DNA of 60,163 nt from Pseudomonadota bacterium (GTDB lineage: Bacteria > CALINM01), in assembly GCA_026415985.1 (NCBI GenBank), contig JAOAGA010000001.1:1-60163 (forward strand), given 5' to 3'. The first letter of the stretch is position 1. Each line of letters starts with the position of its first letter. The notes beneath the pieces were generated by a model. That model ran no database searches, was not told the DNA's origin, and saw only the letters and a program-made list of their open reading frames with translations. This document shows, piece after piece, positions 1 through 60,163 of the stretch. Both the position numbers and the translations under genes were made by a program.

Positions 1-824
1 CTATACATGGGTGAGTTTTTTATAATTCTGAAGGGTAAACCACAGGGCGAACCGGGCTTATAGGCGACAATTATATCTTCTTTTCTAAGATTAGTTACCG
101 CAAGTTTGTAATCATAGGTGGCACCGCTTTCTTCTGCAACTAAAAACCTTGTTCCCATCTGTACCCCGTCTGCGCCTAATGAGAGCATTTTTGCAATATC
201 TTCTGCGGTAACTATTCCGCCTGCAACAATAACAGGAAAATCTCCGTACTTTTTAGCAGTTTCTTTAACCTGAGGCAGTAAAGACTCTAATTTGTGTTCT
301 TCCTTGTCAATATCCTCAATTCTAAATCCTAAATGCCCACCCGCTAAAGGACCCTCTAAAATACAGGCATCGGGTCTGTATCCCTGTTTCTCCCATTTTC
401 TACAGATAAGATCTAAAGACCTTGCAGAGGATACAATTGGTATTAATGCGGTATCTTTTGGTTTTGTAATAGAAGGAAGGGATAACGGCAAGCCTCCTCC
501 TGATATTATTGCATCTACACCGCCATCTACAGAGGCACGGACTGAATCTTCATAATCTTTTGAAACTGCGACCATTATATTGATACCGACCGCCCCGGTA
601 GATTCCTTTGCTAACTCAATTTCTTTTCTTACCGCTTCGTAGGTGGTAAATTTTTTCCCGTATCTTTTTGTCAGAATTCTATCAAGAGCTGCGCTTGATA
701 TTACACCCATACCCCCTTCATTAGCCACTGCTTTTGCAAGTTGATGTAATGAAACACCTATACCCATCCCACCCTGTATTATAGGGAACTTGATTGCTTT
801 ACCTTTGATTGTAAGATTTTTCAT
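1..824 (-). CDS. Nitronate monooxygenase / FabK-like NAD(P)H flavin oxidoreductase (3' end beyond window)
   Basis: The frame reads from ATG at 824 to the window edge without a stop, giving about 274 residues of a family usually 310-370 long, so the C-terminus is missing. Translation shows the TIM-barrel flavoprotein start PIIQGGMGIGVS, then GINIMVAV, AIISGGGLP, EGPLAGGHLG with the His seen in nitronate monooxygenases, and the FMN-phosphate segment VAGGIVTAEDIAKML and GADGVQMGTRF. The family oxidises alkyl nitronates; close relatives (FabK) reduce enoyl-ACP, and sequence reading alone does not separate them well. FMN binding is expected and the protein should be cytosolic. No operon partner is visible because the next gene upstream is divergent. 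Confidence 0.85.
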   Translation of the reverse strand, partial: MKNLTIKGKAIKFPIIQGGMGIGVSLHQLAKAVANEGGMGVISSAALDRILTKRYGKKFTTYEAVRKEIELAKESTGAVGINIMVAVSKDYEDSVRASVDGGVDAIISGGGLPLSLPSITKPKDTALIPIVSSARSLDLICRKWEKQGYRPDACILEGPLAGGHLGFRIEDIDKEEHKLESLLPQVKETAKKYGDFPVIVAGGIVTAEDIAKMLSLGADGVQMGTRFLVAEESGATYDYKLAVTNLRKEDIIVAYKPGSPCGLPFRIIKNSPMY

Positions 825-1114
825 AAAAAGACTTTACCTAATTTTATTTTAGTTACAGTTTAACACTAATAACTTTTTTTTCATACAAAAATATTTTTTA
901 ATAAGACAGGGTAGATTTACAAATGGATAATAACAAAGGACAGGATTGGAGATAAGAATAAATGAAAATAAGGTTTTAAAACATTATTTTAATCCTGTTT
1001 TAATCAGTTTGATGACTATCTCTTATCTAAGCCTTTAATTAGCATATTATCCCACATTATGATATTTTTAAGACCTTGCTTTATTGCCAAACTTATTCTA
1101 TATTTTTAATGGGT
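825..1114. other. Intergenic region between divergent genes, with two interleaved 8-bp inverted repeats
   Basis: This 290-base stretch separates the nitronate monooxygenase gene and yjbQ. It is strongly AT-rich and holds no credible ORF. ACAGGATT (940-947) recurs inverted at 991-998, and AGATAAGA (950-957) recurs inverted at 1021-1028, in an A-B-A'-B' order. Both promoters must lie here, but I cannot single out convincing -35/-10 pairs. The repeats may be chance. Confidence 0.4.
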
Positions 1115-1528
1115 ATGAAATTTTATACAGAGTATATTACATTCAATACAAGAAATAAAAGAGAGTTGGTTAAAATTACTGAAGAAGTTGACAGGGTATT
1201 AAAAAAGTCTGAAATAAAAGAAGGAATGATATTAGTCTCTGCAATGCACATTACAGCGGGAGTTATTGTAAATGATGATGAAATGGGCTTACACAAAGAT
1301 ATCTGGACCTGGCTTGAAAAGCTGGCACCCTTCGATATAAACTATAATCATCACAGGACTGGTGAGACCAATGGCGATGCCCATCTTAAAAATATAATCT
1401 GTCATCATCAGGTAATTGTCCCGGTTACTAAGGGTAAACTTGATTTAGGACCCTGGCAGGAAATCTTTTATGCTGAATTTGATGGTCAGAGACCCAAAAG
1501 GCTCATAATTAAAGTAATGGGTGAATGA
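1115..1528 (+). CDS. YjbQ family (UPF0047) protein
   Basis: This is a compact single-domain protein of 137 residues from the chosen ATG at 1115 (MKFYTEYITF). An in-frame ATG at 1076 would add 13 residues that do not look like the family's N-terminus. Family landmarks are GMILVSAMHITAGVIVND near residue 40, the Glu/His-rich HHRTGETNGDAHLKN, and the C-terminal LGPWQEIFYAEFDGQRPK. Members bind metal, and some suppress thiamine auxotrophy by a weak secondary thiamin-phosphate synthase activity; the true role is unknown. The stop overlaps the phoH start (ATGATG), so the two are translationally linked. No clear Shine-Dalgarno precedes either start. Confidence 0.88.
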   Translation: MKFYTEYITFNTRNKRELVKITEEVDRVLKKSEIKEGMILVSAMHITAGVIVNDDEMGLHKDIWTWLEKLAPFDINYNHHRTGETNGDAHLKNIICHHQVIVPVTKGKLDLGPWQEIFYAEFDGQRPKRLIIKVMGE

Positions 1529-2508
1529 TGAGAACCAGAAAAAGGCAAGATACAGAGCTTTCTTTTACAATTAATAGTATCGATACCTTGAGGAAGGTGC
1601 TCGGTCATAGAAATGAGTATATTAACTACATTGAAAAAAAACTTCCCATTCACATACACCATAAGGGAAATGTTATAAAAATTGTTGGTGAAGAAAGTTA
1701 TGTTGATAATACAAAGCTTCTTTTTGACAGAATGATAGGGCTTATCGAGAAGAAAAGAGATTTAAATCTTTTTGAGATAGATTATCTGATAAAAAATCTC
1801 TTTGCCGATGACCGGGATGTTCAGGAACTAATGGAAGACGTGATTGTTATTACCCCCCGGAAAAAGCCAATAGCACCTAAAAATCCTTCTCAAAAAAGAT
1901 ATGTCGATGCCATAAGAAAGAATGATATGGTTTTTGCCATAGGGCCAGCGGGGACAGGAAAAACTTATCTGGCAGTTGCGGTTGCTATAGCAGAGCTTTT
2001 AAGTCATAAGGTTCAGAGAATAATTCTCACGAGACCTGCCGTTGAGGCAGGAGAAAAGTTAGGATTTTTGCCGGGTGGGCTTGCAGAAAAGGTTGACCCT
2101 TACTTAAGACCTCTTTATGATGCCCTCTATGATATGCTTGATTATGATAAGGTTATGAGGTTTCTTGATAAAGGCATTATTGAGATAGCTCCCATTGCCT
2201 TTATGAGAGGGAGAACCTTGAATGATTCTTTTGTTATTATGGATGAGGCACAAAATACTACATCAGAACAGATGAAGATGTTTCTTACAAGATTAGGTTT
2301 TAACTCAAAGGCAGTAATCACAGGTGATATAACTCAGATTGATATACCAAAAGAGCAGAAATCAGGGCTTGTAGAAGTGCAGAATATATTGAAAGATATA
2401 GATGGTATTGAATTTATCTATTTTACAGAAAAAGATGTAGTTAGACATCCGCTTGTTCAGGATATAATTAAGGCTTATGAAAGATATAACCTTATCAAGA
2501 AGGGGTAA
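1525..2508 (+). CDS. phoH: PhoH family ATPase (YbeZ-like)
   Basis: A cytosolic P-loop ATPase of 327 residues, the usual length for PhoH/YbeZ. The N-terminal 110 residues include a KH-like segment (PIHIHHKGNVIKIVGEE). Walker A is GPAGTGKT at 140-147 and Walker B is IMDEAQN with D240 and E241, followed by the SF1-helicase-like VITGDITQID. YbeZ-type PhoH proteins act with the YbeY ribonuclease in rRNA maturation and ribosome quality control. No ybeY-like gene follows here, although phoH-ybeY pairs are common elsewhere. It overlaps yjbQ by four bases, and the next gene starts four bases after its stop. Confidence 0.93.
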   Translation: MMRTRKRQDTELSFTINSIDTLRKVLGHRNEYINYIEKKLPIHIHHKGNVIKIVGEESYVDNTKLLFDRMIGLIEKKRDLNLFEIDYLIKNLFADDRDVQELMEDVIVITPRKKPIAPKNPSQKRYVDAIRKNDMVFAIGPAGTGKTYLAVAVAIAELLSHKVQRIILTRPAVEAGEKLGFLPGGLAEKVDPYLRPLYDALYDMLDYDKVMRFLDKGIIEIAPIAFMRGRTLNDSFVIMDEAQNTTSEQMKMFLTRLGFNSKAVITGDITQIDIPKEQKSGLVEVQNILKDIDGIEFIYFTEKDVVRHPLVQDIIKAYERYNLIKKG

Positions 2509-2512
2509 AGAG

Positions 2513-2917
2513 ATGAGAAAAATTTTTTTACTTTTTATATTTGCCTTTCTTTTTATGGGGCTTGGCGGAGTAGGTGATGATGAGACCAAACTTCCCAGAT
2601 TAAAGGAAAATATTAAAGTTGAGCTAACTGACACCGATGGTTACAAGGTTTTTCTGGATAATGTTTCTGTTGCCGATTTATCCTATTTGTCCGGTAGGGT
2701 AGGTAAGGGAAAACAGATAGTGGAGTTAAATCAGATCAGAAAGATTGAGTTTAAAAGTCTGTCGGAGAAAGAGATTAGGGCTGATTTATATATGAAAAAC
2801 GGAGAAAAAATCAATCTTATCCTTCAAGGTCAGCAAAAGATAAAAGGTAAGTCTCCCTACGGTATTTTTTCAATAAAGTTAGCGGACGTAAGAGAGATAG
2901 TTATTATAGGTCAATAA
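2513..2917 (+). CDS. Exported protein of unknown function
   Basis: I do not recognise this 134-residue protein. The start is ATG 2513, preceded by AAGAAGGGG and GTAAAGAG; a longer frame from 2477 would overlap phoH and lose the signal. MRKIFLLFIFAFLFMGLGGV is a lysine/arginine-plus-hydrophobic export signal without a lipobox Cys. The mature part alternates short beta-like strands (VELTDTDGYKVFLDNVSV, GKQIVELNQIRKIEF, LYMKNGEKINLIL, GIFSIKLADVREIVI), suggesting a small all-beta periplasmic domain. It ends the yjbQ-phoH transcript, immediately before a hairpin. Function cannot be assigned. Confidence 0.72.
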   Translation: MRKIFLLFIFAFLFMGLGGVGDDETKLPRLKENIKVELTDTDGYKVFLDNVSVADLSYLSGRVGKGKQIVELNQIRKIEFKSLSEKEIRADLYMKNGEKINLILQGQQKIKGKSPYGIFSIKLADVREIVIIGQ

Positions 2918-2920
2918 AAG

Positions 2921-2941
2921 GGCAGGGAGTTTAACCCTGCC
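2921..2941. terminator. Hairpin terminator between converging transcripts
   Basis: GGCAGGG (2921-2927) and CCCTGCC (2935-2941) form a perfect 7-bp GC-rich stem with a 7-base loop. It lies between the stops of the exported protein (+) and the YtxH protein (-), so it can serve both. A T-rich run follows on the plus side; on the minus side the 3' flank reads TTTTATTG. Confidence 0.7.
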
Positions 2942-2946
2942 GTTTA

Positions 2947-3216
2947 TTATTCCCCTTCGTAAGCCTTTTTTATTGCTTCTTTTCCTGCCGATACAGCATC
3001 TGATATAGCCCTTTTTTGTTCTGCAATAAAATCCTTGGTGTCATCTAATAAGTCGGCGATTTTATCTTTCACTGCCTCTGCGGAATCTTTAATCTTTTCT
3101 CTGGTTTCCTTCCCTGACTGAGGTGCGAAAAGCAGAGCAAGGCCTGCACCAATTGCCGCACCTGATATTAAACCTACTAAAAATGCTCCAAAATTTGATT
3201 TTTCTTCACAACTCAT
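2947..3216 (-). CDS. YtxH domain protein
   Basis: This 89-residue protein has one N-terminal membrane or glycine-zipper segment (FGAFLVGLISGAAIGAGLALLFAP), the hallmark of YtxH proteins, followed by QSGKETREKIK and a long amphipathic charged helix to the end. YtxH proteins are small envelope or stress-associated membrane proteins with no known catalytic role. ATG 3216 follows GGAGGAATAAG. It sits one base after the DUF948 gene, a pairing common in bacteria that suggests joint envelope function. It is the last gene of the minus-strand cluster that begins with ruvX. Confidence 0.85.
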   Translation of the reverse strand: MSCEEKSNFGAFLVGLISGAAIGAGLALLFAPQSGKETREKIKDSAEAVKDKIADLLDDTKDFIAEQKRAISDAVSAGKEAIKKAYEGE

Positions 3217-3217
3217 C

Positions 3218-3616
3218 TTATTCCTCCTTTTTTTGCAATTTTTTTAAATAATATCCTAAAAGTGTGCTCGCCCCTGTCTGGATACCTAATTTAAGAATCG
3301 ATATCTTGGATCTCGTTTGTGTAAAAGTCTGCTTTAGGTTATCAATGACATTTTCGGCAGTTGATACAGACTCTTTGATTTTATTGGTTACCTCTTTTGC
3401 ATTGTCGGTTATTTCTTTTACTGAACCTGCTATGTGGTTAAGATTTGATAATAAATTTCTTGTCTCAGACAAAACGGGCTGAACTTCTGATTCAAACTTT
3501 GAGAACTTTTCTTTTAGAATCTCACCTTCTCTTTTCAGTCCTAAAAAGATGAGTAAAAAAATTATGAAAATAGCGATAATTACGATAGTCTGTATGACAA
3601 CAAAGATTTCTAACAT
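3218..3616 (-). CDS. DUF948 membrane-anchored coiled-coil protein
   Basis: A 132-residue protein with an N-terminal transmembrane helix (VVIQTIVIIAIFIIFLLIF) and a long helical tail containing a repeated structure of the type NLLSNLNHIAGSVKEITDNAKEVTNKIKES, typical of DUF948 and reminiscent of HAMP or chemoreceptor helices. Two adjacent ATGs occur at 3619 and 3616; the AAGGAG motif is better spaced for 3616. The function of the family is not established. It is co-transcribed with the YtxH protein downstream and tatC upstream. Confidence 0.82.
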   Translation of the reverse strand: MLEIFVVIQTIVIIAIFIIFLLIFLGLKREGEILKEKFSKFESEVQPVLSETRNLLSNLNHIAGSVKEITDNAKEVTNKIKESVSTAENVIDNLKQTFTQTRSKISILKLGIQTGASTLLGYYLKKLQKKEE

Positions 3617-3643
3617 CATAATCTCCTTAACTTTTTAATTAGA

Positions 3644-4369
3644 TTATACCTCACTTTCTTTTTTTTGCAAATTTTCTCTTCCGGTAAGGTAAACTATTAC
3701 AACGCCTAACTCATATAAAATCTGCATAGGCACCATCATGAGCATCAGATTAAAAACATCCGGTGTTGGTGTCAATAATGCGGAAACTATTGAGTTTATG
3801 AGAATAAAAAATCTTCTTTGTTTATTTAAAAACTTGGCGGTAATAAAGCCTAATCTTCCGAGGACGAACATTATAAGGGGAAGCTCAAACATTATACCGA
3901 AGACAAGTAAAAATGTGAATACAAAAGAGATGTAGGAAGACAGTGCTATCATCGGCTTTATATCTTCTGTTTGATACTGCAGTAGAAACTTAATTCCAGA
4001 CGGTAGAACATAGACATAACAAAAATAAATTCCCGAGTAAAAGAGAACGGTTCCTGCCATTATTATCAGATATAAAAAATTTTTGCCTATACTGGTGAAT
4101 TTAACAATGGTTTTTGAAATCTCGAAGATTATATAAGGAACTATGATAAGAAGTGAGAGAAAAAAGGCCACTTTTAGATAAGACATAAAGGCTTCGGGAA
4201 GGGAATACAGTACAAGTTTCATATTAATAATTGACACAAGTTTTTGCAGGATATCTTTTACAAAGTAAAGCAAGGAAAAAAATATTACTCCACAGATAAT
4301 AGCAATTCTGATAAATATCTTTCTTACATCTCTGAGTATTGCCAATCTTTTTTCGTCAAAAAGTTCCAT
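3644..4369 (-). CDS. tatC: Sec-independent protein translocase subunit TatC
   Basis: TatC is the six-helix membrane receptor for twin-arginine signal peptides. The 241 residues fit the family's length. Hydrophobic segments are visible at about 18-36, 66-88, 98-122, 145-170, 183-200 and 205-228. Conserved stretches include FGIMFELPLIMFVLGRLGFI, with the helix-4 Phe-Glu signature, and LTPTPDVFNLMLMMVPMQIL followed by YELG, the classic TatC C-terminal motif. The usual N-terminal HL.ELR motif is weak (LFDEKRLAILRDVRK). No tatA or tatB gene is in the window. The start overlaps the SPOR gene's stop as TAATG. Confidence 0.93.
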   Translation of the reverse strand: MELFDEKRLAILRDVRKIFIRIAIICGVIFFSLLYFVKDILQKLVSIINMKLVLYSLPEAFMSYLKVAFFLSLLIIVPYIIFEISKTIVKFTSIGKNFLYLIIMAGTVLFYSGIYFCYVYVLPSGIKFLLQYQTEDIKPMIALSSYISFVFTFLLVFGIMFELPLIMFVLGRLGFITAKFLNKQRRFFILINSIVSALLTPTPDVFNLMLMMVPMQILYELGVVIVYLTGRENLQKKESEV

Positions 4370-4803
4370 TAAAACTTAATCCCTTCTTTTTTTAGTCTTT
4401 CTCTAAGCTCTTTCTCTTTCTTTTCATCGCCTTCGGAAACTACAAATAAAAGATTTAGCCTTCCCTCTTTAATTTCTGTTTTAAACCCCATTTCTTCAAT
4501 TTTTTTTGAGGTCTTCTTTGCGTTACTGATATCTTTGAATGCCCCAACCTGAATATGAATTTTATTCTTCTCGGGTAATTTCACCTTTTCAGGGATGGAA
4601 GAGATGTTTTTAAAGGCAGAATAGTTTGAAAATTGTATTTTTACCCTGCTTTTAGCATCGGAAGGCAAAAGTGATTTAGCCTCCAATTCCATTGATTTAT
4701 ATAGCTCTCCAAGATGTAGCCCCAGATAAAATACCATTATGTTTAGAATTATAGAAAAAATGATTATTATAATAAAGCTTGTTCTGCTAATTTTAATAAA
4801 CAT
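4369..4803 (-). CDS. SPOR domain membrane protein
   Basis: The 144-residue protein has one N-terminal transmembrane helix (about 9-29), a short basic linker, and a C-terminal SPOR domain (about 72-144) recognisable from HIQVGAFKDISNAKKTSKKI and the later LLFVVSEGDEKKEKELRERL. SPOR domains bind glycan strands stripped of stem peptides, so the protein probably localises to division sites or other places of wall remodelling, facing the periplasm. It follows argS by two bases; argS-SPOR pairs are seen in several delta-proteobacteria-like genomes. Confidence 0.85.
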   Translation of the reverse strand: MFIKISRTSFIIIIIFSIILNIMVFYLGLHLGELYKSMELEAKSLLPSDAKSRVKIQFSNYSAFKNISSIPEKVKLPEKNKIHIQVGAFKDISNAKKTSKKIEEMGFKTEIKEGRLNLLFVVSEGDEKKEKELRERLKKEGIKF

Positions 4804-4805
4804 TT

Positions 4806-6449
4806 CTACATTTGCTCCGGTGCATCAACTTTCAAAAGATATAAGCCTCTTTCAACAGTTATTTTTAAAAGTTTAAGAAGATTTATTCTGCTTATGGTAA
4901 GCTCTGTATCATCTTCATTTATAAACCTGTGGGCGTTATAATAACTATGAAATATCTGGGCAAGATTAATTAAATAATAGGAAAGTAAATGGGGTTCTGA
5001 TCTCTCGGCGATATCAAAAAGTAAATCCGGAAATGAAAGGATCTGATAGATTAGTTCTTTTTCTTCATCAAGATCAAGTCTGTTAAAATACGGTTCTATC
5101 TTATCAACGTCGATTCCTTTTTCCTTTGCTACCCTGAGTACACTGTTTATTCTTGCATACATATACTGGACATAAAATACAGGGTTATCGGTGGTTTTCT
5201 GTTTGACCAGTTCTATATCAAAATCAAGGGGGCTGTCATTTTTTCTTGTTAAGAACATGAACCTCATCCCGGATTTTCCTACCTCATCAAGGACTTCCCT
5301 GAGCGTAATAAAATCACCTGCTCTTTTTGACATAGTAACCTGTCTGCCTGCTCTGAATAAGCTTACCATCTGAACCATTAAAATACTTAGTTTTTTCTCG
5401 TCATAACCAAGTGCCTTTATAGCAGACAGGACACGTTTAACATATCCATGATGGTCTGCACCCCAGATATTGACGTAATAATCAAACCCTCTTTCAAACT
5501 TATTTTTGTGATAGGCTATGTCTGAGGCAAAATAGGTTTTTTCTCCATTTTCTTTAATAACTACTCTGTCTTTATCATCACCGAACTCTGTCGATTTAAA
5601 CCATATCGCTGAGTCCTTTTCGTAAAGATAACCTTTGTCTTTTAGTTTTTCTATTGTTCTGTCTACCTCTCCACTATTATAGATAGACCTTTCTGATATG
5701 TAATTATCAAAAACTACTTCAAAGTCCCGCAAATCATTCTTTATCCAACCCAAAACAATATTTTTACCAAAGTCACTTGCCTTTTCTATGTTTTCCTCCG
5801 TTTCACCGAAAAAACCATTTTCTTTAGAAAATTCCTTAGCTAAATCAATTACATATTCTCCTAAATACAGTCCCTCTTCGAACTCAACCTTTTCGCCCTG
5901 AAGCTCTCTGCATCTTCTTAGGATTGAGATACCTAAGTTTCTGATCTGACTTCCCGCATCATTAATATAGAACTCCTCAATAACTTCGTTGCCCAACTCT
6001 TTAAGGATAAGGGCTAATGTAGAACCTATGGTCGCTCCCCTTCCATGTCCTATATGCAGAGGGCCGGTTGGGTTAGCGCTGACATACTCTATTAATATCT
6101 TTTTCGGTTTCTCAGTTTTTGGCTCAAGAAAATTTCTGAAACTACCAGAAAGATTTTTCAGGTATTCCAGGATATGAGAAAAATTGAGAAAAAAATTTAT
6201 AAAACCCGGTCCTGCTATCTCTATCTTCTCAAAAAAGGGGGATGATATGTTCTCAACAATTATTTTTGCTATCTCACGGGGATTTTTTCTAAGTTTGCTT
6301 CCTAAAAGCATTGCAATATTAGTAGAAAAATCCCCATAATCTTTTTTTCCAGGAATCTCAATTTCATAGTCAGGTAATGTTTCAAAATTGAGTTTATCCT
6401 TCAGATTAATCAAATTACTTTCAATTATTTCTTTAATCTGTCTTCTCAC
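4806..6449 (-). CDS. argS: Arginyl-tRNA synthetase
   Basis: A class I aminoacyl-tRNA synthetase of 547 residues, within the normal 540-590 range. Order: N-terminal Add1 domain (about 1-110), catalytic Rossmann fold with SANPTGPLHIGHGRGATIGS (the HIGH motif near 134), the MSKRAGDF motif in place of KMSKS, and the DALR anticodon-binding domain at the C-terminus, ending VDAPEQM, close to the standard family ending. The start is GTG at 6449, preceded by GGGAGTTTACT. It lies 11 bases from the peptidase gene upstream and is cytosolic. Confidence 0.97.
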   Translation of the reverse strand: MRRQIKEIIESNLINLKDKLNFETLPDYEIEIPGKKDYGDFSTNIAMLLGSKLRKNPREIAKIIVENISSPFFEKIEIAGPGFINFFLNFSHILEYLKNLSGSFRNFLEPKTEKPKKILIEYVSANPTGPLHIGHGRGATIGSTLALILKELGNEVIEEFYINDAGSQIRNLGISILRRCRELQGEKVEFEEGLYLGEYVIDLAKEFSKENGFFGETEENIEKASDFGKNIVLGWIKNDLRDFEVVFDNYISERSIYNSGEVDRTIEKLKDKGYLYEKDSAIWFKSTEFGDDKDRVVIKENGEKTYFASDIAYHKNKFERGFDYYVNIWGADHHGYVKRVLSAIKALGYDEKKLSILMVQMVSLFRAGRQVTMSKRAGDFITLREVLDEVGKSGMRFMFLTRKNDSPLDFDIELVKQKTTDNPVFYVQYMYARINSVLRVAKEKGIDVDKIEPYFNRLDLDEEKELIYQILSFPDLLFDIAERSEPHLLSYYLINLAQIFHSYYNAHRFINEDDTELTISRINLLKLLKITVERGLYLLKVDAPEQM

Positions 6450-6460
6450 AGTAAACTCCC

Positions 6461-7534
6461 TTAAAAAGGTCTGAAGTCCATATCAGCCTTTAGTGATAAA
6501 ATGGCGTTTTTTAACAACCTGATGGTGTTGTCCAGATCTTTTTCTGAAAGCATCTCCACTGGCGTATGCATATATCTCAGGGGAACTGAAACAAGACCGG
6601 TAGCAACTCCTCCGCGGGTAAGTTGCATTACATTAGCATCAGTTCCTGTTCCTCTCGGATGCCCCTCTATCTGATAGGGGATTTTATTATTTTTTGCAGA
6701 TTTGACAAGAATATCATATATATGAGGGTTTATATTTGGTCCTCTTGTAATAATCGGGCCACCCTCTAACTTGCTCTCCCCGACTATCTTCTCATCAACT
6801 GAAGGGAAATCTGTTGCAAAGCCTACATCAACCGCTATCCCTACCTTTGGATTTATATTGTAGGCCGAGACAGTAGCTCCTCTAAGACCTATCTCTTCCT
6901 GAACAGAGGCAACACCGAAGACATTTACGTCCAGATCATCTTTTACTTCTGCCAATGCCCTCAGAGTTTCTGCCACACAAAAGGCTCCCATCCTGTCATC
7001 AAAACCTCTTCCTATCAGGTATCCGTTAAGAAGCCTTTCGAGCCCGCAGTCAAGCGTTATAGGGTCACCGATATTTACGTATTGTAGTGCCTCTTTCTTG
7101 CTTTTTGCCCCAATGTCTATAAATAACTCATGTATCTTAGATACCTTTTCTCTCTCATTTGCCTCTAAAAGATGAATAGGCTTCTGCCCGATTACCCCCT
7201 TAATTTTGCCTTTTTCAGAGTGTATCCAGACTCTAAAGCCGGGAAGTAATCTAACATCAATCCCACCAATTGATGAAAAATAAATGAACCCCTTCTCACT
7301 AATATACTTTACCATAAGTCCGATCTCATCAATGTGGCCTGAGATCATCACATTATAGGTGTTTTTATTTGGTGATTTAATCTCTCCGTATACATTGCCC
7401 ATTGTATCTACAAACACTTCGTCGCAGAACTTTTCAGTATATTTCTTGAAAAGTTTTGAAGCATTTTCTTCAAAGCCTGACGGGCTTGGTAGTGCGATAA
7501 GATTCTCAAAAAAACTCATAGCACTCTTGTTCAT
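6461..7534 (-). CDS. M42 family metallopeptidase (glutamyl/deblocking aminopeptidase type)
   Basis: A 357-residue cytosolic peptidase of the tetrahedral TET/FrvX family, which forms dodecamers and trims N-termini of peptides. The two-metal site ligands are recognisable: GHIDEIGLMV (His), GRGFDDRMGAF (bridging Asp), QEEIGLRGA (catalytic Glu and ligand Glu), AVDVGFATDFP (Asp) and the late MHTPVEM (His). The start ATG follows GGGGGAATT and overlaps the mltG stop by four bases. The substrate (glutamyl, leucyl or lysyl) cannot be read from sequence. Confidence 0.93.
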   Translation of the reverse strand: MNKSAMSFFENLIALPSPSGFEENASKLFKKYTEKFCDEVFVDTMGNVYGEIKSPNKNTYNVMISGHIDEIGLMVKYISEKGFIYFSSIGGIDVRLLPGFRVWIHSEKGKIKGVIGQKPIHLLEANEREKVSKIHELFIDIGAKSKKEALQYVNIGDPITLDCGLERLLNGYLIGRGFDDRMGAFCVAETLRALAEVKDDLDVNVFGVASVQEEIGLRGATVSAYNINPKVGIAVDVGFATDFPSVDEKIVGESKLEGGPIITRGPNINPHIYDILVKSAKNNKIPYQIEGHPRGTGTDANVMQLTRGGVATGLVSVPLRYMHTPVEMLSEKDLDNTIRLLKNAILSLKADMDFRPF

Positions 7535-8532
7535 AATTCCCCCTTTTTTCCTTTTATCTGATAGTGATAGACCGCTTTGTTATGTTTTTTCAATTCTGAT
7601 GAAAAATAATGGGTTCCGTCATTTTTTGCCACAAAGTAAAGATAATCGGTTTTTGCCGGGTTAATCGCAGCTAAGATAGCGGACTTTGATGGGTTTGCTA
7701 TGGGAGTGGGAGGCAATCCATCGACAACATAAGTATTGTAGGGATTCCTCGTCATTAAATCTTTTTTTGTTAAGTTATAATCAAACCTTTTAAGGCCGTA
7801 CTGAACTGTAGGGTCAAACTGAAGCCTCATTCTTTTTTTAAGTCTGTTTTCAATAACAGATGATATTAGTTGCATTTCTTCCTTTACCTTAGCCTCTTTT
7901 TCTATGAGGGATGCTTTAATTAAAATTTGGTGAATATCTTTTGGAGATTTATCAAAGATATTTATCTCCTTTAAAACATCAAAAGTCTTATTAACCATAG
8001 CGGATATGATCTCTTCTTCTTTTGCTTCAGGGTCAAAAAAGTAGGTAGCGGGGTGCAGGTATCCTTCCAAAGAAGAAACATCTAATCCTAAAGTCTTTAT
8101 AAAATTTTTATCCTTTACAAGGGAAAGAAACCTTTTTTTGTCACCTATCTTTTGATTTTCTATTATTTGAGCTATCTGATAGATATTATATCCTTCCGGC
8201 ACGGTGAATTTATGTCTCTCAACTTCTCCTCTGATCATCTTTTGCCAAAGACTTTTAGGAGTGCTGTCTTTAGTAATGAGATAGTAACCGTAAAGGATAT
8301 TTCTGTCACCCCCCACTATTTTAATCAGAATTTTAAAGTATATCTTGTTTTTTATAACCTCTTCTTTGACCAAATTATCTATAATCTTCGAAGTTGAATC
8401 GTTTTTTTCTACCTTAAAAAGTTTATCCTCCTTAACGGGTAATGGTGAGTTAATGTATGAATAAAAAGATACGGTAAATGAACTCAAGATTAAGATAATT
8501 ATTATTAAGAAAATGATTGTAAAGCGTTTCAT
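7531..8532 (-). CDS. mltG: Endolytic murein transglycosylase MltG
   Basis: MltG cleaves nascent glycan strands and sets glycan length. This 333-residue copy has an N-terminal membrane anchor (about 3-24), a LysM-like subdomain including PEGYNIYQIAQII, and the YceG catalytic domain with SLIEKEAKVKEEMQLISSVI (catalytic Glu) and FDPTVQYGL, then GLPPTPIANPS and the closing HYFSSELKKH. It acts in the periplasm. The start overlaps the ruvX stop (TAATG), reproducing the common ruvX-mltG gene order. Confidence 0.95.
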   Translation of the reverse strand: MKRFTIIFLIIIILILSSFTVSFYSYINSPLPVKEDKLFKVEKNDSTSKIIDNLVKEEVIKNKIYFKILIKIVGGDRNILYGYYLITKDSTPKSLWQKMIRGEVERHKFTVPEGYNIYQIAQIIENQKIGDKKRFLSLVKDKNFIKTLGLDVSSLEGYLHPATYFFDPEAKEEEIISAMVNKTFDVLKEINIFDKSPKDIHQILIKASLIEKEAKVKEEMQLISSVIENRLKKRMRLQFDPTVQYGLKRFDYNLTKKDLMTRNPYNTYVVDGLPPTPIANPSKSAILAAINPAKTDYLYFVAKNDGTHYFSSELKKHNKAVYHYQIKGKKGEL

Positions 8533-8957
8533 TATTTTTTGTCCTCAGCGGATCTAAGATAGCTTTCAAGAATCTTAACCGCCGATAACATGTCAATTAT
8601 CTGACGTCCTTTCTTTTCTGAGTATCCCGCTATTTTTAGTATCTCCTTGGCAGATGCAGTTGTCATAGTCTCATCAATATACTCAACAGGAATATCAGTA
8701 AAATCTTTTAGCTGTTCGCAGAATCTTTTAACCGATTCAAACATAGTGCTTTTCTTCTCGCTTATAGGCAACCCCATTACAATTTTTCCTATATTTTCGG
8801 ACGCTATTATTCTGATAATTTTTGGAATATCTTTTTTATTTCCCTCTCTTTTTAAAACACAATAGGGCTGTGCTAACAACAGGGTTTCATCTGTCATGGC
8901 AACGCCTATCCTTTTTGTTCCCAAATCAAGAGCCATTATCTTTTTCCCCTTTTCCAT
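8532..8957 (-). CDS. ruvX: Putative pre-16S rRNA nuclease / Holliday junction resolvase-like RuvX (YqgF)
   Basis: This 141-residue RNase H-fold protein shows the four expected acidic landmarks: MALDLGTKRIGVAMTD at the N-terminus, GLPISEKK, DETMTTASAKEIL and the C-terminal DMLSAVKILESYL. YqgF acts in the last steps of 16S rRNA 5'-end processing and was earlier annotated as a Holliday junction resolvase. It is the first gene of the minus-strand cluster running down to the YtxH gene and is divergent from the HEAT-repeat gene, with only 39 bases between them. Confidence 0.93.
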   Translation of the reverse strand: MEKGKKIMALDLGTKRIGVAMTDETLLLAQPYCVLKREGNKKDIPKIIRIIASENIGKIVMGLPISEKKSTMFESVKRFCEQLKDFTDIPVEYIDETMTTASAKEILKIAGYSEKKGRQIIDMLSAVKILESYLRSAEDKK

Positions 8958-8958
8958 A

Positions 8959-8987
8959 TTGACTGTAAATAAATAATCTGATAGTTT
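8959..8987 (+). promoter_or_regulatory. Possible sigma-70-type promoter for the HEAT-repeat gene and purN
   Basis: TTGACT (8959-8964) and TAGTTT (8982-8987) are separated by 17 bases in the 39-base divergent spacer. The -10 match is poor, and the ATG at 8997 would leave a nearly leaderless transcript. Weak prediction. Confidence 0.25.
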
Positions 8988-8996
8988 AGTTTAAAT

Positions 8997-9575
8997 ATGA
9001 TAACAGAACTCATAAAAAAATTAAAACCATTCCTTATGGATAGTGATATAAAAGTTGCGGAAAAAGCGGGAAAGGCAATTCACAGGTTACAGGCAAAGGC
9101 CTTTTTTGAGAGAATGTTAGGTGAGTTTCCCAAACTCTCAGAAGAAAAGAAGACAAAGCTTATCAATGAACTTAAGGCAGTTTCCCCTAAAAACTATCTG
9201 GAATATATTAATTTGGGGTTGAGTGACGAAAACAAATATGTCCGGGCATTAACTGTTAAACAGATAATCGAGTTTAATGATCCAAGAATGATAGAGAAGG
9301 TTCTACCGCTGATAAACGACAGCGAGTCAATAGTCAGAAAAATAGCCTATGAGTTTTTAGGTCTCTTTGGAATTGAGAAGCTTGCACCAATCTTAAACAA
9401 AAAGCTCGAACAGGAAAATGACCCCGATGCATTATTGTCGTTAATTGATGCTATTGGTTCAATAGGGCACTTAGATTCTCTTGATTTTTTGATAGCTATG
9501 CTACAGAAAGAAACAAGGGCGGGTGTCAGGGGAAAACTTGTAGAGGCGATAGGCAAGTTAAAGGTTGGTTTATAA
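8997..9575 (+). CDS. HEAT-repeat protein
   Basis: A 192-residue all-helical protein. Four or five HEAT-like helical pairs are visible, the clearest being YVRALTVKQIIEFNDPRMIEKVLPLI, ESIVRKIAYEFLGLFGIEKLAPIL and DALLSLIDAIGSIGHLDSLDFLI, each with the Asp/Val/Arg pattern of PBS-lyase-type HEAT units. Such proteins are usually scaffolds; no catalytic residues stand out. No signal peptide is present, so it is likely cytosolic. It is followed 30 bases later by purN, probably on the same transcript. I cannot name its partner. Confidence 0.82.
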   Translation: MITELIKKLKPFLMDSDIKVAEKAGKAIHRLQAKAFFERMLGEFPKLSEEKKTKLINELKAVSPKNYLEYINLGLSDENKYVRALTVKQIIEFNDPRMIEKVLPLINDSESIVRKIAYEFLGLFGIEKLAPILNKKLEQENDPDALLSLIDAIGSIGHLDSLDFLIAMLQKETRAGVRGKLVEAIGKLKVGL

Positions 9576-9605
9576 ACATTTAAAATATCCGTGAGGTTAG
9601 AAAAT

Positions 9606-10265
9606 ATGACTCTTAAAATTGGCGTCCTTGTGTCGGGAAGTGGATCAAATTTACAGGCAATCATTGATAATATTGAAGAAGGAAAAATAAAAGCTGAGAT
9701 AGCAGTTGTTATCTCAAATGTTTCAGGTGTATATGCCTTAGAGAGGGCAAAAAGGCATAATATTAATACTGAGGTGATAAATCACAGGGATTTCAAAAGC
9801 AGAGAGGATTTTGACAGAAAACTTGTGGAAATACTGAAAAGCTACAATGTTGAGCTTGTTGTTATGGCCGGTTTTTTAAGGGTAATTACCAAAGTTCTTT
9901 TAGACGCCTTTCCTATGAGGGTTATGAATATTCATCCCGCATTACTTCCTGCCTTTCCGGGCCTTCATGTTCAGAAACAGGCTTTAGATTATGGAGTTAA
10001 GTTTGCAGGGTGTACAGTCCATTTTGCCGATGAAGGGGTTGATTCAGGTCCCATTATAATTCAGGGGATTGTTCCTGTGCTCGATAACGATACCGACGAG
10101 ACCTTGAGTCAGAGAATACTTAAGGTTGAACACAGGATATATCCAATGGCAATAAAACTATATTCTGAAGGAAGAATAAAAGTTTCAGGCAGAAAGGTCT
10201 ATATTGACCCACCCTTAAAAATTGAGGAAGGTAGTTTTCTAACAAACCCTCCAGTAGATATTTAA
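9606..10265 (+). CDS. purN: Phosphoribosylglycinamide formyltransferase PurN
   Basis: PurN transfers a formyl group from 10-formyl-THF to GAR, the third step of purine synthesis. The protein has 219 residues from ATG 9606. The GTG at 9591 is in frame, but its GAGGT is better read as the Shine-Dalgarno for 9606. Landmarks: GVLVSGSGSNLQAIID, AGFLRVITKVLL, MNIHPALLPAFPG with catalytic Asn and His, and DEGVDSGPII with the catalytic Asp. Its 3' end faces purM, whose stop lies only 10 bases away on the other strand. Confidence 0.95.
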   Translation: MTLKIGVLVSGSGSNLQAIIDNIEEGKIKAEIAVVISNVSGVYALERAKRHNINTEVINHRDFKSREDFDRKLVEILKSYNVELVVMAGFLRVITKVLLDAFPMRVMNIHPALLPAFPGLHVQKQALDYGVKFAGCTVHFADEGVDSGPIIIQGIVPVLDNDTDETLSQRILKVEHRIYPMAIKLYSEGRIKVSGRKVYIDPPLKIEEGSFLTNPPVDI

Positions 10266-10274
10266 AAAATGAAA

Positions 10275-11309
10275 CTAAATTATCTCTATGGCCTGTTCGT
10301 TATCTCTTTTTACAATCTCTCCGATAAGATAGGAATCTATTCCGTTATGTTTTAAAAAAGACAGGATGTCTTCTGCGGTATCATTTTTAACAACCATTAT
10401 CATACCGATACCGCAATTAAAGGTCCTCATCATCTCCAAATCATCAATATTGCCAAGCCACTGCATAAACTTGAAAACCGGTAGCCACTCGAAATTATGC
10501 TTTTTTATAATCGCCTTTGCATTATGAGGTAGTATTCTTGGTATATTATCAATAAAACCGCCCCCTGTTATGTGTGCTATTCCTTTAACCTCGAAATTCT
10601 TTGTTGTATTTAAAACTGCTTTGACATAAATTTTAGTAGGGGTAAGAAGTTCTTCTATAAGTGGTTTTGAGAGGTCTTCTATATAAGAATCAATCTTGTA
10701 TTTGTGAATATCAAAAAACAGTTTTCTGACCAACGAGTAACCGTTACTGTGGATGCCGGAAGACTTTAGACCTATTATTACATCTCCAACGGTTATGGTG
10801 CTTCCGTCTATAATATTATCTTTATCAACAATGCCTACTCCAAAACCCGCCAGATCATACTCATTTTCTGCGTAAAATCCCGGCAACTCTGCTGTTTCGC
10901 CACCAATCAGGGCACATCCCGCTTCTTTACATCCTTTGGCAATGCCTTCGATTACCTTTTCTGCTACATCAGCAGAAAGTTTACCACAGGCAAAATAATC
11001 AAGGAAAAAAGCAGGTTCTGCATTACTGACAATGATATCATTTACAACCATTGCAACCAAATCAATTCCCACGGTGTTATGTATACCGCTCATAAAGGCT
11101 AATTTGAGTTTTGTTCCGACCCCATCGGTGCTTGATACCAGAACAGGGTTTTTAAACTTATCTGAATTGACACGAAAAAATGCTGAGAAGCTCCCTATAT
11201 CCGTCATTACCTCGCTTCTAAAGGTTTCTTTACACAGGGGTTTTATTCTTCTAACAAGCTCGTTGCCTTCATCAATATCAACACCAGCGTCTTTATAACT
11301 AATGGCCAT
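10275..11309 (-). CDS. purM: Phosphoribosylformylglycinamidine cyclo-ligase (AIR synthetase)
   Basis: PurM closes the imidazole ring using ATP. From ATG 11309 the protein is 344 residues, the family's normal size; this start follows GGGAGGTAAATTAAAG and gives the standard MAISYKDAGVDIDEG opening. An in-frame ATG at 11366 would run into the lipoprotein gene. Landmarks are VLVSSTDGVGTKLKLAF, VNDIIVSNAEPAFFLDY, ALIGGETAELPGFY, GLKSSGIHSNGYSL and AHITGGGFIDNIPRIL. It is the last gene of the purine operon and converges on purN. Confidence 0.96.
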   Translation of the reverse strand: MAISYKDAGVDIDEGNELVRRIKPLCKETFRSEVMTDIGSFSAFFRVNSDKFKNPVLVSSTDGVGTKLKLAFMSGIHNTVGIDLVAMVVNDIIVSNAEPAFFLDYFACGKLSADVAEKVIEGIAKGCKEAGCALIGGETAELPGFYAENEYDLAGFGVGIVDKDNIIDGSTITVGDVIIGLKSSGIHSNGYSLVRKLFFDIHKYKIDSYIEDLSKPLIEELLTPTKIYVKAVLNTTKNFEVKGIAHITGGGFIDNIPRILPHNAKAIIKKHNFEWLPVFKFMQWLGNIDDLEMMRTFNCGIGMIMVVKNDTAEDILSFLKHNGIDSYLIGEIVKRDNEQAIEII

Positions 11310-11325
11310 CTTTAATTTACCTCCC

Positions 11326-11922
11326 TTAGGGTAGAGAAAAATCAAGGGTAATTTTCCCAAGAACACTTACAAAATTTAATGTTAAAACCTTATCTTTTGA
11401 GGGATCTATATGCTCTTTTTTAAAGTTGATATAGTAAGGTCTTGCCCAGTAATCCAGGTAAGGGAAATAATAGGTTAAAATATCTCTTTGTTCTTCAGCC
11501 TTTTTTACAGAGAAAGGTAAAATCCTTTTTCCATCAGAAGTTTCAAGATATATATTCCAGCTCGTATCGCTTTTTTCAAGGTCTATTAAACCTTCATTGG
11601 GAGTGTAAAAGGAGACAAAGAATCTCAGATAGTTGTTTACAAGAAAGTTTTCCCTGTCGAGGAACATTCTGAAATCTTCAGTTTTTGAGTATCTTTCTCT
11701 TTCGGTAAAATATGCTCTGATAAAAGAAGGTGTGAAAATGGTTGCCGTTACGAGGGCCTTTGTTTCAAACTGGTCATATAATTTAAATGTTCTTGTATAT
11801 TTTTTAAGTGTTTCTGTGTATTCTGTCTTTTCTGTTTTTGGTAGTGCACCAAGCTCTTTAAGCTCTCTTGCAGAGCAGGCGGATAAAATGAGGAAAAGAA
11901 TGATAAGAAAAAGTCTTTTCAT
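11326..11922 (-). CDS. Lipoprotein of unknown function inside the purine/pyrimidine operon
   Basis: This 198-residue protein opens MKRLFLIILFLILSAC, a lipoprotein signal with lipobox LSAC and Cys16 as the lipidated residue. The residue after Cys is Ser, compatible with outer-membrane sorting by the +2 rule as known from enterics. The mature part is rich in aromatic and charged residues (YTRTFKLYDQFETKALVTAT, YYFPYLDYWARPYYINF) and looks beta-rich near the end. I recognise no domain. The start overlaps the pyrE stop by four bases and purM follows after 16 bases, so it is embedded in the nucleotide operon without obvious metabolic logic. Confidence 0.75.
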   Translation of the reverse strand: MKRLFLIILFLILSACSARELKELGALPKTEKTEYTETLKKYTRTFKLYDQFETKALVTATIFTPSFIRAYFTERERYSKTEDFRMFLDRENFLVNNYLRFFVSFYTPNEGLIDLEKSDTSWNIYLETSDGKRILPFSVKKAEEQRDILTYYFPYLDYWARPYYINFKKEHIDPSKDKVLTLNFVSVLGKITLDFSLP

Positions 11923-12464
11923 TTCAGGATATCGTCTCTTTTAAATATTGATATAAATTTTATCCCCTTTTCTCTGAAAAACTCATCAGCTCCCTCATCT
12001 CTGTCAAGTATTGCAAGAATCCCGAGTACATCAAAGCCAGATGAAAGGGCGATATTATAGGCCTTGTAGGAAGATTCTCCTGTTGTTACCACATCTTCAA
12101 TTATAACTACTTTTTTCAGATTATTTAAGTTTTTGTCTCCCTCTATCATCTTGGATAATCCGTGTTTTTTAGGTTCCTTACGGATTATAAATCCCATGAG
12201 AGGACTGTTTTTCAGATAGCTTTGATAAATCAATCCCGCTATTATGGGGTCTGCTCCTAAGGTTGGTCCTCCAACCGCCTCAACCTCACTAAACTCTTTT
12301 TTCAGGATCTCAAACATTATGTTTGATGTCAGATATAGCCCTTCAGGATGTAAGGTAACATTTCTCAAATCAACATAAAAATCACTTTCCCTGCCGGAAG
12401 CAAGGATAACCTTTTTCTTCTCATACCCCAGCTCTTTTATAATATTTAATAGTTTCTCTCTCAC
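11919..12464 (-). CDS. pyrE: Orotate phosphoribosyltransferase
   Basis: PyrE converts orotate and PRPP to OMP. The 181 residues are typical of the short bacterial form. The PRPP-binding signature is VVIIEDVVTTGESSYKAY, preceded by GFIIRKEPKKHG with the catalytic Lys residues and GPTLGADPIIAGL. The start is GTG at 12464, overlapping the purF stop as GTGA and preceded by GAGAGGAAGA. Its placement in a purine operon couples pyrimidine and purine synthesis to a shared transcript; pyrK and pyrD lie in the next operon. Confidence 0.95.
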   Translation of the reverse strand: MREKLLNIIKELGYEKKKVILASGRESDFYVDLRNVTLHPEGLYLTSNIMFEILKKEFSEVEAVGGPTLGADPIIAGLIYQSYLKNSPLMGFIIRKEPKKHGLSKMIEGDKNLNNLKKVVIIEDVVTTGESSYKAYNIALSSGFDVLGILAILDRDEGADEFFREKGIKFISIFKRDDILK

Positions 12465-13864
12465 TCTTCCTCTCTCCTGAAAAGTTTTAGCTGTTCTATC
12501 TCTTCCTTCGGAAATTTCAGAGGATACTTTCCGGTAAAACAGGCATAGCAGAAGTCATCGGGGTTTTTAACCGCCTTCTTGAGGGCCTCGATTGACAAAT
12601 AGGCAAGGCTATCAGATGTGACGTATCTGTTTATCTCTTCTATGGTATGACTATTTGCAATAAGTTCATTATGGGTAGGTGTATCAATACCATAATAGCA
12701 GGGAGATATTATCGGAGGTGAGCTTATTCTGAAATGTATCTCCCTTGCCCCTGCATTTCGGATCATCTTTATTATCTTTCTGCTTGTTGTTCCTCTAACT
12801 ATAGAGTCGTCAATAACAACGACCCTTTTGTTTTTTAAGATAGAGGGATTGGCGTTGAGTTTGATTTTTACCCCAAAATGTCTGATAGACTGTTTGGGTT
12901 CAATAAAGGTTCTTCCGACATAGTGATTCCTGATGAGTCCCAGTTCCAAAGGTATTCCCGATTTTTGAGAAAAACCGATTGCAGAAGGTATTCCCGAATC
13001 TGGAACAGGTATTACTATATCAGCCACACAGGGAGAGTATTCATATAATAACTCACCTAATCTTTTTCTAACATTATAGACATTTTCACCAAAAATGAAG
13101 CTGTCTGGTCTGGCAAAATATATAAACTCAAATATACACTGTCTTTTAGGTTCCGCATCAAAGGGATAGTAGCTTTTAAGACCTCTGTTATCAATCACAA
13201 GCATCTCTCCGGGTTCTATCTCTCTTATAAACTCTGCCTCCATGATGTCAAAGGAGCAGGTCTCAGAAGCAACAAGATAGGCACGGCCAAGTCTTCCTAA
13301 ACACAATGGTCTGAAACCATTGGGGTCTCTGACTGCTATTAACTTACTTCCCGCTAAGATTACAAGACTATAGGCGCCTTTAATCTCTTTAAGGGCGTCA
13401 ATAACTCTGTCTTCAATAGTCGGTAACGGTGAGCGGGCAATAAGATGCATAATAACTTCTGTATCAGAGTTTGATTGGAATATGGCACCGCTGTCAACAA
13501 GCCTTTTTCGGGTTGGAACATCATTAATCAGATTACCATTGTGAGCAATGGAAAGGCCTCCCAAGGCATATTCCATAAGAAAGGGCTGACAATTTTTTAT
13601 GTTGCTTGAACCTGCGGTTGAGTATCTCACATGTCCTATGGCAATCTCCCCTTTAAGTGGTTCCAAAATATGATGTTTAAAGATATCTGCCACAAGCCCC
13701 ATCTGTCTGTGGATATGGAAACACTTTCCGTCAAATGATGTAATTCCCGCACTTTCCTGTCCTCTGTGCTGAAGTGCATAAAGGCCCAGATAAGTAAGAT
13801 TAGATGCCTCTGGATGTCCGAAAACACCGAAAACGCCACATTCCTCTTTTAAATAATCTGTCAT
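12461..13864 (-). CDS. purF: Amidophosphoribosyltransferase (iron-sulfur type)
   Basis: PurF makes phosphoribosylamine from PRPP and glutamine, the first committed purine step. It has 467 residues. A short propeptide (MTDYLKEE) precedes Cys9 of CGVFG, the nucleophile exposed after self-processing. The PRPP loop is VVVIDDSIVRGTTSRK. Cysteines at CIFEFIYFARPD, CYYGID and CYACF match the 4Fe-4S ligand arrangement of the Bacillus-type enzyme, so it is probably oxygen-sensitive. AAGGTAGG precedes the ATG. Confidence 0.96.
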   Translation of the reverse strand: MTDYLKEECGVFGVFGHPEASNLTYLGLYALQHRGQESAGITSFDGKCFHIHRQMGLVADIFKHHILEPLKGEIAIGHVRYSTAGSSNIKNCQPFLMEYALGGLSIAHNGNLINDVPTRKRLVDSGAIFQSNSDTEVIMHLIARSPLPTIEDRVIDALKEIKGAYSLVILAGSKLIAVRDPNGFRPLCLGRLGRAYLVASETCSFDIMEAEFIREIEPGEMLVIDNRGLKSYYPFDAEPKRQCIFEFIYFARPDSFIFGENVYNVRKRLGELLYEYSPCVADIVIPVPDSGIPSAIGFSQKSGIPLELGLIRNHYVGRTFIEPKQSIRHFGVKIKLNANPSILKNKRVVVIDDSIVRGTTSRKIIKMIRNAGAREIHFRISSPPIISPCYYGIDTPTHNELIANSHTIEEINRYVTSDSLAYLSIEALKKAVKNPDDFCYACFTGKYPLKFPKEEIEQLKLFRREEE

Positions 13865-13867
13865 AGC

Positions 13868-14656
13868 CTACCTTAAATAGTTTATTGCATTTTTAAAAAT
13901 TTTCAAACCATCAGGCTCAGTTACATCCTCCCGTGTCCATCTTGGATGGTTTACAGGGTAGATAAATGCCTCAGGGTGTGGCATAAGCCCAAAAAGCCTA
14001 CCGCTATTATCACAAATACCCGCTATGGAGCGTAAAGAACCATTGGGGTTGTAAGGGTATTCTGCGGTAACATTATAACTTTCATCGGCATACTGAAGTA
14101 CCACCTGATAATTATCCATGATATTTGTAAGGGTATCATGCTCACAGAAAAATTTCCCTTCTCCATGTCTGACAGGCAAGTAAAGACCTTCAAGACCTTT
14201 TGTAAAGACACACTTGCTTTTTTTGTTAACTTTTAAGTAAACCCATCTATCCTCGAACTTTCCGGAATCATTGAAAGTAAGGGTTGCTCTCTGAACAAGA
14301 TCCGGTTTGGGCAGTATTCCTGCCTTTGTCATAAACTGAAAACCATTACAAATCCCGATCGCTAAGTTGTCCTTTGCCACAAATTCAAATAAATCATCTA
14401 CCAGCCTTTTTTGGGTATCCTTTATCTTTGCGTATTTAAATCTGTTTACCTGAACCTTTGCTGAGCCTAAATCATCTCCGTCGAGAAATCCACCGGGGAA
14501 TACAATAAGTTTGTAATCCTTTAAACGTTTATTGCCTTCTGTTAGTTCAGAGATATGAACGATATCTACTGATTTTGCACCAGCCAGTATAAGGGCGTTT
14601 CTCGATTCAAGCTCACAGTTAATTCCAAATCCTGCTAATACCAAACATTTTGCCAT
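13868..14656 (-). CDS. purQ: FGAM synthase glutaminase subunit PurQ
   Basis: A class I glutamine amidotransferase of 262 residues that supplies ammonia to the PurL subunit encoded just upstream. Features: VLAGFGINCELESRNALILA at the N-terminus, VFPGGFLDGDDLGS, the nucleophile elbow GICNGFQFM, and the catalytic His/Glu in LMPHPEAFIYP near the C-terminus. The length is near the upper end for stand-alone PurQ. ATG 14656 follows AAGGGAATTATAAT. It is separated from purSL by a single base, consistent with complex formation. Confidence 0.95.
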   Translation of the reverse strand: MAKCLVLAGFGINCELESRNALILAGAKSVDIVHISELTEGNKRLKDYKLIVFPGGFLDGDDLGSAKVQVNRFKYAKIKDTQKRLVDDLFEFVAKDNLAIGICNGFQFMTKAGILPKPDLVQRATLTFNDSGKFEDRWVYLKVNKKSKCVFTKGLEGLYLPVRHGEGKFFCEHDTLTNIMDNYQVVLQYADESYNVTAEYPYNPNGSLRSIAGICDNSGRLFGLMPHPEAFIYPVNHPRWTREDVTEPDGLKIFKNAINYLR

Positions 14657-14657
14657 A

Positions 14658-17624
14658 TTATAATTCCCTTAAGGTCTTTTGCCAGAATTCTTTCAGTATA
14701 TAAATATTTTCTTTGATAATGACCTTGTTTTTATATCTGATTTCTAAAAAGTCATTATCGGTTGTTGCACCAACAGGAGAAAAAGGTAAGCCTTTTAAGA
14801 AGTTTGTAATAAATTTATGACTTTCTCTCTTTGCTGTAAAGATAAATCTTCCCGCCGATTCGGAGAAAAGCCTGTATAGGTAATTTTCTTCACCTTCGTA
14901 AGGGATGTTTTCAAGGTCTATTTTAGCACCTAAACCACCGGAAAAGGCCATCTCAGCAATAGCAACCCCAAACCCACCATCGGAAATATCATGGCAGGCT
15001 GAGATAATGCCATCGGAGATGAGCTTATAAATCTTTTTGTAAAGCTCTACATTAACGGTGGAATTGACAGTGGGTATTTTACCCCCCCTTATCTTAAGTA
15101 GGTTGAGAAACTCAGAGCCTGCGAGCTCATCTTTTGTAAGCCCTGCAATATATATATTCTCACCGGGATTTTTAAAATCAAGAGTTTGTGTCTTTCTTAC
15201 ATCATCAATGATTCCGATGAGCGAAAACAGTAAGGTTGGAGGGATAGATATTTTAATATCCCCCATTATATAATCATTTTTCATTGAGTCTTTTCCGGAA
15301 ATACAGGGTATACCATAATCAAGGGTGTAGTCATAAAGTGCTTTATTTGCTCTTACAAGCTGGGCTAATTTGAACTCACCGTCGGGGTTTTTCTCGCTTT
15401 TTATCGGATCACACCAGCAGAAATTATCAAGGCAAGCCATATTATTAATATTGCCACCTACTGCTACAGCATTTCTTACAGCTTCATCAAGGGCAAGGGC
15501 TGACATGTTATAGGTATCATAATCACTGAATTTAGGACAGATGCCGTGTGATACAACTATGCCTTTGTAAGAATCAGGCAAAGGTTTGATTACTGCTGAA
15601 TCAGAGGGACCATCGTTAAACAGACCGGTAAGGGGTTTAATAACACTCATTCCCTGTACTTCATGGTCATATTTCCTTACTACTGACTCTTTACTGCAGA
15701 TATTAAGAGAAGAAAGGAGTTTTTTTAATATGAGCCCTGTATTATGCTTAGTCTTTAATAAGATTGGAATAGGTTTGTAAGGATTATTATATCTTGCAGT
15801 CAGCTTCATCTCCGGAAGACCATTATGAAGAAAATCGAGAGGTAAAAAAGCCACTGTCTTGCCGTTATAGAGGCAGTGAAAATAACCGGAATTTGTAAAT
15901 CTTCCTATTACAGTGGCTTCAACATCGTATTTTCTTGCAAGAGAAAGAAGTTTCTCAATGTTATCTGGCGGAACAGAAATGGTCATCCTTTCCTGTGATT
16001 CCGATACAAGTATCTCCCATGGGTTTAATCCTTCGTATTTGAGAGGAGCCTTGTCTAACTCAATCTCGCATCCACCCGACATTTGACTCATCTCCCCGAC
16101 GGAAGAAGAAAGGCCTCCTGCACCATTATCGGTAATGGCATTATAAAGCCCCATATCTCGGGCGATGTATAAAAAATCAGCCATCTTTTTCTGTGTAATA
16201 GGGTCGCCAATCTGAACAGCGGTAGCAGGTGAGCCCTCGTGAAGCTCTTCTGATGAGAAAGTGGCACCGTGAATACCATCTTTACCTATTCTCCCGCCAC
16301 ACATAACTATCAGGTCACCATTATTTATTTTTTTTATGTGTGAGGGGTTGCCATTAATCTCTTTTGGCATTATTCCACCGGTCCCGCAATAGACAAGAGG
16401 CTTGCCCAAAAATCTGTTATCAAAGACTATGCTACCGTTAATTGTTGGTATCCCGCTTTTGTTCCCTCCATGTTCCACTCCTGTTACTACTCCGTCGTAT
16501 ATCCTTCTGGGATGAAGTATCCGTGGTGGTAACTTTTCTTTGTAAAAGGGGTCGGCAAAACAAAATATATCGGTATTAAAGATTAACCTTGCTCCAAGTC
16601 CTGTTCCCAAAACATCTCTGTTAACACCTACAATACCTGTAAGGGCACCACCATAGGGGTCAAGGGCAGAAGGGCTGTTGTGGGTCTCAACTTTGAAAAC
16701 GAGATTATATTTTTCATCAAAAGAGATAACCCCTGCGTTATCTACAAATACTGAAACAAGAAAATTATCCTTTCTTTTTTTACCTATCTTTTCGGTCGAT
16801 GCCTTAATATACGTCTTAAACAGGCTTTTTATTGTTTCCTTTCTGCCATTTTCATCGTAATAATCTATTGTTGCATTAAAAATTTTGTGTTTACAATGTT
16901 CTGACCATGTTTGAGCTATCGATTCAAGCTCTACATCCGTTATCCTATGGTCAAGACCCTGTTTTTTTCTTAGCTGAATAATCTTTTTATTGTTAAGAAA
17001 GTTTTTTATTGCCTTCATCTCATCAATGTTCAGAGCAAGTAATCTGTTTTTTGAGAGAGATAGTAACTCTTCATCATTCATTGAGTTAAGATCAATTTTT
17101 TCAACTAAAATATCATTTTTTAGCGTTACTTTAGGTATGTATATTTGAACTTTTTGTCCTTTTTTATAAATTCTATAATATTCAATCAGAGGGTTGCATA
17201 AAAGCTCAAGGGCTATTGTTTTTAACTCTTTTTCAGTTATAGACCCTTTAAAAGAATAGAGCTTCGAGGTATAAACCTTATCTTGTTCCTTTAATTTTTT
17301 TCCAAGAAATGTCTCTATGGCAGACTTGGCGGTTTTACCAACATTGTCAGTAACTCCGGGGAGAAAACCGACTTCCAGGTAGATGTTATAACCAGGGGGT
17401 AGATTTGGGTTTATAAAGTAATCCTGAATTATAGGATCACAGAGAATAATTTTTGCAATATTTTCAATCTCATTTTTAGATAGCGGGGCATCTATTGTAA
17501 AGACATCACTTATTTGAATATCTACAGGGGTTAGATGGAGAAAGTCTGTAATTTTTCTTCTCAGTCCCTTTGCTAATGGGTTTTTAACTTCTTCTTTATA
17601 TCTAATCTCTACTCTGTAGGACAT
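14658..17624 (-). CDS. purL: FGAM synthase, fused PurS-PurL with two PurS-like N-terminal units
   Basis: FGAM synthase uses ATP and ammonia to convert FGAR to FGAM. From ATG 17624 (after AAGGATGG) it has 988 residues, longer than the 720-760 of small PurL and shorter than the 1,290 of large PurL. Residues about 1-160 hold two PurS-like halves: the first runs from YRVEIRYKEEV to CDPIIQDYFI, the second from YNIYLEVGFLPGV to CNPLIEYYRI. The PurL region follows with EHCKHKIFNATI, VFKVETHNSPSALDPYGGA (catalytic His), NGAGGLSSSVGEMSQMSGG and CHDISDGGFGVAIAEMAFSG. The glutaminase is the separate purQ. The upstream in-frame ATG at 17678 would overlap purB. Confidence 0.94.
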   Translation of the reverse strand: MSYRVEIRYKEEVKNPLAKGLRRKITDFLHLTPVDIQISDVFTIDAPLSKNEIENIAKIILCDPIIQDYFINPNLPPGYNIYLEVGFLPGVTDNVGKTAKSAIETFLGKKLKEQDKVYTSKLYSFKGSITEKELKTIALELLCNPLIEYYRIYKKGQKVQIYIPKVTLKNDILVEKIDLNSMNDEELLSLSKNRLLALNIDEMKAIKNFLNNKKIIQLRKKQGLDHRITDVELESIAQTWSEHCKHKIFNATIDYYDENGRKETIKSLFKTYIKASTEKIGKKRKDNFLVSVFVDNAGVISFDEKYNLVFKVETHNSPSALDPYGGALTGIVGVNRDVLGTGLGARLIFNTDIFCFADPFYKEKLPPRILHPRRIYDGVVTGVEHGGNKSGIPTINGSIVFDNRFLGKPLVYCGTGGIMPKEINGNPSHIKKINNGDLIVMCGGRIGKDGIHGATFSSEELHEGSPATAVQIGDPITQKKMADFLYIARDMGLYNAITDNGAGGLSSSVGEMSQMSGGCEIELDKAPLKYEGLNPWEILVSESQERMTISVPPDNIEKLLSLARKYDVEATVIGRFTNSGYFHCLYNGKTVAFLPLDFLHNGLPEMKLTARYNNPYKPIPILLKTKHNTGLILKKLLSSLNICSKESVVRKYDHEVQGMSVIKPLTGLFNDGPSDSAVIKPLPDSYKGIVVSHGICPKFSDYDTYNMSALALDEAVRNAVAVGGNINNMACLDNFCWCDPIKSEKNPDGEFKLAQLVRANKALYDYTLDYGIPCISGKDSMKNDYIMGDIKISIPPTLLFSLIGIIDDVRKTQTLDFKNPGENIYIAGLTKDELAGSEFLNLLKIRGGKIPTVNSTVNVELYKKIYKLISDGIISACHDISDGGFGVAIAEMAFSGGLGAKIDLENIPYEGEENYLYRLFSESAGRFIFTAKRESHKFITNFLKGLPFSPVGATTDNDFLEIRYKNKVIIKENIYILKEFWQKTLREL

Positions 17625-17664
17625 CTTAATCCATCCTTCTTTTGATAAATACCATTTGGTATCC

Positions 17665-18963
17665 CTATTTTTCTTCAAAAACCCTTTTGAAAATAAAATC
17701 CACGTTTTTTAGATAATAATCTATATCAAAGGCACTTTCAACCTCTTTTTCTGATAATAATTTTTTTACATCTTTATCTTTTTTAATCAGTTCTTTGAAG
17801 TCAAGTCCTTCTTCCCAGCTTTTCATTGCGTTTCTCTGAACAACCTCGTAGGCGGTATCCCTTTTCATACCAGCTTCTGCGAGCATTAATAAAACTCTCT
17901 GAGAGTAAATAAGCCCCTTTGTAAGGTTTAAATTTCTGATCATATTTTCTGGATATACAATAAGATTTTTAATAAGACCGATTGTTCTGTGGATCATAAA
18001 ATCTAACAGAATTGTCGCATCAGGTCCTATAACCCTTTCGACAGAGCTGTGGCTTATATCTCTTTCATGCCAGAGGGCGACGTTTTCTAAGGCAGAAAGA
18101 GAATAGCTTCTGACAAGCCTTGACAATCCTGTAATGTTTTCTGAGAGTATGGGGTTTCTCTTATGGGGCATTGCTGAAGATCCCTTTTGTCCCTTTGAGA
18201 AAAACTCCTCTGCCTCTCTTACTTCTGTTCTCTGGAGATGTCTGATTTCTACAGCAATTTGTTCCAGTGTTCCTGCAACCACTGCTAATGTAGCAAAATA
18301 ATGGGCGTGTCTGTCTCTCTGAATAATCTGGGTAGATACAGGCTCTGGCTTAAGTCCTAATTTATTGCATACATAGTTTTCGACAAAAGGGTTAATATTA
18401 GCAAAATTACCTACCGCTCCGCTAATCTTACCGTAGCTTATGTCTTCAATAGCATCGGCCATCCTTTTTCTGTTTCTTCTCATACATTCATAAAAAAGGG
18501 CCATCTTTAATCCAAAGGTTGTTGGCTCTGCATGAATTCCGTGGGAACGACCGATAGTAGGTGTATCTTTGTACTGATAAGCCTTTTCTTTTAAAGTTAA
18601 AAGAAGCTCGTCAATGCCTTTGATAATTAGCTCTCCTGCCTGTTTTAGCTGAACCGCTAAAGATGTGTCAAGGACATCTGAAGACGTCATCCCATAGTGT
18701 AAATACCTTGAATTTTCTCCGATGTGTTCGTTTACAGAGGTCAGAAAGGCTATTACGTCGTGTTTTACTACTTTCTCAATCTCGTCAATTCTTTTAATAT
18801 CGAACTTAGCCCTTTTCTTAATCTCCCTTAATGCCCTGTCAGGGACCAATCCCAACTTGTTAAAGGCTTCTACAGCATATAACTCAATATCTAACCATAT
18901 TTTAAACCTGTTTTCTGCCTCCCAGATCTTTTTCATCTCTTCTCTGGTGTATCTTTCAATCAT
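17665..18963 (-). CDS. purB: Adenylosuccinate lyase
   Basis: PurB cleaves SAICAR and adenylosuccinate, releasing fumarate. The 432 residues match the family. Landmarks: YLHYGMTSSDVLDTSLA near residue 85, GRSHGIHAEPTTFGLK with the catalytic His, and the fumarase-superfamily signature SSAMPHKRNPILSENI carrying the catalytic Ser loop. It is cytosolic and tetrameric by family precedent. ATG 18963 follows GGAGGAAATT. It lies 14 bases after mnmG and heads the purine part of the operon. Confidence 0.97.
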   Translation of the reverse strand: MIERYTREEMKKIWEAENRFKIWLDIELYAVEAFNKLGLVPDRALREIKKRAKFDIKRIDEIEKVVKHDVIAFLTSVNEHIGENSRYLHYGMTSSDVLDTSLAVQLKQAGELIIKGIDELLLTLKEKAYQYKDTPTIGRSHGIHAEPTTFGLKMALFYECMRRNRKRMADAIEDISYGKISGAVGNFANINPFVENYVCNKLGLKPEPVSTQIIQRDRHAHYFATLAVVAGTLEQIAVEIRHLQRTEVREAEEFFSKGQKGSSAMPHKRNPILSENITGLSRLVRSYSLSALENVALWHERDISHSSVERVIGPDATILLDFMIHRTIGLIKNLIVYPENMIRNLNLTKGLIYSQRVLLMLAEAGMKRDTAYEVVQRNAMKSWEEGLDFKELIKKDKDVKKLLSEKEVESAFDIDYYLKNVDFIFKRVFEEK

Positions 18964-18977
18964 AATTTCCTCCGATA

Positions 18978-20813
18978 CTATGAAGATGTATTTTGATTTT
19001 CAGTTTTGCTATTTTTTTTTAAATATATCATCAAGAGAGAAAGGGCCGAAGGTGTAATTCCGGATATTCTTGATGCCTGTCCCAGGTTTGCAGGTTTTAT
19101 TTTACTGAGTTTTTCTCTCAGTTCGAGTGATATTCCTGAGATATTATAATCAAAATATTCGGGTATCCTGATATTTTCTAAATTTCTAAATTTTTCCAGA
19201 TCTCTTTTCTGCCTTTCTAAATATCCTTCATATCTGACCTCTACTGTTACATAGTTTAAGACATTTTCAGGCAGATCTTTGGTAAGCTCAGGAAAGTCTG
19301 AAAGGGTCTTATCTCCTCTTTTTATCAGTGTATCGAGTGTAGTAGTCTCGTTATTTATCTCATCTCTAACCTTTGTTTTTAGAATACGCTCTTTTAATTC
19401 ATTAGCTATTTCAAGCTCTTTTTTTATTTCATCCATTCTTGTTTCAGATATAAGTCCGATCTTGAAAGCCTTTTCAGAAAGTCTGTAATAGACATTGTCT
19501 TCCCTTAAAAAAAGCCGGTATTCTGCCCTTGAGGTAAAAATTCTGTAAGGTTCATCCGTTCCTTTTGTGACCAAATCATCTATCATAACACCTATATAAG
19601 ACTCTGTTCTGTCAAGAATAAGGGGGTCTTTGCCAAGAACTTTTAATCCAGCATTGATACCCGCAATTATTCCCTGTCCACCTGCTTCTTCATAGCCCGT
19701 TGTGCCGTTTATCTGTCCCGCAAAATAGAGATTTTCAATAATTTTTGATTCAAGGGTTGGCTTTAGCTGATGGGGTAATACATAATCATACTCAATGGCA
19801 TAGGCAGGTCTTAATATGACAACATTCTCTAATCCCGCAGGTGATCTGAAAATCTTTTCCTGTATCTCCGGTGGCATACTATTTCCTAAACCTGACACAT
19901 ATATTTCATCAGTGTCGGTTCCTTCCGGCTCAAGTATAACCTGATGTCTTTCTTTATCTCTGAACTTAACTACCTTATCTTCAAGAGAGGGACAGTATCT
20001 CACAGGTGTTCCGGTGATATAGCCTCCGTAGAGGGCAGATTTATCAAGGTTATCCAAAATGAGACTGTGGGTTTCTTCATTTGTGTAAGTTACATAGCAG
20101 GGGTATTCATTATATTCCAGACCTTTTGTATGACAGGAGAAATATCTTGGTTTACCATCTCCGGGTCTTATTTCTAACTTTGAAAAGTCTATGGAAGATC
20201 TTTTAAACCTTGGACCAGTGCCTGTTTTGAATCTGCCTAACTCAAATCCCAGGTCTTTCAGAGATACGGATAAGTCATTGGCAGGAAACTCACCTGCTCT
20301 GCCCGCAGGAAAGGTTTTATTCCCGATATGTATAAGTCCACCCAGAAAGGTCCCCGCAGTAATTATTACCGCCTTACCAAAAAATCTAAAACCGAAATTA
20401 TCTTCAAGGATAACTCCTTTTCCGTTTGGTATTATTTTTGTTATTAGCGCCTGCCTTATGTAGAGATTAGGTTGGTTCTCGATAAACTTTTTCATAATAA
20501 GGCTATATTTTAGTTTGTCAACCTGAGCCCTTGTAGAATGAACCGCAAGTCCTTTCGAGGTGTTCAGTGTTTTGAATTGAATGGCTGACAGGTCTGTGAC
20601 ATAACCCATCATGCCCCCCAAGGCATCAATCTCACGAACTATGTGACCTTTCCCGACACCTCCTACCGCAGGTGCACAGGGCATATGGGCGATTCGATCA
20701 AGGTTTATTGTGATGATAAGTGTTTTTAGACCCATTCTGCTAACAGCAAAGCCTGCTTCACATCCTGCGTGCCCCGCACCTATAACAATTACATCAAAGA
20801 AGTTCCCTCTGAT
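18978..20813 (-). CDS. mnmG: tRNA uridine-5-carboxymethylaminomethyl modification enzyme MnmG, probable ATC start
   Basis: MnmG (GidA) with MnmE modifies U34 of certain tRNAs, using FAD. The conserved N-terminal FAD motif FDVIVIGAGHAGCEAG is encoded upstream of the first ATG (20735), in the same frame. The open frame there contains no ATG, GTG or TTG before an in-frame TAA. ATC at 20811-20813 is preceded by AGGGGGT five bases away and is the best start, giving 611 residues, a normal length. Other landmarks: AGTFLGGLIHIG, AGQINGTTGYEEAGGQG and the C-terminal domain ending near GITPSALSLLMIYL. An indel in the source sequence is the main alternative. Confidence 0.9.
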   Translation of the reverse strand: MRGNFFDVIVIGAGHAGCEAGFAVSRMGLKTLIITINLDRIAHMPCAPAVGGVGKGHIVREIDALGGMMGYVTDLSAIQFKTLNTSKGLAVHSTRAQVDKLKYSLIMKKFIENQPNLYIRQALITKIIPNGKGVILEDNFGFRFFGKAVIITAGTFLGGLIHIGNKTFPAGRAGEFPANDLSVSLKDLGFELGRFKTGTGPRFKRSSIDFSKLEIRPGDGKPRYFSCHTKGLEYNEYPCYVTYTNEETHSLILDNLDKSALYGGYITGTPVRYCPSLEDKVVKFRDKERHQVILEPEGTDTDEIYVSGLGNSMPPEIQEKIFRSPAGLENVVILRPAYAIEYDYVLPHQLKPTLESKIIENLYFAGQINGTTGYEEAGGQGIIAGINAGLKVLGKDPLILDRTESYIGVMIDDLVTKGTDEPYRIFTSRAEYRLFLREDNVYYRLSEKAFKIGLISETRMDEIKKELEIANELKERILKTKVRDEINNETTTLDTLIKRGDKTLSDFPELTKDLPENVLNYVTVEVRYEGYLERQKRDLEKFRNLENIRIPEYFDYNISGISLELREKLSKIKPANLGQASRISGITPSALSLLMIYLKKNSKTENQNTSS

Positions 20814-20884
20814 TTTTACCCCCTGTATACTTACCCAGTTAGACGTTATTTAAAATTTCTTCTAAATTGAAGTCTGCTTGTTTC

Positions 20885-20913
20885 TTGTTAATATAATCAC
20901 TTTATTTTATAAT
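20885..20913 (+). promoter_or_regulatory. Predicted sigma-70-type promoter for the radical SAM-rimI-pyrKD operon
   Basis: TTGTTA (20885-20890) and TATAAT (20908-20913) are separated by 17 bases, with the ATG 19 bases downstream of the -10. A second TATAAT at 20892-20897 is less well placed. On the opposite strand TTACTA/TATATT, also with 17-base spacing, could serve mnmG, so the two promoters may overlap face to face. Confidence 0.5.
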
Positions 20914-20932
20914 AGTAATCGGGAAAATTGAA

Positions 20933-21844
20933 ATGAAAAATAGGCTATTTAGGGACCTTAACGGTTATCTGAAGGAAATATTCGGACAAAAGGTCTATAA
21001 GATAACAATTGACGCGGGTCTTAGCTGTCCTAACAGAGAAAATGGTTCAGGATGTATCTATTGTAACGACAGAGGATCAGGAACGGGATTATTCCGAGAA
21101 GGACTTTCTGTTAAGGAACAAATAGAGAGAGGCATAGAGGGGCTTAAAAGAAGATATAATAATGTCAATGCCTTTATTGCATACTTTCAATCCTATACAA
21201 ATACTTATGCTGATGTGAAGAGCCTTGAGAAGATATGGAGTAACGTAAGAGATTTCAGAGAAATAGTTGCTTTATCTGTAGGGACAAGACCAGACTGCGT
21301 TAATAAGGAAAATTTATCCTTATTAAATAGTTTCTCAGGGGATTACAAAATTTTTCTTGAGTTGGGTCTACAGTCAACTGATGAAAAAAACTTAAACTGG
21401 ATAAAAAGGGGACATAGTTTAGAAGATTTTGAAAAAGCCCTTGATATTGCAACTAATTTTAATTTTGATATTGTTGTCCATATAATTTTTGGATTTCCAA
21501 ATGACAATGTTCAGTCTGCCGTAGAGATGGCAAGATATCTTTCAAAAAGGCCTGTAAATGGTGTGAAGATTCATCTGCTTTATGTGTCAAAAAATGCCCC
21601 TTTAAAAAAGCTATATGAAGAAGGTCTTTATACACCCATTACAAGAGAGTTATATACAGATATGGTTGTGAGTTTTATATCCCATTTAAGAAGTGATATA
21701 GTTATCCATAGACTTACCGGTGATGCCCACAAAGGAGAGCTGATTGCACCACTCTGGTCTGCCGATAAAACCGGTATTCTTACGGAAATCAGGAATAAAC
21801 TTGTAGAAAAGGGGTTATTTCAGGGTAAGGAGATAAATATCTGA
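20933..21844 (+). CDS. Radical SAM protein, YhcC family (TIGR01212)
   Basis: The 303-residue protein opens with FGQKVYKITIDAGLSCPNRE followed by GSGCIYCND. The spacing of these cysteines (C, then G-C-x-x-C) is the modified radical SAM cluster motif of the YhcC group rather than the classic CxxxCxxC. Downstream come FQSYTNTYA, SVGTRPDCV, ELGLQSTDEKNL and HIIFGFPND, the last typical of Elp3-like radical SAM barrels. The substrate is not established. It is the first gene of a long plus-strand run, and its stop overlaps the rimI start as TGATG. Confidence 0.88.
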   Translation: MKNRLFRDLNGYLKEIFGQKVYKITIDAGLSCPNRENGSGCIYCNDRGSGTGLFREGLSVKEQIERGIEGLKRRYNNVNAFIAYFQSYTNTYADVKSLEKIWSNVRDFREIVALSVGTRPDCVNKENLSLLNSFSGDYKIFLELGLQSTDEKNLNWIKRGHSLEDFEKALDIATNFNFDIVVHIIFGFPNDNVQSAVEMARYLSKRPVNGVKIHLLYVSKNAPLKKLYEEGLYTPITRELYTDMVVSFISHLRSDIVIHRLTGDAHKGELIAPLWSADKTGILTEIRNKLVEKGLFQGKEINI

Positions 21845-22284
21845 TGGAAATATCTGTAAGAATGGCTAAGCCAGAGGATATAGATGATATTGAAAGAATT
21901 GAAAAATTATCCTTCTCCACCCCCTGGTCAAGAAATCTCCTTTTAGAGGAGTTGTTTTTTCCTCTGGGGTTTAATATGGTTCTTTCCGTCGATGGATCTA
22001 TAGAAGGTTTTGTATTAAGCTGGTTAATTAATCCTGAGGTGCATATTCTCAATTTTGCCGTTTCTCCCGCTTACAGAAACAGGGGGTTGGGAAAAATTCT
22101 TATGGAGGCCTTTATAGGAGAGACGAAGAAAAATGGTGCTACAAAAATTACTTTAGAAGTGAGGGCTAAAAATGAAGGTGCCCTAAAGTTTTACAGGTCC
22201 TTTAATTTTACCGTGAAGGGGATAAGGAGACAATATTATCAGGACACGGGCGAGGATGCCATAATTATGTGGAAAGAGTTGTAG
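21844..22284 (+). CDS. rimI: Ribosomal-protein-alanine N-acetyltransferase RimI-like GNAT
   Basis: A 146-residue GNAT acetyltransferase. The family core is visible: VRMAKPEDIDDIERIEKLSF with the RimI-like FSTPWSRNLLLEEL, the beta-4/acetyl-CoA P-loop region FAVSPAYRNRGLGKILMEAF, and LEVRAKNEGALKFYRSFNF near the end. RimI acetylates the N-terminus of ribosomal protein S18; other GNAT targets cannot be excluded. It starts inside the stop codon of the preceding gene and ends nine bases before the TTG start of pyrK. Confidence 0.88.
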   Translation: MEISVRMAKPEDIDDIERIEKLSFSTPWSRNLLLEELFFPLGFNMVLSVDGSIEGFVLSWLINPEVHILNFAVSPAYRNRGLGKILMEAFIGETKKNGATKITLEVRAKNEGALKFYRSFNFTVKGIRRQYYQDTGEDAIIMWKEL

Positions 22285-22293
22285 GAGGTAATC

Positions 22294-23046
22294 TTGAAAA
22301 GAATTAATGGGAAAATAATAGCAAGAAAGATCTTAGCAAAGGATATTTTTTTAATTTCAATAGAATTGGAAGAAGAATTTGGCAATTTTGGTCCGGGAAA
22401 CTTTATTATGCTTGGTATTAATGATTTTGAAAATATATTACCGAGACCCTTTAGTATCTACCATGCTGAAAATAAAAATATCAGATTAATAATAAAGACG
22501 GTAGGTTCTGTAACAGGAAAACTATTAAAATGCTCCTTACCCTATGAGGTATCTGTCTTAGGTCCTCTTGGCAACTCTTTTCCTTTAATTAAAGGTAACA
22601 ATTTAATAATATCAGGTGGTATCGGAATTGTGCCTCTTTTTGATTTAGTTAATAGGATAAACGTGGAATGTTTTTTTGCGGGCTTCAGAACGAAAGAGGA
22701 AATTTTTTTAGTTGAAAACATTAACAAAATCAGCAAGATCTATTTAAGTACAGATGATGGTTCCTTTGGTCATAAAGGCTTTATTACCGATTATTTGGAA
22801 GATTATCTTATTAAAAACAGGGATAGAGATTTTAATATTTTTGCCTGTGGTCCCCATCCTTTTCTTAAAAAGTTGTGGGATATCGGAAAGAGATTAGGTG
22901 TATCATCAATCTTTGCCTCTTTCGAGACCTATATGGCCTGTGGTTTTGGAGTCTGTTTGGGATGCACCGTTGAAACGCCAAAAGGTTTTGTCAAAGTTTG
23001 TAAAGATGGGCCAGTGTTCAATTTAAATGATATTTTTGGAGAATAA
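22294..23046 (+). CDS. pyrK: Dihydroorotate dehydrogenase B electron-transfer subunit PyrK
   Basis: PyrK carries FAD and a 2Fe-2S cluster and links the FMN subunit PyrD to NAD. The 250 residues contain the ferredoxin-reductase-like FAD site (GPGNFIMLGI, LPRPFSIY), the NAD-side glycine motif ISGGIGIVPLFDLV, and a C-terminal cysteine cluster CGFGVCLGC followed by VCKDGPVF for the 2Fe-2S centre. The start is TTG at 22294, preceded by GGAGGT at good spacing. It is one base from pyrD, making the class 1B heterotetramer. Confidence 0.94.
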   Translation: MKRINGKIIARKILAKDIFLISIELEEEFGNFGPGNFIMLGINDFENILPRPFSIYHAENKNIRLIIKTVGSVTGKLLKCSLPYEVSVLGPLGNSFPLIKGNNLIISGGIGIVPLFDLVNRINVECFFAGFRTKEEIFLVENINKISKIYLSTDDGSFGHKGFITDYLEDYLIKNRDRDFNIFACGPHPFLKKLWDIGKRLGVSSIFASFETYMACGFGVCLGCTVETPKGFVKVCKDGPVFNLNDIFGE

Positions 23047-23047
23047 G

Positions 23048-23953
23048 ATGGATCTTTCTGTTAACTTAGGAAATATAACTCTAAAAAATCCTTTTATGCC
23101 GGCTTCAGGAACCTTTGGCTATGGCCTTGAGTTTGCAGAATTTGGTGATTTATCACAGTTAGGTGCCATAGTAACCAAGGGGATATCCCTTAATCCGAAA
23201 AAAGGAAACAAACCACCTCGTATTTGTGAGGTGAAAGGCGGTATGATTAACTCAATTGGTTTGGAAAACGTTGGCATAGATAACTTTCAGGAAAAACTCA
23301 AAAAACTGGAAGATCTGAATACATCTATAGTATGCAACTTCTTTGGTAATACCTTTGACGAATATATCTCTGTGGCAGAAAAACTGAGTTCTTTCAGGAG
23401 GGTTGATGTCTTGGAGGTAAATATCTCCTGTCCCAATGTTAAGGAAGGAGGTATATGTTTTGGAACAGACGAGAGAATGATCTCAGAACTTATCGGAGAG
23501 ATTAGAAAAGTAATAAAAAAACCTCTGTGGGTTAAGTTAACCCCCAATGTTTCTGATATCACTAAGATTGCCATAACAGCAGAGAAGGCTGGTGCTGATG
23601 CGCTTGTTGTGGCCAATACTTACACCGCCATGTCAGTTGATATTGCAAGCAGAAGACCAAAGATTAAAAATATTTATGGCGGAATGTCCGGTCCCGCTAT
23701 AAAGCCCTTGAGTTTATATAATGTCTTTAGATGTGTTAAGTCAGTTTCAATACCCGTTATCGGATGTGGTGGTATTACAGATATATCTTCAGCACTCGAG
23801 TTTTTAATTGTAGGTGCAAGGGCTGTTCAGGTCGGCACCGCTAATTTTATAAACCCTAAGATCTTATGGAACCTTATAGATGATCTGAATGGTTATCTCT
23901 CAAGGGAAAAGATAAGTCTAATGGAGTTAATCGGTTCATTAATTACTGAATAA
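23048..23953 (+). CDS. pyrD: Dihydroorotate dehydrogenase (class 1B), catalytic subunit
   Basis: PyrD oxidises dihydroorotate to orotate with FMN. From ATG 23048, one base after the pyrK stop and preceded by GGAG, the protein has 301 residues. An in-frame upstream ATG at 23027 would lie inside pyrK. Landmarks: ASGTFGYGLEFAEFGDL, VTKGISLNPKKGNKPPRI, VNISCPNVKEGGICFG with the active-site Cys of the class 1 enzymes, WVKLTPNV, and IYGGMSGPAIKPLSL and GCGGI for FMN-phosphate binding. Confidence 0.96.
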   Translation: MDLSVNLGNITLKNPFMPASGTFGYGLEFAEFGDLSQLGAIVTKGISLNPKKGNKPPRICEVKGGMINSIGLENVGIDNFQEKLKKLEDLNTSIVCNFFGNTFDEYISVAEKLSSFRRVDVLEVNISCPNVKEGGICFGTDERMISELIGEIRKVIKKPLWVKLTPNVSDITKIAITAEKAGADALVVANTYTAMSVDIASRRPKIKNIYGGMSGPAIKPLSLYNVFRCVKSVSIPVIGCGGITDISSALEFLIVGARAVQVGTANFINPKILWNLIDDLNGYLSREKISLMELIGSLITE

Positions 23954-23961
23954 ACTTAAAT

Positions 23962-24792
23962 ATGAGATTTTTAAAATATCTGAAATTTTCTAAAAAAGTT
24001 GTTATCAACCTTTTCAGGGACAACTGTTTTCATAATGCAGCTTCTATCGCCTATTTTTCGGTTTTATCTTTTATACCAATTACCTTTTTAATAACCTCTA
24101 TAGTTGGTTTTTTTGTGAGCTCCAATCTTATGGTATCAAAAAAGATTTTTGAGATTATAACTCCCTATCTGCCAAATATAAGTTTGGATATGTGGCTTAA
24201 ATTTACAGGATGGTTTACCAAACCGAGAACCGGTCTTAACATACTGAGTCTTATTATTCTTTTTTTTACCAGCACCCTGATATTTAGTTCCGTAGACAGG
24301 GCATTAAAAGATATTTTTAAAAAAAGTGGGATAAAGAGCAGGGGGTCCCTGGAGTCCCTTTTTATTTATTTCACAATGATAGTAATGCTGGCAGGCGCAG
24401 TATTTGTATATCTTAACATCGATGTTTTAATAATGTTTTTAAAAAAACTTTCGAGAAGGGAAGAGCTGATCTTCCTGAGACCTCTTTTAAGAAAGATAGA
24501 TATATTTATTCCATTAATAACATTGTTAATTCAGATACTTACACTTTTTTTTATATTTAATCTTTTTATTGGGAAGAGTGTAAAAAAGACTTATATCTTT
24601 TATGTATCAGCTTTCGTAGTTTTTATGTGGACTATTGCGATAAAGGTCTTTAGCTGGTATGTAAACTATGTTACAAACTATAATCTTATTTACGGGTCCA
24701 TGAGTGTATTTATAATCTTGATAAGCTGGTGTTTTTATGCTTCTCTGATTTTCTTGTTAGGCGGAGAGATTCTCAAGGAACTCTCGGAATGA
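23962..24792 (+). CDS. YihY/BrkB family inner-membrane protein
   Basis: This 276-residue membrane protein opens with a basic amphipathic stretch and the family motif NAASIAYFSVLSFIPITFLI (the conserved A-Y-F/Y-x-x-L-S-x-x-P). Six hydrophobic helices can be counted, the last near YGSMSVFIILISWCFYASLIFLLGGE, a family-typical ending. YihY proteins were once called ribonuclease BN in error; their transport or envelope role is still unclear. The stop overlaps the next gene's start (ATGA). Confidence 0.88.
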   Translation: MRFLKYLKFSKKVVINLFRDNCFHNAASIAYFSVLSFIPITFLITSIVGFFVSSNLMVSKKIFEIITPYLPNISLDMWLKFTGWFTKPRTGLNILSLIILFFTSTLIFSSVDRALKDIFKKSGIKSRGSLESLFIYFTMIVMLAGAVFVYLNIDVLIMFLKKLSRREELIFLRPLLRKIDIFIPLITLLIQILTLFFIFNLFIGKSVKKTYIFYVSAFVVFMWTIAIKVFSWYVNYVTNYNLIYGSMSVFIILISWCFYASLIFLLGGEILKELSE

Positions 24793-26375
24793 AAAAAGTC
24801 ATTTTTCTGCTGATTTTTATAAGCGCCGTTCTTTTTAATACCTTTGAGGTATATTCTCAGGATATCAGAAAAATTCCTTTAGAGAGCACCCCTGTTTTTA
24901 AGCTTGCTAAGGATATGGAAAGAAGATTAATTGATCTTTTTCCTCTGTTATATCTTGAAAATAAACTGGACTCTTTGGAGGAAGGACAAAAAGAGAGAGT
25001 TATCAGTATCATAAGGGAAAAAGATCTGGGAATGTGCTTTAATCTTGAAGATGAGGTATTAAATGATTTTTGCAGGTTCTATGTCTCAATTAATCTTCTG
25101 GGAGTAGATTCTGATTTTTCTGATAATTTGCATGATCCCTTTTTGTTAGATTTAGCTAAATTAGCCAAGGCAATATCACTTTTAAAAGAGGGAGAGTTTC
25201 AGAAATCTGAAGAGTTATTTAAGGATGTTACCGATAAATCTGCAATAATTTTTTTCAGGGATTTAAGTGTCTTTTTTCAGGCAAAAAGGATTGAGGATAT
25301 AGCGGGTTTGAAAAATATTAATCTGTTGGCTAAAAAAGCTGTGGTTTTTAAAATATTAGAGAAAGATACCTCCCTGTTAAATAATATCCTAAAGCCTTAT
25401 ATAGATGAAGATTTATATAATTATTTCACTGCAGTTAATTATTTTAAAAGCGGTAACTATGTTCAGGCGGGAGAATACTTTCTTCACTCAGCAAAGGAAA
25501 AAGAAATAAAAGAAGTAGCTTTGTATAATGCGGTTTATTCCTTCTTTCTTGCCCGTAATTTTAAAAATGCAGGTGCTTTGATACCATACCTGAGTAGTTA
25601 TGATAATAAAAAGTTTACATTGCTTCTATCGTTAACAAACAATAAAAAAGACCCTTTCAATTACGATGAATATGTAAATGACAGAGATTTCTGGTACCTG
25701 TTGCGAAATCTTGTCCGGTTTCAGATTGAGAGGGAAGGGAAGATAACCTTTTTAAAAAATATAAAAATGACAGATATTAAGCAAGATGAGGAACTCTTAT
25801 TCTTTTATTGTGTAAACCTCTTAATTATTGACAGATACAGTTTAGACAGTAGATGTAAAAATTATAAGTGGAACACTCAGGAATACGGGCTTTTTTTTAA
25901 AGATATCTCAGATAATGTTTTGAACAGAAGGGAAAATATCAGAATCATTGAAAATTACAGGCTTTTCAAATACTTTCCCTTCTCAAAATATTATGGTGAC
26001 TATCTTTTTAGAAATAATAACTATGAGATGGCAAAAAATATTTATGAGGAGATTATAAGAGAAGAGAGAAAATTAAGAAGCGACTTTTTGGTTGGTATTT
26101 ATTCCGGACTGTCAAAGATTTATAAAACAACCGGTAGTAGTTTTACTGCCAAGAAAATATTAGAGGAAGGAATAAACAGACTGGATGACAAAAAGGATAT
26201 TCTTTTCATTGATTTTATCAAGATATTGATTGAGGAGGAAAACTATGAGGAGGTTATTTGGAGAGCCAAGGCTTATTTAAATGATACAGAAAATGAAGAA
26301 ATAAAAAAAGAACTTCAAAAATTTATTGAAATATGTTATGAAAGATTAGATAAATTAAAGAAAAAGGAGAAATAA
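24789..26375 (+). CDS. Exported TPR-like repeat protein of unknown function
   Basis: From ATG 24789 the protein has 528 residues and starts with the signal peptide MKKVIFLLIFISAVLFNTF, cleaved probably after EVYSQ; no lipobox is present. The mature protein is helical and carries several tetratricopeptide-like pairs, for example KAISLLKEGEFQKSEELFKD, AVNYFKSGNYVQAGEYFLHS and GDYLFRNNNYEMAKNIYEEI. The location is periplasmic by inference. It overlaps YihY at its start and shares TAATG with exbB at its end. Position directly before exbB-exbD suggests it may work with that motor as a periplasmic scaffold. Confidence 0.75.
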   Translation: MKKVIFLLIFISAVLFNTFEVYSQDIRKIPLESTPVFKLAKDMERRLIDLFPLLYLENKLDSLEEGQKERVISIIREKDLGMCFNLEDEVLNDFCRFYVSINLLGVDSDFSDNLHDPFLLDLAKLAKAISLLKEGEFQKSEELFKDVTDKSAIIFFRDLSVFFQAKRIEDIAGLKNINLLAKKAVVFKILEKDTSLLNNILKPYIDEDLYNYFTAVNYFKSGNYVQAGEYFLHSAKEKEIKEVALYNAVYSFFLARNFKNAGALIPYLSSYDNKKFTLLLSLTNNKKDPFNYDEYVNDRDFWYLLRNLVRFQIEREGKITFLKNIKMTDIKQDEELLFFYCVNLLIIDRYSLDSRCKNYKWNTQEYGLFFKDISDNVLNRRENIRIIENYRLFKYFPFSKYYGDYLFRNNNYEMAKNIYEEIIREERKLRSDFLVGIYSGLSKIYKTTGSSFTAKKILEEGINRLDDKKDILFIDFIKILIEEENYEEVIWRAKAYLNDTENEEIKKELQKFIEICYERLDKLKKKEK

Positions 26376-26989
26376 TGATACAGTTTTTTATCAAAGGCGG
26401 GGTTTTTATGTACCCCATACTATTATGTTCGGTCCTTTCGTTAGGGTTTTTTATATATAAACTAATTACTCTAAAAAGAGAAAAGGTAATACCATCAAAA
26501 TTAGTTGAAGAATCTGTTAAACTTTTTAAAGAGAAAAGGTTTGATGAGGTATACAGCTTAGCTACGAAAAATCCTTCCCCTCTGGCTAAGATACTGATGG
26601 TAATAGTTAAAAACATAGGACAAGGTAAAACCCATATAAAGGAGAGTGTTGAAGAGGTCGGGAGGATGGAAGTTATAGAGCTTGAAAGCTATGTTGATTA
26701 TATAGGGACAATAGCAGGTGTGGCAACGCTACTTGGGCTTTTAGGAACTATATCGGGGCTAATAAAAATATTTTCAATTATTGGGGTAGAACCGGTTGTG
26801 AATCCTGCAAAATTGGCGGGTGGTATATCGGAGGCACTTAACACAACAGCCTTTGGGCTGGTAGTTGCAATTCCAAGTGTTATCTTTCACAGATATCTGG
26901 ATTCAAAGGTAAATAAGCTTGTGGCTGAGATGGAGAGTATGGCAGTCACTTTAATTGACATTGCAGAGAGTGGGGAAAATGAACTTTAG
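26375..26989 (+). CDS. exbB: MotA/TolQ/ExbB proton channel protein
   Basis: A 204-residue inner-membrane protein with three predicted helices: an N-terminal one (MYPILLCSVLSLGFFIYKLI) and two in the conserved C-terminal half, seen in GTIAGVATLLGLLGTISGLI and LNTTAFGLVVAIPSVIFHRY. The GLLGT and A-L-x-T-T-A-x-G motifs are the family's proton-channel core. Together with the ExbD homologue it should form a proton-driven motor. It starts within the stop of the TPR gene and overlaps exbD by 11 bases. TolQ is the alternative assignment; no tolA, tolB, pal or tonB is visible here. Confidence 0.88.
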   Translation: MIQFFIKGGVFMYPILLCSVLSLGFFIYKLITLKREKVIPSKLVEESVKLFKEKRFDEVYSLATKNPSPLAKILMVIVKNIGQGKTHIKESVEEVGRMEVIELESYVDYIGTIAGVATLLGLLGTISGLIKIFSIIGVEPVVNPAKLAGGISEALNTTAFGLVVAIPSVIFHRYLDSKVNKLVAEMESMAVTLIDIAESGENEL

Positions 26990-27413
26990 GTTACAAAAAA
27001 AGAATAATAATTTCAGTTCTATAGATTTTACACCTATAGTTGATACGGTGTTTAATCTTATAATATTTTTTGCCCTCTCACTGAACTTCATCGGGACACC
27101 TGCGATTAAACTTAAACTGCCTCAGGCATCTTCAGAAGAGACGGTCAGAGAAAAGAATGAGATAAGAATCTATATAACAAAGGGTGTTCAGAAAGAAGGA
27201 TATACCTATGGTAACTTTATCATAGATGGGAATAATTTTTCCCTTGAGGATATAGAAAAGCTCATAAATCAGAGAGCTGTTAACAAGGAAACAATTGTAA
27301 TAATTCAGGCAGACGAGAGCGTTTCACAGGGAGAAGTGGTAAAAATTATGGATATGGCTAAGTCTGCAGGACTGGAAAGAATAGCCATTGCAACAAAACC
27401 TAAGGAAAAATGA
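26979..27413 (+). CDS. exbD: ExbD/TolR biopolymer transport protein
   Basis: From ATG 26979 (after GTGGGG, overlapping exbB) the protein has 144 residues: a short cytoplasmic segment, one transmembrane helix with the essential Asp in FTPIVDTVFNLIIFFALSL, and a periplasmic domain ending VVKIMDMAKSAGLERIAIAT, typical of ExbD. The Asp in the helix is the proton-carrying residue. It is followed by the FtsB-like gene with a four-base overlap. The partner energised by this pair is not encoded in the window unless it is the upstream TPR protein. Confidence 0.9.
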   Translation: MNFRLQKKNNNFSSIDFTPIVDTVFNLIIFFALSLNFIGTPAIKLKLPQASSEETVREKNEIRIYITKGVQKEGYTYGNFIIDGNNFSLEDIEKLINQRAVNKETIVIIQADESVSQGEVVKIMDMAKSAGLERIAIATKPKEK

Positions 27414-27715
27414 ACAAAGTAAAAAAATATATAGTAAGACTTATCTTAACGGGAGTTATTTTTTATATAATGTATGATATTTATACAGGGCATTGGGGAT
27501 TGAGAAGTTATCTAAACTCAAGAGGCGAAAGGATCAGGCTTACGAAAGAATACAACAATCTTCTTGCAGAGAAGATGAAATATGAAAAAGATTTAGAGGA
27601 GATTAAGACAAATCCTCTTTTTATGGAAGAGCAAATCAAGATAAACCTCAAAAAGGGTAATAAGGGTGAGGTTTATTATCTTTTTTCTGAAAAAAATCAG
27701 AATAAGTCTAAATGA
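27410..27715 (+). CDS. FtsB/DivIC septum formation initiator-like protein
   Basis: A 101-residue bitopic membrane protein: a short basic N-terminus, a transmembrane helix (about 7-25), the family motif YTGHWGLRSYLNSRGERI, and a coiled coil with regular hydrophobic spacing from about 38 to 70 (LTKEYNNLLAEKMKYEKDLE), followed by a short tail containing NPLFMEEQIKINL and GEVYYLF. FtsB/DivIC link early and late divisome proteins. It overlaps exbD before it and the GGDEF gene after it, placing a division protein in an energy-transduction and c-di-GMP run. Confidence 0.82.
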   Translation: MNKVKKYIVRLILTGVIFYIMYDIYTGHWGLRSYLNSRGERIRLTKEYNNLLAEKMKYEKDLEEIKTNPLFMEEQIKINLKKGNKGEVYYLFSEKNQNKSK

Positions 27716-29796
27716 TAGAAATTACAAATAAAAACATAAAGTTATTTAAATTTGTCCTCATACTGATTTGTCTTGTCTATTCGCTGGTTATAAGGTTTGA
27801 CATAGCTACTGTTGGTGCCATAACAAAGTATCAGGTTTTTTTTATCTATCTTGCACTGCTCTTTATCCTGTTTTTTTTCGTGGGCGATCTCTATTATTTT
27901 ATTAAAAAAAGAGAGGCCATTCACCGGTCAGAAAAATCGTTTTTGATTGGTGGGTGGTTATTTTTAATAATATCTTTCTTTATAGCAGTTACAAATCTTA
28001 ATTTTTTGGAACCTCTATATTATCTATATCTTTCTCTTATTTTTGCCTTTCTAAATATTTACTGGGCTTTTTTTTATTATGCAAATCTCTTAATTTACCA
28101 GTATATTTCTCTTGTCTATGTTAATTGGGAGAGAAACTATACTCAGTTTCTTAGCTTTTTTATCCTGTCTGTCTTATTTTCATCTGTAGGGTATTTGTTA
28201 AGGAAAGAGAGAACAGAGAAAAGGGAATATAAAAATAAGCTCCTTGATATAAAAGAGGGTGCCAAAAGAGTTTTTGGAGAAGAAGAGGATACTATACTTG
28301 CCCTCAAGTCAGAAAAAAGGGAAGAAAGTTTACAACAGACATACAAACTTTTTGAAGAGAGGCTTTTAAACATCCTTGAGAGAGTTAAAGATTTTTTAGC
28401 CCCCTACACTGTATGTTTTGTTAAGATAAAGGAAGACGGAAAATATTACCGGGTTGTCGATGCAATATCAGATAACGATTATCTGAGGTATAATGAGGAT
28501 ATCAGCCTTGAAGAGGGTGTTATTGGCTGGATTGCCAAATATGGTAAAGATTTAAATCTGAAAGACTACAGGGGTAGTAAAACATCTCTTAATTATTATG
28601 ACAGGTATGTTCCTATAAAATCATTTTTAGGTATACCTGTTTTTTTAAATGAGAAGGTTTTTGGTGTGCTTTTCATAGATGCACTTGAAGGTGATATTTT
28701 TACGAAAGAAACAGAGAATATTCTCAGAATATCGGCCTCACAGATAGAAGACGCCCTTCAAAATACCAGATTGTTACAGCAGATAAATCAGCAATCAAAG
28801 GAGTTTAAAGCCCTCTACGATGCAAGTAAGAATATGTTAACCTTTGTAAAGTTAGAAGAGACCATCGGGGGCTTTTTAGAACTGCTAAGACCTTTTATTA
28901 AATATGATTATGCCATTATGACACTTAAAGATGAAGAGGGTGTGCAAAAGATTAAGGTTCAGAAAGGTTTAGATGACGGAATAATTGATAAGACAGTTTC
29001 TGATAATACCCTTGCCTGTTGGACAATTAAACATAAAACTATGCTTGATATAAAAGACTATGGTGAAAAAAAAAGGAAGGTTCCCTTGCTGTCCGATGAT
29101 ATTAAAATAAAGTATGTCAACAGACTGATAATAATGCCAATCATTATTGAGAACGAAGAGCAGGAAGGCACCTTAATTCTTTGTTTCAGAGAGGAAGGCC
29201 CTACGGAATACGAAAAAAATCTTTTAGAAATTCTTACCAACCAACTTACAATATCTATTGCTAAGGCACTTTATGTTGAAAAAATAAATATGATGGCAAC
29301 TACCGATGGTCTCACAGGTGTATATAACCACAGGCATTTTCAAGAAAGGTTCAGTGAGCTTTTAGAAAGAGGTAAAAGGTATGATGAGATTTTTTCTTTA
29401 ATCCTTCTTGATATTGATTTCTTTAAAAAAGTTAATGATACCTATGGTCATCCTGTTGGTGATCTCGTCCTTAAGAAGGTTTCACAAAAGATTAAGAGCT
29501 CAACAAGAAAGATTGATATAGTTGCCCGATATGGCGGTGAAGAGTTTGCTATAATACTGCCAAACAACAGTAAAGACAGTGCCTATAAGTTTGCCGAGAG
29601 GTTGAGAAAAGAGATTTCTGATATGACAGTGGTATTTGAATCTGGTAAACTTAATGTAACCGTTAGCATGGGTATAGCAGAGTTTCCGGTAGACGGTACG
29701 GAAAAAAAAGATCTTTTGGAAAAGGCAGATAAATGTCTCTATGAAGCAAAAAAACAGGGGAGAAACCGAGTAATAGTAACGGGAAGGGATATATGA
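27712..29796 (+). CDS. Membrane-bound diguanylate cyclase with GAF domains
   Basis: The 694-residue protein has five or six hydrophobic helices in the first 165 residues, a coiled coil (about 170-225), two GAF-like domains (about 225-355 and 365-525), and a C-terminal GGDEF domain. DGLTGVYNHRHFQERF starts the GGDEF domain; the active-site motif is GGEEF at 608-612. RKID at 599-602 is a textbook RxxD inhibitory site five residues before it, so product feedback is expected. It makes c-di-GMP in response to an unknown ligand or membrane signal. It overlaps its neighbours by four bases on both sides. Confidence 0.93.
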   Translation: MIEITNKNIKLFKFVLILICLVYSLVIRFDIATVGAITKYQVFFIYLALLFILFFFVGDLYYFIKKREAIHRSEKSFLIGGWLFLIISFFIAVTNLNFLEPLYYLYLSLIFAFLNIYWAFFYYANLLIYQYISLVYVNWERNYTQFLSFFILSVLFSSVGYLLRKERTEKREYKNKLLDIKEGAKRVFGEEEDTILALKSEKREESLQQTYKLFEERLLNILERVKDFLAPYTVCFVKIKEDGKYYRVVDAISDNDYLRYNEDISLEEGVIGWIAKYGKDLNLKDYRGSKTSLNYYDRYVPIKSFLGIPVFLNEKVFGVLFIDALEGDIFTKETENILRISASQIEDALQNTRLLQQINQQSKEFKALYDASKNMLTFVKLEETIGGFLELLRPFIKYDYAIMTLKDEEGVQKIKVQKGLDDGIIDKTVSDNTLACWTIKHKTMLDIKDYGEKKRKVPLLSDDIKIKYVNRLIIMPIIIENEEQEGTLILCFREEGPTEYEKNLLEILTNQLTISIAKALYVEKINMMATTDGLTGVYNHRHFQERFSELLERGKRYDEIFSLILLDIDFFKKVNDTYGHPVGDLVLKKVSQKIKSSTRKIDIVARYGGEEFAIILPNNSKDSAYKFAERLRKEISDMTVVFESGKLNVTVSMGIAEFPVDGTEKKDLLEKADKCLYEAKKQGRNRVIVTGRDI

Positions 29797-30611
29797 TTAA
29801 AATTGCGGGTATTCAGTTCCACTCTAAAAAAGATGTTGGTGAAAATTTGTCAAAATCAAAATCTTTCATGGACATCGCAGTTGATGAAGGTGCCAAGATT
29901 ATTGCGTTTCCTGAACTTTTTCTTACAGAGTGGTTTCCTGCTGAGATGAGGGAAGAATATTTCAAGCTTGCTGAAAGTTATAAAGGCGAGTCTGTTAAAT
30001 TTTACAGGGATTATTCGAAGAAAAATAAGGTTATATTAATAGTTCCTTTCTTTGAAAAATACGGAAGATCTTTTTATAACTCTACCGCGGTTATAGAAAA
30101 GGGGAGGATAATTGGAATTTACAGAAAGGTACATATCCCTCAGATTCCGTTGTGGGAGGAAAAGTATTATTTCAGAAGCGGTGATAGTCTTCCTGTTTTT
30201 AATACATCAATTTGTAAGATCGGTATCCAGATCTGTTGGGACAACTTTTTTTTTGAAGGCTATAGGTGTCTTGCTTTAAATGGTGCTGAACTTGTGGTAA
30301 CGCCTACTGCTTCTGCCATGAATACCCAGAATCGATGGAGAATAGTAATATCGACTCAGGCTTTATTAAATAATATATTTATTTTCAGGGTCAACAGGGT
30401 AGGTAAGGAAAGGTATCAGGAGTTTTATGGTAACAGCTTTCTTGCCGGTCCCGATGGCCTTATTGTTGGGAAACCAGCGGGAGAGTTAGAAGGGGTTTAC
30501 ATCACCGAATTAAATTTAAATATAATAAAAAGGGCGAAAAAATATTTCCCCTTTCTTAAAGACAGAAAACCAAAACTATATTCCAGGATTACAGAGGACT
30601 TAAATGAGTAA
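29793..30611 (+). CDS. Carbon-nitrogen hydrolase (nitrilase superfamily)
   Basis: A 272-residue amidohydrolase with the full catalytic triad: Glu41 in AFPELFLTEWFP, Lys112 in YRKVHIPQIP and Cys148 in IGIQICWDNFFFEG. The WEEKYYFRSGD stretch after the Lys resembles N-carbamoylputrescine and omega-amidase-like branches, but the substrate cannot be fixed from sequence. It is cytosolic with no signal peptide. It overlaps the cyclase gene by four bases and rfaE1 by eight. Agmatine/polyamine or amide catabolism are the leading possibilities; no agmatine deiminase is adjacent. Confidence 0.9.
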   Translation: MIKIAGIQFHSKKDVGENLSKSKSFMDIAVDEGAKIIAFPELFLTEWFPAEMREEYFKLAESYKGESVKFYRDYSKKNKVILIVPFFEKYGRSFYNSTAVIEKGRIIGIYRKVHIPQIPLWEEKYYFRSGDSLPVFNTSICKIGIQICWDNFFFEGYRCLALNGAELVVTPTASAMNTQNRWRIVISTQALLNNIFIFRVNRVGKERYQEFYGNSFLAGPDGLIVGKPAGELEGVYITELNLNIIKRAKKYFPFLKDRKPKLYSRITEDLNE

Positions 30612-31608
30612 ACTCAGTGATTATCTGAAAGGTTTAAAAAAGGCAAAGGTTCTTGTTATAGGTGATATTATACTTGATCATTATATCTGGGGTAAGGTGA
30701 ACAGAATTTCACCGGAAGCGCCTGTTCCCGTTGTCTTTGTCACAAAGGAAAGTACTGTACCCGGTGGGTCTGCAAATGTTGCCCTTAATATAAGTTCAAT
30801 AAATGGTGGAGTAACTCTCTGTGGTGTCATAGGAAAGGATTTGTATGGTGAAAATCTTTTGAAACTACTCAATGAAAAGAAAGTTGATACATCGGGAGTT
30901 TTAACTGATAACAGCAGACATACTACTGTTAAGACAAGAGTTATAGCTCAGCATCAGCACATTGTCAGGATAGATAAGGAAGAAGTCTTAGAAGTTAGCG
31001 ATGAGATAATAGAAAAGATGAAAAAATTCCTGAAATCTAATTGTCATAAATTCAATGTAATCGTAATATCGGACTATGCAAAGGGCTTGATAACAAAAAA
31101 ACTGGTAGAAATAATTAAAGAAAGCTTCAATGAGGTTTTTCTCATAGCGGATCCCAAGGTTAAAAACGAAAGTCTTTACACCGGATTTGATCTCATAACC
31201 CCAAACAGAAAGGAGGCCTTTGAGATTGCAAAGATAATCGATGACGGAACCGAGGAAACATTAATTAAAGCGGGAAAAAAGATTATGTCAGAGCTTAAAT
31301 TAGCTAATCTCCTGATAACAAGAGGTGAAGAAGGGATGAGTCTTTTTACCGGTAAGAAACATATAAGAATACCAACCTTTGCCCAGGAGGTATTTGATGT
31401 AAGTGGGGCGGGTGATACGGTTATTGCATTGCTATCTGCCGGGGTAAGCTCTGGCCTGAATCTGATAAAAAGTTGTATAATTGCTAATATCGGTGCTTCT
31501 GTAGTGGTGGGAAAGATGGGAACTGCGACTACTACCGTTGAAGAAATAGAAAGAAGATGGTCTTTAATGGATAAATCGATTAGAAAGGAGTTAGAATCTT
31601 ATCTTTAG
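30604..31608 (+). CDS. rfaE1: D-glycero-beta-D-manno-heptose-7-phosphate kinase (RfaE1/HldE N-terminal domain type)
   Basis: A PfkB/ribokinase-fold sugar kinase of 334 residues. VIGDIILDHYIWGKVNRISP and EAPVPVV are the heptose kinase opening; PGGSANVALNISSI and the late DVSGAGDTVIALLSAG carry the anion hole and catalytic Asp. It phosphorylates heptose-7-phosphate at C1 on the way to ADP-heptose for LPS core. The adenylyltransferase domain of bifunctional HldE is absent, so a separate rfaE2 is expected elsewhere. Its presence supports a Gram-negative envelope. Confidence 0.92.
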   Translation: MSKLSDYLKGLKKAKVLVIGDIILDHYIWGKVNRISPEAPVPVVFVTKESTVPGGSANVALNISSINGGVTLCGVIGKDLYGENLLKLLNEKKVDTSGVLTDNSRHTTVKTRVIAQHQHIVRIDKEEVLEVSDEIIEKMKKFLKSNCHKFNVIVISDYAKGLITKKLVEIIKESFNEVFLIADPKVKNESLYTGFDLITPNRKEAFEIAKIIDDGTEETLIKAGKKIMSELKLANLLITRGEEGMSLFTGKKHIRIPTFAQEVFDVSGAGDTVIALLSAGVSSGLNLIKSCIIANIGASVVVGKMGTATTTVEEIERRWSLMDKSIRKELESYL

Positions 31609-31614
31609 ATAATT

Positions 31615-32145
31615 ATGAATGACCATAGCAAAACCGCCAAACCTTTTTTTAGTGTTTTTTCTGCCGACAGAGAATTAATTTATGAGACGATGATCAATCT
31701 GTCTGATATTTATGGCGAGATAGATTCAGAGACCGATTTTTTGAGTTTTAATCAGACAAGCTACTACGAGAAAGAGTTCGGCAAAAACTTAGAGAGAAAA
31801 ATATTTTCCATAAAGGGGCTGATAAATCCGCTGTATGCCATAGATATAAAATTAATGGCCATGGAGATGGAAGAATCTCTCTCGAGAGATGAGAAAAGAA
31901 CGGTAAATATAGACCCCGGTTATGTGGAGTTATCTCATATAATATTAACAACAAGGAAGCCCTATAGCCATAGAATTTATATCGGAAAGGGTGTATATGC
32001 TGACTTGACATTAATATTCAAGAAGGGGTTAGGCTATGTTCCACTTGAGTGGACATACCCGGATTATGCATCAGCTGAATATAGAAATTATTTCAATAAA
32101 GTCAGAGATTTATTGAAGATTAATCTGAAAGGAGAGTCAAATTGA
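31615..32145 (+). CDS. DUF4416 family protein
   Basis: A 176-residue protein recognisable as DUF4416 from the opening KPFFSVFSADRELIYETM, the FNQTSYYEKEFGKNLERKI block, the GYVELSHIILTTRKPYSHRI segment and the closing PLEWTYPDYASAEYRNYF. Function is unknown. In several anaerobic lineages it lies next to yicC, gmk and rpoZ, exactly as here, so the arrangement is conserved rather than accidental. No membrane or export signal is present. Its stop overlaps the TTG start of yicC. Confidence 0.85.
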   Translation: MNDHSKTAKPFFSVFSADRELIYETMINLSDIYGEIDSETDFLSFNQTSYYEKEFGKNLERKIFSIKGLINPLYAIDIKLMAMEMEESLSRDEKRTVNIDPGYVELSHIILTTRKPYSHRIYIGKGVYADLTLIFKKGLGYVPLEWTYPDYASAEYRNYFNKVRDLLKINLKGESN

Positions 32146-33011
32146 TAATTAGTATGACAGGTTATGCCTGCAACGGCTTTGAGCTGGCAGGGCAAAGGTT
32201 CAGCTTAGAGATTAAGTCCTATAATCATAAATATCTTGATATAATAGTTAAGACGCCAAAGGCCTATAACTACCTTGAGAATCAGTTGAGAAAGGCAATC
32301 GGTGATTATGTGAACAGAGGTAGGATAGAGTTTTCTCTTAATGTGGAAGAGATAAATCTTGAGAGATATATTAATAAAGACAAGGCAAAAAATGTTTATA
32401 ACTTAATGAATGAGATTATAAGAGAGCTTGATATTAAAGAAAGTATCAGTCTTTCTCATATACTTAATTATAAAGAGTTATTGTTTTCTAACGGCGAAAA
32501 AACCCGCATAGCGAAAGAAGGAGACCCTATCTTTTGGAAAGAGTTCTCTAAGTTGATGAAAGACTTTACCAAATCAAGGGTTAAGGAAGGGAAAGAGTTG
32601 GAAAAAGATATAAAAAAAAGGCTTTACCTTTTGGAAAAAAATATAGTGAAGATAGAAAAAATATTACCAAAGATCAAGAATAACAGCATTTTAAAGATAA
32701 AAAAGAAGATTTCCGAGATTTTTGACAGGGAAAACATCAGTGACAGGTTCGAACAGGAGATTGTCTATATGACTGAGAAACTTGATGTTTCTGAAGAAAT
32801 AACAAGATTCAAGGCTCATGTGAAAAATATCATTGATATAACCAAAAGTAACAGTCAGGTAGGAAAAAAGCTCGATTTTTACACTCAGGAGCTACTTAGA
32901 GAGATAAATACTCTTACTGTTAAGGCTCAGGATGCAGGTGTATCTAAAATTGCCGTAGATATTAAATCAGAGATAGAAAAAATAAGGGAACAGGTTCAAA
33001 ATGTCGAATGA
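32142..33011 (+). CDS. YicC family endoribonuclease
   Basis: A 289-residue protein of the YicC/YloC family. The start is TTG at 32142, preceded by GGAG and giving the canonical opening MIISMTGYAC; an in-frame ATG lies four codons later. Family blocks include FSLEIKSYNHKYLDI, YVNRGRIEFSLNV and the C-terminal VGKKLDFYTQELLREINTLT with [18 protein letters not shown]. Characterised members are endoribonucleases involved in small-RNA turnover. It overlaps gmk by 11 bases, a widely conserved order. Confidence 0.92.
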   Translation: MIISMTGYACNGFELAGQRFSLEIKSYNHKYLDIIVKTPKAYNYLENQLRKAIGDYVNRGRIEFSLNVEEINLERYINKDKAKNVYNLMNEIIRELDIKESISLSHILNYKELLFSNGEKTRIAKEGDPIFWKEFSKLMKDFTKSRVKEGKELEKDIKKRLYLLEKNIVKIEKILPKIKNNSILKIKKKISEIFDRENISDRFEQEIVYMTEKLDVSEEITRFKAHVKNIIDITKSNSQVGKKLDFYTQELLREINTLTVKAQDAGVSKIAVDIKSEIEKIREQVQNVE

Positions 33012-33627
33012 TTATAGTAAGTTTGTCCTGGTAGTGTCTGGACCATCGGGTTCAGGTAAAACCTCGATTATAAAGAATTTTCTTAAAGAAAATAACGATT
33101 TTGAACTCAGTATCTCCCATACAACCAGACATAAAAGGGAAGGGGAGATAGAGGGTGTTAACTATTATTATATTTCGAAAGATGAGTTTGAAAACAAGAT
33201 TAAAAACGGTGATTTTATTGAGTGGGCTAAAATATATGACAATTATTACGGAACTTCAAAAAAAGAGATTGACAGAATACTAAAAACAGAAAAAAATGTT
33301 TTATTGGAGATTAATATTGACGGCTTGTTAAACGCCAAAAATGTTTTTAAAGAAGAAATAGTATCTGTCTTCATAATAACTGAAAATATAGATGAGTTGG
33401 TAAAAAGGCTCAGGGAAAGAAACTCTGAAAGCGAAGAAGATTTTTTAAAAAGAATAAAAGAGGTTGAGAGAGAGATTTCTTACATTAATTTTTATGACTA
33501 TGTTATATTAAATAAGAAAGGAAAGATTGAAGAGTCCGTAAAAGCACTTAGAAATATAGCAGAAGCTGAAAAGATAAGAACGAAAAGATTAAAAAATATA
33601 AAAGATAGATTTTTTGGAGGTAGATAA
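33001..33627 (+). CDS. gmk: Guanylate kinase
   Basis: Gmk phosphorylates GMP to GDP. The 208-residue sequence has the P-loop [12 protein letters not shown] at the N-terminus, [20 protein letters not shown] with the GMP-binding Arg and Tyr residues, and the lid region [20 protein letters not shown]. It is cytosolic. It shares a single base with the rpoZ start (TAATG), and both lie downstream of yicC. The rpoZ/rel context links GTP and (p)ppGpp physiology to this locus. Confidence 0.96.
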
Positions 33628-33812
33628 TGGCAAGAATAACTGTTGAAGATTGTCTGGAAAAGATACCAAACCGTTTCTCACTATGTATTGCAGCAGCAAA
33701 AAGGGCTAAAGATCTGAAAAAAGGAGCCTCTCCGTTAGTAGATTCCAAAAATAAAGAGATTGTTACTGCCTTAAGAGAGATCGCCGCAGGAAAAATAGGG
33801 ATAAAAAATTAA
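33627..33812 (+). CDS. rpoZ: DNA-directed RNA polymerase omega subunit
   Basis: A 61-residue omega subunit opening [20 protein letters not shown], followed by [11 protein letters not shown] and the conserved [14 protein letters not shown]. Omega aids beta-prime folding and forms part of a ppGpp site in proteobacterial polymerases. It ends the long plus-strand run begun at 20933. An AT-only palindrome (AAAAAATTAATTTTTT) covers the stop codon and might act as a weak terminator; rel follows 72 bases later. Confidence 0.94.
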
Positions 33813-33884
33813 TTTTTTTATATTTAAGAAACCTATTACAATAGCCCGTTGCCTGACAGCTATTCTTTATAAAAACGTTTTTTG

Positions 33885-36002
33885 ATGAAAACCTTAGATG
33901 ATATTATAGAAAAGGCAAAATCATACCTTCCTACCCAGAGCCTTGAACTGATAAAAAAGGCCTATAACTATTCTGCCAAACTACACAAGGATCAGGTTAG
34001 ACTTTCCGGAGAACCTTATATTAATCATCCTGTAGAAACTGCCTATATCCTTGCTGAGCTTAAGATGGATGAATACTGTATCTCAGCGGGGCTTCTTCAC
34101 GATGTTTTGGAAGATACTCTCGCCAGCCATGAAGAGCTGGCAAAAGAGTTTGGCGATGAGATAGCTCAGCTGGTTGATGGTGTAACAAAGATAGGAAAGA
34201 TTCAGTTTAGCAGTAAGGCAGACAGAAAGGCTGAAAATTACAGAAAAATGCTTATGGCCATGGCTAAAGATATAAGGGTTATAATAATTAAGTTGGCTGA
34301 CAGATTGCATAATATTAAAACTCTTGATTTTCAACCACCCGATAAAAGAGAGGCAATAGCAAGAGAGACCCTTGAGATTTATACCCCCATAGCCAACAGG
34401 CTTGGTATGGCAAAGATTAAATCTGAGCTGGAAGATTTATCTTTCAGATATATTAAGCCTGAGGTATATGAGTATCTCAAAAATGAGGTAGATAAAAGAA
34501 TCGCCCAGAGGGGTGATTATGTAGAGAGGGTAAAAGAGGTTATTAAAAAACTCCTTGCAGACCATAATATTCATTGTGAGGTTAGCGGAAGGCCCAAGCA
34601 TCTTTACAGCATTAATCAGAAGATGGAGAAACAGAAGGTCAGTTTAGACCAGATTTATGATCTTATTGCCTTTAGAATAATTGTAAAATCTATTAAAGAA
34701 TGTTATGAGGTCTTGGGAATAATTCATTCTCAGTGGAAACCGGTTCCCGGCAGGTTTAAAGATTATATTGCTGTTCCAAAGCCTAATATGTACCAGTCTT
34801 TGCATACAACTGTTATCGGACCGGAGGGAGAAAGAATTGAGATTCAGATAAGAACAGAAGAGATGCACAGAATTGCTGAGTTTGGTATTGCAGCACATTG
34901 GAAATATAAAGAGGGCAGGGTAAGAGCTTTAAAAGAAGAAGAGAGATTCGCCTGGTTAAGACAGATACTGGAGTATCAGAAAGAATCTAAAGATGCAAAG
35001 GACTTTATAGAGTCAATTAAAACAGATATATTTTCAGACGAGGTTTATGTCTTCACCCCGAAGGGGGATGTTTTGGTTTTGCCAAGGGGCTCTACAGTAG
35101 TTGATTTTGCCTATGCCATTCATTCAGAAGTTGGTAATAGATGCATAGGTGCTAAGGTAAACGGAAAGATAGTGACATTAAAATATGAGCTTCAGACGGG
35201 AGATATAGCTGAAATAATAACCTCAACCCAGCAGAAGCCATCGGCAGACTGGCTCAAATTTGTCAAAACATCAAAGGCAAAATCAAAAATAAAACAGTTT
35301 ATAAAGCAAACTCAGTTACAAAAAAGTATTGAGATTGGCAAAGAACTTTTAGATAAGGCTTTAAAGAAACATGACTTGTCATTTAACAAACTCACTAAAC
35401 AGGATATAAATAAAATACTTAAAATTTTTAATATTAAAGAAGAAGAGGAGCTATACTCGCAAATTGGTTTTGGAAAACTTTCTGCCTATCATGTAGTCAA
35501 TGAGTTAATTCCGGAAGAAAAAAGAAAAGAGATAAAGACGGTGGAAGCACCGGAAGAGTCTCCCAAAGAAGGTATTGTTATTAAGGAATTAGATGGCGTT
35601 TTGATAAAATTCGCCAAATGTTGTAACCCCCTTCCCGGTGATCCAATAGTAGGATTTATTTCAAGAGGTAAAGGTATTACAATTCATAATCCCGATTGTC
35701 CAAACATTATTAATGCGGAACCCTACAGGATTATTCAGGCATCATGGGATCCCGCGAAAAAGATATTGAGACCAATAAAGATAAGAGTAGAATGTGTTGA
35801 TGAGCCCGGATTGCTGACAAATATATCTTCTTCTATCTCAAAGGAAAACGTAAATATCTCAGAGGCAAAAATATCAACTCTTCCTGAAAAAACAGCGGTT
35901 TGTGATTTTAAAATACTTGTCAGCGATGTGAATATGCTTAATAAGGTAATGCGTTCTGTCGAAAAGGTTAAGGGTGTCTATTCTGTTCAGAGAGTAAAAT
36001 AA
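33885..36002 (+). CDS. relA: Bifunctional (p)ppGpp synthetase/hydrolase Rel
   Basis: A 705-residue long RSH protein. Order: HD hydrolase domain with GLLHDVLEDT and VIIIKLADRLHNIKTL (about 45-200), synthetase domain with RFKDYIAVPKPNMYQSLHTT and EFGIAAHWKYKEG (about 230-370), TGS domain (VFTPKGDVLVLPRGSTVVDF), a conserved-Cys segment (KFAKCCNPLPGDPIVGF) and a C-terminal ACT domain. An intact HD motif and RFKD, rather than the EFDD of synthetase-only RelA, indicate both making and degrading (p)ppGpp. ATG 33885 is chosen; TTG 33882 is adjacent. No strong Shine-Dalgarno is seen. Confidence 0.95.
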   Translation: MKTLDDIIEKAKSYLPTQSLELIKKAYNYSAKLHKDQVRLSGEPYINHPVETAYILAELKMDEYCISAGLLHDVLEDTLASHEELAKEFGDEIAQLVDGVTKIGKIQFSSKADRKAENYRKMLMAMAKDIRVIIIKLADRLHNIKTLDFQPPDKREAIARETLEIYTPIANRLGMAKIKSELEDLSFRYIKPEVYEYLKNEVDKRIAQRGDYVERVKEVIKKLLADHNIHCEVSGRPKHLYSINQKMEKQKVSLDQIYDLIAFRIIVKSIKECYEVLGIIHSQWKPVPGRFKDYIAVPKPNMYQSLHTTVIGPEGERIEIQIRTEEMHRIAEFGIAAHWKYKEGRVRALKEEERFAWLRQILEYQKESKDAKDFIESIKTDIFSDEVYVFTPKGDVLVLPRGSTVVDFAYAIHSEVGNRCIGAKVNGKIVTLKYELQTGDIAEIITSTQQKPSADWLKFVKTSKAKSKIKQFIKQTQLQKSIEIGKELLDKALKKHDLSFNKLTKQDINKILKIFNIKEEEELYSQIGFGKLSAYHVVNELIPEEKRKEIKTVEAPEESPKEGIVIKELDGVLIKFAKCCNPLPGDPIVGFISRGKGITIHNPDCPNIINAEPYRIIQASWDPAKKILRPIKIRVECVDEPGLLTNISSSISKENVNISEAKISTLPEKTAVCDFKILVSDVNMLNKVMRSVEKVKGVYSVQRVK

Positions 36003-36014
36003 ATGATATATATA

Positions 36015-36091
36015 TGGCGGAGCCGACGAGACTCGAACTCGCGGCCTCCTGCGTGACAGGCAGGCGTTCTAACCGACTGAACTACGGCTCC
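36015..36091 (-). tRNA. tRNA-Asp (anticodon GTC)
   Basis: Reading the minus strand from 36091, a 77-base cloverleaf is present: acceptor GGAGCCG pairing with CGGCTCC, D-loop with AGTCGGTTAGA, anticodon arm CCTGC-CTGTCAC-GCAGG with GTC at the anticodon, T-arm with GTTCGAGTC, discriminator G and an encoded CCA. It lies tail-to-tail with rel, with 12 bases between the ends. Confidence 0.97.
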
Positions 36092-36105
36092 GCTGTGGAT
36101 TAAAT

Positions 36106-36135
36106 ATTAAAGCATATTTGCCCCTACCTTTGCAA
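36106..36135 (-). promoter_or_regulatory. Predicted promoter of tRNA-Asp
   Basis: On the minus strand TTGCAA (36135-36130) and TTTAAT (36111-36106) are 18 bases apart, and the -10 ends 14 bases before the mature tRNA 5' end. Spacing is good, but only four of six -35 bases match the consensus. Confidence 0.4.
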
Positions 36136-36190
36136 GAAAAAAATCAAAGATACTTTCGGTTTGTTTGATTTTCATTAGGATAACCGTTAA

Positions 36191-36236
36191 TAAAATTTTT
36201 TTATTGAAAATAAAATTTTTTTATGAATAATAAAAT
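36191..36236 (+). repeat. AT-rich 20-base tandem periodicity upstream of sucC
   Basis: TAAAATTTTTTTAT occurs at 36191-36204 and again at 36211-36224; TAAAATT starts a third time at 36231. The period is 20 bases, close to two helical turns. It lies 30-75 bases before the sucC start, where the promoter should be, and could be a curved or UP-like element. Confidence 0.5.
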
Positions 36237-36267
36237 TAGGCTTTTTAAATGACTGTTGGGAGGGTTT

Positions 36268-37428
36268 ATGAATATTCACGAGTATCAAGCTAAGGCCATT
36301 CTTAAAAAATATGGAGTTACAGTTCCGGAGGGATACTTGGCCGAGAGTTCTGAAGAGGCCTTTGAAGGGGCTAAAAAGATTAACTCTGATATTTTTGTTG
36401 TTAAAGCACAGGTCCACGCAGGCGGAAGGGGAAAGGCGGGTGGTATAAAGGTTTGCAAAACTCCTGAAGAGGTTAGAGAAGTTTCTAAAAATATGTTGGG
36501 GATGAAGCTTGTTACTCATCAGACAGGTCCGGAAGGAAAGATAGTAAATAAGGTATATGTAGAGGCAGGGTGTAATATCGAAAAGGAGTTATATTTAGGT
36601 ATTGTAGTTGACAGAAGTATTAGCAGGGTTACCCTGATGGCATCTACTGAAGGTGGAATGGAGATTGAAGAGGTTGCGGAAAAAAGCCCTGAAAAGATTT
36701 TAAAGGAATCAGTTGATCCGCTTACCGGAATTATGCCCTATCAGGCGAGAAAGATAGCCTATGGTCTTGGTCTGAAAGATAAAACCGCTCAATCTATGAC
36801 AAAATTTATTTTAGCGTTGGAAAAATGTTTTGAGGACTGTGATTGTTCTCTGGCAGAGATTAATCCACTGGTAGTTACGAAAGAAGGAGATGTTTTAGCC
36901 CTTGACTGTAAGATGAACTTTGATGACAACGCACTGTTTAGACATAAAGATATAGAAGCCTTAAGAGACTTTTCTGAAGAGGATATAAGAGAGGTTGAAG
37001 CAAGTAAATATGATCTTTCCTACATTGGTCTTACAGGTAATATAGGTTGCATGGTTAATGGTGCAGGTCTTGCCATGGCAACTATGGATATTATTAAGCT
37101 TCACGGCGGAGAGCCTGCAAATTTTCTCGATGTAGGAGGTGGAGCCTCTACGGAAAAGGTAACAGAGGCTTTTAAACTGATACTTTCTGATAAAAATGTT
37201 AAAGCGGTACTCGTAAATATCTTTGGCGGAATTATGAAATGTGATGTAATCGCTCAAGGCATCATAGAGGCTGCCAAGGCGGTATCAATTAAAGTTCCTG
37301 TGGTCGTCAGGCTTGAAGGGACTAATGTGGAGCTTGGGAAGAAGATGCTTAAAGAGTCAGGACTGGATCTGATATCGGCAACTGATATGACTGACGCAGC
37401 TATAAAAGTTGTTTCAGCGGTTAAATAG
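36268..37428 (+). CDS. sucC: Succinyl-CoA synthetase beta subunit (ADP-forming type)
   Basis: SucC and SucD interconvert succinyl-CoA and succinate with nucleotide phosphorylation. From ATG 36268 (after GGGAGG) the protein has 386 residues. The opening [20 protein letters not shown] and the ATP-grasp block [18 protein letters not shown] are standard, as are AEINPLVV and [17 protein letters not shown] with [17 protein letters not shown]. Nucleotide preference (ADP or GDP) is not certain. sucD follows 11 bases later. It can run oxidatively or, with the ferredoxin-linked 2-oxoacid enzyme encoded at 43293-45864, reductively. Confidence 0.96.
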
Positions 37429-37439
37429 GAGGGAATACT

Positions 37440-38315
37440 ATGGCTATACTCATAAATAAAGATACTAAATTAATTACTCAGGGAATTACGGGAAGTGCAG
37501 GATTATTTCATTCCATAGGATGTAGAGATTATGGGACAAAGGTAGTTGGCGGTGTTACTCCCGGTAAAGGCGGAACCGTAGTGGAAGGGTTCCCCGTTTT
37601 TGATACAGTCTATCAGGCAAAAAGAGAGACTGGTGCAAATGCATCGATGATATTTGTTCCTGCACCGTTTGCAGGGGATGCCATACTTGAGGCTATTGAT
37701 GCAGGAATTGAGATAATTGTGTGTATTACTGAAGGAATACCTGTAATGGATATGATTAAGGTTAAAAGAGCATTGCAGGATAGCAAAAGCAGACTTATAG
37801 GTCCTAACTGTCCGGGTATTATTACCCCCGGTGAGTGCAAGATTGGTATAATGCCTGGTTATATTCATAAAAAAGGAAGTGTAGGGCTTGTTTCAAGATC
37901 CGGAACCCTTACCTACGAAGCGGTCTATCAGTTAACTCAATTAGGAATTGGTCAGTCCACCTGTGTTGGCATTGGCGGAGACCCTATTAACGGGACTAAT
38001 TTTATTGATTGTATTAAGCTATTTAATGAAGATCCCGAGACTTCCGCTATAATTATGATTGGTGAGATCGGTGGAACCGCAGAAGAAGATGCAGCAAGAT
38101 ATATAAAGGAGAATGTAAAAAAACCAGTCGTTGGATATATAGCAGGTATTACTGCTCCAAAGGGGAAGAGAATGGGGCATGCAGGAGCAATAATAAGTGG
38201 TGGTAAAGGAACAGCAGGAGAAAAAATTTCAGCAATGGAATCGGCGGGAATTGTAGTTTCAAAAAGCCCCGCTGAGATAGGCATAACTTTAAAGAGAGTC
38301 TTAGAGGGTAAATAA
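37440..38315 (+). CDS. sucD: Succinyl-CoA synthetase alpha subunit
   Basis: The 291-residue alpha subunit binds CoA and carries the phosphohistidine. The N-terminal Rossmann domain shows [16 protein letters not shown] and [35 protein letters not shown] follows, then [15 protein letters not shown]. The active-site His is in [17 protein letters not shown] near residue 247. GGAGG lies before the ATG at 37440, nine bases after the sucC stop. The transcript ends at a very strong terminator. Confidence 0.97.
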
Positions 38316-38323
38316 ATAATGGT

Positions 38324-38360
38324 CAGGGTTAAAGTTTTTCAGTTAAAAACTTTAACCCTG
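38324..38360 (+). terminator. Strong intrinsic terminator after sucCD
   Basis: A perfect 16-bp stem (38324-38339 with 38345-38360, left arm CAGGGTTAAAGTTTTT) encloses a five-base loop and is followed by AATTTTTA. It begins nine bases after the sucD stop and also separates sucCD from the converging DUF4350 gene. Confidence 0.9.
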
Positions 38361-38386
38361 AATTTTTATAAGATTTATAAAATCTT

Positions 38387-39145
38387 TTAGAAGCCTTCTT
38401 TCAGAACCCTTGCAAGGTTTTTTGCAAGAGTTAGGTTTTCATCTTTAAGAAAATTATTTTGAAATATTGTGTCATCTCCGAAGAAAATAAACTTACCCTT
38501 CCCGATAATTCCCGATGCTATTATCCCGAAAGGACCTTTGGGTTCATTATCATCAAATATTCCGTTTCTATTTAAATCAACCCACGATTTATTGCTTGTT
38601 TTTGCAATTATTAAATCGTCCTTTTCTGAAATAAGCCCCCAGGCTCCGTAAACAGAAAATTTGGTAAGGTTTCTAAAAAGAGTATTATTAGATAGGTTTT
38701 TAATCTCAAAATCAATATTTTTCCCTTTGGTGATAAGATTTTCCGATTCGCTTACGGAACCTCTTGTAATCTCAACACCAAATCTTTTAAAAAGCCCCTC
38801 TGCGGGTAAAGATATATGTAACATAACAACGAGATTCCCACCGTCTGATACGAAATTAAAGAGCTCTTCTGTTTCTTGCTTAGAGATCTCTTTGAATGGC
38901 CCTGAGATAATAACAGATTTATAATCTTTTAAAAAATTTTTTGAGAAAGGGGCATCGCTGGTAAATAACTCAAGCCCTTCTTCTCTGAGAATTTTGGCGA
39001 GATTTGATAATTGTAAGTTACCTTCCTTTGATATTAAAAAGGGCTGACCATGGCCTTCATCAAAAAGGACTTTGTTTAAGTTTTCTGCAGAGGCAGGGCT
39101 GATTAATACTAAAATGGTTAAAAGAAGGAAAAGTTTTTTTATCAT
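38387..39145 (-). CDS. Exported DUF4350/GATase-like protein with an EF-hand-like loop
   Basis: A 252-residue protein from ATG 39145; TAGGAG is eight bases upstream, whereas the ATG at 39151 would be only two bases from it. MIKKLFLLLTILVLISPASA is a clear signal peptide. The mature domain resembles the class I amidotransferase-like fold of DUF4350 proteins (KVLFDEGHGQPF, GPFKEISKQETEELFNFVSD, GGNLVVMLH, GKFIFFGDD), without a visible catalytic Cys. The 12-residue segment DLNRNGIFDDNE matches an EF-hand calcium loop (D1, N3, N5, G6, D9, E12). Probably periplasmic. It appears monocistronic. Confidence 0.78.
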   Translation of the reverse strand: MIKKLFLLLTILVLISPASAENLNKVLFDEGHGQPFLISKEGNLQLSNLAKILREEGLELFTSDAPFSKNFLKDYKSVIISGPFKEISKQETEELFNFVSDGGNLVVMLHISLPAEGLFKRFGVEITRGSVSESENLITKGKNIDFEIKNLSNNTLFRNLTKFSVYGAWGLISEKDDLIIAKTSNKSWVDLNRNGIFDDNEPKGPFGIIASGIIGKGKFIFFGDDTIFQNNFLKDENLTLAKNLARVLKEGF

Positions 39146-39176
39146 TATCATAACTCCTAAGGGTTTTTTATATTTT

Positions 39177-39205
39177 CTTATATTATTGGACTTTAATCAA
39201 GACAA
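39177..39205 (-). promoter_or_regulatory. Predicted promoter of the DUF4350 gene
   Basis: On the minus strand TTGTCT (39205-39200) and TATAAG (39182-39177) are separated by 17 bases, about 30 bases before the ATG at 39145, leaving room for the TAGGAG ribosome site. Confidence 0.45.
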
Positions 39206-39297
39206 AAAATGACCTAATTAAGATAAGTTACTGAAAGTTATTAATTACAAGGGTTTTGATATTAAAAAGGGAGAATGTTTATCCTGTCTGACTATCT

Positions 39298-39855
39298 TTA
39301 GGAAATATATTTTCTTAGTTTTATTATGTAGTCAATGCCTGACCATGCGGTTATAATAACAGCTAATATCAAAACATCGTATCCTAATGAATGGAAATCA
39401 AGCGTTACATAATAGGGGTTTCCTATATGATATCTGTAATGAATTAGCAGAAGAAATATAGCAATCATCTGAACAAAGGTCTTGATTTTACCGGAGATCG
39501 AAGCAGGAACCACCTCTCCTTGGATTGCTGCGATATCTCTTAACCCCATTACTATAATCTCACGAATTAAAATTATTAATACCGCCCAAACGGGTACCCA
39601 CCTGTGATACAGAAGAAGTATTAAGCCCGATGTGACGAGAAGTTTATCGGCAAGGGGATCGAGAAACTTACCTAAGTTAGTTACCGATTTCATCTGTCTT
39701 GCGACATAGCCGTCAACCCAATCTGTTAGCGCGGCAAAGAGAAATATCAGTGCGCCATAGAGACATTTATCCTTCGTTGGCTCGTAAAGAAAGTATATAA
39801 CAAAGGGGATCGATAGTATACGGATAAGGGTAATAAGATTGGGTAATGTAAACAT
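39298..39855 (-). CDS. pgsA: CDP-diacylglycerol-glycerol-3-phosphate 3-phosphatidyltransferase
   Basis: PgsA makes phosphatidylglycerol-phosphate in the inner membrane. The 185-residue protein opens MFTLPNLITLIRILSIPFVI and has the full CDP-alcohol phosphotransferase signature: DWVDGYVAR, then GKFLDPLADKLL, with all metal-binding Asp residues in place. Four to five hydrophobic helices follow, ending ITAWSGIDYIIKLRKY. ATG 39855 follows GAGGAAAT. It is 18 bases downstream of the TPR gene and is the last gene of this minus-strand group. Confidence 0.95.
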   Translation of the reverse strand: MFTLPNLITLIRILSIPFVIYFLYEPTKDKCLYGALIFLFAALTDWVDGYVARQMKSVTNLGKFLDPLADKLLVTSGLILLLYHRWVPVWAVLIILIREIIVMGLRDIAAIQGEVVPASISGKIKTFVQMIAIFLLLIHYRYHIGNPYYVTLDFHSLGYDVLILAVIITAWSGIDYIIKLRKYIS

Positions 39856-39873
39856 ATTTCCTCTAAAATATTA

Positions 39874-40815
39874 TCATTTTAAAAAAATAGCTCTTCCCTT
39901 ACCCTTTGTAACAATAATGCTGTTTTCTTCGAGAATGACCTTTTCTATCCCAAGCAATAAAAACAGATCTTCTTTATTAATTACGTCTTTTTCATCTATG
40001 TCTTCTATAAAATGATCTCTGTGAGGGATTATAACCTTTTTAGTGCCTCTTATTTTAATAATATTTGATTTGTTGAAAGGTCCTTCAAAGCCTCCATCGA
40101 TACCTACAAGGTATTTTCCGTTAATCCAGATCTCTTCATTCTCTTTAAGGTTAAGAATTATATTGTCGCCTTTGAGTACCACTCTGCCTTCCCCATTTAA
40201 ATAAACATGTTCAATAAAGTTTTCTTTATTTAGTTTCCCGTCGAGGAGGATATACTTATCTTTTACAATCGACCAGCTACCGTAGAAAATTACTTTAGAG
40301 ATGCTGTTTTTTTCTACCACTAAAGCATCGGAAGTTAACAGATCTACGAGAGAGAACTCTTCAAGACCTTCCTGAAGAGAGATCTTTGTCCGTTCTTCTT
40401 CTGTAAGGTTTTTATCTATTATCTTTGATAGGACCTTTTTTGAAGATTTAATATCACCTAATTTTTCATAACAGGCGCTAAGATAAAAGAGGGCGTTTTT
40501 ATGGTCAGGGACAAACTCTATTGTTTTAACAAAAGCATCAATAGCCGATTTGTAGTCTCCCAGTTGAAAATAAGCCTTTCCTAAATTAAAAAACATGGTA
40601 AAACTAATCTGGGAATTAAGTTTTACCATTTTTTTGTAAACATCAATCATTTCCTGGTATTTCTCCAGTTGGAAAAGCACCCAGCTTAAAAGATTTAATA
40701 ACTTCTCATCGTCAGGTAATTTCTCCAACCCCTCTTTAAGTATTTTCTCTGCCTGTTCATAATCGCCACGGTTTATACAGGATAAGGCATCTTTTAAATA
40801 GTCTTTATCTGCCAT
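39874..40815 (-). CDS. TPR protein with C-terminal AIM24-like beta domain
   Basis: A 313-residue cytosolic protein. Residues about 1-135 contain three or four tetratricopeptide repeats (for example ALSCINRGDYEQAEKILKEG, FNLGKAYFQLGDYKSAIDAF and LFYLSACYEKLGDIKSSKKV). The second half is beta-rich, with HVYLNGEGRVVLKGDNIILN, LKENEEIWINGKYLVGIDGG and KVIIPHRDHF; the glycine-rich strand pattern recalls AIM24/TIGR00266 proteins, though this match is by eye only. No catalytic residue stands out. Its start overlaps the SLT gene's stop (TGATG). Confidence 0.78.
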   Translation of the reverse strand: MADKDYLKDALSCINRGDYEQAEKILKEGLEKLPDDEKLLNLLSWVLFQLEKYQEMIDVYKKMVKLNSQISFTMFFNLGKAYFQLGDYKSAIDAFVKTIEFVPDHKNALFYLSACYEKLGDIKSSKKVLSKIIDKNLTEEERTKISLQEGLEEFSLVDLLTSDALVVEKNSISKVIFYGSWSIVKDKYILLDGKLNKENFIEHVYLNGEGRVVLKGDNIILNLKENEEIWINGKYLVGIDGGFEGPFNKSNIIKIRGTKKVIIPHRDHFIEDIDEKDVINKEDLFLLLGIEKVILEENSIIVTKGKGRAIFLK

Positions 40816-41402
40816 CAGTTAGCCCTTGAAATATTGGTATTTGAATACATTTTATAAAACTCCAAAACCTTTTTAACGTAATTTTTGGTTTCACTGAAAG
40901 GTGGTATTGAATAGTTGTATTTGATAACATTTTTCGGACCTGCATTATAAGCAGCAAGAGCCAGCTGGACATCATTTCTAAAATAATTTATTAGATATTT
41001 TAAGTATTTAATACCTGTTCTGATATTGCTTTCCGGATCGAAGGGGTTTTCACATTCAAAAAGGTTGGCGGTTTCAGGCATTAGTTGCATAAGCCCCATG
41101 GCACCTTTCCTTGATACCGCCTTGGGGTTATAACCAGATTCCGCACGAACTACCGCCTTAACAAGAGGATAATCTACATTATACATTTCTGAATATTTTT
41201 GTATCAGATGGTCATATTTTTTGAAATAGTCTTTGTAGTCTTTTACATTGAAAAAACCGGTTCTTAAGTAGAGCTTATAACCTTTATGAGTTGGGGTATC
41301 AGTAAAGTGTATTACACCGCTTTCATCTTCATAGCGATAAATATCTCCGTATGAAATGCCTGTTAGGGCAAACAGAAAGATTAAAACCTTTATTATTCTC
41401 AT
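40815..41402 (-). CDS. Soluble lytic murein transglycosylase (SLT) with DUF4124-like N-terminus
   Basis: A 195-residue exported protein. MRIIKVLIFLFALTGISYG is a signal peptide; YRYEDESGVIHFTDTPTHKG (about 22-42) is a DUF4124-type motif. The SLT domain follows, with AVVRAESGYNPKAVSRKGAM containing the catalytic Glu, GLMQLMPETANLF, and ALAAYNAGPKNVIKY. It cleaves glycan strands to anhydromuropeptides in the periplasm. It lies between an M24 peptidase gene and the TPR gene, all closely spaced. Confidence 0.93.
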   Translation of the reverse strand: MRIIKVLIFLFALTGISYGDIYRYEDESGVIHFTDTPTHKGYKLYLRTGFFNVKDYKDYFKKYDHLIQKYSEMYNVDYPLVKAVVRAESGYNPKAVSRKGAMGLMQLMPETANLFECENPFDPESNIRTGIKYLKYLINYFRNDVQLALAAYNAGPKNVIKYNYSIPPFSETKNYVKKVLEFYKMYSNTNISRAN

Positions 41403-41404
41403 AT

Positions 41405-42589
41405 CTAATTTATTATTTGAATACTTTCAGGAAAAGTTGTCAAGGATAAAAGACCCTTTTTTGTCATTAAATATGTTGTTTCTATTCCTGCCACACCTAA
41501 ATTTGGAATAAAGAATTTGGGCTCTAAAGCAAAGACTACCCCATCAGATATTATCTCTTTTGATGTTTTTGTTAGAATAGGTAACTCATCCAGTTCCAGC
41601 CCTATCCCATGGCCGATATATCCGACACTTCTGCCTCTTGGTCCCATGAATATTTCACTCAGATTATTTTTAATGACTATTTTTTCGGCTATTTTGTAAA
41701 GTTGTGAACATTCTATCTGTTCGTTTTTTAGTTCCCTACTAACTTCATGGATTTGCTGAGCTACCGAGTAGACGGTTGAGTAATCTTCAGGAGGTTTACC
41801 TAAAAAGAATATTCTCGTCATATCTACACAGTATCCATCATAGGAGAAAACAAAGTCTATACTTAAAGGTTCACCTTTTTTTAATTTTTTATTACCTGCT
41901 CCCTGAGAGAAAAAGCTACCCTGACCTTCGCCTGCGGTTGGGGAATCAACATAGGATAAAATTAAAGAGTTCTCCCCTGAAAGGTAATGACCATAAAACA
42001 TCTCCTGGTTAAAGGCGCGGGTTCTTATTATTCCTGTATGACCTTTTTTTCTTGCTATATACTCTGTTTCATAGGCAATATCAAGCTCACTTAAACCCTC
42101 TTTTATAAAATTTTTTATTTCTTCAAAAGTTTCAGTGATAAGTTTGCCTGCCATTTTAATTTTTTCAATTTCCCATTGACTCTTTATCGTTCTGATTAAC
42201 CTGATATTATAAGAAAAATCTATAAACTTTTTCGTGGGAAAGATCTGGCATATCCTGTTGAAATAGCTAACAGGAAGTATATCGAGTTCAAGTCCGATTT
42301 TTTCTAATTTCACATCAACCTGATTGATTATAGATATAATATTTGTTAGCCCTTTTATCTCAATTATGTTTTTTAGGGGGCTTTCTTTTTTTGCCCTTTC
42401 AAAGTCTCTTCTGATAAACAGGAAAGGTTCGCCTTCCTGAGGAACGAAGAGAATACCCTGTTGAAGAGTTCCTGAGAAATAATATAAATCAATTTTTTGG
42501 ATGATAAAAACTGCATCTATGTTTGATCTTGCGAGAGATTTCTGTAAATTTTCTATTCTTGTTTGAATCTCAGAAGCAGGAATAGTCAT
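41405..42589 (-). CDS. M24 family metallopeptidase (Xaa-Pro dipeptidase type)
   Basis: A 394-residue creatinase-fold peptidase. The N-terminal domain (about 1-140) opens IPASEIQTRIENLQKSLARS and contains DAVFIIQKIDLYYFSGTLQQ. The catalytic domain keeps all five metal ligands: two Asp in PLSIDFVFSYDGYCVDMTRI, His in YIGHGIGLELDELP, Glu in FALEPKFFIP and Glu in GVAGIETTYLMT. It probably cleaves Xaa-Pro dipeptides in the cytosol. It lies two bases after the XRE-cupin regulator gene. Confidence 0.92.
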   Translation of the reverse strand: MTIPASEIQTRIENLQKSLARSNIDAVFIIQKIDLYYFSGTLQQGILFVPQEGEPFLFIRRDFERAKKESPLKNIIEIKGLTNIISIINQVDVKLEKIGLELDILPVSYFNRICQIFPTKKFIDFSYNIRLIRTIKSQWEIEKIKMAGKLITETFEEIKNFIKEGLSELDIAYETEYIARKKGHTGIIRTRAFNQEMFYGHYLSGENSLILSYVDSPTAGEGQGSFFSQGAGNKKLKKGEPLSIDFVFSYDGYCVDMTRIFFLGKPPEDYSTVYSVAQQIHEVSRELKNEQIECSQLYKIAEKIVIKNNLSEIFMGPRGRSVGYIGHGIGLELDELPILTKTSKEIISDGVVFALEPKFFIPNLGVAGIETTYLMTKKGLLSLTTFPESIQIIN

Positions 42590-42591
42590 AC

Positions 42592-43185
42592 CTATTTATT
42601 TTCTTCTTTTCCGGGACTCCAGATGATGGCCAGAATATTAGCTGGTTTATCTCCTACACAGCTTACTCTATGGGGGATTTCTGAGTTATAGTAGATGGAA
42701 TCCCCTTCTTTTAGTATCTCTTTAAAGTCTCTTAACTGAACTTCCATCTCACCGTTTAAAACGTAAATGAACTCTTCTCCCTGATGTTTTGAAAGTCCCT
42801 GTGGTTTTAAAGGAGATGGTTCGAGGGTAATAAGGAATGGCTCAAAATGTCTGTCTTTTTTGCCAAAACCTAAAGATTTATAGGTATAACCGTAATTAAC
42901 GCCTTCTTTAGATGCCACTCTTGAGACGGGAACTTCCTGTCCTTTCCTGTCAATAATAAAAGGTTCTTCCTTTTCTTCTCCTAAAAGATTACCAACAGAT
43001 AATTCCAGTGCCTTTGCAACTGTCAGTAAAGCACCTAAGGGAGGGGATATGAGATGATTTTCAATCTGAGAAAGTATTGATTCGGAGTATCCTGTCCTGT
43101 CTGATAACTCTTTTAATGATAAGCCTTTTTGTTCTCTGAAATATTTTATTCTTTCCCCTACCTTAACGATATTTTCCCGTTTCAT
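42592..43185 (-). CDS. XRE-cupin transcriptional regulator
   Basis: A 197-residue regulator with an N-terminal helix-turn-helix (about 8-65; FREQKGLSLKELSDRTGYSE then SILSQIENHLISPPLGALLT) and a C-terminal cupin (about 115-190; KHQGEEFIYVLNGEMEVQLR, then EGDSIYYNSEIPHRVSCVGD). This layout is that of PuuR/SutR-like sensors, which bind a small ligand in the cupin. AAGGGG precedes the ATG. An inverted repeat in its upstream region is a possible autoregulatory operator. The adjacent M24 peptidase and murein genes may be its targets. Confidence 0.92.
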   Translation of the reverse strand: MKRENIVKVGERIKYFREQKGLSLKELSDRTGYSESILSQIENHLISPPLGALLTVAKALELSVGNLLGEEKEEPFIIDRKGQEVPVSRVASKEGVNYGYTYKSLGFGKKDRHFEPFLITLEPSPLKPQGLSKHQGEEFIYVLNGEMEVQLRDFKEILKEGDSIYYNSEIPHRVSCVGDKPANILAIIWSPGKEENK

Positions 43186-43211
43186 AGAAACCCCTTTTTA
43201 TAACGCAACAT

Positions 43212-43233
43212 AACATTTAAATATAAAAATGTT
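43212..43233. promoter_or_regulatory. Inverted repeat upstream of the XRE-cupin gene, possible operator
   Basis: AACATTT (43212-43218) and AAATGTT (43227-43233) are perfect inverted copies around an eight-base AT spacer, 27 bases upstream of the regulator's start codon. Position and symmetry suit an autoregulatory site; the AT-rich context makes chance occurrence possible. Confidence 0.3.
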
Positions 43234-43292
43234 TCACTTTTTCAGATAAGCTTGTAAATTTTTTTCAGTTTATTAAATAACAGCGTTTTTTT

Positions 43293-43856
43293 CTATGTTA
43301 ACTTCAGATTATATCCTGCTAGAATCGCCTTTTCGTTAAGTGGAATCATCTTTTTGTGTTTTTCCGAAACGACTTCTTTAATTGCTGAGATTAAACTATC
43401 CTTTTTCACAACAGAGAATCTTTTTGCAATATATCCCAACATAACCATGTTGGCTAATCTGTCATTTCCTACTACATCTTTTGATATACTATTGGCATTT
43501 ATAAAAATTTTATTTACATCTTCTCTCTCAACCTCTTCAGGTGAGATTATATCGGAATTAATTACCAGATAGCCTCCGCTCCTGATAACATTTTCAAATC
43601 TTTTCAAGGCGGGTAAACTCATAATCATTCCTATCTCAGGATGAGAAGGGATAGGAGAGCCAATCTGTCTATCAGAGATTACAACATAACAGTTTGCAGC
43701 GCCACCTCTCATCTCGACACCATAGGAAGGGAAAAAGGTAACCTCCCGACCATCCAGTAGAGCAGAATAACAGAGAAGATTACCTGCTATAAGTATTCCC
43801 TGACCGCCAAATCCTGAAAAAACAAGGTCTATATAAAAGCTTTTTTTAGAGGACAT
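43293..43856 (-). CDS. 2-oxoacid:ferredoxin oxidoreductase, gamma subunit
   Basis: A 187-residue gamma subunit opening VFSGFGGQGILIAGNLLCYS and continuing with EVTFFPSYGVEMRGGAANCY, both standard for KorC/VorC-type subunits. It completes the CoA-binding core with the alpha and beta subunits. ATG 43856 overlaps the beta gene's stop by 11 bases. It is the last gene of the four-gene set, with 107 bases separating its stop from the XRE-cupin gene downstream. Confidence 0.93.
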   Translation of the reverse strand: MSSKKSFYIDLVFSGFGGQGILIAGNLLCYSALLDGREVTFFPSYGVEMRGGAANCYVVISDRQIGSPIPSHPEIGMIMSLPALKRFENVIRSGGYLVINSDIISPEEVEREDVNKIFINANSISKDVVGNDRLANMVMLGYIAKRFSVVKKDSLISAIKEVVSEKHKKMIPLNEKAILAGYNLKLT

Positions 43857-44598
43857 CGGGCATCTTCCTTTCCTTAAATACTCCTAAAGGAAAAAACGGT
43901 ATCATCTCTTCCTTTACTCTGTTTAAGGCATCCATTGAACTCATATTCCAGTTTGTAGGGCATGATGAAAGAACCTCTACAAAGGTAAAACCCATATTAT
44001 CTAACTGCATCTCAAAGGCTTTCTTGATTATTTTTTTTGCATCAAACAGATATTTGGGTGTACATACGGAAACTCTTGCTGATAATGCTACTCCTTCTAA
44101 GGTTGCAAGCATCTCTGCCATTCTGATAGGATAACCATCTCGGTGAAACTCTCTTCCGTAAGGTGAGGTCGTTGTAACCTGACCGAGCAGGGTAGTTGGT
44201 GCCATCTGTCCTCCGGTCATCCCGTAAATAGTATTATTAACAAATATTACAGTTACATTTTCCCCTCTGTTTGCTGCATGAACCGATTCTGCCATTCCGA
44301 TTGATGCTAAGTCCCCATCACCCTGATAGGTAAAAACGATCCTTTCTGGTCTTACCCTTTTAACGCCCGTTGCTACCGCTAAACCTCTACCATGAGGTGC
44401 CTCTAAGGAATCAACATCTAAATAGTCGTATAGAAAGACTCCACATCCAACACCGATAACTGCAAGGGCGGAATCTTTTAAATTTAATGAATCTATAGCC
44501 TCAGCAACAAGCTTGTGGACTGTCCCGTGATGACAACCAGGGCAGAAATGAAAACAGGGGTTTTTTAAAACTTCCGGTTTTTTATATACCGCTTTCAT
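43846..44598 (-). CDS. 2-oxoacid:ferredoxin oxidoreductase, TPP-binding beta subunit
   Basis: The 250-residue subunit binds thiamine pyrophosphate and the proximal 4Fe-4S cluster. HFCPGCHHGTVHKLVAEAID holds the two N-terminal cluster cysteines; a further Cys follows in VGCGVFLYDYLDVD. The TPP/magnesium motif is YQGDGDLASIGMAES, then NNTIYGMTGGQMAPTT. The length is short but normal for this branch. It overlaps the alpha subunit gene by four bases. Confidence 0.94.
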   Translation of the reverse strand: MKAVYKKPEVLKNPCFHFCPGCHHGTVHKLVAEAIDSLNLKDSALAVIGVGCGVFLYDYLDVDSLEAPHGRGLAVATGVKRVRPERIVFTYQGDGDLASIGMAESVHAANRGENVTVIFVNNTIYGMTGGQMAPTTLLGQVTTTSPYGREFHRDGYPIRMAEMLATLEGVALSARVSVCTPKYLFDAKKIIKKAFEMQLDNMGFTFVEVLSSCPTNWNMSSMDALNRVKEEMIPFFPLGVFKERKMPDVL

Positions 44599-45647
44599 AT
44601 ATTAAAAAGCTCCTTTGCTTTATTAAACAAATCATCCGGTGTTGGAACATAACTACTTGGTTTCCCATAAAATCTGATATTTACGTTTCTGCCAAGAATC
44701 CTCATTACATCGTAGAGCATCTGTCCCGTATTCATCTCTATGACAAAGAAGTTTTTGCAGGTTTTTGTAAGTGAAAAAAGTTCTTCTTCCGGATATGGTA
44801 CAAGACTGATTGGTCTGAATAATCCTAATTTTAAGCCGTTCTCACGGGCTAACTCTATGGTTGATCTCGCAACACGAGCAACCATCCCAAAGGCTACAAT
44901 TATTATGTCGGCATCATCACATAGATACTTATCGAATAAAATCTCATTCTTTTTCATCTCTTCGAATTTTTTATGGAGCTTCCAGTTATGAACTTCAAGT
45001 TCATTCCCTTTTAAGTACAGGGATTTGATAATTTTTTGTCTTTCACCTTTTCTTTCACCGAAGGCCCAGCTCTTTTCAGGCGGTTTTATGCCTTCCGGGT
45101 ATCTTCTTATTAAGGTTTCTCTCATAAGACTAATCATCACATCTGCAAGTATAAGAGCAGGGGTTCTGTATTTATCGGCAACATCGAAGGCTTTTACAGT
45201 TAAATCATACATCTCCTGAACAGAATAGGGAGCAAAAACAGGTATAAAATAATCGCCATGTCCTCCACCTTTCGTAGCCTGATGATAATCTCCCTGAGAT
45301 GCCCCAATTCCACCGAGACCCGGTCCCCACCTTGAGACATTAACAATAACTGCAGGAAGTTCAGAACCAGCCAAGTAAGATATTCCTTCCTGCATAAGAG
45401 ATATGCCGGGACTTGAAGAGGATGTCATTACCCGAAATCCGCAGGAGCTTGCACCTAATAACATATTTATAGAGGCAACTTCGCTTTCTGCCTGAACAAA
45501 CGTTCCTCCAACCTTGGGAAGTTCCCGCGATAAAAACTCAGGAATATCATTTTGAGGTGTAATGGGATAGCCGGCGTAAAACTTAAGCCCACTATCTATA
45601 GCAGCCATAGCAAGGGCGTCTGAGCCTCGTGAAAAGAGCTTATTCAT
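44595..45647 (-). CDS. vorB: 2-oxoacid:ferredoxin oxidoreductase, alpha subunit (VorB-like)
   Basis: A 350-residue alpha subunit. GLKFYAGYPITPQNDIPEFL and FVQAESEVASINMLLGAS are followed by MTSSSSPGISLMQEGISYLA and GDYHQATKGGGHGDY. The S-S-S-S-P-G-I-S-L-x-Q-E-G version, rather than the ATSGPGFSLM-type sequence of classic KorA, places it nearer VorB, described for branched-chain 2-oxoacids. Given sucCD in the window, 2-oxoglutarate is also possible. It oxidises 2-oxoacid plus CoA to acyl-CoA with reduced ferredoxin, or runs in reverse. It overlaps the ferredoxin gene by eight bases. Confidence 0.9.
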   Translation of the reverse strand: MNKLFSRGSDALAMAAIDSGLKFYAGYPITPQNDIPEFLSRELPKVGGTFVQAESEVASINMLLGASSCGFRVMTSSSSPGISLMQEGISYLAGSELPAVIVNVSRWGPGLGGIGASQGDYHQATKGGGHGDYFIPVFAPYSVQEMYDLTVKAFDVADKYRTPALILADVMISLMRETLIRRYPEGIKPPEKSWAFGERKGERQKIIKSLYLKGNELEVHNWKLHKKFEEMKKNEILFDKYLCDDADIIIVAFGMVARVARSTIELARENGLKLGLFRPISLVPYPEEELFSLTKTCKNFFVIEMNTGQMLYDVMRILGRNVNIRFYGKPSSYVPTPDDLFNKAKELFNI

Positions 45648-45864
45648 TATCCCTCCACACTTCTATTACTACGTCAGGGCACATCTCTGCACAAATACCA
45701 CAGGCAGTGCAGGCATCTTCTTTACTTAAGACAACGTATCTGTAACCAAGTTTATTTAGTTTTTCGCCAATAGATAGTGCCTTTTTAGGGCAATATAAGA
45801 CACAAATCTGACAGCCCTTACACCTTTCCTTATGGATTGTAAGTTTTTTCTCAGTTTTCTTCAT
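45640..45864 (-). CDS. 2-oxoacid:ferredoxin oxidoreductase, 2x[4Fe-4S] ferredoxin-type delta subunit
   Basis: A 74-residue dicluster ferredoxin domain with two CxxCxxCxxxCP-type motifs: CKGCQICVLYCPKKAL and ACTACGICAEMCPDVV. It hands electrons from the TPP site to free ferredoxin. First gene of the delta-alpha-beta-gamma set, and only 15 bases after the HU/IHF gene, so the whole group may be read from an upstream promoter. No strong Shine-Dalgarno precedes its ATG. Confidence 0.94.
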   Translation of the reverse strand: MKKTEKKLTIHKERCKGCQICVLYCPKKALSIGEKLNKLGYRYVVLSKEDACTACGICAEMCPDVVIEVWRDNE

Positions 45865-45879
45865 AAGAGATATTCTTGA

Positions 45880-46158
45880 TTATTCTTTAATAAGAGATTT
45901 TTTTAATTCCTTGCCCATCTTAAAAAAAGGAAGTCTCTTAGGCGGAACAGAGACAATCTCGCCTGTCTTTGGATTTCTTCCTTTGCGGGGCTTGTAGCTT
46001 TTAACATAAAAGGTTCCAAACCCTCTTATCTCTATTCTATTGTTATTTTCTATTGCCTCCCTCATTTTTTCGAAGATAAAATCAACAACTTCATTAGCCT
46101 TTTTTTGACTTAGGTTAAGCTCCCTTGAAAGCTCGCTTATAACATCTGATTTCTTCAT
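45880..46158 (-). CDS. HU/IHF family DNA-binding protein
   Basis: A 92-residue nucleoid protein opening MKKSDVISELSRELNLSQKK. IEIRGFGTFYVKSYKPRKGR begins the DNA-binding beta arm, followed by NPKTGEIVSVPPKRLPFFKM with the intercalating Pro, and GKELKKSL. The RNPKTGE and P-x-K-R-x-P-F-F-K-x-G-K-E-L features are nearer IHF subunits than HU, but the two are hard to separate. AAGGAGATCTT precedes the ATG. It sits between the receiver protein and the oxidoreductase genes. Confidence 0.94.
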   Translation of the reverse strand: MKKSDVISELSRELNLSQKKANEVVDFIFEKMREAIENNNRIEIRGFGTFYVKSYKPRKGRNPKTGEIVSVPPKRLPFFKMGKELKKSLIKE

Positions 46159-46173
46159 AAGATCTCCTTTCCC

Positions 46174-48180
46174 TTATATTTGAAAAATAATTTTTATTTC
46201 AAAATTATTACCATCTAAATTTACTTTAAGCATGCTATTCATAATGTTTAAAAAGGTTTTCAAGTTATAAAGCAAATAGTAAAGCGTATCATCATAGTCA
46301 TTCCATTTGTCATCATTGATTAGTTTAAAAGTTTCATTCAATGAAGGTTTTATCCTGTCTAAGAAACAGGCAATATTTACAATCAGCCTATTTTCTTCTT
46401 CCTGAGCTTCTAATCCGAAGTTTATGGCACCTGAATTAAGAAGCTCTTCAATAATTTTTTTAAGAACAAAAGCTATTTTATCAAAATCTCCCCATTTTTG
46501 AAAAGATGGAATTTCACTATTGATTTTTAGAATGTCCTGAGGAAGGGTATCCTTAATTTTTTTAAAAATATCTCCAACCTCAAAAATTTGCATGTTAGAT
46601 TCTTCTTCTCCACCAATCCTGTTTATTATACAGAACTCATCTCTCAGTAACTTTAATCTGTTCTCAACCAATGAAATTTTTTCATAACAACTTTTATTTT
46701 TTTCATTGTCTGTAATATTACTGTCTTTATCCAAGTAGTCTAAATAGCCATCGAGCAAAGATAGGTTGTTCGACAGATTCTCGCAGATTCTTTGAATAAT
46801 CTTCTTCTTTTGCCTTTCCTCCCATTTCAAGAATTGGTTTTTTTCAAAAATGTCATTATCTACATTTTGAGCAAGTCTTTTAATCTCTTTTTTGTCCGGG
46901 TTCTCCTGCCTGTTTAAAAACTCAATGTTTGACAGATAAACTGCTATCTGATTACCAACTGCTTCAAAAAACCTTGTCTCTTCTTCCTCAAAATCTGATC
47001 CGGAATGTTTAAAACCTAAAAGTGTTCCCAAATAGATTTTTTGAAATATAAGAGGTTGCCATAGTGTTGATAGATCTTCGAACTTAAGTTTGTTTAGCTT
47101 ATTTATATTTTTTACACTGATTAAACCGGTCTTTTTCCAGTTTATTATCTTTTCAACCCAGTATTCGATTTTTTTAATCTCATTGTTGGCAAGCTTCCTG
47201 TCCTTACTTTGAATAACTTCTCCGTTAAAGATCCCCTCACAGGACAAAATGAGAGTTATGTCAGTAGCTTTAACAAGCCTTCTCAGTTCATAAATGACAT
47301 ATTCAAGCACTTTGCTATAGTGAAGATTGCTTAAGAAAGCCTGAGTTATATTAAAGATTGCGGTAACTTCATTAATCTTGTTTCTTATCTCGGTAACATC
47401 CTGAAGAATGAGAAAGGCACCTGCAAAAAGATTATCTTCATTAAGTAAGTTATAAAAAGACACATGAAAGGTTTTTGTCCCGTAATTAATTACAGTTGAT
47501 TCCTTTACCGGCGCTTTTTCATTTTTAAATCTTTTTAGTATATTCGCCACATATGGATACTCATTGGAGCTAAATATCTCTTCTATATTTTTTCCTACAA
47601 TTAGCTCTTCAAGAAGTCTCATGTTCTCACAAAAGGAATCATTCACAAACAATATCTTTCCGTCTTCATCTATCTGTACTATACCTTCAATGAGGTTTTT
47701 AAAGATAGCTGAATGATTAAGCTCAGTCCTTAAGAGCTCTTTAACGATCTGCCGAGGGTAAATATCAGTAAGGCCCAATATCTTCTTTTCTTTATTAAAG
47801 GCAATTTTTTCAATATCGGGCAGTAGCTCTCCGAAGATATCCTTCATTTTTTCGAAGGGACCTTTTGCAATAAATACATCTGCATAATTTTCCATATCAT
47901 CAGTTTTAATACTTTCTAAGGCAGCAGCAGTTATGAGTATTATAGGAGTGGTTGAGTAGTGTGGAATAGACTTGATATATTTTGCAAGTCTGATACCATC
48001 TACCTTGGGCATAATATAATCAAGAACAAAAAGATCATATTTTTGCTCACGGGCCATATTAAGGGCAATTAGCCCATCGCAAGCTTTATCTACAATATAG
48101 TCAAAGCTACTCAAAATATCGGAGAAAAACTCTAAATAAAATTCATTATTATCAGCAATAAGACACCTTTTCAAGCCCAC
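46174..48180 (-). CDS. Receiver-PAS-GAF protein with a degenerate histidine-kinase core
   Basis: A 668-residue cytosolic signalling protein. Order: receiver domain (about 1-120; phosphoacceptor in LFVLDYIMPKVDG, Lys in FIAKGPFE), PAS domain (about 150-265; HSAIFKNLIEGIVQIDEDGK), GAF domain (about 275-415), a helical dimerisation-like region and a C-terminal ATPase-like region. In the dimerisation helix the position expected for the phosphorylated His is Glu467 (CENLSNNLSLL), and no DxGxG nucleotide motif is visible. Start is GTG 48180 or, by spacing from AGGGAG, TTG 48174. Together with the PleD-like cyclase 16 bases upstream it forms a signalling pair. Confidence 0.85.
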   Translation of the reverse strand: MGLKRCLIADNNEFYLEFFSDILSSFDYIVDKACDGLIALNMAREQKYDLFVLDYIMPKVDGIRLAKYIKSIPHYSTTPIILITAAALESIKTDDMENYADVFIAKGPFEKMKDIFGELLPDIEKIAFNKEKKILGLTDIYPRQIVKELLRTELNHSAIFKNLIEGIVQIDEDGKILFVNDSFCENMRLLEELIVGKNIEEIFSSNEYPYVANILKRFKNEKAPVKESTVINYGTKTFHVSFYNLLNEDNLFAGAFLILQDVTEIRNKINEVTAIFNITQAFLSNLHYSKVLEYVIYELRRLVKATDITLILSCEGIFNGEVIQSKDRKLANNEIKKIEYWVEKIINWKKTGLISVKNINKLNKLKFEDLSTLWQPLIFQKIYLGTLLGFKHSGSDFEEEETRFFEAVGNQIAVYLSNIEFLNRQENPDKKEIKRLAQNVDNDIFEKNQFLKWEERQKKKIIQRICENLSNNLSLLDGYLDYLDKDSNITDNEKNKSCYEKISLVENRLKLLRDEFCIINRIGGEEESNMQIFEVGDIFKKIKDTLPQDILKINSEIPSFQKWGDFDKIAFVLKKIIEELLNSGAINFGLEAQEEENRLIVNIACFLDRIKPSLNETFKLINDDKWNDYDDTLYYLLYNLKTFLNIMNSMLKVNLDGNNFEIKIIFQI

Positions 48181-48196
48181 TCCCTACTTTTAAAGC

Positions 48197-49114
48197 TTAC
48201 TGTATTTTATAAAATTTTACATTATTTCTGCCACTGTTTTTTGCAGTATAAAGGGCTGAATCCGCAAATCTTACCAGATCTTCAGGTTTTTCTGCAGATG
48301 CATCCGGATAGGAAACACAACCTAAACTTATCGTTACCTCGCCCTCTTTTTCTACATGTGCAAACTTATTATTTTCAACGGCCTTTCTGAGTCTTTCAGC
48401 TTCGTGTTTAGCGCCTTCATAGTTTGTGTGAGGTAATATTATTGCAAACTCTTCACCGCCATATCTCGCAAAAACATCGTGTTTTCTTATGTTTTGTCTG
48501 AGTAATTTTGCCAGATCAGCAAGAACCGCGTCTCCTATAAGATGGCCGTATTTGTCATTAATTTTTTTAAAAAAATCAATGTCTATCATTATTAATGAAA
48601 GGGAAGTGCCGTATCTTCTTGCCCTTTCGAACTCCTCTGTTAATCTTTTATAAAAATACCTGTGATTGTAAGCGCCTGTAAGCCCATCTGTAATAGCGAG
48701 AGTTTCTAATATAATATTTTTCTGTTTTAACTCTTCCTGAAGCTGTTTTAATTTGATCAAACCTTTCATCTTAGCTATCAGTATCTCTGTCTCAAAGGGT
48801 TTGGTTATATAGTCGTTTGCCCCTAAGCTTATACCTTCCAAGACATCTTCTTTTTCACTTTTTGCAGTAAGCATTATCACGGGAAGATCAATAAATTTTT
48901 CATCACTTCTAATCTTTTTCAGGACCTCAAAACCAGACATCTGAGGCATCATTACATCTAAAAGGAGAAGATCGTAGTTTGAATTATCAAGCTTTTTCAG
49001 ACCTTCTTCACCGGAATTGGCAGTATCTACATCAAAACTGTTGATGGATAAAAGCAATCTAATCATCATCAAAAACTCATCATCGTCATCTATTATCAGG
49101 ACTCTACCTGTCAT
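48197..49114 (-). CDS. PleD-like response regulator diguanylate cyclase (receiver-GGDEF)
   Basis: A 305-residue protein with a receiver domain (about 1-120; acidic pocket IIDDDDEF, phosphoacceptor Asp in YDLLLLDVMMPQMSG, Lys in ANDYITKPF) joined to a GGDEF domain. DGLTGAYNHRYFYKRL starts the cyclase; the active motif is GGEEF, with RKHD five residues before it as an inhibitory RxxD site. Phosphorylation should dimerise it and switch on c-di-GMP synthesis. It overlaps aroE by 11 bases and precedes the pseudo-kinase gene, so a kinase elsewhere probably drives it. Confidence 0.94.
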   Translation of the reverse strand: MTGRVLIIDDDDEFLMMIRLLLSINSFDVDTANSGEEGLKKLDNSNYDLLLLDVMMPQMSGFEVLKKIRSDEKFIDLPVIMLTAKSEKEDVLEGISLGANDYITKPFETEILIAKMKGLIKLKQLQEELKQKNIILETLAITDGLTGAYNHRYFYKRLTEEFERARRYGTSLSLIMIDIDFFKKINDKYGHLIGDAVLADLAKLLRQNIRKHDVFARYGGEEFAIILPHTNYEGAKHEAERLRKAVENNKFAHVEKEGEVTISLGCVSYPDASAEKPEDLVRFADSALYTAKNSGRNNVKFYKIQ

Positions 49115-49964
49115 TCAGAACACCTTTGAGATAATCTAATACTTCCTTGATGTCAAAGGACATACCTGTCCAAAGTTTAAAACTCTCAATCCCCTGATAT
49201 AAAAGCATATATATGCCGTCAACAGCGGTTATGTTTTTTTGCTTTGCTTCCTTTACAAAGGGGGTCTCATTGGTAGTATAAACCATATCAAAAATTTTAC
49301 AATAATCCCTGAGATAGCGGAAGTCAACGGGAAGGTTCTCGCCGTTAAGTCCTAAAGGAGTGGCATTTATAATTAAGTGTATCTCTTCGTTTTTTAGGGT
49401 ATTGTTTAAGTTCCCCCAATCTAAAAATCTTAAGTTCAGTTTCAGTTTTTCAATAGCCCAGTTATTTATATTTTGTTGTCTTTTTTTATCTCTGCATACT
49501 ACATATATATCCTTTCCGCCTAATTTGCTTACCGCGTAAACGGCAGCCCGCCCTCCACCGCCCGCTCCCAAAACGATGGTTTTTTTATTGGCAAGACTTT
49601 CTATATTTAATATAAATTTTATAACATTAACAACCCCCCAGATATCGGTGTTATAGCCATAACTTGCCTTGTCTTTAAAGCAAACCGTGTTTACCGCTTC
49701 TATCTCCTGTGCTATATCACTAAGATGGTCACAACATTTATATGCCTCTTCTTTAAAGGGTATAGTTACATTTAATCCGACAAAGTTCTCTACAGTTTGA
49801 ATACCTTTAAAAAAATTTTTAAAGTGAGCTAATTCTACCTGAAAGGGGATATATATATAATCAATTGCCAGTCTCTCAATCATATAGTTCTGAAAGAGAG
49901 GGGACAGACTGTGACTCACCGGGTTTCCCGCTATACCAAGAAGTTTTTTATAATTATTCTTCAT
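49104..49964 (-). CDS. aroE: Shikimate dehydrogenase
   Basis: AroE reduces 3-dehydroshikimate with NADPH in aromatic amino acid synthesis. The 286-residue protein has the substrate motif GNPVSHSLSPLFQNYMIE at the N-terminus, the catalytic Lys in NVTIPFKEEAYK, EIEAVNTVCF, the Rossmann loop VLGAGGGGRAAVYAV, NATPLGLNGENLP and the closing YQGIESFKLWTG. It starts within the stop of the DUF2723 gene (ATGA) and overlaps the cyclase gene. No other aro gene is in the window. Confidence 0.95.
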   Translation of the reverse strand: MKNNYKKLLGIAGNPVSHSLSPLFQNYMIERLAIDYIYIPFQVELAHFKNFFKGIQTVENFVGLNVTIPFKEEAYKCCDHLSDIAQEIEAVNTVCFKDKASYGYNTDIWGVVNVIKFILNIESLANKKTIVLGAGGGGRAAVYAVSKLGGKDIYVVCRDKKRQQNINNWAIEKLKLNLRFLDWGNLNNTLKNEEIHLIINATPLGLNGENLPVDFRYLRDYCKIFDMVYTTNETPFVKEAKQKNITAVDGIYMLLYQGIESFKLWTGMSFDIKEVLDYLKGVLNDR

Positions 49965-51721
49965 ATATCTGTTACCCCCATTGATAAGGCGGACATTCTT
50001 AGTTCGGGAATTATCTCAACTGCTTTTTTAATGAACTTCTTGCCGTCACTGTCTCCTGCAAGAAGCAGGTTTACCCCCACATCAAAAAAACAGTATGCAT
50101 AAATAGATTTTGCCTTTTCTGTATCTAAGTCTTTTAGCTCATAAAAGTTCTCAAAGCCTCTTATAACCATATAATTAAATATATCCTTTTTTGATGATCT
50201 TGGAGTTTCGACATAGGTATAGATGAGGCCATCGGGGATGAAGATCATGCCCGGTATCAATACGGAATATTTTGTTGAGTAATCTATATGAACCTTTTTA
50301 GTGGCACTTAAATCTTTAATTAAAAACCTTAAGGCATTTTCTTGGTTTAATCCTGCTCCCCACATATAATACAGCTTGTTTTTTTCTACGAGGTTTATCT
50401 TGTCTGGTTCATTCCAATACCAATAGGCATCTATATGAGGTGTATGAACAAGGACAACGTCAGTTCTGTATTTCTCAACTCTTTGTAAATACCAGAGAGG
50501 AAAGGCTCCGCTGTCTCCCCATGTTAAGAGGACTGAGTTTCTCTCACAAGACTTAAGAACGTTTTTTGCATAATCATAGGCAATGTAATAGTCAGACCAG
50601 TCATTTTTCTTAAAATTGTAATAAATCATACTGATAAAAAATATAAAAATGAAAGAGATTATTGTATAAACTCTTTTAATTTTCGCCCTTTCAAAAATTG
50701 ATGATAACTCATAGATGGCTGAACCAACAAAGACCGATAATATCAGGTAGCCGGGTGTATGGAAACTTTCTAACAGAAAAATATTCTCTGGGATTGGATT
50801 TCCATAAATTACAACTCCAACATTTAATACTATTAAAACTATCAACGATACAAAGATAAAATCCTTTAACTTTTTAATTGCCATAATGAAACCAAAGATT
50901 ATAAAGAAAAGTGTTAATACACCAAACTCTCTGTACAGATTAAAGCTACCCATCTGTTCGAAGAACAAAGAAAGTGACCTTTCCGGTCCGGGAATTTTAT
51001 ACCCTTCCCTTAATATTACCCATAGAAACTGGGTAAAATATTGGGGATCACCCCAAACGAGTGCGTTAGTCTGCCAGGCTCTGAAGGGCAGGTGAAAGAG
51101 AGAAGTTAACCCTAACAGTATAAAAAATATTCCTAAAGATAATTGTCTGATATCAAAAAGAATTTTTCTTTCCTGCCTATAGGCAAAGTATATTATTACC
51201 GGAACCAATACCAAGGCGGTATAATGAGCTACTATACCTATTCCCACAAGAAAACAGGAAAAATACAAATACTGTCTTTTCATTGTGCTTTTATATTTAA
51301 AACATAGCAAAACTGCGGTAGCGATAATAAATGTTGATAGGCTGTAAACCTCTGCAACAACCGATTGAGACCAGTGGGTAAAGCTCAGGGCGAAGGCAAA
51401 AGAAGATGCTAATGAAATTAGCTCCTTTTTTTCATATTCTTTAAACACTTCCAGGGAGATAAGATATAAAACCAAACAACACAGAGAGCCAAAGACCGCT
51501 GAAAAGAGAGAAATCTTGAAAGGTATGCTTCCGATAGGGATATATTTAAAGATATGGGATAACAGGATATAAAGTGTATATCCGGGCGGATGGGATATGC
51601 CAAGAGAGTTTGAAGAGGAGATTAGCTCTCCACTGTCAAAAAAGCTTACCTGAGGACATAAAGTTATTAAATAGATAATGAAAGGGATAAAGAAGGACAG
51701 ATGAATTGAAATTTTTCTCAT
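49961..51721 (-). CDS. DUF2723 multi-spanning membrane protein, putative glycosyltransferase
   Basis: The 586-residue protein has about ten hydrophobic helices in the first 370 residues and a soluble C-terminal part. The N-terminal motif CPQVSFFDSGELISSSNSLG and the following GISHPPGYTLYILL are diagnostic of DUF2723; the Asp of FFDSGE is the expected catalytic or metal-binding residue of GT-C-fold enzymes. Members are thought to use lipid-linked sugars to glycosylate proteins or lipids on the outer face of the inner membrane, which is inference here. It overlaps ribF and aroE by four bases each. Confidence 0.88.
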   Translation of the reverse strand: MRKISIHLSFFIPFIIYLITLCPQVSFFDSGELISSSNSLGISHPPGYTLYILLSHIFKYIPIGSIPFKISLFSAVFGSLCCLVLYLISLEVFKEYEKKELISLASSFAFALSFTHWSQSVVAEVYSLSTFIIATAVLLCFKYKSTMKRQYLYFSCFLVGIGIVAHYTALVLVPVIIYFAYRQERKILFDIRQLSLGIFFILLGLTSLFHLPFRAWQTNALVWGDPQYFTQFLWVILREGYKIPGPERSLSLFFEQMGSFNLYREFGVLTLFFIIFGFIMAIKKLKDFIFVSLIVLIVLNVGVVIYGNPIPENIFLLESFHTPGYLILSVFVGSAIYELSSIFERAKIKRVYTIISFIFIFFISMIYYNFKKNDWSDYYIAYDYAKNVLKSCERNSVLLTWGDSGAFPLWYLQRVEKYRTDVVLVHTPHIDAYWYWNEPDKINLVEKNKLYYMWGAGLNQENALRFLIKDLSATKKVHIDYSTKYSVLIPGMIFIPDGLIYTYVETPRSSKKDIFNYMVIRGFENFYELKDLDTEKAKSIYAYCFFDVGVNLLLAGDSDGKKFIKKAVEIIPELRMSALSMGVTDI

Positions 51722-52638
51722 TTAAGTATCAACCTCGCTTTTTTTATATCCTCGTATATCTGATTTTTTAAATCCTCAACATCTTTAAACTTTTCTATGC
51801 CTCTTATCCTCTCAACAAATTCAACTGTAATCTCTTTCCCGTATATATTATCATCAAAATCAAGAATATGAACCTCAAAATTTGGAGTTTCTATATGGAA
51901 GGTAGGAGATGGTCCAATAGTTACAAGGGCATTGTATTTTTTATTATCAAGAAAGGCATAGACTGCGTATACTCCTCTTCTTGGTATCAGATAGTCTGTT
52001 ATTAAAAGGTTAGCAGTAGGAAACCCGATTAATCTTCCGATTTTTCTACCCTTTATGACTATACCTTTTATTGTGTAGGGTCTGCCTAAAAAATTATTTG
52101 CGTTTTTTATAAGCCCTTCTTTAAGAAAACTTCTTATGTTTGTGGAACTTATAATTTTTCCATCTTCTTTAATCGGAGGAACAACCTGAACCTTAAAGTT
52201 ATAAGTACTGCCAAACTCTTTGAGAGTCTCTACAGAACCTTTCCTGTTTTTTCCAAAAGAAAAGTCATAACCTACAACTACTTCTTTTGCACCTATCTTA
52301 TCAACGAGAACTTTTTCTATAAAATCTTTAGCTGATATGTTTGAAAAGTTGTCATCAAACTTGATAACAAATACATAGGTGATACCAAGATCTTCAAGAA
52401 TCTTAATCTTATCGTTTAATGGAGTAATTTGTTCTATCTTGGTATAGGGGTTGACAACCGTGAGAGGATGGGGGTAAAAAGTTAAAACAGAAGGGTTACC
52501 ATGATTTTTTTCACTTTCATCTATAACTTTTTTAATAAGCTCTTTATGCCCCCTGTGAACACCATCAAAGTTTCCGATGGCTATTATTGGATTATCTATT
52601 TTCTCAATATTCTCTATACCTTCAAAGATTTTTATCAT
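51718..52638 (-). CDS. ribF: Bifunctional riboflavin kinase/FAD synthetase
   Basis: RibF makes FMN and FAD. The 306-residue protein has an N-terminal nucleotidyltransferase domain (about 1-185) with AIGNFDGVHRGHKELIKKVI and VGYDFSFGKNRKGS, and a C-terminal flavokinase domain with KGRKIGRLIGFPTANLLIT and GVYAVYAF. Several flavoproteins in this window (PyrD/PyrK, MnmG, the nitronate monooxygenase-like protein) depend on its products. It is the first gene of the long minus-strand run; no FMN riboswitch is visible in the 170 bases upstream. Confidence 0.95.
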   Translation of the reverse strand: MIKIFEGIENIEKIDNPIIAIGNFDGVHRGHKELIKKVIDESEKNHGNPSVLTFYPHPLTVVNPYTKIEQITPLNDKIKILEDLGITYVFVIKFDDNFSNISAKDFIEKVLVDKIGAKEVVVGYDFSFGKNRKGSVETLKEFGSTYNFKVQVVPPIKEDGKIISSTNIRSFLKEGLIKNANNFLGRPYTIKGIVIKGRKIGRLIGFPTANLLITDYLIPRRGVYAVYAFLDNKKYNALVTIGPSPTFHIETPNFEVHILDFDDNIYGKEITVEFVERIRGIEKFKDVEDLKNQIYEDIKKARLILK

Positions 52639-52808
52639 AACTTAGGCAATTTTAGCAATATTTTATGAAAAAAAAAACTTAAAAATCCTTTTTAATGAGG
52701 CTTAGAATTGTTTAATTTAACGGGTGGTCAGAACTACGGTTTATTTTATTTATCTTACTTAAAAAACACTTTAAATTAAAAAAGATTTATGTTATCCTAT
52801 AACAAACT

Positions 52809-53996
52809 ATGATAAAAAGGTTCTGTCTGTCACTTTTAATAATTTTTTTTTGTGTTAATAATCTTTTCGCTCAGAAATATTCGGTAATAATTCTTGACAT
52901 TAATGCACCGGAAGAACTAAATCTCGATAAACTCAAGCTTACCTACTCAATCAGGGAAGATATTACAAATAATGAGTATTTTGCAGTTCTTAACAGAAAT
53001 ACTTCAAACAATATGTTGAAGATGTCCGGCAATGGAAACGGATTATTCTATGTGAAGAAAAACAGGGACAAGATGGATTACCTGAGTGATGTTTTATTGC
53101 TAAATAATGTCGATTTTGCAATATCTACTGATATAGAAAAAAAGAATGGTAAATACCTATTGACAATACTTTTACAAAATTATGAAGGACCGCTTCTTTA
53201 CTTTTCCGAAGAGGTTTCCTCTGATGAAAAAGAGATAGAATCGAAAATCACAAAGATTATAAAAAAGATCAATGAGACCCTTAATCTTAATGAAAACCTT
53301 AATGAAAATCCCTATGAGTTTGAAGAAATGGTGTATATTCCAGCAGGAAAGGCAATAATCGGAAGTTTTAACGGAGAGACTGATGAAGCGCCACAAAGGG
53401 AGGTTTATGTAAGTGGTTTTTACATTGATAAATATGAGGTTACTAATGCCCAGTATAAGAGATTTGTCGATGCTACAGGAAGAAAGCCCCCTGAAAATGT
53501 TGTTAACCCTGAATACACCATCTGGAAAAACGGTTCCTATCCAGAGGAGTTAGCCTATCACCCTGTTGTTAATGTTACGTGGTATGATGCGAGGGACTAT
53601 TGCAACTGGGTTGGCAAGAGATTGCCAACAGCCATAGAGTGGGAAAAGGCAGCAAGAGGTCCCTATGGTAATATCTATCCATGGGGGAACGAGTATTTTG
53701 ATGGCTATGCCAATTTATATATGAAGGGTGTGTCATATGAAAAAAGACAGACCGTTCCTGTAGGAACCTTCACCAAGTCAAAAAGTTTTTACGGAATATT
53801 TGATATGGCGGGCAATGCCTGGGAATGGACCGATAGTTCCTCTTCAAAGGATATAGCCAAAAACGGCAATAAAAAAATCGTTAAAGGTGGCGGTTGGGGA
53901 TTTAACGGAAATAAATATACCGCCCGTTCTTCCTATAATTTATACTTCACGCCAGACTATACAAGTAACTGTTTAGGTTTCAGATGTGCCAAATAA
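52809..53996 (+). CDS. Exported sulfatase-modifying-factor-fold protein lacking the FGE cysteines
   Basis: A 395-residue protein. MIKRFCLSLLIIFFCVNNLF is a signal peptide, cleaved probably after AQ. Residues about 24-140 resemble the TolB/CsgG-like N-terminal fold (YSVIILDINAPEELNLDKLK and FAVLNRNTSNNMLKM). From about 175 the SUMF domain is clear: GSFNGETDEAPQREVYVSGF, YIDKYEVTNAQYKRFVDATG, RLPTAIEWEKAARGPYGNIY, DMAGNAWEWTDSS and NCLGFRCAK. The active-site cysteine region of true formylglycine-generating enzymes reads KYTARSSYN here, without Cys. Probably a periplasmic structural or binding protein. Confidence 0.85.
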   Translation: MIKRFCLSLLIIFFCVNNLFAQKYSVIILDINAPEELNLDKLKLTYSIREDITNNEYFAVLNRNTSNNMLKMSGNGNGLFYVKKNRDKMDYLSDVLLLNNVDFAISTDIEKKNGKYLLTILLQNYEGPLLYFSEEVSSDEKEIESKITKIIKKINETLNLNENLNENPYEFEEMVYIPAGKAIIGSFNGETDEAPQREVYVSGFYIDKYEVTNAQYKRFVDATGRKPPENVVNPEYTIWKNGSYPEELAYHPVVNVTWYDARDYCNWVGKRLPTAIEWEKAARGPYGNIYPWGNEYFDGYANLYMKGVSYEKRQTVPVGTFTKSKSFYGIFDMAGNAWEWTDSSSSKDIAKNGNKKIVKGGGWGFNGNKYTARSSYNLYFTPDYTSNCLGFRCAK

Positions 53997-54001
53997 AATA
54001 A

Positions 54002-54808
54002 TCAGTATATAATTAACCCTGCGTAACCTACGACGTAATCGTAATCACCGCTCACCTCGCCTGAGGTGGCATACCTGATAAGTTCCCCTTTTGTGGCACC
54101 TAATGTCTTGCTCGCTTCAATACCGACTACAGCAGGTGACAACCCGCACATGGTAATATCCAGTTCTCTGCAAACATCGAAGAGTCCCTTGCTGTCAAGA
54201 TCCAATACCCTTTCAATTGCTCTTTTATCATTTTTTAAAGCCCAGTCGTGGCTTACATAATGAGACATATCGGAGCTTATTACTATCAATACCTCTTTAT
54301 CATAATCTCTAATAGCCTTTCCAATGGAAAGTCCAATCTCTCTCAGGTATTCATATTTTGAACTCATTATTGTAATTGGCACTATTGAAATATTTGGGTT
54401 TATTTCAACAAGGAATGGCAGCTGAACCTCTAAAGAATGCTCCTTTAAATGGGCAAGATAATCGTCTTCAATTAAACCATTACTTTTTATAATCAGATTT
54501 GCCAGTTTATTGTTAATAGGAACGTCCATAAAGGGGGTCTCCCAAATACCTTCAGTCATTATGGAAAAAAATCTTCCCATTCCGGTATGGTTGGGACCTA
54601 AAAGTATTATGTCATCAGGTATATTAACAGAAGAATAAACAATTCCGGCTACGCTACCAGAATAGACGTATCCTGCATGGGGAGCTATTAATGCCTTCAC
54701 AGATTTTTTGGGTAGATCTTTTTTAATAAACTCCTTTAACATGTTTTTAAGCTTAACAGGGTTTGATGGATAAAATTGCCCTGCAACTACTGTTTGTCTG
54801 ACTATCAT
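54002..54808 (-). CDS. MEMO family protein (AmmeMemoRadiSam system protein B)
   Basis: A 268-residue protein opening RQTVVAGQFYPSNPVKLKNM, then the metal-site segments ALIAPHAGYVYSGSVAG, LLGPNHTGMG and SSDMSHYVSHDWA, and finally MCGLSPAVVGIEA with the family Cys. The fold is that of class III extradiol dioxygenases. In bacteria MEMO often lies with an AMMECR1 protein and a radical SAM enzyme; neither is beside it here. Function is unproven. It is monocistronic and ends five bases from the converging SUMF-fold gene, with no terminator between. Confidence 0.9.
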   Translation of the reverse strand: MIVRQTVVAGQFYPSNPVKLKNMLKEFIKKDLPKKSVKALIAPHAGYVYSGSVAGIVYSSVNIPDDIILLGPNHTGMGRFFSIMTEGIWETPFMDVPINNKLANLIIKSNGLIEDDYLAHLKEHSLEVQLPFLVEINPNISIVPITIMSSKYEYLREIGLSIGKAIRDYDKEVLIVISSDMSHYVSHDWALKNDKRAIERVLDLDSKGLFDVCRELDITMCGLSPAVVGIEASKTLGATKGELIRYATSGEVSGDYDYVVGYAGLIIY

Positions 54809-54878
54809 TAAGCACCTCTAATAAAAAATTATAATAGGTTACAAAAAAAAATCAAACCGTCTTGCTTTTTCTTTTTAT

Positions 54879-54906
54879 TTGTATATTTTCAAAAAATGAA
54901 TATAAT
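54879..54906 (+). promoter_or_regulatory. Predicted promoter of the periplasmic sensor gene
   Basis: TTGTAT (54879-54884) and a consensus TATAAT (54901-54906) are 16 bases apart. The ATG at 54917 is only ten bases after the -10, so the transcript would be almost leaderless; no Shine-Dalgarno is visible, in agreement. Confidence 0.5.
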
Positions 54907-54916
54907 TTAATAAACA

Positions 54917-56650
54917 ATGAGATATTTAAAAACATTATATCTATTGCCATTAATTTTTTTCCTGTGCAATACAAAAGTTTCTGCTGAGTATTCAAAAAAA
55001 GTTGTTCTGATAGTGCATTCCTATCACCAGGGTTATGAATGGTCAGACGGAATACACAACGGACTTATAAATACTTTAAAAAACTTTAAAAATCTGGAGG
55101 TTTATGTTGAGTATTTAGATTTAGTCAGAAATAAAGAAACTGATGAATATACAAAGCTCTGGATAAATTTTTTAAAGGAAAAATATAAAGACAAAAAGAT
55201 TGATCTGTTAATCTCTGTTGATGACAACGCCTTCGAGTTCTTTATAAAACATAGAAGCACAATTTTTGGTAATATCCCGATGGTTTTTTGCGGTGTTAAT
55301 GATTTTACTAAGGAAATGTTGAAAAATAATAAAAATATTACCGGTGTTAACGAGCAGAAATCCATGGCAGAGACAATAGAGCTTGCCTTAAGATTATCTA
55401 AGGATGCGAAGAAATTGGGAGTTATAGCAGGCGATAGGATTTCCGAAAGAAAAAATCTTGAACAGTTTAAAAGAGATGTTAAGCCCTTTGAGAAAAAAAC
55501 AGAGATTATATATTTTAACCAAAGGGAGTTCGATGAGATATTAAAGGGGTTAGAAAACTTTGATGAGAAAGATGTGGTAATTTATTTATCATATTTAAGA
55601 TCTCCTTCCGGAAAGATTTTTGATAATACAGAAAACCTGAAGAGGATATCACAAAAGACGTCAGCAAGAGTTTTTACAGTTTCTGACCATATGGTAAAGG
55701 CAGATGTTATCGGTGGGAAGGTTACATATGCCTATAGTCAGGGGGAATCGGCAGGTAAAATGGCTATTGATATACTTATTAATGGCAAAAAGGCCGATGA
55801 AATACCAATTTTATATAAAAGCCCCAACAGGTTCGTTTTTAACGGTGGTGCCCTTATAAAACACAATATTTCTATTGCTACTCTACCAAAGGACTCTGTT
55901 ATTATTAATAAAACCGACCAATATATGACAGATCAGTGGAAGGAGGAAATAAAAAAGAGTTTTTTCGGATATGACCTATTCAGAAATCACGGAACGGTAA
56001 TGTTAATAATAGATCCAAGAACAGGAACGATTATAGATGCCAATGAGACAGCAAAACTATATTATGGTTATCCAAGACTAATTGGCAAAAAGATTCAGGA
56101 GATAAATACGCTTTCTGAGGAAGAAGTAAAAAAAGAGATGGCAAAGGCAAAGGAGCTCAAAAGAAACTATTTCAGCTTCAGACATAGATTGGCAAGTGGT
56201 GATATCAGAGATGTGGAGGTCTATTCATATCCAATAAAACTGGGAGAGGATAGCTTTCTTTTCTCTATAGTCTTTGATGTAACAGAAAAGCTTTTGGCAG
56301 AAAAAGAAAATGAAAAAGAGAAAAAAAGGGTTTTGCAGGTTCTTATCTCACTTCTTGTAATATCTGTTGCCTTTTTATTAATATTAGCATTATACATAAT
56401 AAACAGGAAAAGATATGAGAAAGATTTGACAGAAAAAAACAAGAGACTTGAAGAGGCACACCGTCAGATTAAGACATTGGAAGGTATCTTGCCTATATGT
56501 ATGCACTGTAAAAAGATCAGAGATGACAAAGGTTACTGGAATCAACTGGAGAAATATATATCACAGCATACCACCGCCCTTTTAAGTCACGGTTTATGTC
56601 CCGATTGTGCTAAAAAACATTACGGTGATTATTTAAAAAAGAATGAGTAG
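54917..56650 (+). CDS. Membrane sensor: periplasmic ABC-substrate-like domain, PAS, and a C-terminal Cys4 module
   Basis: A 577-residue protein. Signal peptide (1-23); a periplasmic binding domain of the ABC-substrate-like type (about 28-325; VVLIVHSYHQGYEWSDGIHN, IPMVFCGVNDF, YSQGESAGKMAIDIL); a PAS domain (about 350-460; GTVMLIIDPRTGTIIDANET); one transmembrane helix (about 474-494); a coiled coil; and a C-terminal domain with C528, C531, C561 and C564 (LPICMHCKKIRDDKGYWNQL then SHGLCPDCAKKHY). No kinase, GGDEF, EAL or methyl-accepting output is present. The four cysteines probably bind zinc or another metal. The ligand is unknown. Confidence 0.85.
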   Translation: MRYLKTLYLLPLIFFLCNTKVSAEYSKKVVLIVHSYHQGYEWSDGIHNGLINTLKNFKNLEVYVEYLDLVRNKETDEYTKLWINFLKEKYKDKKIDLLISVDDNAFEFFIKHRSTIFGNIPMVFCGVNDFTKEMLKNNKNITGVNEQKSMAETIELALRLSKDAKKLGVIAGDRISERKNLEQFKRDVKPFEKKTEIIYFNQREFDEILKGLENFDEKDVVIYLSYLRSPSGKIFDNTENLKRISQKTSARVFTVSDHMVKADVIGGKVTYAYSQGESAGKMAIDILINGKKADEIPILYKSPNRFVFNGGALIKHNISIATLPKDSVIINKTDQYMTDQWKEEIKKSFFGYDLFRNHGTVMLIIDPRTGTIIDANETAKLYYGYPRLIGKKIQEINTLSEEEVKKEMAKAKELKRNYFSFRHRLASGDIRDVEVYSYPIKLGEDSFLFSIVFDVTEKLLAEKENEKEKKRVLQVLISLLVISVAFLLILALYIINRKRYEKDLTEKNKRLEEAHRQIKTLEGILPICMHCKKIRDDKGYWNQLEKYISQHTTALLSHGLCPDCAKKHYGDYLKKNE

Positions 56651-56687
56651 TTTTCTGATGATTCCTATTAATCAAATCAAAAAAACC

Positions 56688-56715
56688 TTGAACTTATTTT
56701 TTTTTGATATATAAT
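56688..56715 (+). promoter_or_regulatory. Promoter of the riboswitch-cobalamin operon
   Basis: TTGAAC (56688-56693) and TATAAT (56710-56715) are 16 bases apart. Transcription would start near 56722, just before the conserved aptamer, which supports the assignment. Confidence 0.6.
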
Positions 56716-56730
56716 TGACCTAATAAAATT

Positions 56731-56890
56731 GTGAAACGAGCTTTAAAGCCTTAGGGAATCCTGTGAAAGTCAGGGGCTGCCCCGCAGCTGTAAGCGTGGA
56801 CGAAAACCCATAGAACCACTGTCTCAGGCAGGAGATGGGAAGGGGGTGAGTAGGATGAAACGCAAGCCAGAAGACCTGCTTTAAAGCATT
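56731..56890 (+). ncRNA. Cobalamin (adenosylcobalamin) riboswitch aptamer
   Basis: Conserved B12-riboswitch blocks occur in order: GGGAATCCTGTGAAAGTC near 56754, GGGGCTGCCCCGCAGCTGTA near 56773, GGGAAGGGGG near 56837, GATGAAACGCAAGCC near 56853, and the B12 box AGCCAGAAGACCTGCT at about 56865-56880. The closing P1 helix is GCTTTAAAGC at 56740-56749 paired with an identical, self-complementary GCTTTAAAGC at 56878-56887. It precedes cobD, cbiB and cbiA, as expected for feedback control by B12. Confidence 0.96.
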
Positions 56891-56941
56891 ATTGCACGTA
56901 CTCCTCGAGGGCGGAGAAAGGGCTCAGAATGAATTTTTTCT

Positions 56942-56981
56942 AACCCGGCTTCTCTAATTAAAAAGAGGGGTCGGGTTTTTT
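56942..56981 (+). terminator. Riboswitch expression-platform terminator
   Basis: A 13-position stem (56942-56954 with 56965-56977, including three G-T pairs) with a ten-base loop is followed by a T run. It ends five bases before the first start codon. Ligand-bound aptamer should favour termination. The only purine-rich ribosome-site-like element, GAGGGG at 56965-56970, lies inside the 3' arm of the stem. Confidence 0.85.
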
Positions 56982-56985
56982 ATTT

Positions 56986-57216
56986 ATGGCTAAAATAGTT
57001 AAATTAATTGATTTAATTGAAAAAAAGACAGAAGAATTAGCAGGCGAAGTAGTTTCTCCGTCAGGGGTAAAAAATATTGATATTCTTAACTATATTGAAA
57101 AAAGATTACAGGTTTTATCTGCTAAGAGTGATATGGATAATATGAAGAAGTTAAGTGCTGAAAATGAAAAAAGTTTTCTGATGAAACTTAAAAAAAGGAT
57201 TGATAGTGATGACTGA
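56986..57216 (+). CDS. Small protein of unknown function leading the B12 operon
   Basis: I do not recognise this 76-residue protein. It opens MAKIVKLIDLIEKKTEELAG, contains a more polar middle (VVSPSGVKNIDILNYIEKRL) and ends in a charged helix (FLMKLKKRIDSDD). It has no Cys, no His, no membrane segment and no export signal, and is predicted almost fully helical. It is the first gene after the riboswitch terminator and overlaps cobD by eight bases, so it should be made only when B12 is low. Real coding is supported by position, overlap and composition. It could be a pathway accessory protein. Confidence 0.6.
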   Translation: MAKIVKLIDLIEKKTEELAGEVVSPSGVKNIDILNYIEKRLQVLSAKSDMDNMKKLSAENEKSFLMKLKKRIDSDD

Positions 57217-58222
57217 AAGGGCTCATGGTGGGAATAAGAAGTCTCATTACGATTTCAGCGTAAACTTAAACCCCTTTATTTCAGAAAAATATATTAAGAA
57301 AATTATTTCTTCTATCTCACAGTATGCCATAAGCTACCCGGAAGAACGATCAGAAAGCCTTTTAGAAGTTCTGGCAAATTTTTATAAGTTAAAAAATGAA
57401 CAAATTGTTGCTGGTAACGGCTCCATAGAACTTCTATATTACATTCCAAGAGTAATGAAAGTTAAAAGAATAGTTACACTTGAGCCAACCTTTTGCGAAT
57501 ATAGGTACCTTTCAGAGATTTACGGCATCATACATCTTCCCATTTACAACAAAGACTATTTTTCGTGGGATTTTGAAGAACTGAAGAACACTGTTAAAAA
57601 TGGTGATCTTGTAATAGTTTGCAACCCTAACAACCCTACTGGTAATATTTTTCCTAAAGAAACCCTTTTAGATCTTTTGTCAAGGGGTGTTTATATGCTT
57701 GTTGATGAAGCCTTTATGGATTTTTCAGAAAGAGATGAGAGTCTTATAAATTATTTAAATAATTATGAGAAGTTGTTAGTTCTTAAATCTTTCACAAAAA
57801 TTTTTTCAATCGCAGGTTTAAGAATAGGCTTCATGCTTGGTAATAAAAGCATTATAGATAATTTAAAAAGGATACTTCCCCTTTGGAATGTGAACGCTAT
57901 AGCCATTGAGGCTACAAAGATGATCTTAAAGGATAGAGAAATAATTGAAAAAACAAAAGAGTTAATAAAAAGAGAGAGAAAATTTTTGCTTAATGGCTTA
58001 AAAGAGCTACCTCTTAATGTCTTTAATAGTAATGCCAATTTTTTTTTAATAAAGATGGAAAGAGCAAAGGATTTTGTGAGTTTTGCTGAGAAGGAGGGTA
58101 TATCTGTAAGAACTAGTGCAGGTTTCTTGGGACTTGATGATACCTATATAAGAGTTGCGGTAAAAAAAAGGCCTGAAAATAGAATTCTTTTAAATACTTT
58201 CAGGAAGTTTTTTAAGGTATAG
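57209..58222 (+). CDS. cobD: L-threonine-O-3-phosphate decarboxylase
   Basis: CobD makes (R)-1-amino-2-propanol phosphate for the cobalamin nucleotide loop. From ATG 57209 (after AAAAGGAT) the PLP enzyme has 337 residues. The opening ERAHGGNKKSHYDFSVNLNP is the CobD version of the HisC-like family. Fold-type I aminotransferase landmarks follow: VCNPNNPTGNIFPKE, YMLVDEAFMDF and the PLP Lys in LKSFTKIFSIAGLRIGFML. HisC is the main alternative, but the HGGN motif and the adjacent cbiB and cbiA favour CobD. Confidence 0.92.
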   Translation: MTERAHGGNKKSHYDFSVNLNPFISEKYIKKIISSISQYAISYPEERSESLLEVLANFYKLKNEQIVAGNGSIELLYYIPRVMKVKRIVTLEPTFCEYRYLSEIYGIIHLPIYNKDYFSWDFEELKNTVKNGDLVIVCNPNNPTGNIFPKETLLDLLSRGVYMLVDEAFMDFSERDESLINYLNNYEKLLVLKSFTKIFSIAGLRIGFMLGNKSIIDNLKRILPLWNVNAIAIEATKMILKDREIIEKTKELIKRERKFLLNGLKELPLNVFNSNANFFLIKMERAKDFVSFAEKEGISVRTSAGFLGLDDTYIRVAVKKRPENRILLNTFRKFFKV

Positions 58223-58224
58223 CT

Positions 58225-59208
58225 ATGGCTTTTACAATAGAAGAAATTTTAAATTACAAAATAAGTTTTATATTTGTCGGCGTATTTTATGAGCTATTCT
58301 TTCAGTATCCTTCCTTTTTACCACATCCAATCAGAGTTATGGGGAAAATAATAGAAGGTGGCGAGGCTCTGTTACTAAAAGATTCAGACAGTAACAATAT
58401 AAAACTTTTAAAAGGGATTCTTCTGGGGTTAATCTGTGTCTTTTCGACCTTTGTGTTTTTTTATTACTTGGAGAAGTTAATAACAAATAAATATTTACTG
58501 TTTTTTTACAGAACCTTTTTTACCATAGCTATTTTTGCGGGGGGCTCTCTCTTTTTTGAATGTCTTAAGATCTCAAAACTAATTGAGCTTAAAATGATTA
58601 ATCCTGCGAGAAAAGCCTTATCTATGCTTGTTACAAGGGATACTTCAGATATGGATGATAGTAAGATCTGTGAAACCACAATAGAGACACTTTCTGAAAA
58701 TCTCTGTGACGGGGTAATTGCTCCGCTTTTTTACCTCTTTTTAGGAGGTATACCCCTTGCCATGGCTTATAAGATGGCTTCTACTCTTGACTCAATGGTG
58801 GGTTATAAAAATGAGAAGTATCTCTTTTTTGGTAAGTTTTCTGCAAGGTTAGATGACCTCTTTAACTTTATCCCCGCAAGGATAACAGCTTTTTTGATAT
58901 TTATATCAAGCTTTATTATGGGTCTAAATGTTTCTGAAAGCTTTAAAGCATGGTTAAGGGACAGAAACAAAACAGATAGCCCAAATAGTGGTCATCCCGA
59001 GTCTGCAATGGCGGGTGCCTTAGGGATCTCTTTTGGTGGTAAGGTTAGTTACTTTGGTAAGGTTTATGATAAGCCAATGATTGGTTTAAAAAGGCAAAAA
59101 CCTTCTGTTGATTTGGTTAAGAAGGCCGTTAAGTTATCCTATTTCACTGTGTTAATCTTTCTCGCCATTGGGTTTTTAGGTGAGTATCTTATCAGAAGGT
59201 GGTTATGA
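58225..59208 (+). CDS. cbiB: Adenosylcobinamide-phosphate synthase
   Basis: CbiB joins aminopropanol (phosphate) to adenosylcobyric acid at the inner membrane. The 327-residue protein has four or five hydrophobic helices and the family motifs YPSFLPHPIRVMGKIIEGGE at the N-terminus, LSMLVTRDTSDMDDSKICET, ETLSENLCDGVIAPLFYLFL, and DRNKTDSPNSGHPESAMAGA. It starts two bases after cobD and its stop overlaps the cbiA start as ATGA, so the three are a single translational unit. Confidence 0.95.
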   Translation: MAFTIEEILNYKISFIFVGVFYELFFQYPSFLPHPIRVMGKIIEGGEALLLKDSDSNNIKLLKGILLGLICVFSTFVFFYYLEKLITNKYLLFFYRTFFTIAIFAGGSLFFECLKISKLIELKMINPARKALSMLVTRDTSDMDDSKICETTIETLSENLCDGVIAPLFYLFLGGIPLAMAYKMASTLDSMVGYKNEKYLFFGKFSARLDDLFNFIPARITAFLIFISSFIMGLNVSESFKAWLRDRNKTDSPNSGHPESAMAGALGISFGGKVSYFGKVYDKPMIGLKRQKPSVDLVKKAVKLSYFTVLIFLAIGFLGEYLIRRWL

Positions 59209-60163
59209 GAATAAGAGGTTTGATTATCTCTGCTGTCAAGAGTGGTTCAGGAAAAACAATCGCAAGCCTTTCTGTGATGAATTTGCTTAAAGAGGCGGGC
59301 TATGATGTAATACCCTTTAAAACAGGTCCAGACTTTATAGATACTTCTCATTATAAATATGTTTGTGGGTTAGATGGCAGAAATCTTGACACCTTCTTTA
59401 TGAAAAAAAGTTTTATCTTATGGAATATTATGGATGCCATTAAAGAGATGAAGGCTAAAAATCCCTTTATTGTTATTGAGGGAGCTATGGGGCTTTTCGA
59501 TGGTTACGGGGAAAAAGGAGCAGGCAGTACTGCAGAGCTGGCTAAATTATTGAATCTGCCTGTTGTTCTTGTTGTTGATGCAAAAGGGATGGGGCAGTCA
59601 GTCTCGGCTTTGGTTGCAGGTTTTAAAGGTTGGGATAGAAAAGTTAATATTGCCGGTATATTGCTAAATAACGTAGGGTCAGAGAAACATTTTGATCTTC
59701 TGAAAAAAAGTTTAGAAAAAACGGATGCAAGGCCTATCGGTTATATAAAAAGAGATGAATCACTATCAATACCTTCAAGACATTTAGGTATCTCAATGGG
59801 ATATGAAAGGGATAAAAAGCTTGATGATGCTTTGAAATCTGCAAAGGAAGGTCTTGATAAGAAAAAGATTGAGGATATATCAGAGGAATTAAACCTTGGC
59901 GGAGAGATTAAGATATCTCTTAAATGGAGCAAGAAAAGAATTTATATTGCCTTTGATGAAGCCTTTTGTTTTTGCTACAAGGAAAATATCAGGCTTTTGA
60001 GTGAGGCAGGTGATGTGAGATTTTTTTCACCACTCATGGATAAATCTCTTGATTTGCCTGATTTTATCTACTTGCCAGGTGGCTATCCCGAGCTTTTTGC
60101 GGATAAACTTTCTGAAAACAAGAATATGATGGGCTACATAAAAGATTATGTTAAAAATGGAGG
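59205..60163 (+). CDS. cbiA: Cobyrinate a,c-diamide synthase CbiA (3' end beyond window)
   Basis: The frame stays open from ATG 59205 to the window edge, giving about 319 of the usual 440-460 residues. The N-terminal ATP-binding domain shows the P-loop LIISAVKSGSGKTIA, KTGPDFIDTSHY, and VIEGAMGLFDGYGEKGAGST. The C-terminal glutaminase domain has begun: RIYIAFDEAFCFCYKENIRL and FIYLPGGYPELFADKL, but its nucleophile Cys region lies beyond the edge. It amidates side chains a and c of cobyrinate or, in the aerobic pathway, hydrogenobyrinate. It overlaps cbiB by four bases. Confidence 0.95.
   Translation, partial: MRIRGLIISAVKSGSGKTIASLSVMNLLKEAGYDVIPFKTGPDFIDTSHYKYVCGLDGRNLDTFFMKKSFILWNIMDAIKEMKAKNPFIVIEGAMGLFDGYGEKGAGSTAELAKLLNLPVVLVVDAKGMGQSVSALVAGFKGWDRKVNIAGILLNNVGSEKHFDLLKKSLEKTDARPIGYIKRDESLSIPSRHLGISMGYERDKKLDDALKSAKEGLDKKKIEDISEELNLGGEIKISLKWSKKRIYIAFDEAFCFCYKENIRLLSEAGDVRFFSPLMDKSLDLPDFIYLPGGYPELFADKLSENKNMMGYIKDYVKNG

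Follow-up and report, generated by a model that had tools for sequence, protein, structure and literature searches.

How does a membrane receptor pass on a signal when its only candidate output is a cysteine-rich tail? This question is raised by a gene in the window, by which we mean the whole 60,163-nucleotide stretch of DNA that was analyzed. The gene (54917-56650, +) encodes 577 amino acids, arranged as a signal peptide, an ABC_sub_bind domain (the SBP part), a PAS domain, one membrane helix, a further helix, and a terminal Cys4 module (C528-x2-C531-x29-C561-x2-C564). Its reading frame and cysteine positions were verified by ORF analysis and translation, and the coordinates and CxxC-x29-CxxC spacing given in a first-pass annotation of the sequence proved exact. 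The features are located as follows:

54917..56650 (+), 577-aa transmembrane sensor with a C-terminal Cys4 module (ORF, translation; 59%-identical ortholog)
54917..54985 (+), probable signal peptide, aa 1-23, VSA-EY (by eye; hydrophobic stretch below the threshold length of a membrane helix)
55175..55876 (+), ABC_sub_bind (PF04392) periplasmic binding domain, aa 87-320 (Pfam; ~28-335 judged from relatives)
56000..56287 (+), PAS domain, aa 362-457 (Pfam; probably periplasmic, as the only membrane helix follows it)
56330..56401 (+), membrane helix, about aa 472-495 (hydropathy, sequence)
56402..56482 (+), long helix or coiled-coil linker, aa 496-522 (AlphaFold2 helix 491-517, pLDDT 83-98)
56483..56647 (+), Cys4 module, aa 523-577, predicted beta-alpha-alpha-beta-alpha (alignments, conservation, models)
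56498..56509 (+), first CxxC, C528-C531, at the predicted end of strand 1 and start of a helix (model, conservation, sequence)
56597..56608 (+), second CxxC, C561-C564, at the predicted start of the last helix (model, conservation, sequence)

Pfam identified ABC_sub_bind at residues 87-320 (E = 1e-15; 58.3 bits against a curated cut-off of 25.9) and PAS_9 at residues 362-457 (E = 7e-9), with no family above cut-off and no output domain after residue 460, and with no match to HisKA/DHp, HATPase_c, or GGDEF in the protein. NCBIfam returned a sensory-box PAS match and a TrpX-type SBP match, the latter weak and well short of its cut-off, and nothing else. By hydropathy, a single membrane helix follows the PAS domain and none separates it from the SBP; because the N-terminus is also signal-peptide-like (MRYLKTLYLLPLIFFLCNTKVSA-EY), both domains probably lie on the periplasmic side. 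Beyond the membrane, a charged helix leads into the tail, LEGILPICMHCKKIRDDKGYWNQLEKYISQHTTALLSHGLCPDCAKKHYGDYLKKNE, which carries all four cysteines. The domain order proposed by the first-pass annotation thus agrees with Pfam and hydropathy, the latter being the basis of the topology, and its claim that kinase, cyclase, and chemoreceptor outputs are absent is borne out by Pfam.

Relatives of the sensor indicate what the tail may have replaced. Across the 145 genomes searched with the window SBP sensor, the SBP-PAS-helix-module layout occurred only in the window gene and in its ortholog in another genus of the same family (L142, 59% identical). Among 12 fused relatives, all from other families, 10 carried a histidine kinase; the other two were a protein truncated at a contig end and one with PAS domains only. 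In all 12, the SBP is followed directly by a membrane helix (by hydropathy), so their PAS domains would be cytoplasmic. The window protein shares a periplasmic sensor domain, PAS, and one membrane helix with ABC_sub_bind sensor kinases (SBP-TM-(PAS)n-HisKA-HATPase-REC), whereas it has the Cys4 module for the kinase core and its membrane helix after the PAS rather than between the SBP and PAS. Given the kinase fusions in other families, the module stands where the kinase does, and the PAS domain appears, from hydropathy, to have moved to the periplasmic side.

The Cys4 tail is real, widespread, and not an idiosyncrasy of this protein. It is present three times in the window's MAG (1.57 Mb): in the window gene, in L002, whose N-terminal part is SnoaL-like (one SnoaL_3 Pfam match, assigned to L002 by inspection), and, in divergent form, in L003, behind a short PAS-like protein adjoining a hybrid kinase. 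A scan of GTDB genomes with cysteine-containing peptide patterns recovered at least 574 relatives, 80 of which came from Desulfobacterota, Neomarinimicrobiota, Spirochaetes, Verrucomicrobia, Acidobacteria, Chloroflexi, Bacteroidota, Nitrospirota, and others. Because these patterns contained cysteines, conservation was rechecked in a second set, a whole-genome search of 386 genomes across Bacteria with no selection on cysteines (E below 1e-5), in which 78 of the 386 genomes contained the module, with up to nine copies each. The four cysteines were invariant in 109 tail proteins, a set partly picked by cysteine-containing patterns. In 108 distinct tails from the 386-genome search and the earlier survey, C528 was kept in 108/108, C531 in 107/108, C561 and C564 in 107/107, W541 in 108/108, and H558 in 103/107 (96%), the exceptions being one short degenerate copy and one copy cut by a stop codon. 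The cysteine conservation on which the first-pass reading depended therefore extends to 107-108 of 108 tails in a survey not picked by cysteine. K532, R535, the acidic pair D536-D537, and E545 are conserved as well, and an IRDDxGYW stretch is strongly conserved across phyla.

Two smaller observations concern the arrangement of module genes. A divergent form of the module is carried by short proteins (~200 aa) encoded at L003:1075-1707, with the hybrid kinase next to the gene, and at L142:4428-5003 (-), divergently beside the ortholog of the window gene. Three module-bearing genes are clustered within a few kilobases at G044:C3:531090-535435 and at G018:C51:8005-9585.

The position of the module is that of an output, and its partners are input domains. 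It was terminal (within 35 residues of the C-terminus) in 105 of 108 surveyed proteins, with a median of 7 residues after it, and the first 113 module proteins all end in it, with 0-65 residues after. Pfam partners in 109 full proteins were REC (29), PAS, GAF, HAMP, dCache, MASE3, HisKA_7TM, VUPS, TPR, the two-component regulator propeller (Reg_prop), Tll0287, and ABC_sub_bind (3), and input-type domains were found again in the 59 partner regions lacking REC and PAS. These tallies cover the 25 commonest families; the remaining ones, each with no more than two members, may include a rare output domain. Similar tails on some receivers and PAS proteins had been mentioned in the first-pass annotation. 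HATPase and GGDEF were absent from 221 module proteins (113 plus 108) searched with local profiles. Moreover, a HATPase or GGDEF output was found in 0 of 26 PAS-bearing module proteins versus 16 of 21 other PAS proteins at the same loci (Fisher p = 1e-8). Many copies sit directly behind one to eight membrane helices, and a long helix almost always precedes the module. The module is not strictly an output everywhere, because a few proteins place it before other domains: L215 reads PAS-module-GAF-GAF, and L227 has a divergent N-terminal module followed by a degenerate receiver/GGDEF-like part. These two may hint at an additional, cis-regulatory role of the module. In L229, the reading frame runs on into a pilin-like segment after the module.

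This layout follows the same modular logic as GGDEF receptors and REC-GGDEF regulators, namely a sensor or REC, a helical linker, and a terminal output. The end of the linker in module proteins (LxxALxxVKTLSG) seems to resemble the helix that precedes GGDEF. However, module proteins lack GGDEF, and no common fold or motif was found. No trace of a kinase or GGDEF domain was detected in any member, and a degenerate kinase or GGDEF domain was accordingly rejected; nor is the module recognizable as a degenerate form of a known output domain, an identity that the first-pass annotation had set against its own proposal.

AlphaFold2 modeling of 82 aligned tails yielded a compact beta-alpha-alpha-beta-alpha fold with a pLDDT of 90 (helix 491-517, strand 524-528, helix 529-535, helix 540-551, strand 555-559, helix 562-574), and the same elements were obtained for the 60-residue domain alone (pLDDT 90, pTM 0.66). 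In the model, each CxxC lies at the end of a strand, or just after it, where a helix begins, so that the module reads as two strand-CxxC-helix halves. This predicted geometry would suit one Zn(Cys)4 site. Conservation of the four cysteines likewise fits zinc bound by two CxxC motifs, as in FlgZ-like DUF164 proteins, and on these two grounds zinc binding is likely. PMC3372290 describes FlgZ/HP0958 (DUF164), which stabilizes RpoN, as a coiled coil with a C-terminal CxxC pair coordinating zinc, in a type of ribbon thought to bind proteins or nucleic acids. The module shares the coiled coil and the C-terminal pair of CxxC motifs, but it is attached to sensors and receivers, and no zinc-ribbon, DUF164, or other Pfam or NCBIfam model matched above cut-off in 20 module members.

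Wider searches gave no relative for the module. No match above cut-off was obtained in Pfam (2025), NCBIfam (2026), PHROGs, PADLOC, or PDB sequences, and the 88-aa model had no relative in a viral structure library. Foldseek comparison of the 88-aa and 60-aa models with the PDB gave a best E of 0.9 and no thioredoxin above noise, an absence that excludes nothing; VIA-align against the PDB gave Z of at most 2.4, and no PDB structure, solved zinc fingers included, had an E below 0.9 in the fold searches. A weak likeness to DUF3039 (PF11238) appeared in 15 of 20 module sequences (best E = 0.002, below the DUF3039 cut-off). This candidate was dropped because the matches are sub-threshold. DUF3039 is absent from the window's genome, among 14 control genomes it occurred only in Corynebacterium, and the likeness probably arose by chance around a single CxxC. 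Many deltaproteobacterial response regulators carry such CxxC tails, and others will thus already have noticed the pattern as such. Nevertheless, a full-text search of the open-access literature returned no description of the module, which may have a name in the subscription literature, and the signaling-helix paper (PMC1592074) is silent on zinc and cysteine.

We therefore favor, with a probability of roughly 55%, a reading in which the tail is an unnamed, probably zinc-binding, C-terminal docking or output module of phosphorelay-type signaling proteins, and the window protein is a one-component membrane receptor that uses it. Ligand binding to the periplasmic SBP/PAS part or, in soluble relatives, phosphorylation of REC would alter the pair of helices that runs into the module, and the Zn(Cys)4-stabilized module, thereby exposed or re-oriented, could then bind a partner protein. 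Within this scheme, there is strong evidence that the module is of the output type, whereas zinc, transmission through a dimeric coil, and protein docking are inferred. The uncharacterized output class suggested by the first-pass annotation thus stands insofar as the module is real, widespread, terminal, found in place of known outputs, and without a library match.

Alternatively, the two CxxC pairs could form a thiol redox switch or a redox-released zinc site, through which the module would report the cytoplasmic redox or metal state and gate the receptor instead of being its output. Each CxxC follows a strand at the start of a helix and is often succeeded by Lys, as in thioredoxin-like sites; a sub-threshold likeness to Thioredoxin_2 was found in 4 of 20 members (best E = 0.04) and to DsbC in the PDB (E = 0.18), and Zn-Cys-x-x-Cys redox centers are treated in a review (PMC3184428). 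We nevertheless consider this unlikely. The thioredoxin/DsbC likeness is limited to a single CxxC and no stronger than expected by chance; Foldseek gave no thioredoxin-like match of weight, although such an absence excludes nothing; W541 and H558 are retained together with all four cysteines; and a module at the extreme end of receivers and receptors occupies the place of an output.

Small Cys4 modules often bind nucleic acid, and the module could accordingly be a zinc-finger-like transcription or RNA regulator carried by receptors and response regulators. The conserved K532 and R535 would be consistent with this, as would the REC-module proteins, which are laid out like response regulators with one effector domain. 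However, many copies are tethered right behind their membrane helices, acidic residues (D536-D537, E545) are conserved, and no DNA- or RNA-binding zinc family matched above cut-off. For these reasons, docking to protein is most likely, and a nucleic-acid-binding output is improbable. Least credible is a structural cap that merely ends and dimerizes the coiled coil, the proteins signaling through hetero-oligomers with full kinases and the tail itself having no partner: the near-constant preceding helix, the lack of any output in proteins without REC, and the link to kinase-rich genomes would accord with it, but the IRDDxGYW conservation across phyla seems beyond the needs of a cap, and REC-module response regulators would be left without any output.

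If the tail is a protein-docking output, gene neighborhoods suggest where its partners may lie. A histidine-kinase gene adjoined 11 of 29 REC-module genes and a REC gene 16 of 29, compared with 7 of 83 and 9 of 83 for module genes without REC; in the background, taken as genes four or more positions away, kinases numbered 2/179 and REC 4/179. Apart from REC, HisKA, HATPase, and PAS, no family recurred in more than 3 of 147 neighbors. HisKA density was higher in 30 module genomes than in 30 module-free genomes (8.7 vs 4.5 per Mb, p = 7e-5), which, because the genomes were unmatched for phylum, is an association only. Genomes with more complex regulation of any kind could be the ones that carry the module; however, GGDEF density was equal in the same phylum-unmatched sets (2.1 vs 2.0 per Mb, p = 0.75). 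A diguanylate cyclase partnership was rejected, as GGDEF is not enriched in module genomes. Docking to sigma-54, as in FlgZ, is also unsupported, because RpoN is as frequent in module-free as in module genomes (27/30 each) and is missing from three module genomes, one of them a single-contig complete genome. The co-occurrence with a kinase or cyclase family that the first-pass annotation had asked about was thus found for histidine kinases, both as genome content and as neighbors, but not for cyclases, and it does not name a specific partner. The kinase association suggests the phosphorelay network and the lack of a conserved operon partner a shared target. Most module genes are orphans, and no other family recurs beside them; the partners are thus most likely common components of the histidine-kinase network.

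For many response regulators and receptors, no output is on record. It is quite possible, if somewhat less likely than not, that the module defines an undescribed class of signaling output, present in about one fifth of the surveyed bacterial genomes, by which response regulators and membrane receptors are both connected to a common, conserved target in the cell. If the module is an output, hundreds to thousands of proteins (at least 574 relatives in one scan) would gain a common, testable effector.

Several other elements of the window were recorded around the sensor gene. A cobalamin riboswitch (RF00174, 102 bits) lies at 56729-56897 (+), between the window gene and cobalamin-biosynthesis genes that start from 57200, and a terminator-like hairpin is found near it at 56942-56977. 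A cobalamin link of the sensor was considered and dropped, because the ortholog (L142) has other neighbors and the link is not preserved at its locus. The divergent gene upstream (54002-54808, -) seems to resemble the MEMO1/AmmeMemoRadiSam family. Further away, a 668-aa protein (46174-48180, -) adjoining a REC-GGDEF gene combines REC and PAS with a kinase-like C-terminal half in which Pfam found no HATPase_c, and is possibly a degenerate kinase.
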